Assembly (NCBI GenBank): GCA_039679645.1
Contig: JBDKUO010000062.1
Span: 1-64,000, forward strand
Length of the DNA: 64,000 bases
Direction: 5' to 3'
From: Armatimonadota bacterium
GTDB lineage: Bacteria > Armatimonadota > UBA5829
The notes below the pieces were generated by a model. That model was not told where the DNA came from. It did not search any database and was given only the letters and a program-made list of their open reading frames with translations. The translations under genes were made by a program, and so were the position numbers. This document shows positions 1-64,000 of the stretch, one piece after another (within the stretch, counting starts at the first letter, position 1; every line of letters begins with the position of its first letter).

Positions 1-1587
1 CGCCAGGACGAGCAGTTCGCCGAATGAATAGGCGTAGACATAGAACGGTGAGCCGATGAAGTGGTTCACATACATCCACCAGACCTTGTGCTCCTCACCC
101 ATCTCGACTGAATCAAGGAACATAGCCTGGATATTGCGCTGCCACATATCGCTGATCTCGTCAGTGGTCAGTTCGCCCATCTCGCGGCGTGATTTGTGAA
201 GTTCCTGCTCGAACCGATACATAGCCGCCTGGCGGAAGATAGTCGCGAAGTTGCCCTCTATCTTCTCGGCATAGAGAGCAAGTTTGTCCTCAAGACCGGC
301 CTTGGAGACGATATTCTCAAAGACCAGCATCTCTCCGAATGTGCTTGCAAGCTCGGCTACCGGCAGCACACTGTGCATATTCAGATATCCAAGTGGACGG
401 GCAAGATATGCATGGACGCCGTGGCCGAGTTCATGGCCGAGAGTCATGATATCATCCTGGCGGTTGAGATAGCTCAAAAGCACATATGGGTGCGTATCCG
501 CAGTGACATATGAGCAGAACGCCCCACCCCGCTTGCCTTTGCGCGGCTCGGCGTCTATCCAGTTATTTGCAAAGAACTTATCCGCCGTGTCCGCCATAGT
601 CTGCGAGAACTTGCCGAAGGAAGTAAGCACTGTCTCGCGTGCCTCATCGAAGCTGTATTCCTTCTTGGACTCGAAGAGGGGCGCATAGCGGTCGTAGTGC
701 ATGAGTTTATCGACGCCGAGAATCTCGCGCTTGGTCTTATAGTACCTGGCGACCAGAGGGAAATTGTCCGTGCAGGTCGAAATAACTGTCTCGACTGTCT
801 GGGCGTCGAGCTCGTTGGATGTGTTGCGAGCCTGCTCGGGATATTCGTAGCGGCGGAGGCGGTCGTCGACTGCTTTATCGTACACCAGGGTATTGAATAT
901 AAATGTCAAAAGATGGCCGCTGGCATTCAGACCTTCTGAAAGAGAGCCGGCGGCAGCTTTGCGAGTTTCACGGTTGGGATCACGCAGGAGAGCGAGGACT
1001 TCAGGCTCTGTCATTGTCTTTTCCTCGCCGTTGACCGTGACTTTGAACGTTATATCCGAGACCATCTCCTCGAAAAGACGCTCGAAGGCGCGGCCCCCGG
1101 TATTGGCCTTCTCTTCAAGAATTTTTTCCTCAGGCTCGGAAAGCCTGTGCTCGCGGAAGAGCCGCATAGCCCAAATAAAGTGACGATATCTGGCCAGGAT
1201 ATCGTCCTGCATGAGCCGGTCGATGATCTCGGGCTTTGCGGCCATAAGCTCCAGGTCAAAGAACAATAGTTCCAGCGCGATCTCGGTCTGGCGCTCCTGA
1301 ATGTGCTGGAGCAGCGCGCCGTGCTCGGGATTGCTTGTATCGGCGGAAAAGACCAACGAGGCGTAGCTCGCAGGCTTCGCCATCTCCTGCACCATGTCTT
1401 CGTATTCTTTGACGGAATCAAACAGGGTCCTGGCGGTCAGGTCATCGCTGTCTATCTTGCCGCGATAGGTATCTGCGAACTGCTTTGCGCGGGCAAGGGA
1501 TTTGTCGAGTGTTTCGTCTATTTTGGGATCGTCGATTCCTATATAAAGATCGCTGAGGTCCCACGCGACTTTGGTCATATCAGGCAT
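1..1587 (-). CDS. pepF: Oligoendopeptidase F family (M3) zinc metallopeptidase, C-terminus cut by window edge
   Basis: The 529 visible residues read as a cytoplasmic M3-family oligopeptidase, which cleaves short peptides. The zinc motif HELGH lies near residue 385 and is followed by GVHAYLARP; a PepF protein of about 600 residues normally has it there. The conserved downstream stretch includes ASTFGEMLVFE, whose Glu is the likely third zinc ligand. No signal peptide is visible. The start is the ATG at 1587, preceded on the minus strand by AAGGAG. The gene runs off the left edge, so roughly 70 residues are missing. It is monocistronic as far as can be seen; the next gene upstream, cstA, ends 66 bases away. 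The family call is firm; the exact peptide specificity is not readable from sequence. Confidence 0.93.
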   Translation of the reverse strand, partial: MPDMTKVAWDLSDLYIGIDDPKIDETLDKSLARAKQFADTYRGKIDSDDLTARTLFDSVKEYEDMVQEMAKPASYASLVFSADTSNPEHGALLQHIQERQTEIALELLFFDLELMAAKPEIIDRLMQDDILARYRHFIWAMRLFREHRLSEPEEKILEEKANTGGRAFERLFEEMVSDITFKVTVNGEEKTMTEPEVLALLRDPNRETRKAAAGSLSEGLNASGHLLTFIFNTLVYDKAVDDRLRRYEYPEQARNTSNELDAQTVETVISTCTDNFPLVARYYKTKREILGVDKLMHYDRYAPLFESKKEYSFDEARETVLTSFGKFSQTMADTADKFFANNWIDAEPRKGKRGGAFCSYVTADTHPYVLLSYLNRQDDIMTLGHELGHGVHAYLARPLGYLNMHSVLPVAELASTFGEMLVFENIVSKAGLEDKLALYAEKIEGNFATIFRQAAMYRFEQELHKSRREMGELTTDEISDMWQRNIQAMFLDSVEMGEEHKVWWMYVNHFIGSPFYVYAYSFGELLVLA

Positions 1588-1653
1588 ATCTATCTCCTTG
1601 AGGTTAAAACCTATCAATATATGCCACATTATACTAGCGGCCAAACAGACAGT

Positions 1654-3486
1654 CTAGTCATTTATATCAATGCCCTCGGCAAGACCCATGAGGTCTCTAT
1701 CGGGATCGGAGCCGGTCGGGCACTTAGGACATTTGAGTATTTTCACCCACTTGATTGCGCAGTCGACTGAGACTATCACGGCAAGGATCATCATGATTAT
1801 CGTCAGGCTTCCCTTGAGCCAATCCGCTTCGGGACCACTCAAAATGCCTATTGTATACTGCACCCCGGAGGTCAGGACCGTGACTGCCATAAAGAGAAAC
1901 GGAAGGAACGTGGTGAGGGCATAGACGCGCTTGGCAGAACGCTGCAGGATGCAGGTTGTGCCGATAGCCAGAGCGATTATGCTCAGAAGCTGATTTGCGA
2001 TACCGAACATCGGCCAGATGGTGCTGATGGTGCCGCCCTTGAGCAGATAATACCAGGAATATGTCACCAGAAAACTGGTAAAGATAACACCCGGCATCCA
2101 TGTTCCCTTGCCCAGAGGCTTATATACGGAACCGAGCATCTCTTGCACTATAAAGCGAGCGACACGCGTGCCGGTATCGATGGTGGTCAGTATGAACAGC
2201 GCCTCGAACATAATTGCAAAGTGATACCAATACGACATCAGGTTCGTCATACCCGGCAGCTTGGAAAATATACGCGCCATACCGACCGCAAGAGTGACCG
2301 CGCCGCCTGTCCGGCCTACCAGACTGTGTTCGCCTACCATTCTGGTGAGTTCAGTCAACTGAACCGTATGATGGGCGAAATCTGGGAACTTAACGATGTT
2401 GGCATTGATTGCGAAATAGTCGCCCTGATACAAAGTGCAGGCGGCTATAAGGGCAAGCAGGCTGACGAAACCTTCAATAAGCATGCCGCCGTAGCCGATG
2501 GGCTTGATATCGGCTTCACTGCTGATCATCTTGGGAGTGGTGCCCGAACCTATCAGGGCATGAAAACCCGAAATTGCACCGCAGGCGATGGTCAGACACA
2601 CATACGGCCATACGGGGCCTGGGACGACCGGGCCGCCGCCATGAATAAAATGAGTGGTCGCAGGCATCACCAGATGGGGATGCACGAAGAAAATCCCTAT
2701 CGCCAGAAGCGCAACGGTCCCGAGTTTCATATATGTGGACAGATAATCCCTCGGGCACAGCAGCATCCACACCGGCAGGACCGCGGCAATAAAGCCGTAT
2801 GTGGGCAGGGCAATCTTTATGGCATCCGGCGATAGCACAAAGTAGTGCGCAATGCTCTTAGGAAGCCAGCCTCCGCCGACTACACCTCCGATCAGCAGCA
2901 CCACGCCTATTATAGTGGCCTCGGTCACCTTGCCGGGTCTGATCTTATACATCCACTGACCCATCAGGAACGCGATGGGTATGCTGCAAGCGATCGTGAA
3001 TGTACCCCAGGAACTCTCCTGCAGAGCATTCACCACAGCTCCCGCAAGACCGGCAAGCGCGACTATGATAATAAAGAGGACCGCAAACGCCGTGCACCAA
3101 CCGGCCACAGGGCCTAAGAACTTATGCGCGATCTTGGAGATCGACTCGCCTCTGTTTCTGACGGATGCATACAGAATGATATAGTCCTGAACTGCGCCTG
3201 CAAAGACAGAACCGATGAGTATCCAGATTGCTCCCGGCAAATAGCCGTATTGAGCGGCCAAAACAGGCCCGATCAGAGGTCCTGCGCCTGCAATGGCGGC
3301 GAAGTGGTGACCGAAAAGGACATACTTGTTGGTTGGATGATAGTCCTTGCCGTCCCTGAACTCATAAGCCGGAGTTTTTCTTTTTTCGTCGCAGACAGCT
3401 ACTTTGGCAGCGAGAAAGGCGCCATAGTAACGATAGGCGAGCGCAAATACGCATATCGCGATGATAAGAAGAGTGAGTGCATTCAT
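1654..3486 (-). CDS. cstA: Carbon starvation protein A (CstA) family peptide/pyruvate transporter
   Basis: A 610-residue polytopic membrane protein. The N-terminus MNALTLLIIAICVFALAYRY and the segment TNKYVLFGHHFAAIAGAGPL are hallmarks of the CstA family, whose known members take up peptides or pyruvate during nutrient limitation. More than a dozen hydrophobic segments follow. The C-terminal tail carries a KCPKCP pair of cysteines after the last membrane helix, which could bind metal; I do not know it as a family constant. The ATG at 3486 sits behind AGGTGG. A consensus-like promoter (TTGACA, 17-base spacer, GATAAT) lies at 3526-3554, so it is probably transcribed alone. CstA is known to be carbon-regulated in enterobacteria; no CRP site is evident here. 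Confidence 0.95.
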   Translation of the reverse strand: MNALTLLIIAICVFALAYRYYGAFLAAKVAVCDEKRKTPAYEFRDGKDYHPTNKYVLFGHHFAAIAGAGPLIGPVLAAQYGYLPGAIWILIGSVFAGAVQDYIILYASVRNRGESISKIAHKFLGPVAGWCTAFAVLFIIIVALAGLAGAVVNALQESSWGTFTIACSIPIAFLMGQWMYKIRPGKVTEATIIGVVLLIGGVVGGGWLPKSIAHYFVLSPDAIKIALPTYGFIAAVLPVWMLLCPRDYLSTYMKLGTVALLAIGIFFVHPHLVMPATTHFIHGGGPVVPGPVWPYVCLTIACGAISGFHALIGSGTTPKMISSEADIKPIGYGGMLIEGFVSLLALIAACTLYQGDYFAINANIVKFPDFAHHTVQLTELTRMVGEHSLVGRTGGAVTLAVGMARIFSKLPGMTNLMSYWYHFAIMFEALFILTTIDTGTRVARFIVQEMLGSVYKPLGKGTWMPGVIFTSFLVTYSWYYLLKGGTISTIWPMFGIANQLLSIIALAIGTTCILQRSAKRVYALTTFLPFLFMAVTVLTSGVQYTIGILSGPEADWLKGSLTIIMMILAVIVSVDCAIKWVKILKCPKCPTGSDPDRDLMGLAEGIDIND

Positions 3487-3525
3487 AATACCACCTGGTA
3501 ATATCGTAGAGGTTTGTTTGACATA

Positions 3526-3554
3526 ATTATCTCGCCGGACGGCGAATGTGTCAA
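3526..3554 (-). promoter_or_regulatory. Predicted sigma-70 promoter of cstA
   Basis: On the minus strand TTGACA (3554-3549), a 17-base spacer and GATAAT (3531-3526) match the -35/-10 consensus. Transcription would start near 3519, about 33 bases before the cstA ATG. The spacer contains GCCGTCCGGC, a short palindrome that could bind a regulator. Confidence 0.6.
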
Positions 3555-3586
3555 CCGTGATAAATCAGAGGGTTGTGCAGGTGTTT

Positions 3587-3611
3587 CCCTCCAGGTAAGA
3601 TACCCGGAGGG
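3587..3611. repeat. Dispersed 25-base hairpin, family A copy 1
   Basis: CCCTCC and GGAGGG arms enclose an inner pairable segment and a three-base loop. The same 25-base design recurs at 30445-30469 and 33366-33390. This copy lies between the stop of the glycosidase gene and the cstA promoter. There is no T-run, so it does not look like a simple terminator. Confidence 0.6.
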
Positions 3612-3638
3612 ATTGTAAACTCGCCCGCCGATAAAGTC

Positions 3639-5279
3639 TTAGCTTCCGGCGGGCCTGCCGTTTCGCGATTGCGAGAGCAGGGACGGAGCCTCATGCGGGG
3701 CACTCACCGGTTTTGGAAATGCCTGTTTGAGGACGGACCACCAGTCATAGTCGCGGACATACACCAGATCGAAGAGCATGCAGCCCTGAGTCTTATCCAG
3801 ACACTGCCTGATCGCCTCAAGAAACTTATCGGGCCGACCGTTATACTGGCGCAGGTAGAGGCTGCCATAGACGAAAGTCTCGTCCTTGACGGCATTCATA
3901 GACTCCTGGGCAGCCGCCTCGACACTCTTCCACTCCTGTTCGCCTTTATCCAGGGCTTCTTTGCGAGTAGGGTAAGTATAATAACAGCCCGTGCAGATAT
4001 AATCCGCAAGATCGGCATAGCCTGTCTCTTCGTAGCCGTTAGGCCACCAGTCCAGATCCGGTGCGCTGTGGCTTGGGCTGCCCCAGTTTACGCCCACGTC
4101 GAAATAGACCGGATACCATGACCCAACATATACACCAAGCTGGACTCCGCGCCTGATAGACTTGACCGTGGCTCTGACCTGCGCGAGAAAATCGCGTATC
4201 ACCTGTGCTCTGAACTTCAGCCAGTCTTTGAATAACGGCCCGCGCGCGATATCACCGGGAACAAGCGGCCTGGCGAAGATATCTTCTGGCCAGCTTTGCA
4301 CTTTCTTGCCGATGAAGCTCTCGAACTGTTTGCGCGTGACATCACTGAAATCGGTGTAAATATTGGGGTAGCGCATCCTGTCGAGCACTATGCCGTCAAC
4401 ATCGTATTTCTCGACGATCTCACGCATAATGCTCAACTCGTATGCCTGAACATCAGGATTGCAAGGGTTCACGAAAACAGCTTGGTGGAGGTTATCGGTC
4501 TCGCTGACACGGCGCATGGCTGCCTTGCCTTCGAGTGTAAACTTTGCCCCGCTGTCGGCTGTCTGCTTGAGCCAGCCACCCGCATCATTATTACCCAGTA
4601 AGATAAATCCGCCGTCAGGAGCGCAGAGATGCGCGCGCCCTATTACCTGCTCGGCACGGCTCGCCCGGCCGTCACCGGATACTCTCACATAGGTGGTGTC
4701 GGGAGGAAGATCACCGATAACACCTGAGTTGGAACCGTAGGCGCAAATATCTCCCTGATAAGGACCGTCGGCTGAACGCAGAGACCTCTTCTGGCCGTCA
4801 CTTGTGCAGACGCAGCGGTCCATTTCATACTGAACGCACTGCCAGTCGCGATTCTTAAATGCGGGACCGCCGCCTGCGCTCTGGGATCCCTCTGAAAAGA
4901 CATTGATGGAAGCATGGACCGCAATGCCTGCCTTGTGGCCCTCATCTACCACGGCTCTTAGCAGATCGTAATCGCGCGGATATGCGACCCCATTCAAACT
5001 GGTCAGGCGAGGGGCTATCCTGCTCTTATACAGCACCAGCCCCGAGAGGGGTTTGACGTCCACGATTATGGTATTGATATTGGCTTCACGGCATTTTCGG
5101 ACGGTCTCGGCGACGCCTTTGCGGCTCGAAAGCTGCCGTAGGTTCGCCTCGGCATCAAACCAGATTATTCGGCCCTGCAGGTGTTTTTGCCTGCAAATCT
5201 CATTTAGACAGCTATCCGCCGCAGCGCCCGGCAGAACCCACATAAGCGATATCCCCATCAAAAAAAGTGTGTAACGCAT
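3639..5279 (-). CDS. Secreted glycoside hydrolase-like protein, GHL10 (family-10-like) type
   Basis: The protein of 546 residues starts with a signal peptide (MRYTLFLMGISLMWVLPGA, then Ala-Ala-Asp). The TIM-barrel-like region resembles the GHL10 / DUF187 group: NTIIVDVKPLSG, then AVVDEGHKAGIAVHASINVF, then IVEKYDVDGIVLDRMRYP and QLGVYVGSWYPVYFDVG. Members are thought to act on polysaccharides or peptidoglycan, but the substrate here is unknown. An in-frame ATG at 5306 exists, but it lies in a hairpin overlapping the upstream stop, so the ATG at 5279 in front of the signal peptide is preferred. No Shine-Dalgarno is visible for either. It follows the secreted 601-residue gene with a 42-base gap and is probably co-transcribed with it. 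Confidence 0.75.
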   Translation of the reverse strand: MRYTLFLMGISLMWVLPGAAADSCLNEICRQKHLQGRIIWFDAEANLRQLSSRKGVAETVRKCREANINTIIVDVKPLSGLVLYKSRIAPRLTSLNGVAYPRDYDLLRAVVDEGHKAGIAVHASINVFSEGSQSAGGGPAFKNRDWQCVQYEMDRCVCTSDGQKRSLRSADGPYQGDICAYGSNSGVIGDLPPDTTYVRVSGDGRASRAEQVIGRAHLCAPDGGFILLGNNDAGGWLKQTADSGAKFTLEGKAAMRRVSETDNLHQAVFVNPCNPDVQAYELSIMREIVEKYDVDGIVLDRMRYPNIYTDFSDVTRKQFESFIGKKVQSWPEDIFARPLVPGDIARGPLFKDWLKFRAQVIRDFLAQVRATVKSIRRGVQLGVYVGSWYPVYFDVGVNWGSPSHSAPDLDWWPNGYEETGYADLADYICTGCYYTYPTRKEALDKGEQEWKSVEAAAQESMNAVKDETFVYGSLYLRQYNGRPDKFLEAIRQCLDKTQGCMLFDLVYVRDYDWWSVLKQAFPKPVSAPHEAPSLLSQSRNGRPAGS

Positions 5280-5283
5280 CTTG

Positions 5284-5323
5284 CATATGCCCAAACGACC
5301 GGGCATATGTTTTCCCGGTCGTT
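5284..5323 (-). promoter_or_regulatory. Two overlapping, mutually exclusive hairpins between two secreted-protein genes
   Basis: Arm pair one is AACGACCGGG (5294-5303) with CCCGGTCGTT (5314-5323), a perfect 10-bp stem that includes part of the upstream TAA stop. Arm pair two is CATATGCCC (5284-5292) with GGGCATATG (5301-5309), a perfect 9-bp stem ending 5 bases before the glycosidase ATG. Bases 5301-5303 belong to both, so the two stems exclude each other. Only three Ts follow stem one on the minus strand, so termination is doubtful; control of translation of the downstream gene is a possibility. Confidence 0.5.
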
Positions 5324-7127
5324 ATGACCTTACAACTAGAGTTGCGGGGTAGTTCGATCCAGCCACCGGCAGAGTCACGATCCTTACATACCTCACTTCG
5401 CCCGGCCTGAGCCGGTATGACTTCAGCGAAAACTCTGACGGCGGCTTGACATATTTCGTCGACACGAACTCTCCGTCAATAATAAATACCCCGGATGCGA
5501 GTCCCGCACTCGGATCGAACACCACTGTCACTTTTTTTGTAGTATCGGTCGGGTTGGTCACCTTGACGTTGATCTGATACGTTACGCCATAATTGCCGTA
5601 GAGCTTCTTCTGCTGGGTCACATCAGTGAGCGCTTTTTTACCTAATGGAATAAATGCCCACTGCTTACCTACTTCATAGTCCGCACTCACTTCTTTTATT
5701 GGCAGAGGATAGACGTGCTCGGACATTGTCAGCACCAGAGGGTTCGGAGCCGCGGCTATATCGCCCGCGGCAACGTTATCAAGACCCGGCGGGTTGGCAA
5801 CGATCCTTATATAAGACTCGCCGCCGTCGATCTGGGTGATTTGCAAGATGCCGCTGGTGGTGTCCATGTGGCCGAGCATATCGGAGACGAGCACCAGGCG
5901 TGACTCGGGCGGGATAGTCTCGATTACACTGACATCGCTGCGATCGTCCTTCAAAAAAGAGAGGCTGGCTTTGTAGCCCACCAGCACTGTGTCTGTAATC
6001 GGACTGGATACGGCTCGCGCTACTTTGACCTTGATCGGCATAATATTAGGATTTATAACATCCACCAGGAAATGCACGCTCTTGCCCATGGCGTTCTGGT
6101 GATGGAAAAGTACTCTGGTTGGCTTGTTATCGGTCAGTTTGCCGGCAAAAAGGACCTGATACTTGAGCAGGCGCTCGGGATCGTTGCTGTAAAAAAGCTG
6201 GCTCACCTCGGTGCGACGCATCGCAATGTTGCGCACACTGACATCGGCCTTAGTATTGAAAGGTATGTAACCGGGGCCGCTGATACTCACGTCTACTTTT
6301 GCTGTGCGGTCTTTGGCGCAGGCCAGCGCATCGCCCTGGCAATTGACTGAACCGAGTTCAACCCTGGCTCCAGGCTCAGCAATTACATTGCGCGAGAGGG
6401 CCTGCCTTACGGCATAGCAAATGGTGGATGTCGGACAGGGATTGCCGGTAACCTCCGCGACAGCCTTGCCTGTAATATAACCCGCGTATTTTTTTACGCT
6501 TACAGGCAGGCTTACTCTCTCGCCATCTATGCTGACATCGACTAAAGTATCGCCAAGCCGGCGGCCTGACACCTGAACATAACGTCCGTTGGCACCGGAA
6601 GCGGCAAATGCAATATTCTCATCCTGGGATTTTGACATGATCTGGCCGATGGCCGCCCCACCGACTGAGACTGTCCTGTTTTCGCCCAGGGGAATGGTGA
6701 GTCTTTTATCACTGAGAACGACGGCAGGCATTGAGAGAAGCGACTTGATATTGGACGCCCAGGTCACCGCGAGTGTGAGCGCGTCTGATTGATTGGTTTT
6801 GGCGTCGGCGGCAGTGGCGATGCAGATCATTGTATCGCCCGAATATATGCGACCCTGCGACTTGTCGCCCTTGGCATACAGACTTTTGGGGTCCATACCC
6901 GAAGCTACCAACTGGATCAGTCGCCCGGCTGTGATCTCAGCTCTTTTGGCGGGGGCGAGAGCGCCGTTGCCGACTTTGAACTTTATTGCGGGCAGATCGT
7001 TGATCGTAACAGTCGAGTCAGTGACACTTACCCTCGGCCTGAATGCAGCCGATGCCGAACCGGCCAGAAACAGGGACAAGGCAATAACCAAAACAAAACC
7101 AATTACTTTACGATCAAACACACACAT
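5322..7127 (-). CDS. Secreted protein of unknown function, beta-rich
   Basis: I do not recognise the family with confidence. The 601 residues begin with a clear signal peptide (hydrophobic core VIGFVLVIALSLFLAG, cleavage after ASA). The following region has short beta-type repeats. Residues about 145-215 (ENRTVSVGG ... DTLVDVSIDGERVSLPVSV) resemble the small beta domain seen at the start of secretin/CpaC-type pilus proteins or bacterial Ig-like domains. The C-terminal third (VTYQINVKVTNPTDTTKKV, then RPGEVRYVRIVTLPV) looks like an Ig-like or copper-chaperone-like fold. No catalytic motif or membrane anchor is visible. The gene is followed after 42 bases by the GHL10-type glycosidase, so the two may work together outside the cytoplasm. 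Confidence 0.6.
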   Translation of the reverse strand: MCVFDRKVIGFVLVIALSLFLAGSASAAFRPRVSVTDSTVTINDLPAIKFKVGNGALAPAKRAEITAGRLIQLVASGMDPKSLYAKGDKSQGRIYSGDTMICIATAADAKTNQSDALTLAVTWASNIKSLLSMPAVVLSDKRLTIPLGENRTVSVGGAAIGQIMSKSQDENIAFAASGANGRYVQVSGRRLGDTLVDVSIDGERVSLPVSVKKYAGYITGKAVAEVTGNPCPTSTICYAVRQALSRNVIAEPGARVELGSVNCQGDALACAKDRTAKVDVSISGPGYIPFNTKADVSVRNIAMRRTEVSQLFYSNDPERLLKYQVLFAGKLTDNKPTRVLFHHQNAMGKSVHFLVDVINPNIMPIKVKVARAVSSPITDTVLVGYKASLSFLKDDRSDVSVIETIPPESRLVLVSDMLGHMDTTSGILQITQIDGGESYIRIVANPPGLDNVAAGDIAAAPNPLVLTMSEHVYPLPIKEVSADYEVGKQWAFIPLGKKALTDVTQQKKLYGNYGVTYQINVKVTNPTDTTKKVTVVFDPSAGLASGVFIIDGEFVSTKYVKPPSEFSLKSYRLRPGEVRYVRIVTLPVAGSNYPATLVVRS

Positions 7128-7297
7128 AACAGCTAAAAAGGGAAAAAGCCCATGAGCCTTTTCCCACGTACTCCTCTTGATTTATTTGCGCTTACATGGC
7201 TATTCTATATGCAGGCATTTCGAGTGTCAAGGCTAAGCGCACATAGTTATAGTTCCATGCTTTTTGGGTAATGCCCAAATCGTGGAGGACTCGTTTG

Positions 7298-7636
7298 ATG
7301 AGATCGATTAGAACATTTTTTGTGGCGGCGTTGGTAATTGCAGTCTGCACTGCCGCATCGGCTACTCTGACATGGTACAAAACATTCGATGATCTGTACA
7401 ATCCAAAGCCTGACAGCGCTATCACTAAAGCCAGGTGCGCGCTTTGCCATACCTCGCCGACAGGAACAGACGGACTCAACTGCTACGGCAAGATGCTTCA
7501 AAAGAAAAAAATCGAGCCGGCCAGCCTGAAGACCGTTGAGAAGAAGGATGCAGATAAGGATGGGTTCAGCAACATAGCCGAGATTAGGGCGGGCACGCTG
7601 CCGGCAGACCCAAAGAGCAAACCTCGAAAAAAGTAA
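7298..7636 (+). CDS. Small exported c-type cytochrome-like protein with an EF-hand-like loop
   Basis: The 112-residue product has an N-terminal signal peptide and one CxxCH haem-attachment motif (C47-A-L-C50-H51). A second Cys at 62 and Met66 follow; Met66 is a candidate sixth haem ligand. Near the C-terminus, DADKDGFSNIAE (residues 84-95) matches a calcium-binding loop of the thrombospondin-3/EF-hand kind, and the tail is Lys-rich. The start at 7298 has GGAGG 10 bases upstream; an earlier in-frame ATG at 7271 lacks this and would extend the signal peptide. Partners are not evident: the downstream gene is a membrane glycosyltransferase-like protein. Confidence 0.75.
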   Translation: MRSIRTFFVAALVIAVCTAASATLTWYKTFDDLYNPKPDSAITKARCALCHTSPTGTDGLNCYGKMLQKKKIEPASLKTVEKKDADKDGFSNIAEIRAGTLPADPKSKPRKK

Positions 7637-7667
7637 TATCGGAGCATGATATACTTTACATGCTGAT

Positions 7668-8969
7668 ATGAAACTCAAAGCATTACCACCATACATAAAT
7701 AGGGCGATAGCCGTCATAATCGGCTTATTTGTCGTGCTGTCTCTGGCTTACTCATTTGCCGACAGACTTAAACTCGGGCCGGATGAGCCCGCGCATTTTA
7801 TATACATACGCTCTCTTGCCATTGAACACACTCCACCGCCCATATCACATACAAAGACAGACTCCGAAGAAGCGACTTCAAGCCACGAAGGTCATCAGCC
7901 CCCACTTTATTACGCATTGATGGCTATCCCCTACGCGCTTCTAAATGCCCTTGGCGCTGATCAAGACACGATATGGCGTGTGTTGAGACTCTTGAATATC
8001 GTGTTGGGAGCTGTCTGGATATATCTTGTGTATCTGCTGTGCCGGGCTTTCTTTGCGGAATACGACCCAGCGGCAGACAGATACGCTCTGGCTTGTGCTG
8101 CGTTTACGGCGCTTATTCCAACTGCATCTTACATGGCGGCGGTAGTCAATAACGATATACTTATAGCTCTCCTCTTCACCTGGGCCATGATCCCAATGCT
8201 CGCATTCTTTAGAACAGGCAAGCTGACAGTGAAATCGGCTACGCTTTGGGGCGTTATAATGGGGCTTGCTATCCTCACTAAGGCTCAGGGGCTTGTATTG
8301 CTTATGATGAGCGTTATTGCGGGAATATGCGCCTGCGGGCGAACAGGCTGGAAGAATTACAAAGGCATCCTGCGCACGCTGGGCATCAGTCTGGGTATGG
8401 CAATACTGGTAAGCGCATGGTGGTTTGTGCGGTGTCAGATTATTTATGGAACACCAATGCCGCATTCACTATATCAACCCGCAATAAAAGGTGGCTTGAT
8501 TCAACTGATATTTATGCATGAAGCAGTGGAACTTATCTGGAGAACAGCAGGACTGTTGATAGGTTACTTCTGGCTGCCATACTGGCTCATTGAAAAACAT
8601 CTTCCATTTATTCCTTATTTGAAAGCTCTTTGCTTTCCCATAGTCTTCTGGCTTGTGGGGCTGATTATACGAATCAGGCGAAAAGGCAGTGTGGACTGGC
8701 GATCACTGTGCTTGTTATGCATCGCTCCGGTGATTACTTATGTTTCATGGATGCAGTATGCGCTGACTGTCGACTGGGGAACAAACCTGCAGGGCCGCCT
8801 GCTGCTGCCTTCGGCGGCAGTGATCGCTATTGCATCAATACTCGGCGCTGACGGCTGGCTTAAGAGCGTCAAGGCCAAGAAGATAGGCTTTGCTGTCGGG
8901 TGCGCTATTATGCTAATAGTCAACATACTCGTGCTGTGGAGCACGGTTACTCTCAGGTGGGGCGCATAG
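7668..8969 (+). CDS. Polytopic GT-C/ArnT-like membrane glycosyltransferase (putative)
   Basis: A 433-residue membrane protein with about ten hydrophobic segments. After the first helix comes LGPDEPAHFIYIRSL, and then HEGHQPPLYYALMAIPYAL. The acidic loop motif (DEPAHF) plus H-x-PPLYY is typical of the dolichol- or undecaprenyl-phosphate-dependent GT-C superfamily (PMT/GT39, DUF2142). These enzymes transfer sugars from lipid carriers to proteins or surface glycans on the outer face of the membrane. It starts 31 bases after the cytochrome-like gene. It ends 4 bases before the convergent glycyl radical enzyme gene, so no separate terminator is possible between them. Donor and acceptor cannot be read from sequence. 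Confidence 0.72.
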   Translation: MKLKALPPYINRAIAVIIGLFVVLSLAYSFADRLKLGPDEPAHFIYIRSLAIEHTPPPISHTKTDSEEATSSHEGHQPPLYYALMAIPYALLNALGADQDTIWRVLRLLNIVLGAVWIYLVYLLCRAFFAEYDPAADRYALACAAFTALIPTASYMAAVVNNDILIALLFTWAMIPMLAFFRTGKLTVKSATLWGVIMGLAILTKAQGLVLLMMSVIAGICACGRTGWKNYKGILRTLGISLGMAILVSAWWFVRCQIIYGTPMPHSLYQPAIKGGLIQLIFMHEAVELIWRTAGLLIGYFWLPYWLIEKHLPFIPYLKALCFPIVFWLVGLIIRIRRKGSVDWRSLCLLCIAPVITYVSWMQYALTVDWGTNLQGRLLLPSAAVIAIASILGADGWLKSVKAKKIGFAVGCAIMLIVNILVLWSTVTLRWGA

Positions 8970-8973
8970 AGAC

Positions 8974-11004
8974 TCACAACGCGTATTTGTATCGGTTGAT
9001 CACGTGCTCCTGATACTCGGGAGCAAGCTCGCAGAAGTAACCGCTCCAGCCCCATACCCGCACGATCAGGTCACGATGTCTCTCGGGATGAGCCTTTGCA
9101 TCCATCAACTTCTCATAGTTAAGTGTGTTGAGCTGAAGCTGCTGGCAGCCTAGCTGGGCAAAGGTGCGCACCAGCATGGCCACTTTGCGGACTGAGTCCT
9201 GATCGCGAAAGACGGCATCTGAAAGCTCCATTGTGATCGGTCCCCCATTGCATACGCGCTTATAGTCGATCTTAGAATAGGTCTGCAGCACACTTATAGG
9301 GCCATGCACCCGGATGTTGGGAGCCGGAGCTAGATTGGCACTGAAATACTCGCCTTTCTTGCGACCCTCGGCAGTTGCGCCCACCTCGTCGGCCATGTAA
9401 AGGTAGAACATGGCTGAGCCTGTGCCGGGGCGCATGATCCATTTGCCATCATGATCGCCAAGTTTCTCACAGGCATCGGCAAAGTAGTCGAAGAGTGTAG
9501 TGAGCATACTATCCGCTGCATCGTCATTGTTGCCGACCTTTGGAGAGTCGTTCTGCAGCTTTTGCTTTATATCCTCGAAGCCATCATAGTCGGCGTCCAG
9601 TGCGGCAAGCAGATCGGCAGGGTCTATATCGTGCTGATCGAAGACATGCTTCTTGACTGCAGCCAGTGCGTCAGCCGCGCTTGCTGAGCAGGCGCCATGA
9701 ATGCCTACGTTGTTGTATTTGACTCCTGAGGACAGATCTCGTCCATTTTCTATACAGTCATCCATCAGTACTGAGTAGAAAGGCGCGGGCGGCAGTTGCC
9801 GCTTAGAATAGCAGTCGGCATAACGTCGTGCAGCCTCATCAATACCTACTTTAACGCGGTTCAGTATTCCATCGAACGTGTCTCCGGCGGCAAGGCCATT
9901 GCGGATAGCTTGGTCTACAATTTTCGGAAACCGCATTGTCTCGTAGTTTACTATCTCCATACCCTTACCGGGAATAATGAACTCCCAGCACGCAGCTACG
10001 GAATAATCGCGCGCATCCTCCAGGTCGTAGCCGTGGGCGACCAGAGACGGGATCACGACATCGTCATTTGCGTACTGTGGGAAACCCAGGCCCTTGCTGG
10101 TAAGCTCGGTAGCCAGGCACAAAAGATCGAGGTCCGTATCGGCGTTAATCCGAAGGTTAATCTTTGGATCGATCATGCCAACATCCCGCACCACCCGCAG
10201 GACCATGCGCGTGAGAGGGTTCACAGCGTCGGAGCCGTCGCGCTTGACGCCGCCGAGCATGATAGACTGGCCGTTATCGCCGCGCTGGACTCCGTAATAA
10301 ACATCAGTGTCTTTATTGAGCGAGATGAAAAACTCGGCAAGCAGGTCTTCGGCATCGGATTCGGTAAGCACGCCGGATTTTAGATCGGCTTCGAGGTACG
10401 TCCACATATACTGGTCGAACCGGCCAAGGCCGACATGATAGTGCCCGGCAAGCCAGAGAGCGGAATGCATGAACTTGAGCGACTGCAGAGCCTCATGAAA
10501 TGAACGCGGGGCATTAGCCGGGACGTTTCGCAGCATTTGGGCTATATCGTGCCTGCCCATCTGCTCTGCGGCTTGGGCGTAACGCGCGGCGAGAGCCAGC
10601 ACGGCGTCGATTGACTCTATCGCGCAGTCCAGAAATTCAGATGCCTGAGGATTATCTTTATACCGCTCCCGCGCATCGGCTGCGGCTTCTCTACGCCCGA
10701 GCAGGCCCTGAGAGAGTGCCATCTGCCAATCGGCGCAGATATTGTTAATCAGACACACAGGGTCCATATCGGCATAAATTCGCGGTATGCAGGGTATTGT
10801 GCGCGTGAACACTATTCTCTCGCCAGGTTCTATCACAACGCTCTCCGCCTCGCACTGGCGCTTTATGAGCAGCGCTGCCCGCCGCATGCCCGACGAGTTC
10901 TCACGCTCGCATTCGGCCAACACATCCGGCGGGGCCTGCTGCCGGAAGCGCTTATGCTCACGCTCTCTGACGCTGTGTTTTTTCTCTATTAGAAGCTCGT
11001 TCAT
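8974..11004 (-). CDS. Glycyl radical enzyme of unassigned substrate (PFL-like family)
   Basis: The 676-residue protein has both halves of a glycyl radical active site. The thiyl Cys339 sits in AACWEFIIP, and the radical glycine Gly652 sits in RVWGWSGYF close to the C-terminus. Pyruvate formate-lyase has two adjacent cysteines; this protein has Cys-Trp-Glu, closer to the Cys-x-Glu of diol/choline-type lyases and decarboxylases but lacking their GCVEP context. So it should not be called PFL. The reaction is unknown. The start chosen is the ATG at 11004, which overlaps the activase stop as ATGA and is preceded by AGGTGGAAG; this coupling fits a one-to-one pair. Activity requires anoxia. Confidence 0.85.
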   Translation of the reverse strand: MNELLIEKKHSVREREHKRFRQQAPPDVLAECERENSSGMRRAALLIKRQCEAESVVIEPGERIVFTRTIPCIPRIYADMDPVCLINNICADWQMALSQGLLGRREAAADARERYKDNPQASEFLDCAIESIDAVLALAARYAQAAEQMGRHDIAQMLRNVPANAPRSFHEALQSLKFMHSALWLAGHYHVGLGRFDQYMWTYLEADLKSGVLTESDAEDLLAEFFISLNKDTDVYYGVQRGDNGQSIMLGGVKRDGSDAVNPLTRMVLRVVRDVGMIDPKINLRINADTDLDLLCLATELTSKGLGFPQYANDDVVIPSLVAHGYDLEDARDYSVAACWEFIIPGKGMEIVNYETMRFPKIVDQAIRNGLAAGDTFDGILNRVKVGIDEAARRYADCYSKRQLPPAPFYSVLMDDCIENGRDLSSGVKYNNVGIHGACSASAADALAAVKKHVFDQHDIDPADLLAALDADYDGFEDIKQKLQNDSPKVGNNDDAADSMLTTLFDYFADACEKLGDHDGKWIMRPGTGSAMFYLYMADEVGATAEGRKKGEYFSANLAPAPNIRVHGPISVLQTYSKIDYKRVCNGGPITMELSDAVFRDQDSVRKVAMLVRTFAQLGCQQLQLNTLNYEKLMDAKAHPERHRDLIVRVWGWSGYFCELAPEYQEHVINRYKYAL

Positions 11005-11759
11005 GCTACCCGCACTTCCACCTGCTCTTTCTTGAAGCAATCAATATTTAAATTCAACTGGGCGGACTCATCATAGCCCGGGTCAAAGACCATCCCGGCA
11101 GACGCGTATTTGCCGCCTGCAGCCTTATTATAGGGCAGCAGATCCACCCTAACCAGCCCGGGCAGGCCGCGGACTGTTTTTGCTATCGCGGATAAATTTT
11201 CATCCGTATCCGTAACCGTCGGCACAAGTGGGATCCGGATCACAAACGGTTTTTCAAACTCACTGAGGGCACGCAGGTTGCACAGAATAGGATCGTTGTC
11301 CACACCCGTATACTTGACATGCGCCTGGCGGTCGATCAGCTTCAGATCAAAATATACCATATCGACTCTTGCGGCAAGCATTTGAAAATCACTGTGTGTG
11401 CCGCAGCCGGATGTATCGAGAACGATATGCAGTTTCTTGTCGAGCAGGTCGATTATGTCTTTAACGAACCGGGATTGCATAAGAGGCTCGCCGCCGGAGA
11501 AGGTCACTCCGCCCTCGTTGGCGCAGAGGATATCCGCCTGGCTGTTAAGACGATCTGCCACCTCGGAGGCTTGATACTTCTCCCCCACTATGCGCCGGCT
11601 GCCCGCGCTGTTAATCATCTGAGGCTCGGCTGACATGCCCTCGGGGTTGTGACACCACTTGCAGCGCAGAGGGCAGCCTTTTAGAAAAACCGTCGTGCGG
11701 ATGCCGGGGCCGTCGTGTATACAAAACTCACGAATGTCAAATATAATGCCCTCAGACAC
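11001..11759 (-). CDS. Radical SAM glycyl radical enzyme activase, short (PflA-like) form
   Basis: A 252-residue radical SAM protein. The [4Fe-4S] motif is GCPLRCKWCHNPEG (C-x3-C-x2-C), followed by GGVTFSGGEPLMQ, the SAM-binding GGE motif. It would abstract hydrogen from the glycine of the enzyme encoded immediately downstream. Activases of most non-PFL glycyl radical enzymes carry an inserted ferredoxin domain with eight extra cysteines after the radical SAM motif; here that region has no such cysteines, so it is the compact PflA-like form. The ATG at 11759 follows a predicted promoter (11792-11820). It is the first gene of a two-gene operon. Confidence 0.9.
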   Translation of the reverse strand: MSEGIIFDIREFCIHDGPGIRTTVFLKGCPLRCKWCHNPEGMSAEPQMINSAGSRRIVGEKYQASEVADRLNSQADILCANEGGVTFSGGEPLMQSRFVKDIIDLLDKKLHIVLDTSGCGTHSDFQMLAARVDMVYFDLKLIDRQAHVKYTGVDNDPILCNLRALSEFEKPFVIRIPLVPTVTDTDENLSAIAKTVRGLPGLVRVDLLPYNKAAGGKYASAGMVFDPGYDESAQLNLNIDCFKKEQVEVRVA

Positions 11760-11791
11760 GTTAGCTTTACCCCCGGCAATTATCTACATGC

Positions 11792-11820
11792 ATTCTAGCT
11801 GCGATAGATTATGTGGTCAA
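11792..11820 (-). promoter_or_regulatory. Predicted promoter of the activase/glycyl radical enzyme operon
   Basis: On the minus strand TTGACC (11820-11815), a 17-base spacer and TAGAAT (11797-11792) form a sigma-70-like promoter about 33 bases ahead of the ATG. The -35 context ATTGACCACAT recurs on the opposite strand in the divergent promoter at 11877. Confidence 0.5.
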
Positions 11821-11876
11821 TCCTAATCTTATAGCTCTGTCAGATTAATTTTACGACATCCATTTTCGAATAAATA

Positions 11877-11906
11877 TTGACCACATTAGTGCGCCGATGT
11901 TATACT
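11877..11906 (+). promoter_or_regulatory. Predicted promoter of the cdaA-cdaR-ndk operon
   Basis: TTGACC (11877-11882), an 18-base spacer and TATACT (11901-11906) give a sigma-70-like promoter about 50 bases before the proposed cdaA TTG start. No riboswitch-like leader is evident in the short 5' UTR. Confidence 0.5.
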
Positions 11907-11962
11907 TAGAGTATGAAAATGGAGCAGGTGAGATAAGCTCCTGATTCACCGGACAAGATAAA

Positions 11963-12835
11963 TTGAACTTATTTGGGGCATGGCTTAAATACCTCGCGGC
12001 TGCGGGGTGGACCAACATTATTTCAACATTTTTTGACATCATATTCGTGGCCGCGCTTGTTTACTGGCTGATTATGCTCTCCAAGCGCAGCCGCGCATGG
12101 CAAATCATCTGGGGACTGTTACTCTTCTTATTCCTCGTTCCGATTACCGATTGGCTTCATCTGCAGACTCTCAACTACCTGCTGCGCTCATTTTTGCCTT
12201 TGGGACCGGTCGCAATTGTTATCCTTTTCCTGCCTGAACTGCGTCATGCGCTTGAAAACATGGGCAGGTTCGCCGGATGGGGCGCAGGACTTGCCGTAAT
12301 GGACGAAGAAGACCGCTCATCTCTGATAGATGTAATCGTGAAGGCGACATGCAGGATGTCGGAGAGGCAGATAGGCGCGCTGATTGTGATCGAACGCGAA
12401 GGCTCGCTCGACGATATAGCCGCTACAGGGACCCGTCTGGATGCGCAGGCAAGCGAGGGATTGATCGGCTCGATCTTTAATCCCGGCAGCCCCCTGCACG
12501 ACGGCGCGGTCATCATTCGAGGCAACAGAATTATAGCCGCAGGCTGCACACTCCCCCTGAGCGAAAGCGCCCATGTCGGGACAATGATACATACCCGTCA
12601 CAAGGCTGCGCTGGGTGTAGCTGAGGAAAGCGACGCTGCAGTGGTGGTGGTCTCGGAAGAGACGGGCACGATCTCGCTTGCGCTCGAAGGCAAGCTCCAT
12701 CGCGGTCTGACCGAGGAATCTCTGACGCGCAGACTTAAGACTCTTTCGGGAATATCGGATGAAAAAGAGAAAAAATCGGATTTCGCACGCAAAGTCAATG
12801 GCACAATCAGGAAGGCGAGGTCCAGACTGAGATGA
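11963..12835 (+). CDS. cdaA: Membrane diadenylate cyclase CdaA
   Basis: A 290-residue CdaA-type enzyme that makes c-di-AMP from two ATP. Three N-terminal membrane helices (about residues 20-40, 46-62 and 76-92) precede a DAC domain. Its two signatures are present: LHDGAVII at 178-185 and TRHKAALG at 211-218. The second is normally RHR, so Lys214 replaces the usual Arg. The proposed start is TTG at 11963, because it gives the normal N-terminus; the Shine-Dalgarno there is weak. The stop overlaps the next start as ATGA. The partner YbbR protein follows, as in Firmicutes, but glmM is absent and ndk follows instead. Confidence 0.92.
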   Translation: MNLFGAWLKYLAAAGWTNIISTFFDIIFVAALVYWLIMLSKRSRAWQIIWGLLLFLFLVPITDWLHLQTLNYLLRSFLPLGPVAIVILFLPELRHALENMGRFAGWGAGLAVMDEEDRSSLIDVIVKATCRMSERQIGALIVIEREGSLDDIAATGTRLDAQASEGLIGSIFNPGSPLHDGAVIIRGNRIIAAGCTLPLSESAHVGTMIHTRHKAALGVAEESDAAVVVVSEETGTISLALEGKLHRGLTEESLTRRLKTLSGISDEKEKKSDFARKVNGTIRKARSRLR

Positions 12836-13770
12836 TCCGCCATAATCTCTTCTATAAACTGCTTGCCCTTGGCGTGGCTGTCGGCCTGTTTTTGTATGTA
12901 AACGCTGAACAGAACCCAAGAGCACGAAAGACTTATACTGTCCCACTGACTGCAGGTAATGTCGCCAAGGGTTATGTGGCTGAGATTAGTCAGGATGAAG
13001 CAAGCGTGACAATAAGCGGTCTCAAATCGGTCATGGACTCTATACAAAGGGTGACCGCCGTTGTTGACCTGAGTTCAGCTACACCGAGTTTCGGCAGGGA
13101 TGAAAAGACATTTAAGATCAAGGCAAACGTATTTGGAGTGGCTCCGGCAGATTTGGACAACCTTGATATCAAGGTTAGCCCTCAGTCTGTCAGGGTGCGC
13201 ATAGAAGCTCTCAGCGGCAAAAAGCTGCCGGTCGAGGTAAAGTTCCCCGCCGCGCCGCCGCTTGGTTACTCATACTCCAACCCTGTGCTCATACCGGGCA
13301 GCGTCAGTGTATCGGGTAAAAGCACGGAAGTATCACTGGTAAAGAGAGTGGTGCTGACCCTGCCCAACCGGTTTTCCGACCAATCCATTGACGATTACTT
13401 TGCTTTGACGCCTCTCGATTCGAGCGGAAGCAAGGTGGAAGATGTGACTCTATCGCCTGAAAAGGTGAGGCTGAAAATCGAACTGGTCGAGGTCCCTGCA
13501 ACCAAAACAGTGATAGTCAGCCCCAACATTCAGGGGGATCCGAAATATCCGGCCAAGGTCAATCGTGTGACGGCTGTTCCGGCATCGGTGACGATAATGG
13601 GCAAACCCAGCGCATTGGCGGCAATAAGCACAATTACTACGGACAGGGTTTCTATCGAAGGAGCAAGCGATACTGTTACCAGCAATGTTGACCTGAGGGT
13701 CCCGCCTGGCGCAAAGGTATCAGGACATGGAAGCGCAAGGATAACAGTCTATATAGGAGCGCACGATTGA
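12832..13770 (+). CDS. cdaR: YbbR-domain protein, CdaA regulator CdaR
   Basis: The 312 residues start with a single membrane anchor ([21 protein letters not shown]) and continue with extracytoplasmic YbbR repeats, for example [16 protein letters not shown] and [16 protein letters not shown]. In characterised bacteria such proteins bind and modulate CdaA. It overlaps cdaA by four bases (ATGA) and the ndk start by one base (TGATG), so the three genes are translationally coupled. Confidence 0.88.
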
Positions 13771-14183
13771 TGGCTGAGAGGACTTTCATAATGATCAAGC
13801 CCGATGGAGTGGCTAGAAAGCTCATCGGTGAGATAATAGGCCGGATCGAACGGCGCAACTTCACGATTGTCGCGATGAAGATGCTTACACCCTCTCGCGA
13901 GATTGCACGGAAGCACTATGCAGTCCACGAAGGCAAAGACTTCTTCGAGGGTGTGGTGGACTTCATTACCTCGGGACCGGTGGTGGCTATGGTGGTCGAA
14001 GGCGAAAATGCAATAACTCTGATGCGAAACACCATGGGCGCTACAAAGCCTGAAAACGCCGTCCCTGGAACAATCCGGGGAGACCTCACGATAAGCACGC
14101 GCGAAAACCTCATTCATGGCTCGGATTCACCGGAAACTGCCGCATGTGAAATTGGTCTGTGGTTTCCTGAGCTGCAGAGCTAA
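13770..14183 (+). CDS. ndk: Nucleoside diphosphate kinase
   Basis: A 137-residue Ndk, the usual length. It transfers the gamma phosphate of ATP to NDPs through a phosphohistidine. [13 protein letters not shown] at the N-terminus, [14 protein letters not shown], and the active-site His116 in ENLIHGSDS are all intact. The ATG at 13770 overlaps the cdaR stop (TGATG) and has AGGAG upstream; an in-frame TTG one codon earlier is unnecessary. Its place in the c-di-AMP operon is unusual. Confidence 0.96.
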
Positions 14184-14188
14184 TCGGA

Positions 14189-14209
14189 GTGTTCTTATTG
14201 CGAGAACAC
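14189..14209 (+). terminator. Possible stem-loop after ndk
   Basis: GTGTTCT (14189-14195) pairs with AGAACAC (14203-14209), a 7-bp stem 6 bases after the ndk stop. No T-run follows, so it is a weak terminator candidate. Confidence 0.3.
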
Positions 14210-14260
14210 GTTCGCGCACAGCAGATTCCTCGACTTCTCTCGGAATGACATAACTTTCAG

Positions 14261-14935
14261 CTACGGCTCTCTCAAAACCTCGGCATAGGGCTGGTTTACT
14301 TTTGCTCCCTCGCCCATGAGCCTTTCAAGAAACGCCTTGCGGATCAGCATCCAGTAATACCACGGAGTCTCGGTGCGGTGCGCTCGGAGTGACTTGAGCT
14401 TAACCTGATAGATATCCTCACCAAAACCTATCCATAGATCAGGCTCGCGTGTGCCATAATAGAAAACATGGCTATCTGCCGACGCAATGCGGCCGGCATA
14501 GGCGGCAGCCTGGTGATCGGGGTGAGGATTGTAGATATAGTCCGGGTCCCATGAGAATATGAGGTCGGGGTCGGCGCTCTCGATGAGTGTTTTGAGATCG
14601 GAGGCGTAGGCGTCTATGTGCTCGGTGAGGGATTTATCGGGATAATCATAGAAGATGACATTGACGCTGCCTAAAATTGCCGCAGAGTCGAGTTGGTTGG
14701 ATGTCCGCATACTCTCAAGCCGCCGCTTCATCCAGCCCTTATAACCCTTGCCTCCACGCGTGCCTATTGCGAAGGTGACATTAGTCCCGTTTTTGCCGAG
14801 CATGTGGACCAGCCCGCCGCAGTAGAACTCTATATCGTCCGGATGCGCGCCTATAAACAGGACTCTCTTCGCCATGAAGAGCTGATCCAGTCGGGGTGAG
14901 TTGTCTTGGGCCGGATTGTTCGCAGATACGGGCAT
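14261..14935 (-). CDS. PIG-L/LmbE family zinc-dependent deacetylase
   Basis: The 224-residue protein has the metal motif AHPDD (residues 30-34) and the second histidine motif PHPDHQAA, typical of PIG-L/LmbE N-acetylsugar deacetylases such as those acting on GlcNAc-inositol or lincomycin and bacillithiol intermediates. The substrate here is unknown. The ATG at 14935 lies 4 bases after the stop of the sugar isomerase gene, so the two are one transcription unit. A second ATG at residue 21 (MAKRVLFIG) is the start seen in many relatives; neither has a good ribosome site, so the first 20 residues are uncertain. Confidence 0.88.
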   Translation of the reverse strand: MPVSANNPAQDNSPRLDQLFMAKRVLFIGAHPDDIEFYCGGLVHMLGKNGTNVTFAIGTRGGKGYKGWMKRRLESMRTSNQLDSAAILGSVNVIFYDYPDKSLTEHIDAYASDLKTLIESADPDLIFSWDPDYIYNPHPDHQAAAYAGRIASADSHVFYYGTREPDLWIGFGEDIYQVKLKSLRAHRTETPWYYWMLIRKAFLERLMGEGAKVNQPYAEVLREP

Positions 14936-14939
14936 AGGA

Positions 14940-15833
14940 TTAGCGGGAGGTTTGTCCCACGGGCACCTTCATTAATCGATTGTAGTTATCAACAACAATC
15001 TGTGCAGCCTCTTTGAGCGTATTGGCGGTCCTGATATGGGTCTCGTAAATCAGCGGACCCTGATAGCCTATTTCAATAAACGCCTCAAGGACTGCGCTCC
15101 AGTCCAGTTTACCCTCAAAGGGCAGCCAGTGACGCTCGTGATCGTCCTGGTCGGATATGTGTGTGCTGAATATTCGTTTGCCCGCTTTTCTGATCATACC
15201 AGGTATGGCTGCCGCGGGAAAAAGATGATTGACATCTATATTTACGCCTGCGTTCGAGCGGTCTACCTGATCTAGAATCCAGAGGACTTCCTCAAGAGTG
15301 CTGCCGGGCTCATCATTGGGCAGGGGTTCGACTGCGATTTTGATATCGAACTTGGCGGCATAATCCGCGACCTTGGCTATGACCTCGGGAACCAGCTTTA
15401 GCCTCTCGGGCTGCGGCATGTCATACTCCGCTTTTGCTCCGGGGTGAGCCACCACCACTTTTGCGCCTAATCGATGCGCAACATCGACCCCCGAGCAATA
15501 GGCTCTATAGGCTGATGCGCGGATATCGGGATCGGGCGAAGAGGGGTCATTCAGGCGGCCATACGGAGCATGCACCGACCAGAACTCGACATTCGGGTTA
15601 TCCAGGATCGGCTCGAGGACCATGTCTGCATCCCATATTGTTGAATGATAGCACTCCATGGCGGCGATATCGGAGCCGTTTATGGCGTCCATCATCTCAT
15701 GCGTGAAATCGACCATCATTTTGTTTTGTCTGTCATCGAGCTGCTTAGCGGGTCCCATACACTCGACGATCTCTCTGGGCATCATGTAAATAAAGGCGCT
15801 GCTTGACAGGCCAAGGCGTAATGGTTGCTGCAT
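14940..15833 (-). CDS. Sugar phosphate isomerase/epimerase-type TIM barrel
   Basis: A 297-residue protein of the xylose isomerase-like TIM barrel superfamily (AP endonuclease 2 fold), which includes sugar epimerases and isomerases. Pieces seen in order are GLSSSAFIYM, EFWSVHAPYG, KVVVAHPGAK, IKIAVEPLPNDEPGS, VNIDVNHLFPAAA, THISDQDDHERHW and LIYETHI; Glu and His residues in these strands form the metal site. The ATG at 15833 follows GGAG. It is the first gene of a pair with the PIG-L-like deacetylase, suggesting small-sugar metabolism. The exact substrate is not readable. Confidence 0.8.
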   Translation of the reverse strand: MQQPLRLGLSSSAFIYMMPREIVECMGPAKQLDDRQNKMMVDFTHEMMDAINGSDIAAMECYHSTIWDADMVLEPILDNPNVEFWSVHAPYGRLNDPSSPDPDIRASAYRAYCSGVDVAHRLGAKVVVAHPGAKAEYDMPQPERLKLVPEVIAKVADYAAKFDIKIAVEPLPNDEPGSTLEEVLWILDQVDRSNAGVNIDVNHLFPAAAIPGMIRKAGKRIFSTHISDQDDHERHWLPFEGKLDWSAVLEAFIEIGYQGPLIYETHIRTANTLKEAAQIVVDNYNRLMKVPVGQTSR

Positions 15834-15937
15834 TTCTACTCCTGAATAAATACTACTAGGTAATGCTTACCCAGGGCTGGAGTGATGTCCTTCGGCCATG
15901 CGCAGTGCATTTTGACCGAAAAAAAGTGTACACCCTC

Positions 15938-15989
15938 TTGACTACATATGTAGACCATGCTATATTGCATTCAGTCTACACATGTCGAC
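15938..15989 (+). promoter_or_regulatory. Promoter with two BlaI/MecI-type operator dyads
   Basis: TTGACT (15938-15943), a 17-base spacer and TATATT (15961-15966) form a near-consensus promoter. CTACATATGTAG (15942-15953) is a perfect dyad with the TACA/TGTA half-sites of BlaI/MecI operators and overlaps the -35/spacer. A degenerate second dyad, GTCTACACATGTCGAC (15974-15989), covers the expected transcription start. The layout predicts autorepression of the downstream BlaI/M56 pair. Confidence 0.75.
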
Positions 15990-16005
15990 ACTAATTGAGG
16001 GTCAA

Positions 16006-16404
16006 ATGAAAAAAGCTTCATTGGGAGAACAGGAACTCGAACTGCTCAGGTTTGTTACAGAGAATGCGCCAATCGCTCTGAGGGATGTGGCAGAGCGCTA
16101 CGGAGCGCCGAGAGGACAGGCGCGCACGACAATTCACACCATGTTGGAACGGCTGCGCAAGAAAGGTTACCTCTCTCGCGAACAGGTCGATGGTGTTTTT
16201 CAATACTCTCCGTGCATTGAAAAGTCGGAGCTGCTCACTGACCTGGTCGGAGAGTTTATGCAGCGGGTCCTGAAAGGCTCACTCAAGCCTTTTACGGCAT
16301 ATCTGGCTCAGAACTCCGATCTGAACTCAGAAGAGCTTGATGATCTCAGAAAGATGGTAGATACGCTGGATGAACGCCGGAAAGGGGAGAAGAAAGATGC
16401 TTGA
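16006..16404 (+). CDS. BlaI/MecI family winged-helix repressor
   Basis: The 132-residue protein is a BlaI-type repressor: N-terminal winged helix (LGEQELELLRFVTENAP, then TTIHTMLERLRKKGYLSRE) and a C-terminal dimerisation helix pair. The start at 16006 has GAGGGT upstream; an earlier ATG at 15982 lies inside the second operator dyad and is rejected. The stop overlaps the start of the M56 protease gene, as in blaI-blaR1 pairs. BlaI family members are inactivated by proteolysis when the partner senses a signal. Confidence 0.9.
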   Translation: MKKASLGEQELELLRFVTENAPIALRDVAERYGAPRGQARTTIHTMLERLRKKGYLSREQVDGVFQYSPCIEKSELLTDLVGEFMQRVLKGSLKPFTAYLAQNSDLNSEELDDLRKMVDTLDERRKGEKKDA

Positions 16405-18559
16405 TCCGCATGTATCTAGATGGATATGCGAAGCGCTCTGGCGAGCCAGCCTACAGGGAGGAGTCGCGCTGGCGGTCGCATGGATAATCTGCCGCTTTTG
16501 GATTCACATGCCCGCATCAGCCAGAGTCTGGATATGGCGAATTGCCTATCTGGAGATGATAGTGAGTCTGTGCTGGGCCGGAACCATAACGCTGGGGTTC
16601 TGGTCGGTCTCAAAGAGCAGCACATACTCGCCAGGAACTAGCAGGCAGGCGATTGTGCAGCTATCACAAACCAGCCACAAGTACAGTCCTCCTTCAATCC
16701 GGCATTCTAAGATTATTAAACAGCAAATGACTGATAACCGCGGCGCACTTACAACTCAGCGCTCAGATCTTCATATAAGTAATTATTTGTGCGGCATATG
16801 GCTCTTAGGTGTTTGCTGGGGTTTTGTGAGACTGTTGATTGGAAGGCGTTCTGCCAGTAGGCTTTGGCTTGCGAGCAAGCTTGTGGAGCGGACAGAGCTA
16901 TATTCCACAATAAGTGAACTATGCAGCGATATGAAAATACGCAATGAGCCAAGGCTTTTGGCTGGAGATGCTGGACCAATGATTGTGGGAGTCTTGCATC
17001 CTGCGATCATACTGCCTGAAAGCATGCTTGAGAAAAACGACCGGCAACTGCGAATGGCGATGGCGCATGAATTAGCGCATGTGCGCCGCAGGGACCTGCT
17101 GTGGAACCGGCTGTCCGCATTGACTGAGATCATCTTCTTCTTCCATCCGCTGGTGTGGGTTGCCGCGAGCGAATCGCAGCTTGCGCAGGAGATCGCCTGC
17201 GACGAGACGGCAATTCGCTATACAAAGTCCGCAGGCGCCGAATATGCGGAAATGCTTGTTGCCGTCGCTGCAGGTTCTATTCGCTCACCGCACTATGCGA
17301 CTGCGGCGCTGGGAGTATCCGAATCATTTGCTGCGCTCAAAAGGAGGCTGCACGCAATGCGCATGTATCATGAGATTACTCGAAAGCAGGTGGTAATTGC
17401 CGGGTTGGTAGTGTTAGGGCTTGGAGCCATTTTGCTGGCATGGAGGGTAGTTCCCCAGCCGCCAAAGAAAGGCTACTCCGGTGGTTATTTGTCGGAGCTT
17501 ATTGTAAGCCCGGACAGCAGGCATGTTGCGGTGATGTATAAAGAAGACCTCACGAGCCGACCAGGTAAGAGAATCTATGCTGGAAAGTTAAGATACAATG
17601 TAATGATCCAGATCAGAGATATTGCCACAGGGAAGCTGGAGCATCAAATTGATAAGCAGAACTCCGGCAAGGTTTTTAAAATAGCGTTTACTCCGGACAG
17701 CCGTTCACTGCTCATCACATACCAGAAGCCAGTAATATCATTTGTACCGCATTCTCAGTGTGATCGTTTCGATCTGGCGAGCGGTAAAACGTATAGTCAG
17801 ATGGATGACCTCAGATACTTCTGGATCAGTAAAAACGGCACAACACTCTGGACTGATGAAGGAGGGCCATGCATAAATGACGGTTATGAGTATCATGCAT
17901 ATCTCGTTGGGCGAGACGTGAACATAGGTAAGGAGCTTTGTAAACTCCCGCCTTTTATAGGACGCGTCGTAGATGTCAGCCCGGATAGGACAAAGGCGGT
18001 AACCAACTGCTACGGCTATACACTAGCTTCTGATAGAAGAGTTACCGGCTATACGAAAGTTGGCATGATCGTATGGAGCCTGGCAGATGGGAAGCAGCTT
18101 GTAAAACTGGAAGGAATAGGCAAATACCCAAGTTTTGCGACTGCAATAAGCCCCAATTCAACCATGTTCGCTGCATCCGAACAAAACGAAGACTACAGCA
18201 GCTATCCCCAAAAAACACTGCCGGTAAGGATATGGGACATGCGAACCGGAAAGACAATATGCACACTGACCGGAAACACATCCAATCTGCGCAATATCGA
18301 ATTCAGCCCCGACGGCAGAAAGCTGGTGGGTGTAGACTTTGACGGTCATGTTATACTCTGGGACATTCAAGACAAGAAGCCGGACTGGGTATATCAAAAT
18401 GACGAGCTAATGCGTGTTGCATTCACCCCCGATGGCGCAAAGATTATTGCCGGGGCAGAGCACAACACGAGAACGCCCTCCAAGCCGTATTGGATTCCTG
18501 CGCCATTGACGATAATGGATGCAAATACAGGGCAGGTGTTACAGAAAATTAATCTGTAG
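16397..18559 (+). CDS. M56 (BlaR1/MecR1-like) membrane metalloprotease with C-terminal WD40-like propeller
   Basis: The 720-residue protein has BlaR1-type membrane helices around a zinc site: HELAH at 224-228 and the third ligand region EIACDETA at 265-272. A last helix lies near 332-348. In BlaR1 the outside domain is a penicillin-binding sensor; here residues about 360-720 instead carry repeated blades of the WD40/TolB-like kind (SPDSRHVAV, FTPDSRSLL, SPNSTMFAA, SPDGRKLVGVDFDGHVILWD, FTPDGAKIIAG). So this is not a beta-lactam sensor. It presumably cleaves the BlaI-type repressor encoded just upstream, with which it overlaps by 8 bases. GGGGAG precedes the ATG at 16397. Confidence 0.85.
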   Translation: MLDPHVSRWICEALWRASLQGGVALAVAWIICRFWIHMPASARVWIWRIAYLEMIVSLCWAGTITLGFWSVSKSSTYSPGTSRQAIVQLSQTSHKYSPPSIRHSKIIKQQMTDNRGALTTQRSDLHISNYLCGIWLLGVCWGFVRLLIGRRSASRLWLASKLVERTELYSTISELCSDMKIRNEPRLLAGDAGPMIVGVLHPAIILPESMLEKNDRQLRMAMAHELAHVRRRDLLWNRLSALTEIIFFFHPLVWVAASESQLAQEIACDETAIRYTKSAGAEYAEMLVAVAAGSIRSPHYATAALGVSESFAALKRRLHAMRMYHEITRKQVVIAGLVVLGLGAILLAWRVVPQPPKKGYSGGYLSELIVSPDSRHVAVMYKEDLTSRPGKRIYAGKLRYNVMIQIRDIATGKLEHQIDKQNSGKVFKIAFTPDSRSLLITYQKPVISFVPHSQCDRFDLASGKTYSQMDDLRYFWISKNGTTLWTDEGGPCINDGYEYHAYLVGRDVNIGKELCKLPPFIGRVVDVSPDRTKAVTNCYGYTLASDRRVTGYTKVGMIVWSLADGKQLVKLEGIGKYPSFATAISPNSTMFAASEQNEDYSSYPQKTLPVRIWDMRTGKTICTLTGNTSNLRNIEFSPDGRKLVGVDFDGHVILWDIQDKKPDWVYQNDELMRVAFTPDGAKIIAGAEHNTRTPSKPYWIPAPLTIMDANTGQVLQKINL

Positions 18560-18562
18560 GGT

Positions 18563-19258
18563 TCAGGAGAATATTGCTGCTGATTGAGCGAATGCTGCTT
18601 CGATTTCCGCTTTAGGTAAAATCATACCGAGGTCGCGCAGAGTGGTCAGAAATTCTTTGTGGGGGCGGTGTCGGCGATATTCCGGCTCCTTTGCCGGATG
18701 TCTCAATATCGCTTCCACCAGATCAAAGTCAACATCGACAAGGATGGTACCGTGAAGCAGTATGGCATGCCATTTACGCGCCTGAGCGTTTCCTGATATC
18801 TTAAAATCGCCCACTGCGACATCTGATATTCCGCGCTGCCGCGCATTGACTCCGAAATCAGAAAGGACGCTGACAATCAAATCCGCTCCCTGGCTAAATA
18901 CTTGCTGCATATCCAGGCGGCCATAACTGGGAGCGGTATACGAGTAGTTGAACACGCCGTGTGTTTGCAGCACAGTGCCGCCGCCGGTGATTCTCTTTAC
19001 CCAGCCGACTCCGAGGCGGGCGCAATTATCCAGATTAAGAGACTTTTCGGGCTTGTCGGCGCAGCCAAGGACGGCAGTTATGCCGCTTCCCCACCAGAGG
19101 CGAAGGACCCGTCTGCCGGTGAGCCCGGCTTCGCGGGCAAGGCTCTCGTCTATTGCAAGGTTACCCTCGACTGTCGGCTCGGAGGATCGCATGATCTCAA
19201 TATTGTCCTGATTGTCGGCAGACTTATGTGTTTTACAAATGTGATTTATCAAGCTCAT
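18563..19258 (-). CDS. Lipoate-protein ligase A-like (LplA/LipM catalytic domain only)
   Basis: A 231-residue BPL/LPL-fold protein. KRITGGGTVLQTHGVFNYS matches the R-x-x-GGG lipoate/AMP loop, and KISGNAQ carries the invariant lysine; LLHGTILVDVD follows. There is no C-terminal accessory domain, so it resembles the short ligases or octanoyl/lipoyl transferases. The likely target is the H-protein-like domain encoded three kilobases upstream in the same operon, Lys212 of the DGC fusion. The start is ambiguous: ATG at 19258 is used, 11 bases after the ccdA stop, while an ATG at 19192 would also leave the domain whole. It is the last gene of the operon. Confidence 0.8.
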   Translation of the reverse strand: MSLINHICKTHKSADNQDNIEIMRSSEPTVEGNLAIDESLAREAGLTGRRVLRLWWGSGITAVLGCADKPEKSLNLDNCARLGVGWVKRITGGGTVLQTHGVFNYSYTAPSYGRLDMQQVFSQGADLIVSVLSDFGVNARQRGISDVAVGDFKISGNAQARKWHAILLHGTILVDVDFDLVEAILRHPAKEPEYRRHRPHKEFLTTLRDLGMILPKAEIEAAFAQSAAIFS

Positions 19259-19269
19259 ATCCACTATTG

Positions 19270-19968
19270 TTACGTTGCGACATAGATAAGATAGACTCCG
19301 CCGCACATGACCAGCGCGCCGCAGGCTCGCTTTACTATATTAGCGCCTTTGGACTTTTCGTTCCAGTTGAGATAGTTTTGCACTGCTTCAGCCGAAGTGC
19401 CTGCAGCTACTATAACCGCGCAGTGCCCGATTCCATAGGCAGCCAGCAGCATGACTGCATATACGGCATTGGCGGCTGCAACTTTGAATGTGAGAGTGAG
19501 GACCGGAGCCATATATGCGAACGTGCAGGGACCGAGAGCGATACCGAACACCAGACCGAGTATGAACGATGCGAGCAGGCCCTTTCGCTGCATTCTGACG
19601 CTGCCGGGGCCCGAAAACGGCATTGGGATAACTCCGATCAGATGGAGACCAACTATAAAGAAAACTGCCGCCACGATATAGTTGCCGTATCTGCCTACAT
19701 CACCCATCATCCGGCCCATAACTGCTGTCACGACACCTATGGCGGCAATCGTGACCAATATGCCGAGGCCGAACAGGAACGAGAGGCCGAACGCCTTTCG
19801 TGTAGTCAGATTGCCCTGCTCGCTGATGAACCCGATTATCAGAGGTATACTCGAAAGGTGGCATGGACTCAGGATCACACTGAGTATGCCCCAAATAAGA
19901 GATGCACTCAGTGCGACAGGCGCTGCGCCCTCAATTGCCCTGCTGAGTGTTATGAATAGTTGCTCCAA
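19270..19968 (-). CDS. ccdA: CcdA/DsbD-type transmembrane thiol electron carrier
   Basis: The 232-residue protein has six predicted membrane helices and the two redox cysteines of the CcdA family: SPCHLSSIP (Cys36) and GPCTFAYMAP (Cys148). CcdA passes electrons from cytoplasmic thioredoxin to exported thiol proteins. The frame is open further upstream, but that stretch is read from the neighbouring thioredoxin gene; the TTG at 19968, 16 bases past that gene's stop and preceded by AGGTG, gives a family-length protein. Its natural partners are next to it: an exported thioredoxin-like protein upstream and, at the head of the operon, a small cytoplasmic CxxC protein. Confidence 0.85.
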   Translation of the reverse strand: MEQLFITLSRAIEGAAPVALSASLIWGILSVILSPCHLSSIPLIIGFISEQGNLTTRKAFGLSFLFGLGILVTIAAIGVVTAVMGRMMGDVGRYGNYIVAAVFFIVGLHLIGVIPMPFSGPGSVRMQRKGLLASFILGLVFGIALGPCTFAYMAPVLTLTFKVAAANAVYAVMLLAAYGIGHCAVIVAAGTSAEAVQNYLNWNEKSKGANIVKRACGALVMCGGVYLIYVAT

Positions 19969-19984
19969 AATTAGTTGACACCTA

Positions 19985-20476
19985 TTACTTCTTTTCAGGT
20001 TTCTTGGACTGGACGGATTTCTTGAGCTTAATGCCGTGCTTATCGAAGGTCTTAATGATATCTTCCTTTGGGAAGAAGCCGACGTGTCGTGAGAACTCCT
20101 TGCCCTTGGCATCAAAGAATATTTGGGTGGGAATGGTCTGAACTTTGTACTTACTTGACGCCGACTGGTCTTTCCATATATCGATAAACCGGACGTCGAG
20201 TTGTCCCTTGTATTCTTTTCTCAGATCATCGAGAACAGGAACCATCATCTTGCATAGTATGCACTTTGTCGCGCCGAGGTCGAGCAGTCGGGGAAGCTGC
20301 TTTGCGATCTTCTTTGCTGCAGGCTTCTTAGCGCTCTTTGCAAGCGCTTTCTTGGGAGCCACCGCGCCGGTCTTTACTTTGGGGGCAGGCTTTGGAGCGC
20401 TCTGAACCGGTGCGCTCACTCCAATCGCCGCAATCAATGAAACCAGAACAAGTAATTTGATACAATTGCTCTTCAT
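19985..20476 (-). CDS. Exported thioredoxin-like protein with Lys/Ala/Pro linker
   Basis: The product is 163 residues. A signal peptide or anchor (KLLVLVSLIAAIGVSAPVQS) is followed by an Ala/Lys/Pro-rich linker to about residue 58. The thioredoxin fold then shows the CxxC site KCILCK (Cys72, Cys75) and the cis-proline loop TIPTQIFFD (Pro116). The active site replaces the usual Trp-Cys-Gly-Pro-Cys. It probably works outside the membrane and is recharged by the CcdA protein encoded next. The ATG overlaps the stop of the upstream DGC gene (ATGA), which shows translational coupling within the operon. Confidence 0.85.
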   Translation of the reverse strand: MKSNCIKLLVLVSLIAAIGVSAPVQSAPKPAPKVKTGAVAPKKALAKSAKKPAAKKIAKQLPRLLDLGATKCILCKMMVPVLDDLRKEYKGQLDVRFIDIWKDQSASSKYKVQTIPTQIFFDAKGKEFSRHVGFFPKEDIIKTFDKHGIKLKKSVQSKKPEKK

Positions 20477-21162
20477 GATTTTCTCCTGTAGGTTTTGTAT
20501 GCCAAGATCAGAGCCGCCTTATAGGCGTTCTCTTCTTCAGGCTCGATTGCGTGATATATACGCACGGTCTCAAGGAGCTTGTCGCCGCATTTGTCATCCG
20601 GCGCCAAGCCGTTCACGGCCAGATGATCGAAGATAAGAGCAAGCCCGGCGACTGTAATGGGCTTGCCGTCGACCAAAATCTCCATACCCGGAACCGGCTT
20701 GGAGCATGCGCAGGTGGCGCTGTCCGTATCATCTTCTGAGTTGCAACAGCCGCCGTTTTCGGTAAGAATCGAATCCACAGCTTTGGCGATCTCTTCAGAG
20801 ACCAGCCAGACGGCTTCCTTGTCGCTTTCGGTGCGGTCCTTTGCCGACCTGGCGCAGCATGAGCACTGACTGTCCAGTATATCCGAGACGACCAGCGCGG
20901 CGCTTACCGGACCGCTGTGCTTCTCGGTGCCTTTCTTGGCGCACAGCTTGCCGCAGCCGTCTACAGTTATCGTCGGGTGCTTGCGAGCAAAATCCTGCTC
21001 TGCCTCATTGCCTGCAAGGAACAAGGGCAGGCAGATGGTTACTGTATTACCCGGACGCATAAGTTCCAGAACCCTGCGCGTTGCAAGGCGGGATATTGTG
21101 CCCTCGGGGATCTCCTCACCGCTGCATGAAATGATACCTACTTTGATATCGCCATCAGACAT
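20473..21162 (-). CDS. DGC-domain zinc-binding protein with a Cys-rich extension
   Basis: A 229-residue protein. The N-terminal half is a DGC domain (putative zinc-binding, PF08859): cysteines at 13, 44, 70 and 74, with the signature DGCGKLCAKK. The second half is unusual: clustered cysteines at 100, 102 and 103 (CSCC), at 139-140 and at 151/153 (CAC), then a helical-looking tail after residue 160 (ILVDGKPITVAGLALIFDHL). That tail recalls a small domain seen in other DGC proteins, but I cannot name it. The gene begins 2 bases after the shorter DGC gene and overlaps the thioredoxin gene. Role unknown; metal or sulfur handling is a reasonable guess. Confidence 0.78.
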   Translation of the reverse strand: MSDGDIKVGIISCSGEEIPEGTISRLATRRVLELMRPGNTVTICLPLFLAGNEAEQDFARKHPTITVDGCGKLCAKKGTEKHSGPVSAALVVSDILDSQCSCCARSAKDRTESDKEAVWLVSEEIAKAVDSILTENGGCCNSEDDTDSATCACSKPVPGMEILVDGKPITVAGLALIFDHLAVNGLAPDDKCGDKLLETVRIYHAIEPEEENAYKAALILAYKTYRRKS

Positions 21163-21164
21163 AT

Positions 21165-21557
21165 TTACTTGACCTCACTTTTGCCCAGGCCACACGCTAT
21201 ATCCGCTGCGATCTCACGCACTATCTTCCAGCCGTCATCGGCAAGTGCGGTCGCAGTGCCCGGCTCGGCTCCACGATGACCCCTAAATGAATCGACCACG
21301 CGCACGGACTTGACGACCCTGCCCCCGGCCATCTCCACATTTTTGGCTGCGCATAGCTTGGGACAGCCGTCTATCGCGATACAATCGGCATCCTTGATTT
21401 TAGCCCGAGCATCTTTATCGCCTGAGACCAGCAGAGCCAGACAAAGAGTCTCGGCGTTGGCCATATCCGCGGCGGCGTAAGTTGCCTCGCGCGCTATGAG
21501 GCCGTGGACCTTACCGATCCCGCTGCATGGCATTATGATTGTCTTTCGTTTACTCAT
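21165..21557 (-). CDS. Stand-alone DGC-domain zinc-binding protein
   Basis: The 130 residues are a single DGC domain: MPCSGIGKVHGLIAREA at the N-terminus, Cys39, and DGCPKLCAAK with Cys65 and Cys69. The four cysteines at 11, 39, 65 and 69 could form one metal site. The biochemical role of DGC proteins is not established. The start at 21557 is chosen over an ATG five codons earlier because relatives begin at this point and GTGAG lies before it. It is paralogous to the genes on both sides, giving three DGC domains in a row. Confidence 0.8.
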   Translation of the reverse strand: MSKRKTIIMPCSGIGKVHGLIAREATYAAADMANAETLCLALLVSGDKDARAKIKDADCIAIDGCPKLCAAKNVEMAGGRVVKSVRVVDSFRGHRGAEPGTATALADDGWKIVREIAADIACGLGKSEVK

Positions 21558-21615
21558 ATCACTCACTTTCAAAATCGCGAAAGCACGAAACCGCGAAATT
21601 CTCTCTTCGTGTTTC

Positions 21616-22467
21616 CTATTTTTGCACTTCCGCAGCTTTCTTCTCGACTATCCTAGAGTAAGATTGAGCGTCTAGAAGCAACTCTTTGTCGGAATCGAAA
21701 TCGGCGAGTTCTATCTCGGCTATCCAGCCATTGCCGTATGGGTCCTCATTAACGAGTTCAGGCGAATCGGCAAGCCGTATGTTGACGGCAATGATCCGCC
21801 CCGAGACAGGGGAGAGGACATCCGTCATGGATTTACCGGACTCGAGTGAACCGACTTCATCGAACTGCTCTATCTGCGATCCTGCCTGCGCGGGTTCGAA
21901 ATAGGTGATGTCGGTGAGGTTTTGCTGGACGAAGTCGGTGACACCTACTCGCGCTCTGGAGCCGATTACTCGCACCCAGGTGTCGTTTTCACTGAAGAGG
22001 TAGCCCTGAGATGGAATTTTGAAGATGAACTTGTCGTGCGTTACGCTCAGGAAATCGACCGGAGACTCGAAATCGCCTGGGATTAGCTCCTGCGTTGAAA
22101 TATCAGACTCACGCGCGGCAAGATCATTAATCATCATATCCACAAGCTGCATCCCGACCGGGTCGGGGCGTAGTGAATCGCCTATCTCCAGACCGGAGCT
22201 TTTGGCCTGCTCGGAGACGAGTATCTTATCATCGACCTTAAGGCCGAGATTGTTGGCGAGCTTGGATGCGCAGCGGGTCGGACAGCCGTCTATCACCAGA
22301 AGATCCGACTCTGCCAGAGTTTTTTCATACCTGGCGGGAGAGTTGTTGAGCAGCACTGGACAGACTATTTGAGCGCCATTCGTCTCGCAGAGCTTCAGAG
22401 CCAGCTCACACGAGAGCACACCGAATGCTTTATCCAAGCCATTGCATGGCAAGACGACACGTTTCAT
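21616..22467 (-). CDS. Fusion of a DGC zinc-binding domain and a glycine-cleavage-H-like lipoyl domain
   Basis: The 283-residue protein has two parts. Residues 1-85 are a DGC domain (LPCNGLDKAFG, Cys36, DGCPTRCASK). Residues about 145-275 align with GcvH: NDTWVRVIGSRARVGVTDF, then the lipoyl-lysine loop LESGKSMTDVLSPVSG with Lys212, then DSPELVNEDPYGNGWIAEI. The conserved lysine and flanking residues suggest it is lipoylated. No glycine-cleavage P, T or L gene is nearby, so it is probably a dedicated redox carrier rather than part of glycine cleavage. A lipoate-ligase-like gene closes the operon. Its start overlaps the ferredoxin stop as ATGA. Confidence 0.87.
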   Translation of the reverse strand: MKRVVLPCNGLDKAFGVLSCELALKLCETNGAQIVCPVLLNNSPARYEKTLAESDLLVIDGCPTRCASKLANNLGLKVDDKILVSEQAKSSGLEIGDSLRPDPVGMQLVDMMINDLAARESDISTQELIPGDFESPVDFLSVTHDKFIFKIPSQGYLFSENDTWVRVIGSRARVGVTDFVQQNLTDITYFEPAQAGSQIEQFDEVGSLESGKSMTDVLSPVSGRIIAVNIRLADSPELVNEDPYGNGWIAEIELADFDSDKELLLDAQSYSRIVEKKAAEVQK

Positions 22468-22751
22468 TGCTCGCCCTCTTCCTCGCGGATTTTCTTGATA
22501 GCCGCGATGGTATCAGGCTTGCTGGGAAACGATATAGCGTCAGGCCCGCATGTCTTGGAGCAAGCCCGGCAGAAGACCACGCAGTTGTGCGGATTTGCTA
22601 CCACCAGCTTGGGGTCTCCATCTCGCCGCTCGAACACTTTGTGCGGGCAGAACTTGTCGCACTCCATGCAAAAGTCGCACTTGGAGTAGTCTATGGTCGG
22701 GCACCAATCGATCTTGTCGCGCTTTACGCCCATGAATGTGTCGTCAGCCAT
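22464..22751 (-). CDS. Two-cluster [4Fe-4S] ferredoxin-like protein
   Basis: The 95-residue protein has two cysteine sets: C25-x2-C28-x2-C31-x3-C35-P and C57-x3-C61-x2-C64-x3-C68. The first is canonical. In the second the first spacing is one residue longer than normal. An extra Cys17 precedes both. It should carry two low-potential [4Fe-4S] clusters in the cytoplasm. It overlaps the HdrA-N-like gene by 8 bases upstream and the DGC-lipoyl fusion by 4 bases downstream, so the three products are probably made together and may form a complex. Confidence 0.88.
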   Translation of the reverse strand: MADDTFMGVKRDKIDWCPTIDYSKCDFCMECDKFCPHKVFERRDGDPKLVVANPHNCVVFCRACSKTCGPDAISFPSKPDTIAAIKKIREEEGEQ

Positions 22752-23121
22752 CCTGGCTTACCTCCATATCTGCAAGGGCCTTCGAGACTTTTTCGACAGC
22801 TTCGTCTGTTGTCATCTCACGAATATCCAGGGGGACCATATCCGTCTTAATATTCATTCCCGCGGCCTCAAATGCGTCGCGGAAAAGCTTGATCTGCATA
22901 TTTGGAGCGCACCCTGCTATGACCAGTTTCCGGCCTGCCTTGAGCATATCGGCCAGAAACCTGTCACCGTCTTCTTCGCAGAGCTGAGGGTGAATGAAGC
23001 CGTATTCGAGCGGAAGCTCGACGCGCACGCGGTTGATGAAATCCCAGATATCCATCCTGGCAAAACCGGGGCACTTGCCGGTGCACACGCACATTATCAG
23101 ACCGGGAAGCTGCCTAGACAT
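22744..23121 (-). CDS. Stand-alone HdrA N-terminal-like Fe-S domain protein
   Basis: The 125 residues match in layout the N-terminal domain of heterodisulfide reductase subunit HdrA: a first strand with paired cysteines (MCVCTGKC, Cys11/13/17), then QLCEEDGDRFLADML (Cys48), then KLVIAGCAPNMQIKLFRDAF (Cys71) and a closing DMVPLDIRE. HdrA proteins have AxCSPRxHEPxF at that point. In HdrA this region binds an Fe-S cluster in front of the flavin domain. Here the FAD domain is absent, so this is a free-standing electron-transfer module. It overlaps both neighbours (8 bases each). The homology is by eye and moderate in strength. Confidence 0.7.
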   Translation of the reverse strand: MSRQLPGLIMCVCTGKCPGFARMDIWDFINRVRVELPLEYGFIHPQLCEEDGDRFLADMLKAGRKLVIAGCAPNMQIKLFRDAFEAAGMNIKTDMVPLDIREMTTDEAVEKVSKALADMEVSQDG

Positions 23122-23359
23122 TTGACTCTCCTAAAAATTTCTTTATATCTTCAGGCGAAAGGAGACGACCTGCGGCTTTGACCTCGCCATCGATCACAAG
23201 GCCGGGAGTCATCAGAACATTGAACTTCATGATCTCCTTGATATCCTCGATCTTCTCAATCTCGGCTTCCACTCCCGCCTCATCTACCGCCTTCACAGTG
23301 TTATCGTACAGAGCTTTGCACTTGGCGCAGCCGGTGCCTAGAATCTGAATCTTTATCAT
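23114..23359 (-). CDS. Small redox-active thioredoxin-like protein (CxxC)
   Basis: The 81-residue protein belongs to the minimal thioredoxin group found in archaea and anaerobes (MTH895/TM-type): MIKIQILGTGCAKCK with Cys11/Cys14, then VLMTPGLVIDGEV containing the cis-proline. It is cytoplasmic. The ATG at 23359 is preceded by GGAGG at ideal spacing; a longer frame upstream would run through the regulator's operator and is rejected. It is the first gene of the nine-gene run and overlaps the HdrA-N-like gene. Proteins of this type often sit beside ArsR regulators. It could reduce CcdA or the lipoyl carrier. Confidence 0.87.
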   Translation of the reverse strand: MIKIQILGTGCAKCKALYDNTVKAVDEAGVEAEIEKIEDIKEIMKFNVLMTPGLVIDGEVKAAGRLLSPEDIKKFLGESNV

Positions 23360-23396
23360 ACACATCCTCCAAAATATACTTGCGCTTGTTGGCTTG

Positions 23397-23416
23397 TTGG
23401 CGTAATAACCAAATAT
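23397..23416. promoter_or_regulatory. ArsR-type operator in front of the redox operon
   Basis: TTGGCGTAATAACCAAATAT reproduces the core of the dyad in front of arsR (TTGGCATTATAACCAAATAT), with only two differences in 20 positions. By position it covers a weak -10-like TATTAC on the minus strand, 38 bases upstream of the small thioredoxin start. The shared site suggests the nearby ArsR protein controls the operon. Confidence 0.65.
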
Positions 23417-23468
23417 CAAAGAAAAAAGAAATGCCCTTACGAGCATGTTTCTTTCTGATACGAACTCA

Positions 23469-23780
23469 CTAGCCGATCAGTTCCATCTTCTCTTCGGCGT
23501 TGTGTTTCATGACGGCCTCGACGCAGCCGAAGAAGCTGACAATGCACGGGCAGCGGAGGCTGTAAAACACCTGTTGGCCAACTTTGCGGTCATCGACTAT
23601 GCCCGCCTCTTTCATGAGCGCCAGGTGCTTGGAGACGGTGGAGATGTCGGAGCCGACAAGATCACGTAACTCACAGACGCACTTCTCGCCGCCCACGAGC
23701 GCATCCACCATCATCAGCCGGCTTGGGTGCGCCAGCGCTTTTATAATCTTGGCTCTCTCTTCATATATACGTCTGTTCAT
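23469..23780 (-). CDS. ArsR/SmtB family metal- or thiol-sensing repressor
   Basis: A 103-residue winged-helix regulator: KIIKALAHPSRLMMVDAL, then GGEKCVCELRDLVGSD, then STVSKHLALMKEAGIVDDRK. The CVC pair in the alpha-3 region matches the arsenic/metalloid-binding position of ArsR (CVCDLC in E. coli), but the third Cys is absent. More cysteines lie near the C-terminus (LRCPCIVSFFGC). So it may sense a thiophilic metal(loid) or a reactive sulfur or redox signal. The ATG at 23780 is chosen because the longer frame would include the operator. A dyad overlapping its own -10 indicates autorepression. Confidence 0.9.
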   Translation of the reverse strand: MNRRIYEERAKIIKALAHPSRLMMVDALVGGEKCVCELRDLVGSDISTVSKHLALMKEAGIVDDRKVGQQVFYSLRCPCIVSFFGCVEAVMKHNAEEKMELIG

Positions 23781-23795
23781 ACCCAATGTTTCCTT

Positions 23796-23833
23796 ATATT
23801 TGGCATTATAACCAAATATCCCGCGCAAGTCAA
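23796..23833 (-). promoter_or_regulatory. Consensus promoter of arsR with a dyad operator over the -10
   Basis: On the minus strand TTGACT (23833-23828), a 17-base spacer and TATAAT (23810-23805) are nearly perfect sigma-70 elements. ATATTTGG (23796-23803) and CCAAATAT (23812-23819) form a perfect 8-bp inverted repeat centred on the -10, so repressor binding would block polymerase. The same motif recurs at 23397-23416. Confidence 0.8.
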
Positions 23834-23969
23834 ACAATAGACAAGGCGAGAACGCATGTTAGATTTCGAGATGATCTTGTGGTATCCCTGTTTCAACTGC
23901 AGAGGCCCACGGGCTATGCGTTATGATATGATTGAGTTATAATGGCGGAGGTTGATTTGGAGGTGTGGT

Positions 23970-24980
23970 ATGTCACAGTTGGCTAGAGATATTATCGAGG
24001 CGGGAGTGACGCTGGTCATTGCGGCAGCATTTGTGATCGGAGTGCGGATCGTCCTGGCAATGCTGGCTGACAGGTTCGACCAGAAAAACTCAAGCCTTAC
24101 CGGCGATCTGCTTCGTGCTATGAGGCTGCCCGCCTCTATCATAATTTTGCTGGCGGGCGTATATGTCGCGCTCCTCCAGGTTGACCGGGTCGCCGATTAC
24201 ATAGTTAAATATAGCTCGCTCTTTGATGCAGTGACGGCTGTGGTCGTGCTTGTTGCAATTACAAGCATTATCAACCTGGCTATGCAATGGTACATAGGGT
24301 CGGGAACAGACAAAAAATCGCAGCTTTCGATGTTCAGGAAGCTGGCTGTTCTCATCGTCTGGCTGATAGGTGCGGTCCAGATACTCTCGATGATGGGTGT
24401 TAAGGTGACCGCGCTGGTCGCTAGTTTGGGTATCGCCGGTTTGGCAGTCGGCCTGGCTCTGCAGGATACGGTAGCCAACCTATTCGCAGGTTTCTACCTG
24501 GTTGTAGACCGGACAGTGCGGATGGGTGATTATATTAAGCTTGACAGCGGGCAGGAAGGGTTTGTGGAGACTGTCGGATGGCGAAATACCCAGATAAGGC
24601 TTGGGTCAAACAACCTGGCTCTCGTTCCGAATGCGAAACTGATACAGTCTGTCATCACCAACATGACCCTGCCGAACCCTACTCTGAGTGTGTATACATA
24701 TGCCGGTGTGAGCTACACTAGTGACCTTGAGCAAGTTGAAAAGATAGCCATTGAAGTTGCAAACGAAGTGCTGCGCGCATTCCCCGGAGGCGACATGACA
24801 TTTGCGCCGGTGCTGCGGTTCAAGGAGTTTGCGGACACAGGCGTTACGTTTGTCGTGATATTCAGGGCAATTGAAGTCGATGCGCAGTATGTACTGCAGC
24901 ACGAGTATATAAAGGCTCTCCACAAGGCATTTAAGCAGGAAAATATTGAGATTTCAATGCCGGCACGGAAGCTCAACTAG
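23970..24980 (+). CDS. MscS-family mechanosensitive ion channel
   Basis: The 336-residue protein has three to four N-terminal membrane helices and the MscS pore-lining helix with small residues (LVASLGIAGLAVGLALQDTV), followed by FAGFYLVVDRTVRMGDYIK and EGFVETVGWRNTQIRLGSN, the conserved beta domain. It would open under membrane tension and release osmolytes. The ATG at 23970 is preceded by GGAGGTG; an in-frame TTG at 23952 overlaps that ribosome site. It is divergent from the arsR operon and transcribed alone. Confidence 0.92.
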   Translation: MSQLARDIIEAGVTLVIAAAFVIGVRIVLAMLADRFDQKNSSLTGDLLRAMRLPASIIILLAGVYVALLQVDRVADYIVKYSSLFDAVTAVVVLVAITSIINLAMQWYIGSGTDKKSQLSMFRKLAVLIVWLIGAVQILSMMGVKVTALVASLGIAGLAVGLALQDTVANLFAGFYLVVDRTVRMGDYIKLDSGQEGFVETVGWRNTQIRLGSNNLALVPNAKLIQSVITNMTLPNPTLSVYTYAGVSYTSDLEQVEKIAIEVANEVLRAFPGGDMTFAPVLRFKEFADTGVTFVVIFRAIEVDAQYVLQHEYIKALHKAFKQENIEISMPARKLN

Positions 24981-25097
24981 AAAAAAGCAGATTCCACACA
25001 TTCGGAGAGTTAAAACGCACAGTTTTGCAATCGGCTCAATCCGCATTAGGCGTAAATAATCAATACAAAATACTCAATATTAAATCAGCTGCCCCAA

Positions 25098-25121
25098 CCC
25101 TCTCCCGCCATTGGGAGAGGG
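25098..25121. repeat. GC-rich hairpin of the CCCTCTCC type
   Basis: CCCTCTCCC (25098-25106) pairs with GGGAGAGGG (25113-25121), 9 bp with a six-base loop, between the convergent mscS and FAD-oxidase genes. A similar hairpin lies at 48840-48859. It may act as a bidirectional transcription stop, but no T-run is present. Confidence 0.5.
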
Positions 25122-25129
25122 AAAACAGG

Positions 25130-26638
25130 TTAGAAGAGATTTCCGCGATTGAGTCTGGATTCGGGATCAAAAAGAGACCTGAGAGAGCGCATCTCGGCGA
25201 TGCCCTCGTCACCGTACATCACTTGCAAAAACGGCGCTTTGATCTTGCCGATACCATGCTCGGCTGAGACCGAACCGCCCAAGGCTACCACTTGTTTGGC
25301 CCAGTCCATATACAATGATTTGCCTCGGCGGTAATCACCCATATCGTGCGGAAGGATGTTGACGTGGACATGATTGTTGCCAATGTGTCCGAAGATCACT
25401 GATTCAAGTCCGTCTTCACTCAAATCGGAGTTGTACATAGATATGACCTCTTCAAGACGGGCATCGGGGACGGACATGTCGGTGCCTAGTTTGGTAATAT
25501 CCGGGCACTGGCGCTTGCGCAGGTCTATCAGCAGGTTCACAGCCTCGGGGACTGCATGGCGAAAGGCTTTGATGGGTTCGAGTTCACGCGCGGTGGTGGC
25601 GAACCAGGCATCTTCATCGCTGGCTCCAAGCTCCATAAGAGGCTCCATTGCTGCCATTACCGCCTCTTCAAGCTCCTCATCGCTCGACCCATGAAATTCG
25701 GCATAGAGAGCAGTATGGAAATCGGGCTTTAGGGCTGGTATCTTCTCAAATGCGGGATACTCGCCCTTCATACGGCGCAGCAGATTCAGCGCATCGGAGT
25801 TGAAAAACTCAATTCCGACCGGCCTTGCAGATATCGGATCAAAGCCATCGACCTTCTCGCCTCGCAAGACTCGCACGGACTTGAGCGCTGCTTCCTCTGA
25901 TGGCAGGAAGACAGTCAGAGCATTGATTTCCCCTGGAGCAGGAATCAGCCTTAACTCAATTTCTGAGATCACGCCGAGTGTGCCCTCCATGCCTATCATA
26001 AGGTCGATGAGGTCCATGTTGTCTGCGACATAATAGCCTGCTGCGCTCTTTACATCCGGCTGGGTATAATTCGGCAGATTGCCTGAGATGACGCGCCCGG
26101 AATCGGTTGTGATGGTAAATGAACGACCTTGGGCAACGCACTCTCCGCGCTTGAGACTTATGATATCGCCATCGGCAAGCACTACGCGAAGGGACTCGAC
26201 CCATTTGCGCGTAGGACCATAATGGAAAGTAAGCGCTCCGGAGGCGTTGGAGGCGACCATTCCGCCTATTGAAGCTGATGTTTCGGTAGGGTCGGGTGGG
26301 AAGAGAAGGTTGTGCTTGGCTGCAACTTCTCGAATTTCTGTTAGCAGCACACCGGGCTGGACTATCAGACGACCATCTCCCGATTTATTGCGCATAACCG
26401 CACTAATTGATTGCATCCGGCTGAGATTGAGCACGAGGCCGCCGGCGGGCACTGCGCCTGCAACGATCCCCGTCCGAGCGCCCTGTGTGGTTATGGACAT
26501 GCCAAGCTTTCGGGCATATTTGACGGCATCGATTATGTCCTGCTCGCTCGTCGGAAACACTATGGCGTCGGCGCTGCCCAAGAGGCGGGACTCGTCGCGC
26601 AGATAGTCAACATATTCATTTGAGTAGGGAATTATCAT
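25130..26638 (-). CDS. FAD-binding oxidase/dehydrogenase, GlcD / D-lactate dehydrogenase-like
   Basis: The 502-residue protein has the FAD-binding type 4 (PCMH) domain (TGIVAGAVPAGGLVLNLS, then PPDPTETSASIGGMVASNAS) and the C-terminal oxidase domain with FGHIGNNHVHVN and SAEHGIGKIK. This family oxidises 2-hydroxy acids such as glycolate or D-lactate. There is no fused CCG Fe-S domain, and no glcE or glcF lies nearby, so its electron acceptor is unclear. The ribosome site before the ATG at 26638 is weak. Transcribed alone or with the phosphoesterase; a good terminator between them argues for alone. Confidence 0.88.
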   Translation of the reverse strand: MIIPYSNEYVDYLRDESRLLGSADAIVFPTSEQDIIDAVKYARKLGMSITTQGARTGIVAGAVPAGGLVLNLSRMQSISAVMRNKSGDGRLIVQPGVLLTEIREVAAKHNLLFPPDPTETSASIGGMVASNASGALTFHYGPTRKWVESLRVVLADGDIISLKRGECVAQGRSFTITTDSGRVISGNLPNYTQPDVKSAAGYYVADNMDLIDLMIGMEGTLGVISEIELRLIPAPGEINALTVFLPSEEAALKSVRVLRGEKVDGFDPISARPVGIEFFNSDALNLLRRMKGEYPAFEKIPALKPDFHTALYAEFHGSSDEELEEAVMAAMEPLMELGASDEDAWFATTARELEPIKAFRHAVPEAVNLLIDLRKRQCPDITKLGTDMSVPDARLEEVISMYNSDLSEDGLESVIFGHIGNNHVHVNILPHDMGDYRRGKSLYMDWAKQVVALGGSVSAEHGIGKIKAPFLQVMYGDEGIAEMRSLRSLFDPESRLNRGNLF

Positions 26639-26700
26639 AGCATATATTTCTTTATAAAGCTTTCGGCGCTGCTGTTGGGCAATCCTCCTGCTCCGCCTGT

Positions 26701-26736
26701 AACAAAAAACCGGAACGCATATATGAATGCGCTCCG
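26701..26736 (-). terminator. Rho-independent terminator of the phosphoesterase gene
   Basis: Reading the minus strand, a stem of 11 bp (one G-T pair; arms at 26726-26736 and 26710-26720, loop of five) is followed by GTTTTTTGTT at 26710-26701. It lies 60 bases after the stop at 26797. Confidence 0.8.
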
Positions 26737-26796
26737 GCTGTTGTTACGTTGAACTGTGGATCGGCCTTGAGGCGGCAAGCCACCCACTTTACCGCA

Positions 26797-27738
26797 CTAC
26801 CATGTTTTTGAATGTGCCCACGGCCATGAGCCACCGGTCCAGGTGCCGTTGCTTTGAGTAGCCGTATAGTGGCAGACCTGAACTGTAGTATCAGTTATAC
26901 GTATTACATTTACGCCGCAATTTGCTGATGCTGAGCCATCATCATATATGTCTATACCATTCCACATATAGTGCTGTGAAGCATGCGTGTGACCGTTGAG
27001 TATGGCTATGACATTGTAGCCGGCGTTGAGCACATTAGCCAGGTACTGGCGCTGATTGGCAGTCCACCAATCGCTGTCAGAGAAGTCATAGTGCAAAAAC
27101 AGAACTACGGGGGCATCGTAACCTACGGTCGAAAGATCATATGTCAGCCAGTCCAGGACAGCCGGGCTTGGATAACGCCCGATTGCGCAAAAATGCACGC
27201 CGCCCAGATTGAATGAGTAGTAGACATTGCCCTGCTCGATTGCATTTGTCGTGTAACGGGCTTTGAGCTTTTCGGCAACATATGTCGAAGTGCCGAGTGT
27301 GTAACCGCACCATCTCCAGTAATCATGGTTGCCCGGAACGCAGTAATTCGGGTATTTCAAACGATTATTGTCGCCGGCAACTCCATTTTTGGGGAAGTTG
27401 TAATCGAACCCGGTCCACTCATGCTGGTAGTTTCGATTGCTGTACCACTGAGGGGTATCGGTGGCTGGAGTTGTGCTTGACTTTCCGCCATCGCACAGAT
27501 CCCCGCAGACTATAACCGCGCTTGGAGTGGGTATAGTGCCGCCATACGGCCAAGCCATGCCGGCTAGGCCATTCATCGCCTGAACAGTCGCTTTGGTTCC
27601 ATTGGTCGGCGACGTGCCTTCGTAGTGCGTGTCCGACGTTTGGAATATTGTCAGGTTAATAGCCTGAACCCCGACAGACAGAACCATACATACAAGCATG
27701 GCAAACAATGCAATTCCGACAAATTTTCTTACATTCAT
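26797..27738 (-). CDS. Secreted calcineurin-like metallophosphoesterase
   Basis: The 313-residue product has a signal peptide (VGIALFAMLVCMVLSVGVQA). All metallophosphoesterase blocks are present in order: SDTHYEG (Asp36, His38), CGDLCDGG, PGNHDYWRW, HYDFSD and GHTHAS. So it should hold a two-metal centre and hydrolyse phosphate esters or diesters outside the cytoplasm. The start at 27738 has GGGAGGG upstream; an earlier ATG at 27801 would put a polar stretch ahead of the signal peptide. A terminator follows 60 bases downstream. Its substrate cannot be predicted. Confidence 0.87.
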   Translation of the reverse strand: MNVRKFVGIALFAMLVCMVLSVGVQAINLTIFQTSDTHYEGTSPTNGTKATVQAMNGLAGMAWPYGGTIPTPSAVIVCGDLCDGGKSSTTPATDTPQWYSNRNYQHEWTGFDYNFPKNGVAGDNNRLKYPNYCVPGNHDYWRWCGYTLGTSTYVAEKLKARYTTNAIEQGNVYYSFNLGGVHFCAIGRYPSPAVLDWLTYDLSTVGYDAPVVLFLHYDFSDSDWWTANQRQYLANVLNAGYNVIAILNGHTHASQHYMWNGIDIYDDGSASANCGVNVIRITDTTVQVCHYTATQSNGTWTGGSWPWAHSKTW

Positions 27739-28006
27739 CTCCCAATACCCTCCCTGAAATAGTTCTCTGACGGTCGCCTCACCCGCCTGCTGCTCAGACA
27801 CTACTCTGATTTACACCCAGACAATGCCTAAGTGCTACAATATACCCTACATTTGTTTGCATGTCAATATGTATATACTAAAATATACATTATTATTCTT
27901 TTCACCGCGCATTCTTGTATTTGATCGTTTATGCCACAGCAATGATTATAGCAATTGTCCGTATGCAACTGCACATTATCTTATTAAAAACACAAACGGT
28001 GAAATC

Positions 28007-28957
28007 TCAATGGCGATCATTTGGGGGTGACCTTTTATAGGAGCGATATACTGCCACACAAAGTAAAATAAAAATCACAGCCAACAGCACAATTGCGAGC
28101 TTGCCATATGACATGGACCATATTGAGGTTATGCGCCTAGTTACCCCAATAATGATTCCCGCCAGCAGCACTGCGGCGATGTTGATCAGGCAGGAAGGAC
28201 CGGATGCATACAGCGGAACTGTTTTAAGATCGGAAAATTCGCTTTCGCTTGGAGGAACATCAAAACGGCGCGTGCCGGGAGATGAAGAATCGTTTTGCCA
28301 AGCGCTCAAGGCTGAGAAAAGCGATTGTACATAGTTTCCCTTACCAGCGACATGAAGAGAGTCATACGTCTCAACGGCGGTTTCCTGAACTCCATCGATT
28401 CCGGGATGTGTCCATGAAATGATGACTCTTGTAACCTTCAAACCAAATGGAAGAATGCCGACATGGAGCGATATATCAGAAACCTGCACGTTTTTCAGCT
28501 CGAAATTGATCAGGTCGCCATAGAATACAAGCTTGCCGGGCTCTATAGACAAGAAGCCCACATCCATTACAGTATCGCTGCCGAATAGCCTCAGCATGCG
28601 CCCGGGGCAGATACCGACAAACCATGCTGAAGAGGGATCGACTTGATATTTCCGATTTATTTTATTGCCTACTCTGGGACGTAGATAGCCATGGATAAAG
28701 GCTCCACTGTATTGTATACTCGCTATGCACAACCCGATTAACAATGGGATAATAGCGAACAATACAGCGGAGCCCACAGCTATATAGCCATGCCGCAATA
28801 GTACATATCCTGCCGGAAAAAGGGCAGCAAACAGCCCAAGAAATCCTACCAGCGTAAAAAGCAGCAAAGCCATCTGAAGCCGCTTTCTGAGCTTCAAGTT
28901 ATAGACTTGATCTGAAGACTGATATCTGCCGAAAGGATTAGATGGACTGTTGTTCAT
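28007..28957 (-). CDS. Hypothetical membrane protein with four predicted helices
   Basis: I do not recognise this family. The 316 residues have two hydrophobic helices near the N-terminus (about 28-53 and 59-80), a soluble central region rich in beta-type sequence (residues about 95-245), and two helices near the C-terminus (about 254-272 and 285-305) ending in a basic tail. There are no catalytic motifs; three cysteines lie apart. The topology suggests the middle domain sits on one side of the membrane between two helical hairpins. It stands alone, about 180 bases downstream of the phenylacetate-CoA ligase gene. Confidence 0.6.
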   Translation of the reverse strand: MNNSPSNPFGRYQSSDQVYNLKLRKRLQMALLLFTLVGFLGLFAALFPAGYVLLRHGYIAVGSAVLFAIIPLLIGLCIASIQYSGAFIHGYLRPRVGNKINRKYQVDPSSAWFVGICPGRMLRLFGSDTVMDVGFLSIEPGKLVFYGDLINFELKNVQVSDISLHVGILPFGLKVTRVIISWTHPGIDGVQETAVETYDSLHVAGKGNYVQSLFSALSAWQNDSSSPGTRRFDVPPSESEFSDLKTVPLYASGPSCLINIAAVLLAGIIIGVTRRITSIWSMSYGKLAIVLLAVIFILLCVAVYRSYKRSPPNDRH

Positions 28958-29138
28958 TATCTATTCCGTCTGAGCAAACGCACGAGTATTCTATGTGCGA
29001 CTACGATAATAATCAACTTGATGTTCGGGCGTTATATCCGACAATGCACGAAACACGACTCTAGGGATTTGAAATCCCGAGATTCTGTTTCGCACGCGAT
29101 CAGATATCGCGCGCGATCAACGAATAGTTTGTTAGGTC

Positions 29139-30425
29139 TCAGCACTTCTTGGAATCGTTTTTTTCATAGACGACACGCACGGCCTTGCCTTCATTACGAG
29201 GTAGGGTGCCCGGCTTATAGACATCACCCTTGGGGCTGAAGCCCAGGACTTCCTTGAGCTTCTTTTCCACCACAAAGCCTGTCACGCCCTCTTCGGCCTC
29301 GACATTAATGCGGACGTCCTTGACGCCGTCTTTCTCCTCGATGATGATCTGATAGTTGCTGCAGACGCCCGGGATCTCCATAAGAGCCTGCTCGACCTGT
29401 TTGGGGAAGAAGTTGACACCCTTCACGATGAGCATATCGTCTCTACGGCCTGTGATCCGGTCGAGACGCAGCGACGTCCTGCCGCACTCGCACTTCTGTC
29501 GCGTAAGAATGCGGGTAAGGTCACCCGTCTTGTAGCGGATAATCGGTATGGCCTGGCGGTTAAGCGACGTGAAGACCACTTCGCCGAACTCGCCGTCGGG
29601 GACGGTCTTGCCGGTGGTCGGATCGACTATCTCACAGATATACTGGTCTTCCCAGACGTGGATGCCTTTATGTGCCTGGCAGTCCATACCTGTAGTCGAA
29701 ACACCGCCCGTCTCGGTCATGCCGTAGATATCGAACGCCTCGATCCCAAGGCCGTTTTCGATCTTCTCGCGCATCTTGTCGCTGAAGGTCTCCGCGCCAA
29801 AGATGCCGATTTTAAGGCTGGGTATCTCAGCTTTCTGGTCCTCTAAGACTTCCATAATCCTGATGCCGTAACTTACAACCGACATCAGAGCCTTGACGCC
29901 GAAGTCGTTCATCAGCTTTATCTGCCTGGGTGTGTTGCCGGCGCCTGCCGGGATTATGAACATGTCGGACTTGCGCCCGCCATGGTAGAACCCGAAACCA
30001 CCGTTAAAGAGACCGAATGACGGCGTGATCTGAATAGTATCACCACTGACAAGCCCGGCCATATAATAGCAGCGAGACATGCACTCGCCCCACTGGTCGA
30101 GGTCGTGCTCATTATAGGCCATTACGACGGGAGTGCCGGTCGAACCTGAGCTCATATGCATCTCGCGCAGCTCGGACTTGTCTACACACAGCATTCCGAG
30201 CGGATACTGGTCACGAAAGTCGTTCTTGTCAATGAACGGCAGATTACGTATGTCCTCCAGCATCTCGATGTCCGCCGGTTTGATGCCAGCCGCGTCCATC
30301 TTTGCCTTATAAAACGGGCTGCGGTCGTATGCCCTTTTCACCGTTTCCTTGAGTTTTGTGAGCTGATGCGCCGCGAGCTCATCGCGCGACATAGTCTCTG
30401 CTTTTTCGTTCCAGTATCCGTTCAT
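29139..30425 (-). CDS. Phenylacetate-CoA ligase family enzyme (PaaK-like)
   Basis: The 428-residue AMP-forming ligase shows SSGSTGTPVVMAY (the P-loop-like ATP motif), IYGMTETGGVS, YKTGDLTRIL and RITGRRDDMLIVKGVNFFP, all typical of PaaK. It activates an aryl acetate (phenylacetate or an indole or hydroxyphenyl analogue) to its CoA thioester. Close homologues often sit with liv-type transporters and keto-acid oxidoreductases in anaerobes, and a liv operon lies just upstream on the same strand, so aromatic amino acid breakdown is likely. The ATG at 30425 has GAGGTG before it; an ATG 35 codons earlier lies in the hairpin-bearing leader. Confidence 0.9.
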   Translation of the reverse strand: MNGYWNEKAETMSRDELAAHQLTKLKETVKRAYDRSPFYKAKMDAAGIKPADIEMLEDIRNLPFIDKNDFRDQYPLGMLCVDKSELREMHMSSGSTGTPVVMAYNEHDLDQWGECMSRCYYMAGLVSGDTIQITPSFGLFNGGFGFYHGGRKSDMFIIPAGAGNTPRQIKLMNDFGVKALMSVVSYGIRIMEVLEDQKAEIPSLKIGIFGAETFSDKMREKIENGLGIEAFDIYGMTETGGVSTTGMDCQAHKGIHVWEDQYICEIVDPTTGKTVPDGEFGEVVFTSLNRQAIPIIRYKTGDLTRILTRQKCECGRTSLRLDRITGRRDDMLIVKGVNFFPKQVEQALMEIPGVCSNYQIIIEEKDGVKDVRINVEAEEGVTGFVVEKKLKEVLGFSPKGDVYKPGTLPRNEGKAVRVVYEKNDSKKC

Positions 30426-30777
30426 TGTCTTCACCTCGTTATTTCCCTCCAGGAAAGATTCTTGGAGGGATAGATTCTCTTTTTCTCCATCCCATCTTCG
30501 GCAGGTGGTTAGGAATCGTGGCATGAACACTCTCGCGATTCTCCTGTGGAGAACGCTGCCGTGTTCGCCACGAAGGAAACGAAAATGTTTCGCATTTTCG
30601 AAGGAGATAAGATAAATAGTGTCACGCTTTTACCTCTCCCCGGTTCCTGCCCAAAGACCCAGTAAGTAGTCTCAGCATTGCCCCAGCGAACATGACGTTT
30701 GCCATCTATCTACAAACGTACTTTTGTTATTTGAACTCAACTCAGGTCGAGCTCTTGGCGTATCGCTAAAATAAACA
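30426..30777. other. 352-base non-coding stretch with leader hairpin
   Basis: No supported gene. It holds the family-A hairpin at 30445-30469 and, near 30583-30603, a short palindrome (CGAAAATG ... CATTTTCG). No clear promoter was found on either strand. Confidence 0.5.
30445..30469. repeat. Dispersed 25-base hairpin, family A copy 3
   Basis: CCCTCC/GGAGGG outer arms as in the other copies, but the inner stem reads differently: AAGAA and TTCCT replace GGGTA and TACCT (minus-strand reading), keeping most pairs. It ends 20 bases before the PaaK-like ATG, so it would lie in the mRNA leader. Confidence 0.6.
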
Positions 30778-32034
30778 TTATCTCAAACAAAACAGCTTGC
30801 CGCCGCCTGGGATTAAGTCGACATCAATTGCGCTGCCCGGTATCACGGACTGCACTTCAATCCACTCGCCGTCGGCTATGGAGAACTCCATCAACTTACC
30901 TTTGCCCATATCAAGCGTTAAGTGCGCGGTAGAATTAGTCTTGTAGTCACGGTTCATGATCATAAATGCATTGAGCTTGCCTTCTTCCGCGAACATACCA
31001 ACCACAAACTGCCCACCGGTAACATAAACCGGACAACCATTGGCAATACTTTGCGTCCCTAGTGGCAGCGGGTCGGTATGATAAACCTGTGTCCCACTCA
31101 ATTTCATGAGCTGTGGTCCCAAAGCCTTTATGTCCTGGTTTACGTTCGCCACCCAATCTGCGATAGGCATTCTTTTTTCATCTTGATACAGACCGCCTTG
31201 GGACACGGTTCCTGAATGGAGGAACCAGCATATTCCCCGTCCGCCATAGGCCATTGTTGTGTAGGCCAGCCAGCGAAGCTCATTCTGATTAGGGAGTCTC
31301 CATACCTTTTCACCGGAACAACACTGGACAATGTTCATGAACGGCACTCCTGCTTTTTGAGACGCATTTTTTATCAGTTCCAGATTCAGGAAATACTGTT
31401 CTCCATCGGGTGTGTCCTCAAAATTGAGAAAATGATAATGGTCGTAGCTAATGAGTTCCGGGTTGACGGTCTCTATATAAAGCCTCAGATGTTCGTTGTA
31501 GAATTTGATTGTTTCCTCGTAATCTCCAATTCCCGCGAAGTTGTCCGGAATACCTAGAGGACCACTTATAGGTTCCGTCAAAAACACACCCAACTGCTGC
31601 TGGCTGGCATATGTCGGCAGAAGGTTTATGTATGCAAGATGTTCGGGGTCTCTTTCTTTAAGATACTTCACCAACCTGGCCCAATCCGAAAACATAGGAG
31701 CGCTTGGTTCATCGGCCAGATGATATCCTTCGAAAGCCGGGAGCTTCCTGAGAATATCAATCAGTTCGTCGAGCTTCGCCTTCTTCGCAGGGTCATCCAG
31801 ACTGTCGGGAACCAGGAGCGGATCGTAAAACAGCGATTTGATGCCATGATTTTGCGCCAAGTCGAGCAATCCAATGGGATTATTTACAACCTGTCCCCAA
31901 GAATTTGCAAATGCAACATTTGTTAGGTTATAACCGTCACGCAACAGTGTATCGATATTTTGGTCAGTTGCCGGCGGCGGACACCACATAGTTATAATAA
32001 ACTCTTTCTGTTTCCAGCCATTTTCTGTTGCCAT
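30778..32034 (-). CDS. Glycoside hydrolase-like TIM-barrel protein, family unassigned
   Basis: The 418-residue cytoplasmic protein (no signal peptide) resembles the TIM barrel of retaining glycosidases: FEGYHLADEPSAPMF carries an acid pair, ELISYDHYHF follows, and TMAYGGRGICWFLH looks like a late barrel strand. The C-terminal 90 residues (NAFMIMNRDYKTNSTAHL, then VDLIPGGGKLFCL) resemble the small beta domain that closes many GH proteins. I cannot name the GH family. GGAG precedes the ATG at 32034. It lies downstream of livK on the same strand and may be a late gene of the transporter operon, which also contains a GH130 enzyme. Confidence 0.65.
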   Translation of the reverse strand: MATENGWKQKEFIITMWCPPPATDQNIDTLLRDGYNLTNVAFANSWGQVVNNPIGLLDLAQNHGIKSLFYDPLLVPDSLDDPAKKAKLDELIDILRKLPAFEGYHLADEPSAPMFSDWARLVKYLKERDPEHLAYINLLPTYASQQQLGVFLTEPISGPLGIPDNFAGIGDYEETIKFYNEHLRLYIETVNPELISYDHYHFLNFEDTPDGEQYFLNLELIKNASQKAGVPFMNIVQCCSGEKVWRLPNQNELRWLAYTTMAYGGRGICWFLHSGTVSQGGLYQDEKRMPIADWVANVNQDIKALGPQLMKLSGTQVYHTDPLPLGTQSIANGCPVYVTGGQFVVGMFAEEGKLNAFMIMNRDYKTNSTAHLTLDMGKGKLMEFSIADGEWIEVQSVIPGSAIDVDLIPGGGKLFCLR

Positions 32035-32159
32035 TTTGTTCTTTACTCCTACTGAATCGATCCCATCACCAACGTTTGAGAACTAGAACCAATTTTCGCT
32101 CCACATCCGGTCGAAGAGGATTATCCACTGCCTTAAGGCAACGGCTGGAACTACGACCC

Positions 32160-32180
32160 CGCTCCCCGAAGCGGGGAGCG
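32160..32180 (-). terminator. Strong GC hairpin after livK
   Basis: CGCTCCCCG and CGGGGAGCG form a perfect 9-bp stem with a three-base loop, 15 bases past the livK stop. No T-run follows, so it may mark the 3' end by RNA stabilisation rather than by termination. Confidence 0.45.
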
Positions 32181-32194
32181 GAGCAGGATTGCGA

Positions 32195-33337
32195 TTATTT
32201 AATCAACGTCCACTTGCCGTTTTTGACTTCTATCATCACAAGAGAAGTGCTGCTCAGGCCGCAGTGGTCTTTTTTGGACATGTTATATATGCCGCTAACC
32301 CCTACATAGCCCTTTGTGTTTTCTATAGCTGAGCGAAGCTTGACCGGATTGGTGCCGACTTTCTTCATGGCGTTCGCAATTATCTGAATGGCATCCCAGG
32401 CATAGCCGGAATGGGTGCTGACCACGCCATAACCTCTCTTCTTGTACTCCTTTGCAAAAGCAATCTCAATTTTCTTCTGCGGGTCGGAATTCGGAAGCTG
32501 GCTCGCTACCATCAGCTTGGTCGAGGGCATGACCGTTCCGTTTGCAGCTTTGCCCGCGAGCTTAAGATAGATCGGATCGGGCTGACCATGGCACTGCACA
32601 ACCTTAAAAGGCACCTTAAGCTGCTTCGCGCTCTTGGCGACGACCGCGCCACCGGGACCGATAGTCCAGACGATCATGGCCTGCGGCTTCTTTGAGGCTA
32701 TCTTGCCAATTTGGACCGACGTGTCGGCATCATTGGGATCAAAGCGCTCATGGGCTACAATTTTCATCTTATAGCTGGGAGCAAGCTGTTTGAGAAGCTC
32801 TTCACCCTCCTGGCCGAACTTGTCCATAGCAGTCAGAAGAGCTATCTTGTTGATCTTTTTGCTCTGCAGATATTGATATATCCGCACTACGGCAGAAGAG
32901 CTCTTCTGAGGGCTTTTGAAGACCCAGGGACGCACGGGTGTGACCGGAGCCGCGCCGCCGACGCATGCGACAGTCGGGACTTTGGCTGCCTGGATCGCCG
33001 ACATACACGCCATGATCTCACCTGTGGTGGTGGGACCGCAAATCGCCGCAACCTTGTCTCTTTCGACAAGTTTCTTCAGAGCGACAACAGCCTGAGACGG
33101 TTCGGAGCGGGTGTCGGCCACAACCAACTGCAGCTTCGCACCTTTTATACCGCCCTTGCGGTTGATGTCGTCGATGACCATATCGGCCACCTGCTTGGTC
33201 GTCACGCCCACATTGGCAGCTTTGCCTGAGAGCGCGAACAGGCCACCGATTTTGATCACCTTCGCCGCGCAGGCTCCGCCTGCCGCCAGAAGTGAGATCA
33301 TAACTACTAATGCAACTACCTTCGCCAGATTCCTCAT
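32195..33337 (-). CDS. livK: Branched-chain amino acid-type ABC transporter, substrate-binding protein
   Basis: The 380-residue exported protein has a signal peptide (VVALVVMISLLAAGGACA) and the Leu/Ile/Val-binding fold: KIGGLFALSGKAANVG, then LVVADTRSEPSQAVVALKKL, AAICGPTTTGEIM, and GYAWDAIQIIANAMKKVG. It would bind amino acids or aromatic/short-chain acids in the periplasm and deliver them to LivHM. GGAAAAGG precedes the ATG at 33337. Hairpin family A sits 29 bases upstream. It is the last liv gene in transcription order (HM-GH130-GF-K). The actual ligand may not be a branched-chain amino acid. Confidence 0.9.
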   Translation of the reverse strand: MRNLAKVVALVVMISLLAAGGACAAKVIKIGGLFALSGKAANVGVTTKQVADMVIDDINRKGGIKGAKLQLVVADTRSEPSQAVVALKKLVERDKVAAICGPTTTGEIMACMSAIQAAKVPTVACVGGAAPVTPVRPWVFKSPQKSSSAVVRIYQYLQSKKINKIALLTAMDKFGQEGEELLKQLAPSYKMKIVAHERFDPNDADTSVQIGKIASKKPQAMIVWTIGPGGAVVAKSAKQLKVPFKVVQCHGQPDPIYLKLAGKAANGTVMPSTKLMVASQLPNSDPQKKIEIAFAKEYKKRGYGVVSTHSGYAWDAIQIIANAMKKVGTNPVKLRSAIENTKGYVGVSGIYNMSKKDHCGLSSTSLVMIEVKNGKWTLIK

Positions 33338-33365
33338 TTCCCTTTTCCTTTCGTTGTGTGTTTTC

Positions 33366-33390
33366 CCCTCCAGGTAGGATACCCGGAGGG
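33366..33390. repeat. Dispersed 25-base hairpin, family A copy 2
   Basis: Nearly identical to copy 1 at 3587-3611. It lies between the livF stop and the livK start, 29 bases ahead of the livK ATG, placing it in the leader or intercistronic RNA. Confidence 0.6.
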
Positions 33391-33425
33391 ATACGAGATA
33401 TTTGTTATGGGTTGTGAGTTATGGG

Positions 33426-34133
33426 TTAGACTCCCAAGTATGCCTTCTGTATCTGTTCGGAGGACTTTAGAGCGTCCCCGGTGTCTTCCAGTATAATTCT
33501 GCCGTTTTCTATTACGTAACCACGGTCGGCAATATCCAGCGCCTTATGGACGTTTTGCTCGGCAAGCAGAATGGTCATGCCCTGATCTTTGAGAGCGGCG
33601 ATCTTCTCGAATAACTCCGCTACAAGCACTGGCGCAAGACCCGTAGACGGCTCATCCAATAACAGGATTCTCGGACTGCTCATCAAAGCCCTTCCAAGGG
33701 CAAGCATCTGCTGCTGGCCGCCGCTCAGCTCCCCTGCCCTGCTCGCCAGACGCTTCTTCAGATCAGGGAAAAGTTCGAAAACCATATCGAAACGACAGTT
33801 GGTCTCCGAGCGAGACGCACGCGCTGCATTCGCGCCGACTTTGAGGTTTTCATAAATTGTCATGGATGAAAACAGCGCTCTGCCCTCGGGAACCAGAGCA
33901 AGTCCCATCCGTGCTATCTTCTCTGCCGGCTGACCAGTGATGCTTACACCGCCAAGCATTACACGCCCCTCGCTGACTTTTACAAGCCCCGCTATGCTCC
34001 TAAGCAGTGTGCTCTTACCCGCACCGTTGCCGCCCACCAGCACTACGACTTCGTTCTGCTGCACTCTCAGCGAGATGGACTTAATTACAGTGAGCTTATC
34101 GTAACCTGCGCTCAGGTTTACTGCCCTCAGCAT
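33426..34133 (-). CDS. livF: Branched-chain amino acid-type ABC transporter ATPase LivF
   Basis: The 235-residue ATPase has Walker A GGNGAGKST, signature LSGGQQQMLALGRAL, Walker B ILLLDEPSTGLAP and the H-loop-like EQNVHKAL, in the LivF arrangement. It powers the LivHM permease together with LivG. Its start overlaps the livG stop by 7 bases. Confidence 0.95.
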   Translation of the reverse strand: MLRAVNLSAGYDKLTVIKSISLRVQQNEVVVLVGGNGAGKSTLLRSIAGLVKVSEGRVMLGGVSITGQPAEKIARMGLALVPEGRALFSSMTIYENLKVGANAARASRSETNCRFDMVFELFPDLKKRLASRAGELSGGQQQMLALGRALMSSPRILLLDEPSTGLAPVLVAELFEKIAALKDQGMTILLAEQNVHKALDIADRGYVIENGRIILEDTGDALKSSEQIQKAYLGV

Positions 34134-34873
34134 TCGGCGACCCCCAAATAAGCTTCTATGACCCTTGGATTGCTGCTCACCTCGGATGGGTTGCCGTCCG
34201 CGATGAGCGCGCCGCTGTCGAGCACTATCACGCGCTCCGCAAGCCTCATGACAAGCTGCATGTCATGCTCGACCAGCAAAACCGTGATCCCGCTGCTGAC
34301 TATATGGCGTATCAGCTTGGAAAGCTGGGCACTTTCGGTTCTATTAAGACCGGCTGCAGGTTCGTCCAGAAGTAGCATCTTAGGCGAAAGAGCGAGGGCG
34401 CGCGCGATCTCAGCAAGCCTCTGTTTGCCGAAAGGCAGGTCCCCTGCCCTTGTGTTTATATCATCGCCCAGACCCATATCTTCGAGTATATAGTTTGCGC
34501 GCTTCATACGCAGGCGCTCATCTTCCCGATACCGGCCGGGCCATATAGAACAGCCAATAAAAGAGCCTGTGTTCCAAGCGCACAGGACATTTTCGAGCAG
34601 AGTCATATCGTGAAAGAGCCGGACGTTTTGAAATGTGCGCGCTATACCCCGCTTTGCAGCCTTATGCGGCTGAGGCGGCAGCTTCTTGTCCAGAAAGCTG
34701 ATGTGACCATCGCTGGGCGGCATGGCAGCGGCTATCAGGTTGAAAAGAGTGGTCTTACCCGCGCCGTTTGGCCCGATGATAGCAGTAAGGCTCCCCTCAT
34801 CTATCGAGAAGCTCACGTTATCCACGGCGCGCACGCCGCCAAAGGTTTTGGTTATGTTAGTCAGTTCAAGCAT
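34127..34873 (-). CDS. livG: Branched-chain amino acid-type ABC transporter ATPase LivG
   Basis: The 248-residue ATPase has Walker A GPNGAGKTT, the LivG-type degenerate signature LPFGKQRLAEIARAL and Walker B MLLLDEPAAGLN. The long insertion after the Q-loop (SFIGCSIWPGRYREDERLR) is typical of LivG. The ATG at 34873 gives the normal N-terminus MLELTNITKTFGG; a frame opening 20 codons earlier runs into a repeated intergenic sequence. The ribosome site is poor. It follows the GH130 gene by 174 bases. Confidence 0.94.
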   Translation of the reverse strand: MLELTNITKTFGGVRAVDNVSFSIDEGSLTAIIGPNGAGKTTLFNLIAAAMPPSDGHISFLDKKLPPQPHKAAKRGIARTFQNVRLFHDMTLLENVLCAWNTGSFIGCSIWPGRYREDERLRMKRANYILEDMGLGDDINTRAGDLPFGKQRLAEIARALALSPKMLLLDEPAAGLNRTESAQLSKLIRHIVSSGITVLLVEHDMQLVMRLAERVIVLDSGALIADGNPSEVSSNPRVIEAYLGVAEC

Positions 34874-34880
34874 AGCATAA

Positions 34881-34902
34881 GCTGAGAGTAGAGAGTGGAG
34901 AG
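34881..34902 (-). repeat. Dispersed 22-base sequence, copy 1
   Basis: On the minus strand this is identical over 22 bases to the plus-strand sequence at 58919-58940, and related to the one near 55469-55491. All three lie in intergenic DNA close to gene ends. The sequence is pyrimidine-rich (CTCTCCACTCTC...). Confidence 0.5.
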
Positions 34903-35047
34903 CTAAGAGCTTGGCTCTGCGCGTTCTACTCACTTTGATCCCAATAATCGAGCGCGATATCTGATCGCGACCGCGGAGAATATCGCGATCTGAAATCGCA
35001 CAGTTCTTTTTCGGGCTGGATCGGATATCCAGCCCGATCAGAGAATA

Positions 35048-36010
35048 TTACACCACCATGCCCTTGTTTCGGCCAACCATATGCAGGTAATCGTGCTTCC
35101 ACGCGAAATCTACCAATGTGGAGAGTTTAGCGGTAGCAAGGCCGACTACAGTATCGGCGGCGCCATAATACATCCAGACTTCATCACCGCGCACTACCGC
35201 GCCGCATGTAAAGACCACGTTAGGCACCAGGCCATACTGTTCGTAATCGACCTCAGGGGCGAAACACCAGTCCGATGCCCTTGCGAGCACCTTGCGCGGG
35301 TTCTCAAGATCGAGCAGCGCCAGCCCGAGTCTGTAGACCGGATGACCCGCCGCCTCTTTTACGCCGTGATATATCAAAAGCCAACCCTGATCGGTCTTGA
35401 TAGGGGGCGCTCCGACGCCTATCCTGAGGCCGTCCCACCAGGGTCCGCCGCGCTCGGGAATAAGCACACCCGGCTGGCTCCAATAGACCATATCATCGGG
35501 CGAACTTGCATACCATATGTGCTCCTGGCCGCCCGTGACGGGCCTGTGAAGCATTATCCAGTGGCCATCGAACTGCTCTGGAAAAAGGCAGGCGTCCTTG
35601 TTTGTCGGCGGGAGAACGGTTCCCAACCTCTCAACAGTTAAGAAATCCTTGGTCCTTGCCAGAGCTACCGCCGGGCCGTATCTGGAATAAGCCGTATAGG
35701 CGATGACCCACTCGCGCGGGGCGATCTGCGTGACTCTCGGGTCTTCACAGCCCCACTCTTCGTATGGAAATTCGGCTTGGTCAGGACAGAGCAGAGCTTT
35801 GTCGTCAAAGCGCCATGCATCGACCCCGTTTTTGCTCCTGGCTACGCGAATCTCTGAGATCCCTCGGCGCACCTCTATACGCAGCAGCAATAGTGTCTCG
35901 CCGTCGTACTCGACAACACCGGGATTGAACACCGAATTTGCCTTAACCGGCACATCCATCGGTGTTATCAGCGGCTTATTCGTCATTCTTGTGAAAGGCC
36001 CATCAGACAT
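35048..36010 (-). CDS. GH130 family glycoside phosphorylase/mannosidase
   Basis: The 320-residue protein has the five-bladed propeller motifs of GH130: NSVFNPGVVEYDGETLLLLR, GCEDPRVT (the Asp at 90 is the expected acid), PTNKDACLFPE, GAPPIKTDQGWLLIYHGV and CGAVVRGDEVWMYYGAADT. GH130 enzymes phosphorolyse or hydrolyse beta-mannosides. No signal peptide, so it acts on imported sugar. The ATG at 36010 lies 8 bases after GGAGG. The gene is inserted between livM and livG on the same strand, an odd place for a sugar enzyme in an amino-acid-type transporter operon. Confidence 0.9.
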   Translation of the reverse strand: MSDGPFTRMTNKPLITPMDVPVKANSVFNPGVVEYDGETLLLLRIEVRRGISEIRVARSKNGVDAWRFDDKALLCPDQAEFPYEEWGCEDPRVTQIAPREWVIAYTAYSRYGPAVALARTKDFLTVERLGTVLPPTNKDACLFPEQFDGHWIMLHRPVTGGQEHIWYASSPDDMVYWSQPGVLIPERGGPWWDGLRIGVGAPPIKTDQGWLLIYHGVKEAAGHPVYRLGLALLDLENPRKVLARASDWCFAPEVDYEQYGLVPNVVFTCGAVVRGDEVWMYYGAADTVVGLATAKLSTLVDFAWKHDYLHMVGRNKGMVV

Positions 36011-36037
36011 ACTCATCACCTCCGAAAGATATGTCCA

Positions 36038-37051
36038 TCATTTCCTTCTGACTGCACCCGCAATACGGGCAGCGGCTCTCTTTAGTCCGGGAATCATCCC
36101 TGAAGGAGACAAAATAAGGATCAGCGCAAGCATAATCCCAAAGATCATATGCTCAATGCGAGATGTATCTGCTGCGCCCGCTGCCGTGCCGACAAGATTG
36201 ATTATCTCGTGCAGGACAGTCAAAATCACTCCGCCCGCCACGCTGCCCCAGATGCTGCCCATGCCGCCTATCACGACCATCATGACAAGCTGCACGTTCA
36301 TCATCAGACTGAACTCTTCAGGCAACAGCATACCGTCGGACTGGACAAACGCAAAGAGCACACCCGCAATTGCGGCGAGTACGCACGATGCGGTAAACAC
36401 CTTGACCTTGAGGGCGAATGTATTGATTCCAAGCGATGCGGCCGCGGACTCGTCACCCTCGATGGCTCTAAGGCTCCTGCCCTGAGGCGATTCGATAAGC
36501 CCAATCGCCCAGACTATGCATAAAGTCACCATCGCCCATATGAAATAGAACTTGCTGAGACTGTCTTTGACTAAACCGAAAAATGTGATCTGCGGAAGAC
36601 CCAGAATTCCGTCGGCCCCGCCTGTGATCGGGAACTTGGATATCCCCTCACCTATTATTATGCCTATCGCCAGAGTCGCCAGCGCAAGGTGGTTGCCCTT
36701 GAGCCGGAGTATGGAACTGCCTACCAAAAACGATATCAATGCAGTCCCGATGATCCCAGCCAGAATTGCAGACCACATCGGCCAATGCAGCGATTTGATC
36801 AGCACCGCAGGAATGTATCCGCCGAGAGCATAGAAACCGGCATGACCGAGAGATATCTGACCAGTATATCCCATCAGCAGCGTCAGACCGCATACGATGA
36901 TAACATATATCCCGCAAAGTTGAGCCAGATCGAGCAAATATGAGTAGTCACCAGGCAAGAGTCTTGGAAAAACAATAACCGCCAGAGCCATAGCCAGCGG
37001 ACCCATATATATCTTCCAAAGCGGCTTGGGGCGCGGATATTTGCTGATCAT
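36038..37051 (-). CDS. livM: Branched-chain amino acid-type ABC transporter permease LivM
   Basis: The 337-residue membrane protein shows the LivM consensus GQISLGHAGFYALGGY, then LRLKGNHLALATLAIGIIIGE, and the EAA-like loop SPQGRSLRAIEGDESAAASLGIN. About eight helices. It forms the channel with LivH. Its start overlaps the livH stop as ATGA. Confidence 0.95.
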   Translation of the reverse strand: MISKYPRPKPLWKIYMGPLAMALAVIVFPRLLPGDYSYLLDLAQLCGIYVIIVCGLTLLMGYTGQISLGHAGFYALGGYIPAVLIKSLHWPMWSAILAGIIGTALISFLVGSSILRLKGNHLALATLAIGIIIGEGISKFPITGGADGILGLPQITFFGLVKDSLSKFYFIWAMVTLCIVWAIGLIESPQGRSLRAIEGDESAAASLGINTFALKVKVFTASCVLAAIAGVLFAFVQSDGMLLPEEFSLMMNVQLVMMVVIGGMGSIWGSVAGGVILTVLHEIINLVGTAAGAADTSRIEHMIFGIMLALILILSPSGMIPGLKRAAARIAGAVRRK

Positions 37052-37902
37052 CTCGACAGAATCCCCCTCGGCCTGATCAAGAGCAGCACGACAACAATCG
37101 CAAGCGCAAGGATATCTTTATAACCCGAACTGAAGAAGCATATAAACTGCTCCAGCACCCCGATAATCAGCCCGCCAAGCACACATCCTATGGGATTTCC
37201 CAGTCCGCCAAGTATCGCTGCCGAAAAGCCCTTGATGCCGATCATCGTACCGCCGTCGAACTGCATGCTCATGATCGGAGTAATCATCACACCGCCTACC
37301 GCCGCAAGCGCCGCACTGAGGGCAAAAGACATTGCCGAAGCAGTATCCACGCTGATCCCACAGAGCCTTGCACCCTCACTGTTTTCCGCACATGCGCGCA
37401 TGTTCATGCCGAACCGAGTGAACTTGAAAAAAACAACCAGCAAAAGCATACATATGCCGGCCACAGGGATTACCAGCAGCGAGTGGGCATCCACTTGGCC
37501 CGCTCCTATTTTGACTGAGCCATCCATCAGCTTGGGAAGGGTATATGGATCAGTCCCCCATATGAATGAAGCAGTTGACTTGGCCACAATTGAGAGCGCA
37601 ATTGTCAAAATTATATATGTGACCGGCGAAGCGCCCTTGGCTGGGCGCAAGGCAATCAAATATGAGAGCAGGCCTATAAGAGCTGCGACCAAAATCCCCA
37701 ATCCTATAGCATACGGCATTGGGAGTTTGAGAGCGACATGACACCATGCGCTGGTCAGCGCTCCAATCATTACAAACTCGCCCTGAGCAAAGTTGATGAT
37801 CCCGGTCGTTGAGTAGATGACGTTAAACCCGAGCGCTACGAGCGCATAGATGCTGCCTATCACCACCCCGTTTGAAAAAAATAAGCCGATGTAATGTCCC
37901 AT
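37048..37902 (-). CDS. livH: Branched-chain amino acid-type ABC transporter permease LivH
   Basis: A 284-residue permease with the LivH consensus YALVALGFNVIYSTTGIINF and AQGEFVMIGA, the cytoplasmic loop KFTRFGMNMRACAENSEGAR, and FSAAILGGLGNPIGCVLGG. It is the first gene of the operon, reading toward lower coordinates. The 186 bases upstream hold no strong promoter that I can see. Confidence 0.95.
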   Translation of the reverse strand: MGHYIGLFFSNGVVIGSIYALVALGFNVIYSTTGIINFAQGEFVMIGALTSAWCHVALKLPMPYAIGLGILVAALIGLLSYLIALRPAKGASPVTYIILTIALSIVAKSTASFIWGTDPYTLPKLMDGSVKIGAGQVDAHSLLVIPVAGICMLLLVVFFKFTRFGMNMRACAENSEGARLCGISVDTASAMSFALSAALAAVGGVMITPIMSMQFDGGTMIGIKGFSAAILGGLGNPIGCVLGGLIIGVLEQFICFFSSGYKDILALAIVVVLLLIRPRGILSR

Positions 37903-38088
37903 ATATTAACCGATACTTAAGCTCCTCAATAAGCATAACGCAATATGAAAACAAGTGCAAGACAGCGCCTCAGCGCCTATAGAAGTGAAGACGTGGGGTG
38001 GTAAATACATCAACCGCGAGTCCGCCTCGCACCCAATTACAAACACAGGCCGGAGAGAGGTCCGGCCTTGTGTTGATTTCTGTGATGA

Positions 38089-38535
38089 CTACTCGAAAGA
38101 CGGCGGGGAAGGTGGAGTTTCACCCGGCACTTTGAATGTGCAAGACGCCTTAGAAGTATTTCCCGCCGTATCTGTTGCGGTAATAACTACTGTGTATGTT
38201 ACTGAAGAAGTATTACCATTTTCGGCAGCCTCATAGCCGCTGCAACTGAAAGTGCTGCCTGTAGTAAGACTCATAGTCAGCGTGGAAGATGATTTATCAT
38301 AAGGGTCCGTAACAACCGCGGTTACTGACTTCACTGCAGTGTTATCGGTAACATTCGCCTTAATTGTTACATCGCCGCCCGCGCAACTGCTTGGAGATGC
38401 AGCCGAAGCGCCGGATATCGTGGGACCGGTGGTGTCGCCGGAGTTTGTGCCGCCTCCACCGCCTCCGCATCCTGCGATCATTGCAATCGCCAGCAGCACA
38501 CCGCAGGCAATTAGAATACGTCCTTTAATTAACAT
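38089..38535 (-). CDS. Lipoprotein with a single Ig-like domain
   Basis: The 148-residue product starts with a lipoprotein signal (GVLLAIAMIAGC, acylated Cys) followed by a poly-Gly run. Residues about 45-135 look like one bacterial Ig-like/cadherin-like domain (DVTIKANVTDNTAVKSVTAV, then YTVVITATDTAGNTSKASC), with two cysteines that may bond. It ends in a Pro/Ser tail. The start at 38535 has GAGG upstream; an in-frame TTG five codons earlier overlaps that site. The gene lies 63 bases after the large Ig-containing protease, whose Ig-like repeats are similar in style; co-expression is possible. Function unknown, probably surface binding. Confidence 0.75.
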   Translation of the reverse strand: MLIKGRILIACGVLLAIAMIAGCGGGGGGTNSGDTTGPTISGASAASPSSCAGGDVTIKANVTDNTAVKSVTAVVTDPYDKSSSTLTMSLTTGSTFSCSGYEAAENGNTSSVTYTVVITATDTAGNTSKASCTFKVPGETPPSPPSFE

Positions 38536-38598
38536 AACATTTAACCTCAATAGTTTCTATAATGAATTACCTTGTTGCGCACATATGAGGTTCCCGAC

Positions 38599-41500
38599 TT
38601 ATGGAGCCGGGATTACCAGATAGCACTCCTGCAGCGCCTTAATCCAATAAGCGCGCCAGGGCGCCATCTTATCGGTCGCACCGGAAATTGCACCAGGATT
38701 ACCTACAAGGTAGTATTTGCCTGTGAGAGGATTATCATCGTCCTGCTGCCAACCCCAGGCATAGCTCTTTACGTATGTTCCAGCTTTATTTAACGCCATC
38801 GATGCACTATCAACCGTTTGGACCGTGATCGCTGTCGTATCCCATGTAACTGTCTTCATAAAGGGCTGCCCGATAAGGTTCCAACCCTTATAAAGATGAA
38901 TTGAAACCACATTAGGATCTTTCTCGGTTGAAGCCGCTTGATCCGGAACTTCACCACAAGGCTCTATGGGCGTATCTTCAAACATAGCCCAAAATCCTCT
39001 TCCGGGTGTTGCGCTGGTCGGATCAAACCAGCAGTAGTGGTTCGTATCGTTGCCGTAGCCGAAGTACTTACCGCTCTTCGTCCTATACATCATCCAATCC
39101 ATATCATAGAAGCTCACTACGTTTTTCGGATCGGTATCGTCAGGAATGATCGGCAGAGACACCATGACCATACCCTTCCAGGCATCTTCGACCGGAGTGG
39201 ACTCTCGAGTAACCTGAAGAGAATCAAATGCGCTCTGGCCGGCTGCGTCACGCGCGGTTACCGTGATAACATTCGTGTCTCCCTCGACAATCTCAATTCC
39301 GTCTATCTTCCAGCTTGTGGCGCCGGATATCGTCCCGGATGCGCCGGTTCCCAAATTAGCCCACTTGATTGTCGTAGTATCGTCCGAAGCGGTCCCCGAC
39401 AGATTGATGCTCGCCCCGGTGCGGGTGGTGCTGTCGTCGGAAGTCGGACCGGTTATCGAAATTATTGGCTTCGGATTTGTTACCGTAAGAACAGCAGTAC
39501 CGGTAGCCTTGGTTGTCGAAATGCTTGTACATGTGGCAGTGCATGTTATGTTAATATGCTTGTCACCGTCGGTGGTGTTTGTGGGTGCGGTATAGGTCGG
39601 ATTCTGAGCGCTCACACTCGGACTGAATGTGCCGCCTGCTCCCGAATCGGACCATCGATACTTAAGCAAGTCGCACCTGGAATCTATGGCTGTGATAGCA
39701 CAGACCGTTGTCTTTCCGGGATCAATAGTTGATGGAGTCAGTGTCGGACCCGTTAATGTTACCACATGCCCGCCGGTCACAATCAACTGAGCGGAGGCGC
39801 TGCCGGTAATAGCGGAATCCACTTTGCATACGGCATGACAGGTGATGGTAACGACCTTGTCTGCGCTGCTTGAATTGACAGGAACCGTATAGGTAGTGCT
39901 TGATGCGCTCGGATTTGCGAATGAACCGCCGGCACCTCCATCAGACCATGAGTAGGTTACGTCATGCCCCTGCGAATCGACCGCAGAAGCGCCGACCGTC
40001 GTTGTCGACCCCGATTCAACAGTTGAAGGATTCAAAGATGGCGTTGTAACCACCAGCGCATGAGCATTTTGCGTATAGTAAATAGTCAGAGTCTGCTTCA
40101 CTTCATTGCCAGCGGAATCCTGTGCGGTTATGACTATATTATTGCGGCCCAAAGTAAGAGGCACACCAGCCACCGACCAAGTGCGGACTCCCGTGCATAT
40201 GCCGCTGTCACCGGTAGTGGAGTTGGACCATGTCAGCCCAACCACGATTCCGGTGGTTGTCCCGACAACGGGTATGCTTGAATTATGCCAGAAACCGTCA
40301 AAACCAGCCTCCGGAGAAGTGATAACAACCGTAGTATCTTCGTCCGGAACAAATTTTTGCACGCGGTCGTTGTTCATATCGACGACGTAAACATTGCCGT
40401 CCGCATCCTGCCTGATCCCAGTCGGCTGAACAAATTGGCCGCCACTGGTGCCGTATTCTCCCCACTTGCCGACAAAATTGCCTGTTGAATCAAAAACCTG
40501 AACGCGATTGTTGATATAGTCGGAGACAAACACATCACCGGTCATGCCGACTTCTATACCGGTAGGGTTCATAAACTCACCGTCTCCAATGCCGCCCGAA
40601 CCCCATGGTTTAACCAGGTGATAGGTAACGCTCTGACTTAAGCCGGTATTTGTCACGCCCAACTTGCTGTCGTAAAGCACCGTCGTAAGTGAGCTTGAGG
40701 TTGTTTCGGTAAACATAACAACTCGATTGTTGAGTGTGTCAACCACATAGATATAGCGAGTTCCATCCTTGTCGACGACCGAAACGTCACGCGGCCATGA
40801 GAAATCAGCACCGGTGGTGGTAGATGAAGAAAGTTGAGCAAGATAGTTGCCGTTACTATTAAACTTCTGGATTCGATTGTTGCCACTGTCGGCAACATAT
40901 ACGTTATCGCTTCCATCAACAGCGATGCCATGCGGAGATACAAATTGCCCATTGCCTGTGCCGTATGAACCCCATCCGGCAACAAGCTCCCAATCGGGAC
41001 TGTATTTTTGTATGCGGTTGTTTCTGGTATCGCTGATGTAAAAGTTGCCCAATGAGTCGATTGCAATGCCGCGCGGCGTATCGAACGGATCGGAGCCGAT
41101 GCCGGAAAACGAATCATCATAGGAGCCGGTCGAGCTGTATTTCTGTATTCTGTTATTCAGGCTGTCGGCCAGATATACCGACCCGTCCAGACCTATCGCT
41201 ACGCCTATCGGTTTATCCACATTGCCGCCCCACCAGCGTTCCAGCGCGTAACCTCCGGCTTTCGTCGCAGAAAACACCTCAACGTTCACCTGAGATGCCG
41301 CACTGCCGGATTTTACAGTGACTACACTCGACCCGGAACCCGCTTTGAACAGACCGGTTTGAGAGTCGATTTCACCGGTTGTGGCAGACCAAGTCAACGA
41401 TGAACCCTCGGCAAGGGGCCTGATATTTCCATTGATGTCTATTGGAACCGCCTTAAACTCCTGCGACATTCCCTGAACCAGACCGACCTTACTGGGAAAA

Positions 41501-43608
41501 ACCCGGATATCTTTCAAGGCCGGATAATGTGTGACAGTGAGAGTGTCGGTGGCTGTGTGGCCCGCCAGATCGGTAGCCGTAACTGTTATGACATTAGCGT
41601 TTTCACCATCCGCAAGCGCAAGTCCCGAAGCGCTCCAGGTGGCGTTTTTCTTGCAGTCGCAGGTATAGGTGCCAATGGCTCCCGTACCTGAATTGAACCA
41701 ACTCACACTCACTACACCAAGGTTGTCGGAGGCAGTCCCACCGATATCGATTGTCGATGTTTCCGGCCAGTAGTGGTCCTCGGATGTCGGACTTGTGATA
41801 GTAACGCTCGGGCTTATCGAATCATTAATTATGGTAATAGAAGCAGTAGTTTGATTGCCGTCACTATCGGTCGCAGTAAAGACTATGTTGTTGGTGGTGT
41901 TAGGCTCAATGTTAATATCACCAGTCCACCAGGTCGTCCAATCTCCACCGTCCTGACATAACTGCGCTGGAGTTCCCTGAGTCGTATTCTGCCATGTTAC
42001 CGACGAGACCGCTCTGTTGTCGGATGCTATGCCACAGATGTTAATGGTATTCTGCGATGTGCAGTAGGTCGGCTCAGTGGTAGGGCTGGTTATTTGCAGC
42101 TCAGGAGGAACCGTCGCTGGGGAACCCGCATAAACCTTCAGACAGTTGTTAATCTTTTTATCAGAATAGTCTACCCAGTAGTCTTCCCAGTTGTTACCAT
42201 CCGGACTTATATAACTCTCACCCGGATTGGATGTGGCTGATGAAGCATGACGATTATCATCCGCCAGTTCGACCGGAACAGGAAATGTATAATCCGGAGT
42301 CGTCAGTTTTACCACCGCTGAAAACTTCTGGCCCTTGGTAACGCCGACCGGTGTATCAAGCTGTATGGTCGTATATCCCGGATTGGCGACCGTGCCGGTT
42401 TGTTTAAGCGCATAGCCGCCGGAACTAACAGGACCGGATGTAGGATCCTTGTAGATATAAATCTCATACGGCGAGTTCGGCTCGGCAGTATACCAGCCGA
42501 CCGCTGTCAGCGGCTGATTATCGGATGCGGTAAACACATTTGCAAACCACGCTGTCTCATTATTGTAGCCAAAACGGGACACCCAGCCAAGAGGATCATA
42601 CTGGTAGATTTTAGAATAGTTGTCCGTTGAATCAGCCGTAAAAACACAGCTCGCAGCCCACATCATCAAATTGGCATCATAATAAGAGATATAAAAATAG
42701 CCGTGGTCTCCCCAGGAGGCTGCCCAACTGTTCTTTACGATAAATGCGCCATCGCCGGGGGGTGTTATGGTGAAGTTTGACTTTGAATAATTGTCATCCC
42801 AACCAACTATACACACCCCATGATTGGTGCCCACCGCCATATCCATATAATATGCATAAGTTGCCGGGTTGTAGAAACCATAACCACTATAGGTATAAAT
42901 AGCAAATGATACAGCCACCGCGCCATAAGTCATTATTGCCTGTTTGATATTGTCATTATCCAGAGAGGATTCACGCGGCGGGATCTGAATATATTCCTGA
43001 ACATGCTTCTCTGCTGTGTAAGATGTGTGACTTGTAGAAACACAAGAATTCTCATCATAGGGGTCGTCTGATTCACTCACGGGGCCGGCCCACCTTAGAA
43101 GATAGGCTGCAGCCATATCATAATTACCGCCACTGCAGCAATCATAGTCTTCTCCGGTAAAACCGGACAAGTTTTTCATATTATTCTCTGAAAAATCCGT
43201 GTTCTCAGCCGACAGAAGACTCGATTCCAAAGAACCTATGGCCGCAAACGCCCAGCAACTGCCGCAACCGCCTTGGTTTTTGACAGGAGTTACCTTGTTG
43301 TGATCGCGAAGATCATATGAGGTGGGAAGAGTGGCCATCAGCCGATTTCCGGTAAGATTCAGGTGTTTGCCTTTTAGGTAGGACGTGTCACAAAAAGGCG
43401 GTATCAATCCTGTGCCGTGCTCGCCCGTCTCTTGAAGCAATGACGAGACTTTGCTTTCACCCTTCAGGTATTTTGCATACTCCGGATTTATCGGCGCCCG
43501 CTCAAGCTGTAATTTATCGGCAAAGCCTGCAACCGACAGAAAAAGCGCTGCAGTAAAAATTAACAATGTAGTAGATATGCTTCTTACGAATGACCTGCTT
43601 ACCTTCAT
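38599..43608 (-). CDS. Giant secreted papain-like (C1A) protease with lectin-like, Ig-like and NHL domains
   Basis: The 1669-residue protein has a signal peptide (STTLLIFTAALFLSVAGFA), a propeptide and a C1A peptidase domain (about 93-320). The catalytic set is present: Gln112, Cys118 in GGCGSCWAF, His263 in GTNHGVCIVGWDD and Asn293 in VKNSWAASWG. A lectin-like beta domain follows (about 330-490), then Ig-like domains, six NHL propeller blades near 793-1089 (ADSGNNRIQKF and similar), then two long Ig-like repeats and another. The last 200 residues (WKGMVMVSLPIIPDDTDPKN) resemble C-terminal modules of large surface proteins. GGTGGAG precedes the ATG at 43608. A sigma-70 promoter lies at 43744-43773. 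It likely degrades protein at the cell surface. Confidence 0.88.
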   Translation of the reverse strand: MKVSRSFVRSISTTLLIFTAALFLSVAGFADKLQLERAPINPEYAKYLKGESKVSSLLQETGEHGTGLIPPFCDTSYLKGKHLNLTGNRLMATLPTSYDLRDHNKVTPVKNQGGCGSCWAFAAIGSLESSLLSAENTDFSENNMKNLSGFTGEDYDCCSGGNYDMAAAYLLRWAGPVSESDDPYDENSCVSTSHTSYTAEKHVQEYIQIPPRESSLDNDNIKQAIMTYGAVAVSFAIYTYSGYGFYNPATYAYYMDMAVGTNHGVCIVGWDDNYSKSNFTITPPGDGAFIVKNSWAASWGDHGYFYISYYDANLMMWAASCVFTADSTDNYSKIYQYDPLGWVSRFGYNNETAWFANVFTASDNQPLTAVGWYTAEPNSPYEIYIYKDPTSGPVSSGGYALKQTGTVANPGYTTIQLDTPVGVTKGQKFSAVVKLTTPDYTFPVPVELADDNRHASSATSNPGESYISPDGNNWEDYWVDYSDKKINNCLKVYAGSPATVPPELQITSPTTEPTYCTSQNTINICGIASDNRAVSSVTWQNTTQGTPAQLCQDGGDWTTWWTGDINIEPNTTNNIVFTATDSDGNQTTASITIINDSISPSVTITSPTSEDHYWPETSTIDIGGTASDNLGVVSVSWFNSGTGAIGTYTCDCKKNATWSASGLALADGENANVITVTATDLAGHTATDTLTVTHYPALKDIRVFPSKVGLVQGMSQEFKAVPIDINGNIRPLAEGSSLTWSATTGEIDSQTGLFKAGSGSSVVTVKSGSAASQVNVEVFSATKAGGYALERWWGGNVDKPIGVAIGLDGSVYLADSLNNRIQKYSSTGSYDDSFSGIGSDPFDTPRGIAIDSLGNFYISDTRNNRIQKYSPDWELVAGWGSYGTGNGQFVSPHGIAVDGSDNVYVADSGNNRIQKFNSNGNYLAQLSSSTTTGADFSWPRDVSVVDKDGTRYIYVVDTLNNRVVMFTETTSSSLTTVLYDSKLGVTNTGLSQSVTYHLVKPWGSGGIGDGEFMNPTGIEVGMTGDVFVSDYINNRVQVFDSTGNFVGKWGEYGTSGGQFVQPTGIRQDADGNVYVVDMNNDRVQKFVPDEDTTVVITSPEAGFDGFWHNSSIPVVGTTTGIVVGLTWSNSTTGDSGICTGVRTWSVAGVPLTLGRNNIVITAQDSAGNEVKQTLTIYYTQNAHALVVTTPSLNPSTVESGSTTTVGASAVDSQGHDVTYSWSDGGAGGSFANPSASSTTYTVPVNSSSADKVVTITCHAVCKVDSAITGSASAQLIVTGGHVVTLTGPTLTPSTIDPGKTTVCAITAIDSRCDLLKYRWSDSGAGGTFSPSVSAQNPTYTAPTNTTDGDKHINITCTATCTSISTTKATGTAVLTVTNPKPIISITGPTSDDSTTRTGASINLSGTASDDTTTIKWANLGTGASGTISGATSWKIDGIEIVEGDTNVITVTARDAAGQSAFDSLQVTRESTPVEDAWKGMVMVSLPIIPDDTDPKNVVSFYDMDWMMYRTKSGKYFGYGNDTNHYCWFDPTSATPGRGFWAMFEDTPIEPCGEVPDQAASTEKDPNVVSIHLYKGWNLIGQPFMKTVTWDTTAITVQTVDSASMALNKAGTYVKSYAWGWQQDDDNPLTGKYYLVGNPGAISGATDKMAPWRAYWIKALQECYLVIPAP

Positions 43609-43967
43609 TTCTTCTTCTCCACCTCTTGAGTCGGCATCTCATCAAGCCGATGTAACACAACTGACCTTATTATTCGACACAGTCGGGAAAACTCATTCCG
43701 CCACAGTAGTAAATTGAGGCAGGCTGCCTGCTTGGATAATTGCATTGTATCCCCGCTGCGAAGCTAAAGTCAATAGCCGAAGACCAAAACACACGCATAT
43801 TACTCAGCCCTGGTTCTATTAGCACACAAGCGTGTGCTATACACAAAGATTGACACCCAAAACCTACAAAATGTTCCAGGAATAACCATCATGCAAAAAC
43901 AATAACAAAATGACTGGAGCAAAAGCCCGGATGATTTGCTCAAACGCGGGAAATGGAAAGGAGTAAT
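43609..43967. other. 359-base intergenic region with promoter and palindrome
   Basis: No gene. It holds the protease promoter (43744-43773) and a perfect 8-bp inverted repeat, TAGCACAC (43820-43827) and GTGTGCTA (43832-43839). That repeat is either a terminator-like structure for the upstream 210-residue gene or an operator for the protease promoter. The leader between promoter and ATG is about 130 bases. Confidence 0.5.
43744..43773 (-). promoter_or_regulatory. Predicted promoter of the giant protease gene
   Basis: On the minus strand TTGACT (43773-43768), an 18-base spacer and TACAAT (43749-43744) give a good sigma-70 match. Confidence 0.55.
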
Positions 43968-44600
43968 TCAGTTCAGGGTATCGAGGAAACCACTGACCTC
44001 ACGGAACAGGTAATCATACGCGGCATCCATCTTCGATTCGGCAATAGCAATATCATTAAACGGGTTTGGATGCTGCACATCAAGCTCCACATAAAGCTGT
44101 GTCAGATCGCTGAAAAACGGCTCAAACTTAAGCTCATGCACCCCATCTTGATGAAGCACGACACGCAAACCTACGCCCTGCCTTCCGGGACCGAGAAGAT
44201 CGAGGTTATCTTTGATTGAACTGAGCGCGCTGCTCTCCAACAGTTCAGCAGCGTTGCGACCACCCTCGACTGGCAGAAATGCCGTCAACTTGATGCCGAA
44301 TGTCATAAACTGGGGAATCTTGAGCCTCTCCTGGGCCATCTTGAAAAGGTCCAGCGACTTCTCTTTGGATGACTGGAAGTAGTCTACATTGTCATTGACC
44401 TGCATGCGCGTGGTCTGAATGAAAAAATCTCCACTTGGGTTTGCCATGCGAGCGCCATCAGGCAAATGCTGAAGAGTCTGGAACGGATAGCGTTCAGTAA
44501 TATCCGCATAGATGTGGTTTACCTGCTGAGGCTGCAGTTGATATGGCGGATAGACAATTCCGGCGGTCATACGCCGACAAGTGAGAAGTTGTGTTTTCAT
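43968..44600 (-). CDS. Hypothetical protein, about 210 residues
   Basis: I do not recognise the family with confidence. The 210-residue cytoplasmic protein has no signal peptide or cysteine motif. The opening after residue 15 (IVYPPYQLQPQQVNHIYADI) and the closing SKMDAAYDYLFREVSGFLD recall small sporadically distributed proteins (TIGR04255-like), which begin with a Pro-Pro motif and end in a helical segment; this is a weak impression. GGAGAG lies before the ATG at 44600. It is on the same strand as the sigma factor fusion upstream, 167 bases away, but no promoter was identified between them. Confidence 0.6.
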   Translation of the reverse strand: MKTQLLTCRRMTAGIVYPPYQLQPQQVNHIYADITERYPFQTLQHLPDGARMANPSGDFFIQTTRMQVNDNVDYFQSSKEKSLDLFKMAQERLKIPQFMTFGIKLTAFLPVEGGRNAAELLESSALSSIKDNLDLLGPGRQGVGLRVVLHQDGVHELKFEPFFSDLTQLYVELDVQHPNPFNDIAIAESKMDAAYDYLFREVSGFLDTLN

Positions 44601-44767
44601 GGCTCTCCACAGGAAGATTTGGTGAGTTGATTTTACATCACACGCCAGGCATAGTCAAGAGGTTGGCTGTCACTATACCTGTAAACATGGCGCGTCCAGA
44701 CTGCATGCGAGAAATGAGCGGCAATTCATAGACTGCCGCCCATTTCCAATCCACATGTTCTTTGAAA

Positions 44768-46018
44768 TTAGCCCTCCGGCACATAAGGCGGATGCCAGAG
44801 CTTGCGGATATCATCTAAATCCAGTTTGACCTGTGCACATCGTTCTAGACCAAATGCAAAACTGACCACGCCGAAACGCGATGGGTCAAGCCCGGCTTTG
44901 ATGAGCCATTCATCTTGCGCAATTCCTCCGCCTGCTATACCCATCCACTTATTACGCCATAGTACTTCATAGTTTTGAACATCACCAACGAATAAATAGC
45001 TCTGTGTTGAGCCTGGCCTGAATTCTGCTCCGTGAACAAGTTTGGCTGCCACTCGTCGCATCGTTTCATCGAGCTTCCGAGTATTCATGCCTTCCTCAGC
45101 CCACAGAACTTCTGCCTGATGAAAAACCTCAAGTCTTGTCTCTGATTCAATATCTGCCGGTCTGAAGACACGACCTACTGTAATCAGTTTGCATGGCCCA
45201 CCGCCGTTATTGATCCAGAAATTGGCCAACTGTGATGTCAGCTCAGGCCGCAATATTCTATGCTCATCGACGATATTTTGCTGAATATCAAGCTCCAACA
45301 TTAATTCTTCGCGTTCGCACACCTCGTCAAGCGTCACTTCTTCAAAATCCGGAAAACACGAACGAAATGCCTCCCATAACTTGCGAATTGGATGACCTTC
45401 TATTTCCAATGGCCGCGGCAATTCCAGGAGCTTGCGGATTCGCTCCGGAAAATCCTTCGGCAGGGCATGTGTTTTGAGTTCATCGTTTACCATTTGGACC
45501 ATCCTCTCTTTGAGCCGGGTCCGCGAAGAGTGCAGGCGGTTATTGACTGTCGATACCGGCACTTCAAGGAACTCGGCAACGTCTTTTTGGCTGTAACCGT
45601 TGATATAGAACAGGGTGGTCACTATCCTCTCGCTCTCAGACAGGGTCGAGATCGCCTTAAGCACCATCTCACGCATCTCATGTGCCTCGGCAAGCGCTGC
45701 CGGGCCAGGATCGTTGGAAGCGACCTCGATCACAGACTCCAGAGGCACTGTTTGGTGTCTTTTGCGCTTGATGCGGTCGCAGTGCTTAAAGATGATCTTC
45801 CTGAACCAGCCGGGAAAAGCATCAGGCTCTCGAAGCGCGTCCAGATCACGATACGCCTGTATGAACGCTTCCTGCGCTGCATCTTCCGCCAGATGAAAGT
45901 CACCCGTCACGGAATACGCATACGCAAGCGCCATGTCCTGAAAACGCCCGACTATCATCCCGAACGCATCCAGGTCACCGCTCCTTGCCCGATCTACCAG
46001 CGACTTCAGTTCGTCCAT
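44768..46018 (-). CDS. ECF sigma factor fused to a PheS-like class II aminoacyl-tRNA synthetase domain
   Basis: The 416-residue protein has two parts. Residues 1-180 are an ECF sigma factor: region 2 (AYSVTGDFHLAEDAAQEAF, then AFPGWFRKII) and region 4 (LSESERIVTTLFYINGYSQ, then VSTVNNRLHSSRTRL). Residues about 205-412 match the catalytic core of PheRS alpha: HPIRKLWEAF, motif 2 (GRVFRPADI ... RLEVFHQAEVLW, 282-306), GIAGGG (360-365) and motif 3 (FAFGLERCAQ, then DDIRKLW, 387-408). The FPFTEPS substrate loop of true PheS is replaced (STQSYLFVGDVQNYEV). So it may bind ATP or an amino acid but is unlikely to charge tRNA. No anti-sigma gene is adjacent. Inference: the C-domain senses a ligand for the sigma factor. 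Confidence 0.85.
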   Translation of the reverse strand: MDELKSLVDRARSGDLDAFGMIVGRFQDMALAYAYSVTGDFHLAEDAAQEAFIQAYRDLDALREPDAFPGWFRKIIFKHCDRIKRKRHQTVPLESVIEVASNDPGPAALAEAHEMREMVLKAISTLSESERIVTTLFYINGYSQKDVAEFLEVPVSTVNNRLHSSRTRLKERMVQMVNDELKTHALPKDFPERIRKLLELPRPLEIEGHPIRKLWEAFRSCFPDFEEVTLDEVCEREELMLELDIQQNIVDEHRILRPELTSQLANFWINNGGGPCKLITVGRVFRPADIESETRLEVFHQAEVLWAEEGMNTRKLDETMRRVAAKLVHGAEFRPGSTQSYLFVGDVQNYEVLWRNKWMGIAGGGIAQDEWLIKAGLDPSRFGVVSFAFGLERCAQVKLDLDDIRKLWHPPYVPEG

Positions 46019-46144
46019 GTCCGCTCCTGTTCTGTTTTGGAAGGCCCTCCATATTATAAGACCCAGTTATGCGATGATATCTTTAATGCAAAACCGCCAC
46101 CTGAACTCGTCAGGTGGCGGGAAAAAGCAGGCTGTGGAAACGAT

Positions 46145-47767
46145 CTATCCGAATTTCAAAGCTAATCGGCCATCTTTGGGCAGTATCAGAACAAATTGGT
46201 CCTGCCGCCTCTCAAAGCGTCCTGATGAACATTGAACCTTGTAATCAAACCCTTCGTGCTTGTAGGCCAAAGAGTCGGCTGTCACGTCGACCAAGTCAAT
46301 CGACTTATCAGCGCTCCAGCTCATCTCCAGCGCCCAGTCAGAACCATTGTTCTCAATCTCCAGACAATCAGGCTTACAGAAAATTTCAAAGTTACCACAA
46401 TCAGCCAGAGGCCATGAAATGTGCAGGTCAGTATCTGATGACTCACTAACTGTCGGGGATGACCCAATAATCGGCTCATACTCACTGTTGCCTGCCAGAT
46501 GTACAAGCCTGATCCCCGCAAGACGATCCTTAGTGCTCCAGTTGTAGCCGTCCATAACCGGCAGCGCATCGTATATACACGCTTCGCTCTTGCAGGTATC
46601 CTGCAAATATCTCTCCGGGTAGCGCTGGTCGAAGAGGTGAATATCGCGTATTCTCAGTTTGCCGTCTTCCCAGAAAAGGTTGGTGCGGTAGAACCGGCTG
46701 TCATACCATACACTCTTACGGCCCTCGCCCTGCCAATCAGTTAAGGCTGTGACAGCCGTCGGTGGAGTAACATCGAACTTGGACTTGAACCACTTGCCTG
46801 AATCGACAAGCCTCTCGATGCGCACGATACCCTCATCGCGCAGCCTTGCAAGCTCTTCAAACTGATAGGTAAGTCCTTTTTGCATACTCGGCCAGCCGAA
46901 TGAGTTTTCTTGACCCACCTGAGCATAGCCAAAGGCAAGACATGGCGATTTGAAATTGACATCAAAGAACCAGTCGACCCATTCCTTGCATCCACCGCCA
47001 CCTTCATATACAGGCTCCAGCGTCACCACGCCCTGCCTCTCCTCGCCGAGGCTGTAGTCATATTGATAGATGGGGTCGCTGCCCAGCATCCTGAAGACCG
47101 GGACGGATATCTGATGCGACTTGTCCTGAGCCGGGACTATAGCATTAGCCCTGCTGGGATAATAGCCCTGATTCCAGTAGCCTCCCCAAAGGGTATAGCC
47201 GTCTGTTCCGCACTGGTCCTTGCAGTTGCAGGCGGCTGTGATTCCGTACTTATCTGCCAGGTAGCCAAGTGTGTAAGAATCCAGAACCCATGATCCCACC
47301 GACTTGGGGTAATATCCGAAAGCCTTGCGAAAGTCTTCCATGAAAACGTCAATTGTCTTCTCGCGCTCGGCTGGGCTGTAGCCTACCATCATACCCACAT
47401 CTGAAAACCAATCCCAAGCCCATCTGCCTCGCCACTTAATGCCGGCTTTCTCTACAAGCGGCTGGACCATCTCCAGCCAGAGCCCTACTTCGTATCGCGA
47501 GTCTAGCTTCTTAAGCAGGTCCGTGAACTTACTATCTATAAGCGCATCATACTGCGCCAGGAATGTGGTGGGCAGGTCTAGCCTGCTTGTAAGCTCAATA
47601 GCTTTCGCCACAGGCTCTACCAGGTCTATAGGCTCGCGCGGCTCAAGGCCTCGAATGAAGAAAATTGGATTTACAATGCGTGGTGATGTCAAGACTTCCT
47701 CCAGAAATTGTCCTTGGCAATGAAGGCTTTGCCAACTGTGCGGTCTAAGAATAGAATGATAGTCCAT
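46145..47767 (-). CDS. Large hydrolase-like protein, polysaccharide deacetylase/GH-like, unassigned
   Basis: The 540-residue protein lacks a signal peptide. The first half has a barrel-like flow (IFFIRGLEPREPIDLVEPVA, FLAQYDALIDSKF, YEVGLWLEMVQPL, KSVGSWVLDSYTLGYLADKY) that recalls NodB-type or GH57/38-type barrels searching for glycans; the second half is beta-rich (RIRDIHLFDQRYPERYL, then LHISWPLADCGNFEIFCKP). It reminds me of DUF3863-type proteins, with no firm match. A GGGG run near residue 253 is odd. The ribosome site is weak. It sits just upstream of the sigma factor fusion on the same strand, 126 bases away, so it could be an unlinked gene or a target of it. Confidence 0.5.
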   Translation of the reverse strand: MDYHSILRPHSWQSLHCQGQFLEEVLTSPRIVNPIFFIRGLEPREPIDLVEPVAKAIELTSRLDLPTTFLAQYDALIDSKFTDLLKKLDSRYEVGLWLEMVQPLVEKAGIKWRGRWAWDWFSDVGMMVGYSPAEREKTIDVFMEDFRKAFGYYPKSVGSWVLDSYTLGYLADKYGITAACNCKDQCGTDGYTLWGGYWNQGYYPSRANAIVPAQDKSHQISVPVFRMLGSDPIYQYDYSLGEERQGVVTLEPVYEGGGGCKEWVDWFFDVNFKSPCLAFGYAQVGQENSFGWPSMQKGLTYQFEELARLRDEGIVRIERLVDSGKWFKSKFDVTPPTAVTALTDWQGEGRKSVWYDSRFYRTNLFWEDGKLRIRDIHLFDQRYPERYLQDTCKSEACIYDALPVMDGYNWSTKDRLAGIRLVHLAGNSEYEPIIGSSPTVSESSDTDLHISWPLADCGNFEIFCKPDCLEIENNGSDWALEMSWSADKSIDLVDVTADSLAYKHEGFDYKVQCSSGRFERRQDQFVLILPKDGRLALKFG

Positions 47768-47860
47768 TTTACCAGATGTAAACCGGAAAATACGAGAAAA
47801 ATGAGTTCAGCTTTCATGGGAATAAAAAAAGCTCAGCCGAAGCCGCCCTGCGAGAGGGCT

Positions 47861-47936
47861 AACCTTCGGGGCATCCGCCCGCAAAGTATAGAGATCATTA
47901 GGCAACCTTCGGGGCATCCGCCCGCGAAGTATAGAG
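47861..47936. repeat. Tandem pair of a 33-base hairpin element, family B
   Basis: Two copies (47861-47893 and 47904-47936) differ at one base. Each carries a stem with CTTCG/CGAAG outer arms and GGGC/GCCC inner arms. A third, diverged copy is at 55407-55429 with GGAC/GTCC inside. The pair lies just upstream of the dppA-like gene. Confidence 0.65.
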
Positions 47937-47973
47937 GCAATCTCGCATCTTTTCCGGCAAATAGGAGATAGAT

Positions 47974-48774
47974 ATGAAGATTTATATATTGACTGATTTG
48001 GAGGGAGCAGGCGGGGTTATCAACCGCAGCCATGTATTTTCCGACCAGCCCGGATATCCGCAGGCGCGGCACTGGCTGACTATGGACGTCAACGCAGCCG
48101 TCGAAGGCGCTATAGCAGGCGGAGCGACGGAAATACTCGTGCTCGACGGTCACGGCGGCAACGGCGCATGTAATTTTTTATACGATGAACTCCACCCGGG
48201 CGCGCAATATATCCAGGGTGCGCCATACACACAATTCCCGCAGGGGCTCGACGACAGTTTCGACGGTTTCTTTTTTGTAGGAGCACACGCCATGGCTGGT
48301 ACGCCGGGTGCAATCCTCGAACATACGATGTCGTCCATGTCCTGGGTCGAGATGCGCATAAACGGAGCGCCTACAGGTGAGATCGGCCTCTTTGCCGCTG
48401 CTGCGGGTATGCGAGGTGTGCCGTTTGTGATGGTAAGCGGCGATGACAAGGCCTGCCTTGAAGCTGCATCGATCAGCCCGGATGTAGAATGCGCAGTCGT
48501 CAAGGAAGGCATAAGCCGCCACTGCGCAAAGCTGTTGCCGCCTGCAAAAGTGCGAGAGTTAATTAAAGAGAAAGCCAGGCTTGGAACGGCCAAGATCAAA
48601 TCGATTCAACCGGTCAAGATAGATGGACCCGTCGAGATTCAAATCAGGTATTTCCGAAACGATCTCGTTGAAGCAGTCCACGAGCGCGAAGGGGTCCGCA
48701 AGGTTGACCCGCAGTCGGTTGTCTTTTCGGGTAAGGACTTGCTGGATGCATGGAAAAAAGTTATGGGCGGATAG
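47974..48774 (+). CDS. D-aminopeptidase DppA-like (M55 family)
   Basis: The 266-residue cytoplasmic protein fits M55: TDLEGAGGV (Asp8 and Glu10), DGHGGN (His60), GAHAMAGT (His105) and EHTMSS (His117), the metal and acid residues of the DppA decamer that cleaves D-Ala-D-Ala and D-amino acid peptides. AGGAGA precedes the ATG at 47974. Family B hairpins lie right upstream. No dpp transporter is adjacent. The fit to the family is close, but D-specificity is inferred from known members. Confidence 0.92.
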   Translation: MKIYILTDLEGAGGVINRSHVFSDQPGYPQARHWLTMDVNAAVEGAIAGGATEILVLDGHGGNGACNFLYDELHPGAQYIQGAPYTQFPQGLDDSFDGFFFVGAHAMAGTPGAILEHTMSSMSWVEMRINGAPTGEIGLFAAAAGMRGVPFVMVSGDDKACLEAASISPDVECAVVKEGISRHCAKLLPPAKVRELIKEKARLGTAKIKSIQPVKIDGPVEIQIRYFRNDLVEAVHEREGVRKVDPQSVVFSGKDLLDAWKKVMGG

Positions 48775-48839
48775 GCTTTTACGCTCTGCTTTTAGCCATC
48801 ACTATAAATGAAAACTGGGAGGTTGCGCCCTCACCCCGG

Positions 48840-48859
48840 CCCTCTCCCCCAGGAGAGGG
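48840..48859. repeat. GC-rich hairpin of the CCCTCTCC type
   Basis: CCCTCTCC (48840-48847) pairs with GGAGAGGG (48852-48859) around CCCA, 66 bases after the dppA-like stop. Compare 25098-25121. Confidence 0.5.
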
Positions 48860-48932
48860 AGTGGGATAGGCTGAAGTATCTTACCTCTTGCTTCTTACAC
48901 TTAACTTCTGTTTTTTGAGGGAGGAATATATA

Positions 48933-49157
48933 TTGAATAAACCGACAGCAGTTATAAGAAGAGAAATAATGGCAAACACTGGCCCTGATATCTACGGGAT
49001 CAAGCGCAATGACAGGGTCCGATCACCCAAGGGTGAGATTTTTATCTTTTTAGGCGTCAGCGAAGGGATAGCCCATGTAGAGCGCGTCGATAAGACTAAA
49101 GGCAATCCCTTCGTTGAAGTCGACAGTGGCGAGTTTTCACGCTGGCAAAAAGTGTGA
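48933..49157 (+). CDS. Small hypothetical protein (74 residues)
   Basis: A short open frame with a strong ribosome site, GGGAGGAA, 6-8 bases before a TTG at 48933; an ATG at 48969 is the alternative start and would give 62 residues. Composition is charged and beta-like (GIKRNDRVRSPKGEIFIFLG, then GIAHVERVDK). No motif recognised. It lies between dppA and the convergent IMP dehydrogenase gene. The good start signal and normal composition support it as real. Confidence 0.55.
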   Translation: MNKPTAVIRREIMANTGPDIYGIKRNDRVRSPKGEIFIFLGVSEGIAHVERVDKTKGNPFVEVDSGEFSRWQKV

Positions 49158-49181
49158 GAACTCCTTGATCATCAATAATGC

Positions 49182-50735
49182 CTAAAAACTATCTACTCTA
49201 ATCCGACCGAATTTCGGCGGGTTGTAAGAATGCAGGCTGTGGACGGTGCCCTCTGCCTGAGCTGCAGCGGTTCTGTGCTCAAATCGAAGCTTGCCCGAAT
49301 ACAGCGCTTCGCGCATAGATTCTACGCTGCGGTGGCCCATATCCTGGAAGCTCTGCTGCAAGCCCTTCATAAGATACGGAACGTAATCGGCGAGCGAGCC
49401 ACGGTCAAGCACGGTTCCGCTCACTCCCTGCGGCACCAGGACTTTATTGTTGTCCTCGCTCAAATATCTCTTGCCGCCGCCTGCGCCCATCGCCTCAACG
49501 CTGGCCATGCCTCTGTAGCGCTTCACGCGCATGCCGTTTTCATAAAAATAATCGCCGGGAGCCTCGGCTGTCCCAGCCAGCAGATAGCCTGCCATAACAG
49601 CGCCCGCGCCTACCGCGAGAGCCTTGGCGATATGGCCTATCCCCTGGATCCCGCCGTCGGCGATTACCGCAACACCATGCTCTTTTGCGAACCTGGCTGT
49701 GTGATATACGGCTGACGCTTGAGGTCTGCCGACTGCCATCATGGTCTGAGTTATACAGATTGAGCCGGGGCCCATCCCGACGCGAAGGCCGTCCGCCCCC
49801 GCCTCGATCAGAGCGCGGGACTGCTCCATGGTGACCACATTGCCGGCTATAACATCTATCTGCGGGAAATGCTCCTTAATAAACTTGAGCATCTCTATCT
49901 GGAAGACCGAAAAGCCCTGTGCGGAGTCTATAAGCAAGATATCGACGCCCGCCTCTGCAAGAGCCTCGACTCTCTCCCGGTCTTCAGGTTTGGTCGAGAC
50001 CGCTGCGCCGACCAGGAGCTGTTTGTCCACGCTCTTGGAGGCATACGGGTAGTCTTTGTTTTTCAATAGGTCTGTGCGTGAGAGCAGCGCAACCAGTCTA
50101 TATTGGTCATCGACTACCGGCAGCTTGCCTCTCTTGCTCTGTTTCAAAATCTGGTTGGCTTCATGGAGAGTGACACCCTCTCTGGCAGTAATCAGATCAG
50201 TGGTCATAACTTCCGAAAGAGGCTTGGAGCGGTCCTTCTCGAAGTCGACATCGCGATTGGTTACTATCCCAACGAGTTTAGAATTGAGCGTGCCGTCTTG
50301 TGTAATGGGAATTCCTGAAAAGCCGTGCTCGGCTTTGATTGTGTCTACATCTTTGATGCTGTTTCGAGGGCTCAGGACTACAGGATCGATAATAAAACCG
50401 TTTTCAAACCGTTTGACCTTGCGCACATGCTCGACCTGAGCATCTATAGTATTGTTATAGTGAATGATCCCGATGCCGCCCAGCAGTGCCAGGTAAGCGG
50501 CCATTTTCCATTCGGTGACTGTGTCCATCGGCGAGCTTACAAGCGGTCGCTTGATCTTGATGTTGCGAGTCACATTGGTCTCCAGGTCAACTTCGCTCGC
50601 CTGGAAATCGATATAACCCGGAAGAACGATGAAGTCGTCGTAGGTCAGGCCCTTGCCCGAACCGAATAGTTCGCTTGCCGAGCGGCCATCCTGCTCAGCC
50701 ATTTCAGCGCCCATCGTTATTTCGTCTGCCGCCAT
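49182..50735 (-). CDS. guaB: Inosine-5'-monophosphate dehydrogenase
   Basis: A 517-residue IMPDH, which oxidises IMP to XMP for guanine nucleotide synthesis. [16 protein letters not shown] begins the barrel, two CBS domains occupy about residues 115-235, the catalytic loop [11 protein letters not shown] has Cys327, and the flap shows [11 protein letters not shown]. Several pieces, such as LPGYIDF and [17 protein letters not shown], look more like the eukaryotic-type branch of IMPDH than the usual bacterial LIPA-type. AGAGGTG precedes the ATG at 50735. It is divergent from the TtcA-like gene. Confidence 0.96.
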
Positions 50736-50864
50736 TTGTCACCTCTACTTATGTTTTACCTATTGACGCGTATTATACCGCAAAATGTTCCCTCAGAAAA
50801 GAGAAAAGTTGTGAGTTATGGGTTACGAGTTGCACACTGCGGGCCATCCTGCTATCCTACTTCT

Positions 50865-51590
50865 ATGGGCAAGAAATGGCGAAGTGAGGCCGAGCGCCAT
50901 GCTTTTTTCCTGAGCAAGAGTGTGGACAAGGCCGTTCGAGAACATAATATGATCGAAGAGGGTGACCGCATTCTCGTGGGCGTCTCTGGCGGCAAAGACT
51001 CTATGTCGCTTATGCGCCTGCTGGTCTACCGGCAGAAATATTCCCCTGTTCAGTATGACCTGGTGGCTGCTCATGTGCGGGGTGATGCGCGCGGCTGCGA
51101 TATCGACGTTCCCAGATCATTCGTCGAATGGCTGGAGGCTGAGGGCGCGCCGTATCATATCGAAAGTCTAATTCTTCCAGAAAATGAACCTCTTCCAATG
51201 AACTGCGAGAGATGCGGTCGCAACCGCCGCAGGACTCTCTTTGAGATGGCCGATAAGTTCAACTGCAATAAGGTTGCGCTGGGCCACAATCTGGAAGACT
51301 TTGCCCACACCGCGCTCATGAACCTCTTTTTGCACGGCAGGCTTGAGACCATGGCAATGCGACGAGACTACTTCGGCGGAAAGCTCGCTCTTATCAGACC
51401 CCTGGCCTATATAAGGGAGCAGGACATTATCCGCTTCGCAAAAGTCTGCGAATTTCCAATTGTGCAGACAAACTGCCCGATGGCCCCCATATCGCGCCGA
51501 GCAGCCGCAAAAGGACTTATGCTTCATATCGGCAAAGAGTTCAGATCAGCCTGCTCCAACATAGTGTGCGCCGCCTCTCAAGAAGACTAG
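50865..51590 (+). CDS. TtcA-like tRNA-thiolating PP-loop ATPase
   Basis: The 241-residue protein is an adenylating N-type ATP pyrophosphatase: SGGKDSMSL at 41-49, then NCERCGRNRRRTLFEMAD (Cys114/117), GHNLEDFAHTALMN, and TNCPMAP (Cys204). The three cysteines match the [4Fe-4S] ligands of TtcA/TtuA-type enzymes that place sulfur on tRNA bases. The start at 50865 lacks a Shine-Dalgarno; frames further upstream would run into the divergent guaB promoter. A shared 18-base sequence with 33411-33428 lies just upstream (50808-50825). Confidence 0.85.
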   Translation: MGKKWRSEAERHAFFLSKSVDKAVREHNMIEEGDRILVGVSGGKDSMSLMRLLVYRQKYSPVQYDLVAAHVRGDARGCDIDVPRSFVEWLEAEGAPYHIESLILPENEPLPMNCERCGRNRRRTLFEMADKFNCNKVALGHNLEDFAHTALMNLFLHGRLETMAMRRDYFGGKLALIRPLAYIREQDIIRFAKVCEFPIVQTNCPMAPISRRAAAKGLMLHIGKEFRSACSNIVCAASQED

Positions 51591-51677
51591 CAGCCATTTA
51601 CCTGGTATTTTTCACAGGCAGATTACTTCCAAAAAGCGGAATAAAATACATGCCCATAACCATATTTGAGGTAAGCC

Positions 51678-52151
51678 ATGGCAGCAATAAGATCCCGGCG
51701 AGGCGCTGGCCTCATAGACTTAATGATAACTTTATTTCTTGTTGGCACAACCGGAGCCATATTTTCTGCGGCGTTCCCGACCGCGATTTCGGCTTCCCGG
51801 CAGGCTAAAGAATATAAGATGGCTACGGCAATAGCTCAGCGCAAAATGGAGCAGCTTCGCTCGGTGGGCTTTGAATCACTGACACAGCCGCTGCTTACCA
51901 ACGCCAGTGTAATTGATTCCACCAGCAGCGGATCAACGTACACTTTCACATCGGCAGACAGCATCGCTTCACAAATCCCTTCGGGAACAGGTACTCTGAG
52001 CATTGAGGATTTGCCACTGGGTGTGTCACCAGAGCAGTCACATCTTAAAAAAGTAAAAATCACCGTGACATGGCTGAGCAATTCAAATGCCCAGCGCAGT
52101 ATTCAGATAACATCTCTTATCGCCGACAAGAAACCCAGGGCGGTGAACTGA
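51678..52151 (+). CDS. Type IV pilin/pseudopilin-like protein, PilV-like
   Basis: The 157-residue protein has a short basic leader and prepilin peptidase site: RRG (residues 7-9) followed by AGLIDLMITLFLVGTTGAIF. Position +5 is Asp instead of the usual Glu. After the helix come REKM-like sequences (QRKMEQLRSVGFE) common in minor pseudopilins. It is exported by type IV pilus or type II secretion machinery. GAGG lies before the ATG at 51678. Its stop overlaps the next pilin gene start (TGATG). Confidence 0.85.
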   Translation: MAAIRSRRGAGLIDLMITLFLVGTTGAIFSAAFPTAISASRQAKEYKMATAIAQRKMEQLRSVGFESLTQPLLTNASVIDSTSSGSTYTFTSADSIASQIPSGTGTLSIEDLPLGVSPEQSHLKKVKITVTWLSNSNAQRSIQITSLIADKKPRAVN

Positions 52152-52675
52152 TGAACATGCGTAGCAATAGAGGCATGACTCTCATTGAAGTGATGATAAC
52201 GGTTGCGCTGCTATCTATGGTGGGTACCGCGCTTACGACTATGCTGATCGGCTCGATTCGCGGGTGGAGATCAGGTGTCAGCAGGGATGACGCTGTCAGT
52301 GAAGTCACCATAGCGATGCAAAAGCTGAGCATGGAGATACGCGATGGCCGCTCAGCTTCGACCAATGAATCTAATGACGTACTCACGGTGACTTTTCCGG
52401 GGACCCTTACTGACGGGACCACGCACGAAAGTGTCTACGACCTGAGCATCGCCAGTTCAATTACAAGAAGCTATTACATCTCTGACGGCAATCTGGTAAG
52501 GAATGTCGGAGGCACAGTCAGTATATTGGGCAGGGGTGTGACCGACGCTACTTTCGGCACCACCGGAGGTGCGGTATCGGCCAAGCTCGAACGCCGGGAC
52601 AAGGAATGCCAAGACAGCACAGGCGAGTATCCTTATGTTAGGGGAAAAATAAACCTGCGTAACTATCGTGACTAA
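52151..52675 (+). CDS. Type IV pilin/pseudopilin-like protein, PilW/GspJ-like
   Basis: The 174-residue protein starts MNMRSNRG, then MTLIEVMITVALLSMVGTA, a classical class III signal with Glu at +5. A soluble domain with little similarity follows. It is coupled to the upstream pilin by a one-base overlap. It is probably a minor pilin initiating the fibre. Confidence 0.85.
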   Translation: MNMRSNRGMTLIEVMITVALLSMVGTALTTMLIGSIRGWRSGVSRDDAVSEVTIAMQKLSMEIRDGRSASTNESNDVLTVTFPGTLTDGTTHESVYDLSIASSITRSYYISDGNLVRNVGGTVSILGRGVTDATFGTTGGAVSAKLERRDKECQDSTGEYPYVRGKINLRNYRD

Positions 52676-52706
52676 GTAAATACGGCCTTTTAGGAAGACA
52701 GGGACT

Positions 52707-54362
52707 ATGATGATATACGCCAAAATGAAATCACGTAGAGGAAGCGGAATGATACTCGGATTTTTTGCTCTGAGTATTGTTTTCGCCTTAGCAGTATCGT
52801 TTATGTCGGTTACATCATCGTCTCTTATTAGTGCAAAGAGGGATGTTATACGAACTCGCGCCCTTTCATACGCTGAAGCGGGAATTGATCGGGCAATAGA
52901 CTTCCTGATGGAAGGCGGACCCAATGGAGAAGAGCCGGGCAAGTGGAGAGCCCTTTATCAAACTCCAGCGGAAAACGGCGGCGGCTATAGAGTATACGCG
53001 TATGACGGAAGCGGAATAACTGAAGGCAAGATAGTAATTATCTCGGTAGGAACCGTAAACCAGGCTGGATCCAAAGTCTTTAAGACAATCAAAGTAGTGG
53101 TCGGTTATAATCAAGAGAATGTCTGCGTGTGGAACAATGCCATATTCGGCGGTGTTGGCCAAGCCGGTAAAAGTATCAATGGAAACGTGGCCATACGCGG
53201 CTCGGTGCACCTGCTTGGAGACGGTGAGGACTATACCGACGTTGATGGCGATGGCCACTGGGATAGCGGCGAATCATATACTGATCTCAATGGCAATGGG
53301 CAATACGATCTTGGCGAAACTTATGATGATACCGATGGTGACGGCCATAGAGATGGACGCGAGCCTTTCTATGACGATAACGGCAATGGAGTAAGGGACC
53401 CTGCTCTGACAGTAACCGATATGGCAAGTGAAATCTCCGGTAATGCAAATATCGGCAACAATTACATGGGCATGCCGACCACTCTGCGCAGCCGGATTCC
53501 CACGCTGGAGCAGGAAGCGTATGGCGGAGAAATGGTCGATGCACTTGACGCTAAGATGCGCGTCAAGCACGGCAGAGTCAATATATCAGGATCGGCTACA
53601 ATCGGAGAACCGAATTCGACTAGTGACGCCAACAAAGAGACAGTTGACGGTGTTTATGTCAGTGATGGTTTCGGCGGTAATGCGGGTTCAGCAAGCGTAT
53701 ATTCCGACAATGGCTACGCTCATGGCTATGACCTTGGCGACGGGGCTGTAAGCTTGCCTATCATCGACCGCGGCTCATATACAAAAGACGGCGTTACATA
53801 CTCAACCTATCTTAACTATTTGCAATCGAACGGCACTGTCGTTACCGGTGATTTGAATATTGCTAATGGAACCGCTATGACAAAAAGCGGGCCAAATGGA
53901 TCACTTACCATCGATGCGGCAGGCAATATGACAATCAGCGGGGTTGTGTATGTAACCGGCAATATTACTTTTGGGCCAAGCAAATCGACCATTACCTATT
54001 CCGGCACCGGGACGCTGGTCAGCCCTAACAGTGCATTTATACACTGCAATCTGCTCCCAAAGACCAACTTTCCTGAAAGCGACGTGTTGGGGCTTTGCTG
54101 CGGAGACAGAGTGGAACTGGCAACAGGCGGAGGCGATGCGCAGCTTACCATGGCCATTGCCATGTATGCGCAGCATCAGATAGTTTCGAGCAAACAGAAC
54201 CAAATTGCAGGAACTATGGTCACCAGCTTTTTCTCGATGAGTAATGTGCCCAGCTTGTATCAAGTGCCTGAATTGGCAAATCATCTCCCGGAGGGGATAC
54301 CGGGAAAGGACCCTATCTGGATAGCCAGTATATCTATAGAAAGCTGGCAAGAAATCAAATAA
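52707..54362 (+). CDS. PilX-like membrane-anchored protein with four calcium-loop repeats
   Basis: The 551-residue protein starts with a basic leader and PilX-type helix (KSRRGSGMILGFFALSIVFA); the prepilin peptidase site lacks the +5 Glu. Residues about 172-231 hold four tandem calcium-binding loops at about 15-17 residue spacing: DVDGDGHWDSGE, DLNGNGQYDLGE, DTDGDGHRDGRE and DDNGNGVRDPA. They resemble dockerin/EF-hand loops. The rest is a beta-rich stretch (ANIGNNYMG, SGVVYVTGNITF) like bactofilin/DUF7305-type filaments of PilX relatives. It is the last gene of the pilin cluster, 31 bases after the PilW-like gene. Confidence 0.78.
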   Translation: MMIYAKMKSRRGSGMILGFFALSIVFALAVSFMSVTSSSLISAKRDVIRTRALSYAEAGIDRAIDFLMEGGPNGEEPGKWRALYQTPAENGGGYRVYAYDGSGITEGKIVIISVGTVNQAGSKVFKTIKVVVGYNQENVCVWNNAIFGGVGQAGKSINGNVAIRGSVHLLGDGEDYTDVDGDGHWDSGESYTDLNGNGQYDLGETYDDTDGDGHRDGREPFYDDNGNGVRDPALTVTDMASEISGNANIGNNYMGMPTTLRSRIPTLEQEAYGGEMVDALDAKMRVKHGRVNISGSATIGEPNSTSDANKETVDGVYVSDGFGGNAGSASVYSDNGYAHGYDLGDGAVSLPIIDRGSYTKDGVTYSTYLNYLQSNGTVVTGDLNIANGTAMTKSGPNGSLTIDAAGNMTISGVVYVTGNITFGPSKSTITYSGTGTLVSPNSAFIHCNLLPKTNFPESDVLGLCCGDRVELATGGGDAQLTMAIAMYAQHQIVSSKQNQIAGTMVTSFFSMSNVPSLYQVPELANHLPEGIPGKDPIWIASISIESWQEIK

Positions 54363-54422
54363 TTCTGAGATGCTGAGTGTGGAACGTGGAAACGTTCCGC
54401 GTTATCTGGCCACCGAACCAAG

Positions 54423-54563
54423 TTTCCCTTCCTGATGGAAGGGAAAGGGGAGGTGATGCTGCCGCATGGACGCACTACAGCACTCTCCCCTTGAGTCCGG
54501 CGCAATTGCGTGCCGGGCTTTGCTGTCCCTCGGCCGGGACCCCAGCCCCCCTGGCCGAGGGAC
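54423..54563. repeat. Cluster of three hairpins after the pilin genes
   Basis: A perfect 10-bp stem (TTTCCCTTCC 54423-54432, GGAAGGGAAA 54437-54446, loop TGAT), a CCGGCGCAATTGCGTGCCGG-type element in the middle, and an 11-bp stem (GTCCCTCGGCC 54525-54535, GGCCGAGGGAC 54553-54563). The set separates the convergent pilin and nitroreductase genes; it may be a bidirectional terminator zone or a repeat-rich remnant. Confidence 0.6.
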
Positions 54564-54605
54564 TCAAACATTTGGTAATTTGTATTTTATATTGTATATT
54601 TGGTT

Positions 54606-55235
54606 TTAGGCCCTCAGCTCAAATATCTCGTCAACAGACTTCTTATCTAGCCGGCTGACATCGTGCGCGGCTTTTCCAAGAGCCACCATTGCCGCAAGCC
54701 GCCAGTTTTCACCAATGCCAACACACTCCTCAAGAGCCTGCCGAGCAATCAATGGCCCGCTGAGCCAGCATGCGCCATAGCCCATATCCACAGCCGCAAG
54801 GATCAAATTCTCTATCGCTGCTCCTATGCTCTCGATATCAGGATGGCCGCGAAGAGCGTTAACATCATTGTGCGACATCCCCGAGTGCTTCAGAGCATCA
54901 TCGACAATCGCTTCATAAGGGCATTGAATAACCGCTATAACCGCGGGCGCATCACCGAAAAACGTCGAGAACCACTCTACCTGCTCCCTCGCGTGCTTCT
55001 CTTTCTCATCGCCGCAAATGGGAAGACATTGTTCAACCGCCATATGGACCGCATCGGCCATCTCCTTAAGCAGGCTGCGATTGGTGATGGCAATAAACTT
55101 CCAGGGCTGAGAGTTGTTCACACTCGGAGCAAGCCCGGCTAGCCTTACCATTTCCTTTAGATCATTCTCGGGCACAGCGTCGCCTGCAAACTGCCTTACA
55201 CTGGCTCTCTTTGCTATCACATTCTTAAGCTCCAT
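54606..55235 (-). CDS. Nitroreductase family flavoprotein
   Basis: The 209-residue protein has the family start KRASVRQFAGD and PSVNNSQPWKFI (FMN binding), then PDIESIGAAIENLILAAVDMGYGACWLSG, the dimer interface. Such proteins are NAD(P)H-dependent FMN reductases. The GGAGGAG ribosome site before the ATG at 55235 is strong. It is transcribed alone. Confidence 0.9.
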   Translation of the reverse strand: MELKNVIAKRASVRQFAGDAVPENDLKEMVRLAGLAPSVNNSQPWKFIAITNRSLLKEMADAVHMAVEQCLPICGDEKEKHAREQVEWFSTFFGDAPAVIAVIQCPYEAIVDDALKHSGMSHNDVNALRGHPDIESIGAAIENLILAAVDMGYGACWLSGPLIARQALEECVGIGENWRLAAMVALGKAAHDVSRLDKKSVDEIFELRA

Positions 55236-55406
55236 CTTCTCCTCCTTTTTGCAATCCTATTAGCTTTCTTCCATATACCCACATTAACCAAGAAAAAATA
55301 ATCAAAATAGGCGAACAAAATGCCTGCCGGCAGACTATATAGTAATGGTGTTACTTTGTATCATTGAACAGAAACGATACGTTTGGGCGGGAGTCTGCGA
55401 CCCCGG

Positions 55407-55429
55407 CTTCGGGACATGCGTCCGCGAAG
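55407..55429. repeat. Hairpin family B, diverged copy
   Basis: CTTCG and CGAAG outer arms with GGAC/GTCC inner arms, compared with GGGC/GCCC in the copies at 47861-47936. The inner change keeps pairing on both sides. Confidence 0.55.
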
Positions 55430-55511
55430 CATTAGTCACACTGAGCGTTGAGGGTTCCGTGCTCTTGGCTTTCCACTCTCAGCTCTCAGCTATTTTCTGA
55501 GGAGGTAAATC

Positions 55512-57089
55512 GTGCAATCCCTTTTGGGCAAGATCGTAAGCATTACCGCAAGTGAAGCCGGACCCGGTTGTTTGGAGATTTCATTTAAACCCGCGTGTAT
55601 CATGCCTCGCCGCACAGGAGTGCCGGAATGGCTCAAGGACCAAACATTAAAGGTCGAGCGGGTTGCCGCCGATCCGCGAGAAGCAGGATATCCCGGCGAC
55701 AGCATCATCCTTACTCCATCTGAGTCTGCAAAGTGGCTGTACCCTTTGACTCTGACTCCTGACGTGGCCTATGGTGAGCTGCCGAAAAAGATCAGGATAG
55801 AGCTTCGCTGGTGGAAAGACGAAAAAGCGCCTGATTGCATAATCCATGCAAACGGGCGGCGGATCACAGCCAGGCTGGAAAAGGATGGAGAGATATTTTC
55901 TGCGGAGGTCGATGCGAAAGAATTCTATGAGACCGATCCCAAGCTGCCGGTAGACTTCGAGGTCACCTGCGATAAATTAAAGGCATGCTCCAGCGTGCTG
56001 CCAGTGGGTGAGTCTTTTTGCAAAAAACTCCTTAAGCCTCAGGGCGAGATATATCGTATCGAGAATGACTGGTTTTCAGTGGATGTCACCACTAAGTCCA
56101 GAGCGGCGGGCATCCTTGCGCTGCGTGAAAAAGGGCGTGGAATCGACCATTTCCGTGCTCCGGAAGACCTGATCCAGGCTCCGCTGGAGCTTGCCGGTCA
56201 CTCCGACAGACTGCGAAAGTGCTTTGTCTGGTGGGGACAAATGGATGATGTAGCAATGACCTCATCGGGCGCTCGACATGAAGGCAGCGCGACGAATCTG
56301 GTCCTTGAGGGCATGCTCGATGAAGGGATGGGCTTGCGAACTACTCTCAACTGCACTCTTTATGACACTATGCCCCTTATCAGTTGGCGGCGCGATTACC
56401 ATATGCTGCCTTCTCAGAAGAAAGATGAAAACAAAGGCAAGCCGGAGGCTCCAAAAGAGCCATCGGACAATCTGTCCTCACTCTCGCTCGCTTTTCATGG
56501 TGGATGGGTCGCGGAAAAGAATGAACACTCAGGAAGCCGGGTGCTGTGTGCGGATAACGGCAGGCTTGCAGTAGTTCGATGCTCGCAGACCAGCGAAGCT
56601 GTGCATGCCCACAGTTGGAGGATGAGCAGCGGCTGGGCTGTCGTAGAGCATCCGACAAGGCGCGAATACACGATGTATCTCTTTGATGAGAACTCGTTAC
56701 CATATCTGCTCACATGGCTCAAGTCTCACACAATTACGCTTGAACCGAATTGGCCGTCCAGCCTAATCAAACCCGAAAGCAGCCTGGGCAAGACTCTCGG
56801 CATCACTGTCGGAGAGTGCTGCGGTGCAAGCGGAGAAGGTGCATGGGTTGCAAGCCGGATCAAAACCGGCAGCGGCATTCGCTGCGGGGCTATAGCTCGC
56901 CTGAGTTCGACCTCAGATAAGACTGCTGTTTTCACCATAGGAAAAGAGAAAAGAGAAACTGAGCTTGAAAAGATAGTCGTAACCGGGATCGGCACCATAT
57001 ACTTTGCCGCCGCGGACTTTACTCAAGCTGGAATGAGTGATAACTTCGACGTCGCGATAGCCGATATTACCGGCAGGAGGCAGTCATGA
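55512..57089 (+). CDS. Unknown protein coupled to a GCS2-type ligase
   Basis: I do not recognise the family. The 525-residue cytoplasmic protein starts with GTG at 55512 behind GAGGAGG. It has no signal peptide and appears beta-rich, with segments such as IRIELRWWKDEKAPDCII and RTTLNCTLYDTMPLISWRRD. A lysine- and proline-rich linker (near residues 305-320) separates two parts. The stop overlaps the next start as ATGA, so both proteins are made together. The partner resembles a carboxylate-amine ligase, so this one may supply or bind its substrate. Confidence 0.6.
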   Translation: MQSLLGKIVSITASEAGPGCLEISFKPACIMPRRTGVPEWLKDQTLKVERVAADPREAGYPGDSIILTPSESAKWLYPLTLTPDVAYGELPKKIRIELRWWKDEKAPDCIIHANGRRITARLEKDGEIFSAEVDAKEFYETDPKLPVDFEVTCDKLKACSSVLPVGESFCKKLLKPQGEIYRIENDWFSVDVTTKSRAAGILALREKGRGIDHFRAPEDLIQAPLELAGHSDRLRKCFVWWGQMDDVAMTSSGARHEGSATNLVLEGMLDEGMGLRTTLNCTLYDTMPLISWRRDYHMLPSQKKDENKGKPEAPKEPSDNLSSLSLAFHGGWVAEKNEHSGSRVLCADNGRLAVVRCSQTSEAVHAHSWRMSSGWAVVEHPTRREYTMYLFDENSLPYLLTWLKSHTITLEPNWPSSLIKPESSLGKTLGITVGECCGASGEGAWVASRIKTGSGIRCGAIARLSSTSDKTAVFTIGKEKRETELEKIVVTGIGTIYFAAADFTQAGMSDNFDVAIADITGRRQS

Positions 57090-58309
57090 ACGTATTTGAC
57101 CCTAGAACATACAGCACCGACTGGGAGATAATGGTTGTCGACCGGTTGGACCGCTGGGTAGATAATTTTGAAATACTGCTCGGGTTTGCAGGAGAGCTGC
57201 GAAGCGAGCTGGATTTGCCCGTGCAGATAGACTGGAACTCTCTCGAGTTTGCCATGGGTATCAACACATCTTTCACCCAGTTCTGGGAGCGTGTAAAGCT
57301 GGTCACTGACCGGGCATCGCAGTTATTGCATGAGTATGATCTCGATCTATTTCCGGCAGGCTCGCACCCGATTGCTCCGATGTTCAATTCATCGCACATT
57401 CATGTCGGCACAATACACGATGAGTCCGCCGGAATACGCATGGAGAGCCGCTTGATGCGATATTCTCCCGCATTTGCGGCTCTGGCTGCGAACTCTCCTG
57501 CCGCGGAAGGGCGCAGGGGCGAGTTTAAAAGCTATCGCGTGCGCTACACAGCTCGCGGATGCACCAGGCCGGGCACTCTGCGCGATCCTCAATTCGCCCA
57601 GCCTGAATGGGGCACCGATGCCGCCCCGAAGGTATACGGCGCTCCGACTCTGGAAGTCAGGATCTGTGACTGCGCATCGTCACGCAGGCTCCTTGCCGAG
57701 TTCGCCACATTTATAGCGGCGTATGTGCATTACCAGGGGACCAGGGTCGACAATCACCCTAAAATGACTGCCGAAGAATACCGCGAGTGCCTAACGAACC
57801 GCTGGGCAGCCGCTAAATATGGCCTGCAGGCGACATTCAGTTGGCAGGGTAAGCCCAGGACGGCAGTCGAGCTGATCGATGAAATGCTGGACGAGTGTCA
57901 GGCAGAACTGAATGTGCTGGGTGTGAAGCGCTCGGACCTCAATATCATAAACACCATGCTTGAAAAACGGACATGCCAGGCGGACTTTGCGCTTAGCATT
58001 ATGGATCGCTACCCGGACCCATACCTGCTATCTTCCGCATACGGCAAGCTAGCCCGTAATTGGGATATCTTCGAGGAATATCTGGAAAATGCGCCCACTC
58101 TGGAGCCGGCGCCTATGCTTGATGAGAAGGCAGTAATGGCGGAGCATCTGTCTTTCGTGGGAGAGGGAACGCATTTCTATCACCTGCGCGAAGCCATGTT
58201 CTATCCCGCACCAGCCACGGATAAGATCATAGAAGATATGATCGAGCAGGAGCTGATCAAGCGCGAAATCACTCCCAACTGCGGCACGCTGCTTCATAGA
58301 ATAGGCTAG
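57086..58309 (+). CDS. GCS2-type glutamate-cysteine ligase / carboxylate-amine ligase-like
   Basis: The 407-residue protein matches the GCS2 family (YbdK/EgtA-like), which forms gamma-glutamyl amide bonds using ATP: SHIHVGTI (metal and substrate histidines), then LEVRICDCASSRRLLAEF, and a long helical C-terminus. The substrate is unknown and may not be glutamate plus cysteine. It overlaps the unknown 525-residue gene at the ATGA. A GNAT acetyltransferase follows after 40 bases, suggesting a small biosynthetic cluster for a modified amino acid or amide. Confidence 0.8.
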   Translation: MNVFDPRTYSTDWEIMVVDRLDRWVDNFEILLGFAGELRSELDLPVQIDWNSLEFAMGINTSFTQFWERVKLVTDRASQLLHEYDLDLFPAGSHPIAPMFNSSHIHVGTIHDESAGIRMESRLMRYSPAFAALAANSPAAEGRRGEFKSYRVRYTARGCTRPGTLRDPQFAQPEWGTDAAPKVYGAPTLEVRICDCASSRRLLAEFATFIAAYVHYQGTRVDNHPKMTAEEYRECLTNRWAAAKYGLQATFSWQGKPRTAVELIDEMLDECQAELNVLGVKRSDLNIINTMLEKRTCQADFALSIMDRYPDPYLLSSAYGKLARNWDIFEEYLENAPTLEPAPMLDEKAVMAEHLSFVGEGTHFYHLREAMFYPAPATDKIIEDMIEQELIKREITPNCGTLLHRIG

Positions 58310-58349
58310 AAGCAATGGCTGCGGCTGAAAACAGAATCGGAGACAGCTT

Positions 58350-58898
58350 TTGAATATCCAGATAATCAAAGCGGATAAGGACAAGATGGCTATAATCAGC
58401 CACCTTGTCCACTTTTATATTTATGATCTCTCAGAGATCATGGGCTGGGACTGCCCTGATACCGGGCTCTTCGGCGGATGTGATGACCTTCCGCAATACT
58501 GGGGCGAGCTACCGGATGACCCAAAATACGCCTGGCCTTCCAGTTGGAAGGGATATCCTTTCATAATAAAAGTCGGCAAAAAGCTTGCTGGGTTCGCTCT
58601 CGTCAGACAGTTAGATACAGGGGCAGTTTACGAGATTGGTGAGTTCTTCATTCTCCGTAAATATCGCAACAAAGGGATCGGCAGGTATGTGGCATGCAGC
58701 ATTTTCGATGCGTTTCCGGGAAAATGGCGGGCAGCTCAGATGGTCGGAAATACCCCGGCGCAAGCCTTTTGGCGACGGGTCATCAATAAATATACAAACG
58801 GCAATTCCAAAGAGAGCATTGGTTTTGACGAAGCCCATGGAATCGAACTCAACGTTATATGTTTCAATAACGCCACCTGCCGACACCAAAATGCTTAG
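58350..58898 (+). CDS. GNAT family N-acetyltransferase
   Basis: The 182-residue protein has the acetyl-CoA motif RKYRNKGIGRYVA (R-x-x-G-x-G type) after VYEIGEFFILRK, and ends in the NTPAQAFWRRVINKY motif of motif B. It would acetylate an amine. The TTG start at 58350 follows GGAGA at good spacing and leaves a normal N-terminus; an ATG 12 codons in would cut the first strand. It sits 40 bases after the GCS2-type gene. Confidence 0.85.
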   Translation: MNIQIIKADKDKMAIISHLVHFYIYDLSEIMGWDCPDTGLFGGCDDLPQYWGELPDDPKYAWPSSWKGYPFIIKVGKKLAGFALVRQLDTGAVYEIGEFFILRKYRNKGIGRYVACSIFDAFPGKWRAAQMVGNTPAQAFWRRVINKYTNGNSKESIGFDEAHGIELNVICFNNATCRHQNA

Positions 58899-58918
58899 GT
58901 GATTGCATTAAACCCGGA

Positions 58919-58941
58919 CTCTCCACTCTCTACTCTCAGCT
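58919..58941 (+). repeat. Dispersed 22-base sequence, copy 2
   Basis: Identical over 22 bases to 34881-34902 on the opposite strand, and it runs into the stop codon of the second papain-like protease on the other strand. A related sequence lies near 55469-55491. Confidence 0.5.
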
Positions 58942-60667
58942 AAAAAACACTGGCAGAGGTTATCTCCCGCTCAGATTTGTGCGTGCCGTCGGGCTTGTAT
59001 GTCCCAAGCGTTCCGATTACCGTTACAGACTGACCCAATGAAAGGCCGGCCCCATCGGCATCTACTCTGATTCCTGTAGGAATATCGGGGTCTTGAACGT
59101 AGATACAATCGGAATATATCGCCGATACAAGCACTCCATCCAAACGAATATATGGACCGTCCGCTATTTCCTTGACATTTCCTACAGAGACAATTACCGG
59201 ATTGGATGCGAATGCTTTCAGGCATACACTGGCATTTGCCACTTGTGAAGTCATATCCGACCAACTGATGCCGTTGCTGCTTATATAGGTCTCGCCTGAG
59301 TTCGCCGTTGCTGCGCTTGAGTAGCCCACGTAGGGATACTCATAACCTATCGGATAGTTATATCCGGGAGTGGTCAGTTTCACAACGCATGAATATTTTG
59401 TTCCCAAAGTCAGCAAGACAGGCGTGTTGAGGGTAACCGTGTGATAACCTGCTATCGATATGGTCCCGGTTTGGGTGCATACGAGTGTTCCCGATGTCGG
59501 CTTTGATGTAGGGCTTTTATAGATTCTGAATTCATAACTTGTGCTGTCTTTCAGAGCATACCACGCTGCTGCTCGCAGAACGCTATTAGAATCGGCAGTA
59601 AAGACCATTGCTGCCCATGCCGTATTGCTACCGTAACCCCGCATAGCAACCAAACCCAGGGAATCATAAGAGTATTGAGTATCGTATTCATCGGGCGCGC
59701 CTGCAAGAAATACAGTATTTTCATTCGGGACGTCGGCGCTGTAAGCCTTTCCCATATTGGCGTCATAATACGATATCCAGAAGTAACCTGCGCTACCCCA
59801 GCCTGTTCCCCAACTGTTTTTTATTAGGAACGCGCCGTTCCCGGACGGTATGCTGGCAAAATTATTGGCTGAGTAGTTGTCGTCCCATCCGACTATGCAA
59901 ACAGCATGGTTGGGTTCGTTCAATGCCGAACAATAATATGCCGTGGTTGAAGATTTATAATAGCTGCTGCCCCAATAAAATGAGGTGTATACAGCCCCAT
60001 AGTTCATCACGGCGTTTTTGATTGTGTCATTGTCCGTAGAACTGGCACGGTCCGGCAGAAAGATCACATCCTGCACATGTTTTCTGGGCGAAAGCCCCGA
60101 CGGTGAGGTGCAAGAGGTGGTGTGGGGATCTTCAGTATCGAGCACGGGACCATCCCATCTGGCCAGATATGCCGTTGCCATTGCCCTATTGCCGCCATAG
60201 CAGCATGCATAATCGAACCCATGCCTGTTTTTCATATTATTTTCGGAGAAGTCCCATGTTTCATTGGGCAAAAGATACGATTCCAGAGAACCACATGCAG
60301 CGAATGCCCAGCAGCTTCCACAAGGATTTTGATTCTTAACCAGTGTCAACTTTCCCATTGTGCGAAGATCATAAGACGAGGGAAGAGATGAAAATGTCTC
60401 ACCCAATATAGACACCTTGCGGCTTGATTTGGGTAATACAAAAGGCTCCGGGACGAGTCCGGTGGCGAAAGTGTCCGACTCCGACTCCGACTCGCTGGCG
60501 CTCAACGTGCTGACGGCTGCCTGTTTATTGATGTATTCAACAAACTTTGGGTTCATCGGCGCTACCGACGGTCTTGTTCCTACGCCGAGTGTAATTGTGG
60601 GTGCGCAAAATGCGCCGACAGCGACAGTGGAGAATACGATGAGTGCCAGGAGTCTAATGATCTTCAT
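58940..60667 (-). CDS. Second secreted papain-like (C1A) protease with an OB-like tail
   Basis: The 575-residue paralogue of the giant protease has a signal peptide, propeptide and C1A domain: Gln113, Cys119 in PCGSCWAFAA, His254 in PNHAVCIVGWDD and Asn284 in IKNSWGTGWG. The lectin-like domain follows (AAWYALKDSTSYEF, then KLTTPGYNYPIGYEY). Unlike the long one it has no NHL or Ig repeats; it ends in about 90 residues resembling an OB-fold/YhcR-type domain (GPYIRLDGVLVSAIYSD, then SVTVIGTLGTYKPDG). The start at 60667 fits the signal peptide; the frame runs on upstream through the promoter area. Role: extracellular proteolysis. Confidence 0.87.
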   Translation of the reverse strand: MKIIRLLALIVFSTVAVGAFCAPTITLGVGTRPSVAPMNPKFVEYINKQAAVSTLSASESESESDTFATGLVPEPFVLPKSSRKVSILGETFSSLPSSYDLRTMGKLTLVKNQNPCGSCWAFAACGSLESYLLPNETWDFSENNMKNRHGFDYACCYGGNRAMATAYLARWDGPVLDTEDPHTTSCTSPSGLSPRKHVQDVIFLPDRASSTDNDTIKNAVMNYGAVYTSFYWGSSYYKSSTTAYYCSALNEPNHAVCIVGWDDNYSANNFASIPSGNGAFLIKNSWGTGWGSAGYFWISYYDANMGKAYSADVPNENTVFLAGAPDEYDTQYSYDSLGLVAMRGYGSNTAWAAMVFTADSNSVLRAAAWYALKDSTSYEFRIYKSPTSKPTSGTLVCTQTGTISIAGYHTVTLNTPVLLTLGTKYSCVVKLTTPGYNYPIGYEYPYVGYSSAATANSGETYISSNGISWSDMTSQVANASVCLKAFASNPVIVSVGNVKEIADGPYIRLDGVLVSAIYSDCIYVQDPDIPTGIRVDADGAGLSLGQSVTVIGTLGTYKPDGTHKSEREITSASVF

Positions 60668-60800
60668 CGAGCGTATATCCTTATATGGATTTGATATAAT
60701 TGTTCCATATTGCACGCGTTCAACCGTAATCTAGCCCAAGCAATGCTATTTGTCAAGGTATCCAAGTTGTTTACAGTCCAATGGAAAGGGGGAAGTTAAT

Positions 60801-61355
60801 GTGCGAAAGATGATATGGATTTTGATAATCGCGGCGACTTTGTGCTCGTGTAAGAAAACAACTGTTGTCGCCGCCGGCAAAGCTGGAGTCAAGATTATGA
60901 CAATTCAGGTCACCAGCGCTGCATTCAAGGAGGGAGAGAGTATCCCTTCAAAATACACCTGCAAGGGATCGAATATCTCCCCACCGCTTGTATGGACAAA
61001 TATTCCAAGCGCTGCAAAGACAATTGCCCTTATTGCCGATGACCCTGACGCGCCGATGGGCACATGGGTACACTGGGTGCTCTACAACCTGCCCGGCAAT
61101 ATAAATGAGCTTCCGGAAGCGGTCCCCAATGAACAACACCTGCAAAACGGCGCATCTCAAGGTGTCAACAGCTCAGGCAAGGTTGGCTATCAGGGCCCCT
61201 GCCCTCCCAGCGGCACGCACAGATACTACTTCAAGGTCTACGCGCTCGATACCCAGCTCAAACTCAGCGACGGCACGACCAAGTCTCAGCTTTTGGAGGC
61301 TATGAAAGGTCATATATTGGCCGAAGGCAGACTGATGGGCAGGTTCAGTCATTAG
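60801..61355 (+). CDS. PEBP/YbhB family lipoprotein
   Basis: The 184-residue product is a Raf-kinase-inhibitor-like (phosphatidylethanolamine-binding) protein: SPPLVWTNIP, then DDPDAPMGTWVHWVLYNLP and GTHRYYFKVYALD, the ligand pocket. The N-terminus MRKMIWILIIAATLCSC is a lipoprotein signal with acylation at Cys17, so it is anchored outside the cytoplasm. The GTG start at 60801 lies behind GGGGGAAG. A function as a phosphate-ligand binder or inhibitor of peptidases is known for the family, not specific here. It is divergent from the papain-like protease. Confidence 0.88.
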   Translation: MRKMIWILIIAATLCSCKKTTVVAAGKAGVKIMTIQVTSAAFKEGESIPSKYTCKGSNISPPLVWTNIPSAAKTIALIADDPDAPMGTWVHWVLYNLPGNINELPEAVPNEQHLQNGASQGVNSSGKVGYQGPCPPSGTHRYYFKVYALDTQLKLSDGTTKSQLLEAMKGHILAEGRLMGRFSH

Positions 61356-61468
61356 AGCTTGTCGTATTCCTCCGGATTTTTCTGAAAATCATACCGGTAA
61401 ATGCAGAAGGTCTACTGACGGCAAAGAATAAGAAGTTCAGAGAGACTGTAATCACCGGAGGAATCAAC

Positions 61469-64000
61469 TTGGATAAAAAGGGCTTTGTAAACCCGGATAA
61501 CATACTCAGACCCGCGCCGTTTTGGGCAATAAACAGCGCTATCTCACCTGAAGAGGCCGCAAGGCAGATCACGGATATGATCAGCGTCGGGCTTTCCGGC
61601 GGTTTTTTTCACTCGCGCCACGGGCTCCTGACCGATTATATGAGCGATGAATGGTTCGAGGCCATGCGCGCAGCACTGAAAGCAGCCAAAGACAACGGCG
61701 GATATCTCTGGCTCTACGATGAAGACCTCTGGCCCAGCGGCAACGCGGGCGGCCAGGTAGCGGGCAAAAAGGACGAGTATCGAGCGACTCATCTTCTGGC
61801 ATGCCTTGTTGCGGCGGGTGAGGATGCGCCTGAGCTTAATGATGATCAGATCATAAAATACTGCTATGCAATCAAGTGCCGCAAAAGACTCAATCTAAAT
61901 GACTTCGAGTCCGTCCCGCTCGATAAGATAGATGGGTGCAGAGAGTATGAGCGGCTGTTCATGATCCGCTCATATGCGCCCAAGACGGGTTGGTGGAGCG
62001 GAGAGTCATATTCAAACCTGCTCAACCCCGAGGCAATGCGTGAGTTTATAAATCTCACACATGAAGTGTATGCCAAGGAGTTGGGTGAAGACTTTGGCAA
62101 GACGATCCCCGGAATTTTCACGGACGAACCCCAGCTTGCATATTCGCCCACCAGCCTGCCTTGGTATGACGGCATTCCTGAGTTATACGGCAAATGGATG
62201 GGCCGAGATTTCGAGTCTGACCTGCCGTTTCTGTTCTTTGATGGAGCCCAGTCCAGAAAGATCAGACTGCTTGTGAATAGAGCAATCAACAGGCAGTTTC
62301 TGGAGGCATATTCCAAGCAGCTCTTTGACTGGTGCGATGAGCATGGTATCGAGCACACCGGCCATTACGTGCCTGAAGATTCTATTCAGGATCAGATAAA
62401 ATATAACGCGGGCTCGATCATGGGCCACTATCGCTACCAGCACGCGCCGGGCATCGACCACCTCTGCAGGCAGGTCAAAGGCTTCAAATATGGCGAGGGG
62501 ATGCTCCTCACGGTCAAGCAGGTCTCATCAGCGGCTCGCCAGCTCGGTCGAAAGAGGGTGCTGGACGAAATCTTCGGCGTAAGCCGCCACACAAACACAT
62601 TTGAAGACTTCAAGTGGCTCGGTGATTTCGATCTGGCTCTCGGCGCAAATTTCTTTGTGCCCCACCTCACTTGGTATTCGGCTAAGGGACGCCGCAAGCG
62701 TGACTACCCGCCTGTGTGGAACTATCAGCAGACCTATTGGCATGAGCTTAATCCTCTCAACGATTACTTCTCGCGTGTCGCGTATGCCCTCACACGGGGC
62801 GAGGCCGCAGTCGATATAGTGATGCTCCACCCGGTCGACAGCGCCACCGCTGCCCGACGGATAGGAGTGGAAGCGCGTGCATGCGCGGCGGGCAATACCC
62901 AGAGAGTGCCTCTTGATCTGCCGACAGAAGACCTGCATGTCGCTGAAGAATTGGACGGCTATTTGCGCAAGTCGCTGGATGCAATTCTTGCGACCGGCCA
63001 TGACTGCGACCTGGGAGACGAGGGCTATATCGAGGACATGGGGCGCGTATCGGGCGACAGTTTTGCAATCGGCGAGATGAGCTATAAGCTGGTGGTTGTC
63101 CCGCCGTCGACTACATGGCGGCCAAAGACATTCGAGCTTCTTAAAAAGTATAACGCCAACGGCGGCAAGATAGTTATCCTAGGCCAACTGCCGACTGAAC
63201 TCGACTGTGAAGATGCCGGTGATCAGTGGGAAGAGCTTGCCGGAAGACCCAATGTTTGGGCGCTGCCCTGCTCGACACGCGAGATTCAGGAAGCAATAGC
63301 CGAGATCGCTCCAAGCTCATGCACCATTACGGATATGGACGGCAGGTTCGTGCCGGATACATACGTGCATAGGCGGAGTGACTCGGACCAGGAGATAGTA
63401 TTCATTGTAAACTCCAGCCGTGATGACGCCAGAAGCTATATTCTCACCTTTAAGAATGCTGCAGGCAAACAGCTTGCCGAGTGGGATGCCTTAACGGGCG
63501 AATGCGAGACTGCCGAGCCTCTCGAATTGGGGAATGACCTGCGTGCGGAGATATCACTGCCGCCGTGCGGCTCTCTGCTGCTCACTCTTGGAGGGCAAAT
63601 AGAGCCATGCGAGATATCGGACGAGGAATATGAGGGGCATGAGCACGACGAGTCGGTCAGCATGACTGTCCTCGATGGCGAGTTCGACTTCCAGCGCTGT
63701 GAAGACAACGTGCTGGTGCTCGACCGTATAAGTGTCTCCTATGACGGCGGCAAGTCGTTTGAGCCTGAGGATCTGGAGTATCGCGTCCGCAAGAGTATTG
63801 CAGACCACTTCGGCACCACCCCTGCTCTGGAGTGGCAGCCTTGGGTTGCTATCCGCAAGCACTTATTTGATGACAAGGGCGGTAAAATCGTCCTGCGATA
63901 CAAGTTCACCAGTGATCTCAATAAGCCCAAGTCCTTTGCAGTAATCGAGGATATCGAGAAGGGAAGCCTTACGGTAAACGGCACTGCAGTCGATCTTGCC
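61469..64000 (+). CDS. Large glycoside hydrolase-like protein (GH106/rhamnosidase-like), partial
   Basis: At least 844 residues run to the window edge. The start TTG at 61469 has GGAGG seven bases upstream. N-terminal blocks PAPFWAINSAI, GGFFHSRHGLL and LYDEDLWPSGNAGGQ and the later GIFTDEPQLAY match the TIM-barrel region of GH106-like alpha-L-rhamnosidases and related large glycosidases, with a conserved acid pair in FTDEP. A Rossmann/GATase-like middle region (VVVPPSTTWRPKTFELL, then GGKIVILGQLPTEL) and beta domains follow. No signal peptide, so it may act on imported or cell-associated glycan. The 3' end is missing. Confidence 0.75.
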   Translation, partial: MDKKGFVNPDNILRPAPFWAINSAISPEEAARQITDMISVGLSGGFFHSRHGLLTDYMSDEWFEAMRAALKAAKDNGGYLWLYDEDLWPSGNAGGQVAGKKDEYRATHLLACLVAAGEDAPELNDDQIIKYCYAIKCRKRLNLNDFESVPLDKIDGCREYERLFMIRSYAPKTGWWSGESYSNLLNPEAMREFINLTHEVYAKELGEDFGKTIPGIFTDEPQLAYSPTSLPWYDGIPELYGKWMGRDFESDLPFLFFDGAQSRKIRLLVNRAINRQFLEAYSKQLFDWCDEHGIEHTGHYVPEDSIQDQIKYNAGSIMGHYRYQHAPGIDHLCRQVKGFKYGEGMLLTVKQVSSAARQLGRKRVLDEIFGVSRHTNTFEDFKWLGDFDLALGANFFVPHLTWYSAKGRRKRDYPPVWNYQQTYWHELNPLNDYFSRVAYALTRGEAAVDIVMLHPVDSATAARRIGVEARACAAGNTQRVPLDLPTEDLHVAEELDGYLRKSLDAILATGHDCDLGDEGYIEDMGRVSGDSFAIGEMSYKLVVVPPSTTWRPKTFELLKKYNANGGKIVILGQLPTELDCEDAGDQWEELAGRPNVWALPCSTREIQEAIAEIAPSSCTITDMDGRFVPDTYVHRRSDSDQEIVFIVNSSRDDARSYILTFKNAAGKQLAEWDALTGECETAEPLELGNDLRAEISLPPCGSLLLTLGGQIEPCEISDEEYEGHEHDESVSMTVLDGEFDFQRCEDNVLVLDRISVSYDGGKSFEPEDLEYRVRKSIADHFGTTPALEWQPWVAIRKHLFDDKGGKIVLRYKFTSDLNKPKSFAVIEDIEKGSLTVNGTAVDLA

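Follow-up and report, generated by a model that had tools for sequence, protein, structure and literature searches.

Can the activity of a bacterial sigma factor be set by an amino acid that it binds itself? The question is raised by a gene in a 64,000-nucleotide stretch of DNA from an Armatimonadota bacterium (the window), in which an ECF sigma factor is followed, in the same frame, by a domain resembling the catalytic core of the PheS subunit of phenylalanyl-tRNA synthetase (Table 1). Two points must be settled: i) whether the two parts form one genuine protein; and ii) what a synthetase core could do at the end of a sigma factor.

Architecture and distribution of the fusion

The gene is a single minus-strand open reading frame at 44768-46018, with the ATG at 46016-46018 and the stop codon at 44768-44770. 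The plus strand is not open across this interval. Three Pfam families match above their curated cut-offs: Sigma70_r2 (PF04542, residues 23-86, 1.3e-9), Sigma70_r4_2 (PF08281, residues 117-169, 5.1e-11), and tRNA-synt_2d (PF01409, residues 208-409, 5.8e-24). With regions 2 and 4 present and region 3 absent by Pfam, the domain layout is that of the ECF factors (sigma70 group 4), and the NCBIfam model TIGR02937 identifies the protein as an ECF sigma factor with 79.8 bits against a cut-off of 42.9. The reading frame and the Pfam matches thus confirm the first-pass annotation, which had described a complete ECF sigma factor joined in one frame to a class II synthetase core; the motifs it quoted are all found in the protein.

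Table 1. Features of the sigma-synthetase fusion gene and its upstream region (window coordinates; residues numbered in the fusion protein unless marked PheS)
Feature	Position	Strand	Basis
Whole fusion gene, 416 aa, including stop codon	44768..46018	-	Same frame in G003, G004, G005, L023
ECF sigma part, residues 1-175, regions 2 and 4	45494..46018	-	PF04542 and PF08281 above cut-off; TIGR02937
Linker, residues 176-205, with conserved FPERI..LL helix	45404..45493	-	100% identical in G004; alignment
PheS-type class II core, residues 206-416	44771..45403	-	PF01409 5.8e-24; model; Foldseek PheS matches
LRPELT, residues 256-261, HisRS-like LRxE/D..T loop at PheS His178-Thr179-Ser180	45236..45253	-	Alignment, hisS profile match
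Motif 2 Arg286	45161..45163	-	Same in 16/16 members and PheS
FHQAE, residues 299-303	45110..45124	-	HQ.E same in 16/16 members
YLFV, residues 341-344, at Phe-side-chain loop FPFV	44987..44998	-	Alignment; PMC3275996
Ser386 at PheS Ala314 (Ala294 in E. coli), pocket-size residue	44861..44863	-	Alignment
Motif 3 GLER, residues 390-393	44840..44851	-	G.[ED]R kept in 16/16 members
Conserved upstream block TTAAAGA-N15-TGGGTCTTATAATATGGAGGGCCTTCCAAA, probable own promoter	46036..46086	-	Alignable in all four same-family genomes; unique in window

In sequence comparison the C-domain aligns to solved PheS and, more weakly, to SepRS. An AlphaFold2 model of the C-domain alone (pLDDT 85, pTM 0.86) retrieved PheS alpha chains from the PDB as the top Foldseek matches (E 7e-18, query TM about 0.77-0.78), followed by SepRS. 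The model of the whole protein (pLDDT 77, pTM 0.54), in which confidence is low on the packing of the two domains, also retrieved PheS alpha chains first (E 2e-16), then SepRS and PylRS. The C-domain is thus predicted to have the PheS fold. The lack of a structural match to PheS had been named in advance as an observation that would speak against the annotation; instead, the best matches are all PheS alpha chains.

The other such observation was a sequencing error joining two genes. In a search of 60 relatives, a homologue of 416-419 aa was found in three genomes of the same family, with identities of 80% (G004), 63% (G005), and 63% (G003). The same single-frame fusion is present on a Planctomycetia contig at 55% identity, and genomes from Acidobacteriota and from Gemmatimonadota/Latescibacterota contain full-length versions that are about 30% identical. 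Between the window and G004, the codons of linker residues 176-205 show only synonymous differences. A joining error is ruled out by these relatives: with the same single frame in independent genomes across several phyla, the chance that the fusion is an artefact of assembly or sequencing is practically nil.

The C-domain, used as a query against the genome collection, matched seven further genomes, each with an in-frame ECF domain ahead of it. These are labelled Planctomycetia, Bryobacterales, Solibacteraceae, Vicinamibacteria, Gemmatimonadetes/Gemmatimonadaceae, and Latescibacterota; since L024, L026, and L028 fall in one phylum of the search tool, the spread is counted as at least four groups. 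In all, the domain order is shared by sixteen relatives, 15 intact and one broken, that come from at least four bacterial groups. A fusion copy at L075:1495-2739 (minus strand) is decayed or mis-sequenced; its linker region contains in-frame stops as well as frame shifts. With a C-domain profile, the fusion was detected in 4/201 genomes from the window's phylum, in 1/200 genomes from the order of the Bryobacterales genome, and in 3/64, 7/193, and 1/17 genomes of other sets. The distribution is rare and patchy. No sigma-less member of the C-domain clade was found by the searches or by the profile over the same genome sets.

Active site and evolution of the C-domain

In PheRS the roles of Q183, Q218, R204, and R321 are known, and the motif 2 Arg, the HQ pair, and the motif 3 Arg serve amino acid and ATP binding. 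The active site was compared in an alignment of 16 fusion members with 15 canonical PheS proteins, and Thermus numbering is used for it here. The motif 2 Arg (R204), H217, Q218, E220, and the motif 3 Arg are identical in 16/16 members. Other positions differ from PheS or vary. The loop at residues 178-180 reads L-R-x-[DE]-[LF]-T, with L replaced by M once; H178 is replaced by Glu or Asp, and S180 by Thr, in every member. The hisS profile matches the LRPELT stretch, in keeping with the resemblance of this loop to HisRS. The Gln183 position is always Leu or Met. The F258/F260 aromatic pair is Y/F in the window, F/F in G005, and elsewhere mostly Y with M, V, or L. At the Ala314 position, 13 of the 16 members have Gly, the window and G004 have Ser, and G003 has His. 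The motif 2 neighbors and ATP-site residues E206 and H212 vary among members.

The phenylalanine-binding loop had been described as altered at first pass. It is, but mildly (Thermus F258-P-F260-V261 to Y-L-F-V), and stronger changes lie elsewhere: Ala314 to Ser, His178 to Glu, and Gln183 to Leu. Phe258 and Phe260 of PheS have their role in the Phe-side-chain loop, and Gly in place of E. coli PheS Ala294, the equivalent of Ala314, admits para-substituted Phe analogues (PMC3275996). With constant core residues and variable pocket residues, the C-domain seems equipped for binding an amino acid and ATP; its side-chain preference looks changed relative to PheS and seems to vary among members.

The fusion C-domains form one clade apart from PheS (support 100/100). 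A single clade of the group A and group B sigma domains, where group B is the Acidobacteriota/Gemmatimonadota-Latescibacterota branch of the fusion genes, was not recovered, and the AU test did not reject it either (p 0.20). Identity of the window sigma domain is 60% with sister sigma factors from the window's phylum and 55% with the Planctomycetia fusion. Against G004, dN/dS is 0.06 and 0.12 for the two domains, which indicates purifying selection on both; the identity is 94% for the sigma part and 66% for the C-domain. Within the latter, residues 246-350 (44969-45283), the ligand half, are 55% identical, far below the flanking parts. Synonymous changes at identical residues are also more frequent there (36/56 versus 80/260 elsewhere; Fisher p 6e-6, with boundaries picked post hoc). 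The pattern suggests that this stretch was either replaced by recombination or is a hot spot where changes accumulate locally.

Sister ECF sigma factors in the window's phylum (L007, L008, L009, L010, L011, L012, L013, and L016) have related sigma parts but markedly differing C-terminal domains, with ankyrin repeats in L009 and L011, WD40 in the more distant L016, and domains without a Pfam match in others. They look like a lineage with exchangeable input domains, and sisters with other C-domains are what a swappable input module would predict.

Promoters, neighborhood and models of control

In group B, the motif GTCAC-N16-TGTC[CT] stands 17-48 bases ahead of the start codon in 11/11 genes, some of whose sequences are near-copies, and it occurred zero times in 500 shuffles of each upstream sequence. 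Its -35 element and spacing match the ECF41 promoter, TGTCACA-N16-CGTC (PMC3426412). The strict form GTCACRNT-N13-TGTCYT has ten sites in eight group-B genomes, eight of them at the fusion gene itself; this form was derived from the same genes, so that finding them is not independent evidence, but its near-absence elsewhere is. The other two sites overlap reading frames, and the end of one of them coincides with the start codon of an ABC-transporter gene. No site of the reversed strict form, used as a control, was found in the same eight genomes. Because all 11 genes lie behind an ECF41-like promoter that is almost absent elsewhere in the genomes, transcription of the group-B fusion gene is very probably driven by its own product.

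The group-B/ECF41-type promoter is absent from the upstream region of the window's fusion gene. The block found there (as a search pattern, TTAAAGA-N15-TGGGTCTTA) shows few changes among the four same-family genomes, and the DNA further upstream is alignable only between the window and G004. The block includes TATAAT, which is usable by a housekeeping sigma factor, and may be a promoter of either the ECF or the TATAAT type. Further sites of the window's own motif were rejected within the part of the genome scanned: at up to two mismatches, GGTCTTATAATATGG occurs 9 times and its reversed control 11 times, and three near-exact sites (L087-L089) are without the TTAAAGA element. A different motif, approximately AAC[CT]T-N13-14-[GC]AT or GGCTC, is shared, by eye, upstream of the sister sigma genes L007, L009, L012, L095, and L096. 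It stands about 35-50 bases ahead of the start codon and is probably the ECF promoter of those sigma factors themselves.

The absence of an adjacent anti-sigma factor, already remarked on at first pass, holds among the neighbors scanned, which include no anti-sigma gene, PheT, or other translation gene. A conserved partner or operon was sought across 16 loci and rejected: no neighbor is conserved family-wide, and some genes are common to close relatives only. In the window, the flanking genes at 46145-47767 (minus strand, 540 aa) and 43968-44600 (minus strand, 210 aa) have no Pfam or NCBIfam match; the 540 aa protein is 87% identical and in the same position in G004. Within 10 kb of the fusion lie a D-aminopeptidase gene (Peptidase_M55, 47974-48774, plus strand), with M55 also there in G004, and two BPD_transp_2 permease genes of the branched-chain amino acid type (36041-37902, minus strand). 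The gene at 38599-43608 (minus strand) encodes a 1669 aa protein, probably exported, with papain-type peptidase, lectin-like, Glucodextran_B, and NHL-repeat domains.

We favor, with a confidence a little above even, an ECF sigma factor, self-contained and autoregulated, that is controlled in cis through a putative amino-acid-sensing C-domain descended from the PheS catalytic core. The C-domain would bind an amino acid together with ATP, or as the adenylate. The ligand is probably aromatic or larger than Phe, since the Ala314 gate is changed. Binding may alter the packing of the C-domain on sigma2/sigma4, or the dimer state, and this would release or block RNA polymerase binding; positive autoregulation would then amplify the signal. 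The protein would report the supply of the bound amino acid, its C-domain replacing an anti-sigma factor. As the fusion is conserved in at least four groups, an amino acid probably sets directly which genes are read.

In-cis control by a ligand-binding domain, as first proposed, fits the conserved fusion, the lone gene, its own promoter, the retained core residues, and the sister C-domains. The signal had been put down to an amino acid, an aminoacyl-adenylate, or something related to tRNA. The first two stand, the best candidate being an amino acid with ATP or the adenylate; tRNA is the weakest part of that proposal because the PheS N-terminal tRNA-binding coiled coil and the PheT partner are absent. 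Three findings count against the sensor reading: the window branch is without the group-B promoter, its upstream block contains TATAAT, and the pTM of the two-domain model is low. Furthermore, if the fusion gene were its own sole target, there would be little for a sensor to control.

In a fairly unlikely alternative, the C-domain is still an enzyme: it would form an aminoacyl-adenylate and transfer the amino acid onto a protein, a small molecule, or tRNA, and the sigma factor would mainly drive its own gene, and with it the enzyme. EpmA and other synthetase paralogues make an adenylate and transfer the amino acid. The motif 2 and motif 3 Arg and the HQ pair are kept in all members, unlike in HisZ, and the strict promoter sites at gene starts in the eight group-B genomes mark the fusion gene only, except for the one ABC-transporter start. 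However, no substrate or carrier gene is conserved nearby, the side-chain pocket and the ATP-site residues H212 and E206 are variable, and an enzyme would have no obvious gain from permanent linkage to a sigma factor. Catalysis could also serve the signal itself: the C-domain would activate an amino acid with ATP, and the adenylate, or an aminoacylated sigma factor or RNA polymerase, would be what is read. This is unlikely; were it so, the sigma factor would chemically read amino-acid supply through the first step of translation.

The fast divergence of the C-domain relative to the sigma part, along with the poor conservation of the motif 2 neighbors E206 and H212, would suit a relic that binds no ligand and serves as a scaffold, either for dimerisation of the sigma factor or for the docking of another protein. 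The buried catalytic residues are nevertheless the same in 16/16 members at overall identities down to about 30%, and a scaffold is unlikely. The HisRS-like domain of Gcn2 senses uncharged tRNA, and with this precedent and its synthetase ancestry the C-domain might be a tRNA sensor, switching the sigma factor when uncharged tRNA docks. Most tRNA contacts in PheRS are made by the PheS N-terminal coiled coil and the PheT subunit. Both are missing here, and the best-kept residues are those of the amino-acid/ATP site, so that a tRNA sensor is most improbable.

Comparison with known systems

Among ECF factors, a close parallel to the proposed amino-acid-sensing sigma factor is ECF41, in which a fused C-terminal domain likewise exerts control without an anti-sigma factor (PMC3426412) and whose promoter the group-B motif resembles. 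The ECF41 C-domain is SnoaL-like, whereas that of the fusion is a PheS core by PF01409 and Foldseek, and the window branch has another promoter block. Genes for the ECF41 partners (carboxymuconolactone decarboxylase, oxidoreductase, and epimerase) were not found among the neighbors scanned. In CorE, the sigma factor's own C-terminal extension senses a small ligand, again without an anti-sigma factor (PMC8999054). The C-terminal extension is the common feature; in CorE-type ECF238 it is a short Cys-rich metal site, and in the fusion a whole synthetase core. ECF42 (TPR) and ECF57 (WD40) have large soluble C-terminal extensions, as does the fusion, in which Pfam detects no TPR or WD40.

Among synthetases, PheS shares the fold and the core residues, including the motif 2 and motif 3 Arg, but in the fusion the N-terminus is a sigma factor rather than a coiled-coil arm; there is no tRNA-binding arm and no PheT among the neighbors scanned. 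A disguised canonical PheS is ruled out by a score of 72.3 bits on the pheS equivalog, below the cut-off of 237.45, and by the separate canonical PheS of the window's genome, which is on contig C9. HisZ senses His and is without adenylation activity (PMC9437257). Like the fusion, it is a synthetase core serving regulation outside translation, but HisZ regulates an enzyme, whereas the fusion keeps the core residues and its predicted output is transcription; the hisZ_biosyn_reg model gives 12.7 bits on the fusion against a cut-off of 271.65. SrmL (NF051887), a PheS-related mystery ligase that is non-translational and for which no paper was found in the searchable literature, has a model that matches 8/8 members scanned, with 50.3 bits in the window and 80.3 bits in L025 against a cut-off of 300. 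On the features tested, the fusion falls outside ECF41, ECF42, ECF57, PheS, HisZ, and SrmL.

ECF factors with regulatory extensions make up at least 26 groups, in the description of which a synthetase is not mentioned (PMC8999054). No ECF factor with a synthetase core was found in the searchable literature, and the main ECF classification may already list it as an unstudied group. ECF factors with fused sensors are thus known, and it is a sensor of the aminoacyl-tRNA-synthetase-derived type that is unexpected. If the favored reading is correct, one partnerless soluble protein joins amino-acid recognition to promoter choice. In one branch the promoter is compact and nearly unique, which would make the system directly testable and a possible amino-acid biosensor part. 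A role in transcription would then be added to the known list of synthetase paralogues.
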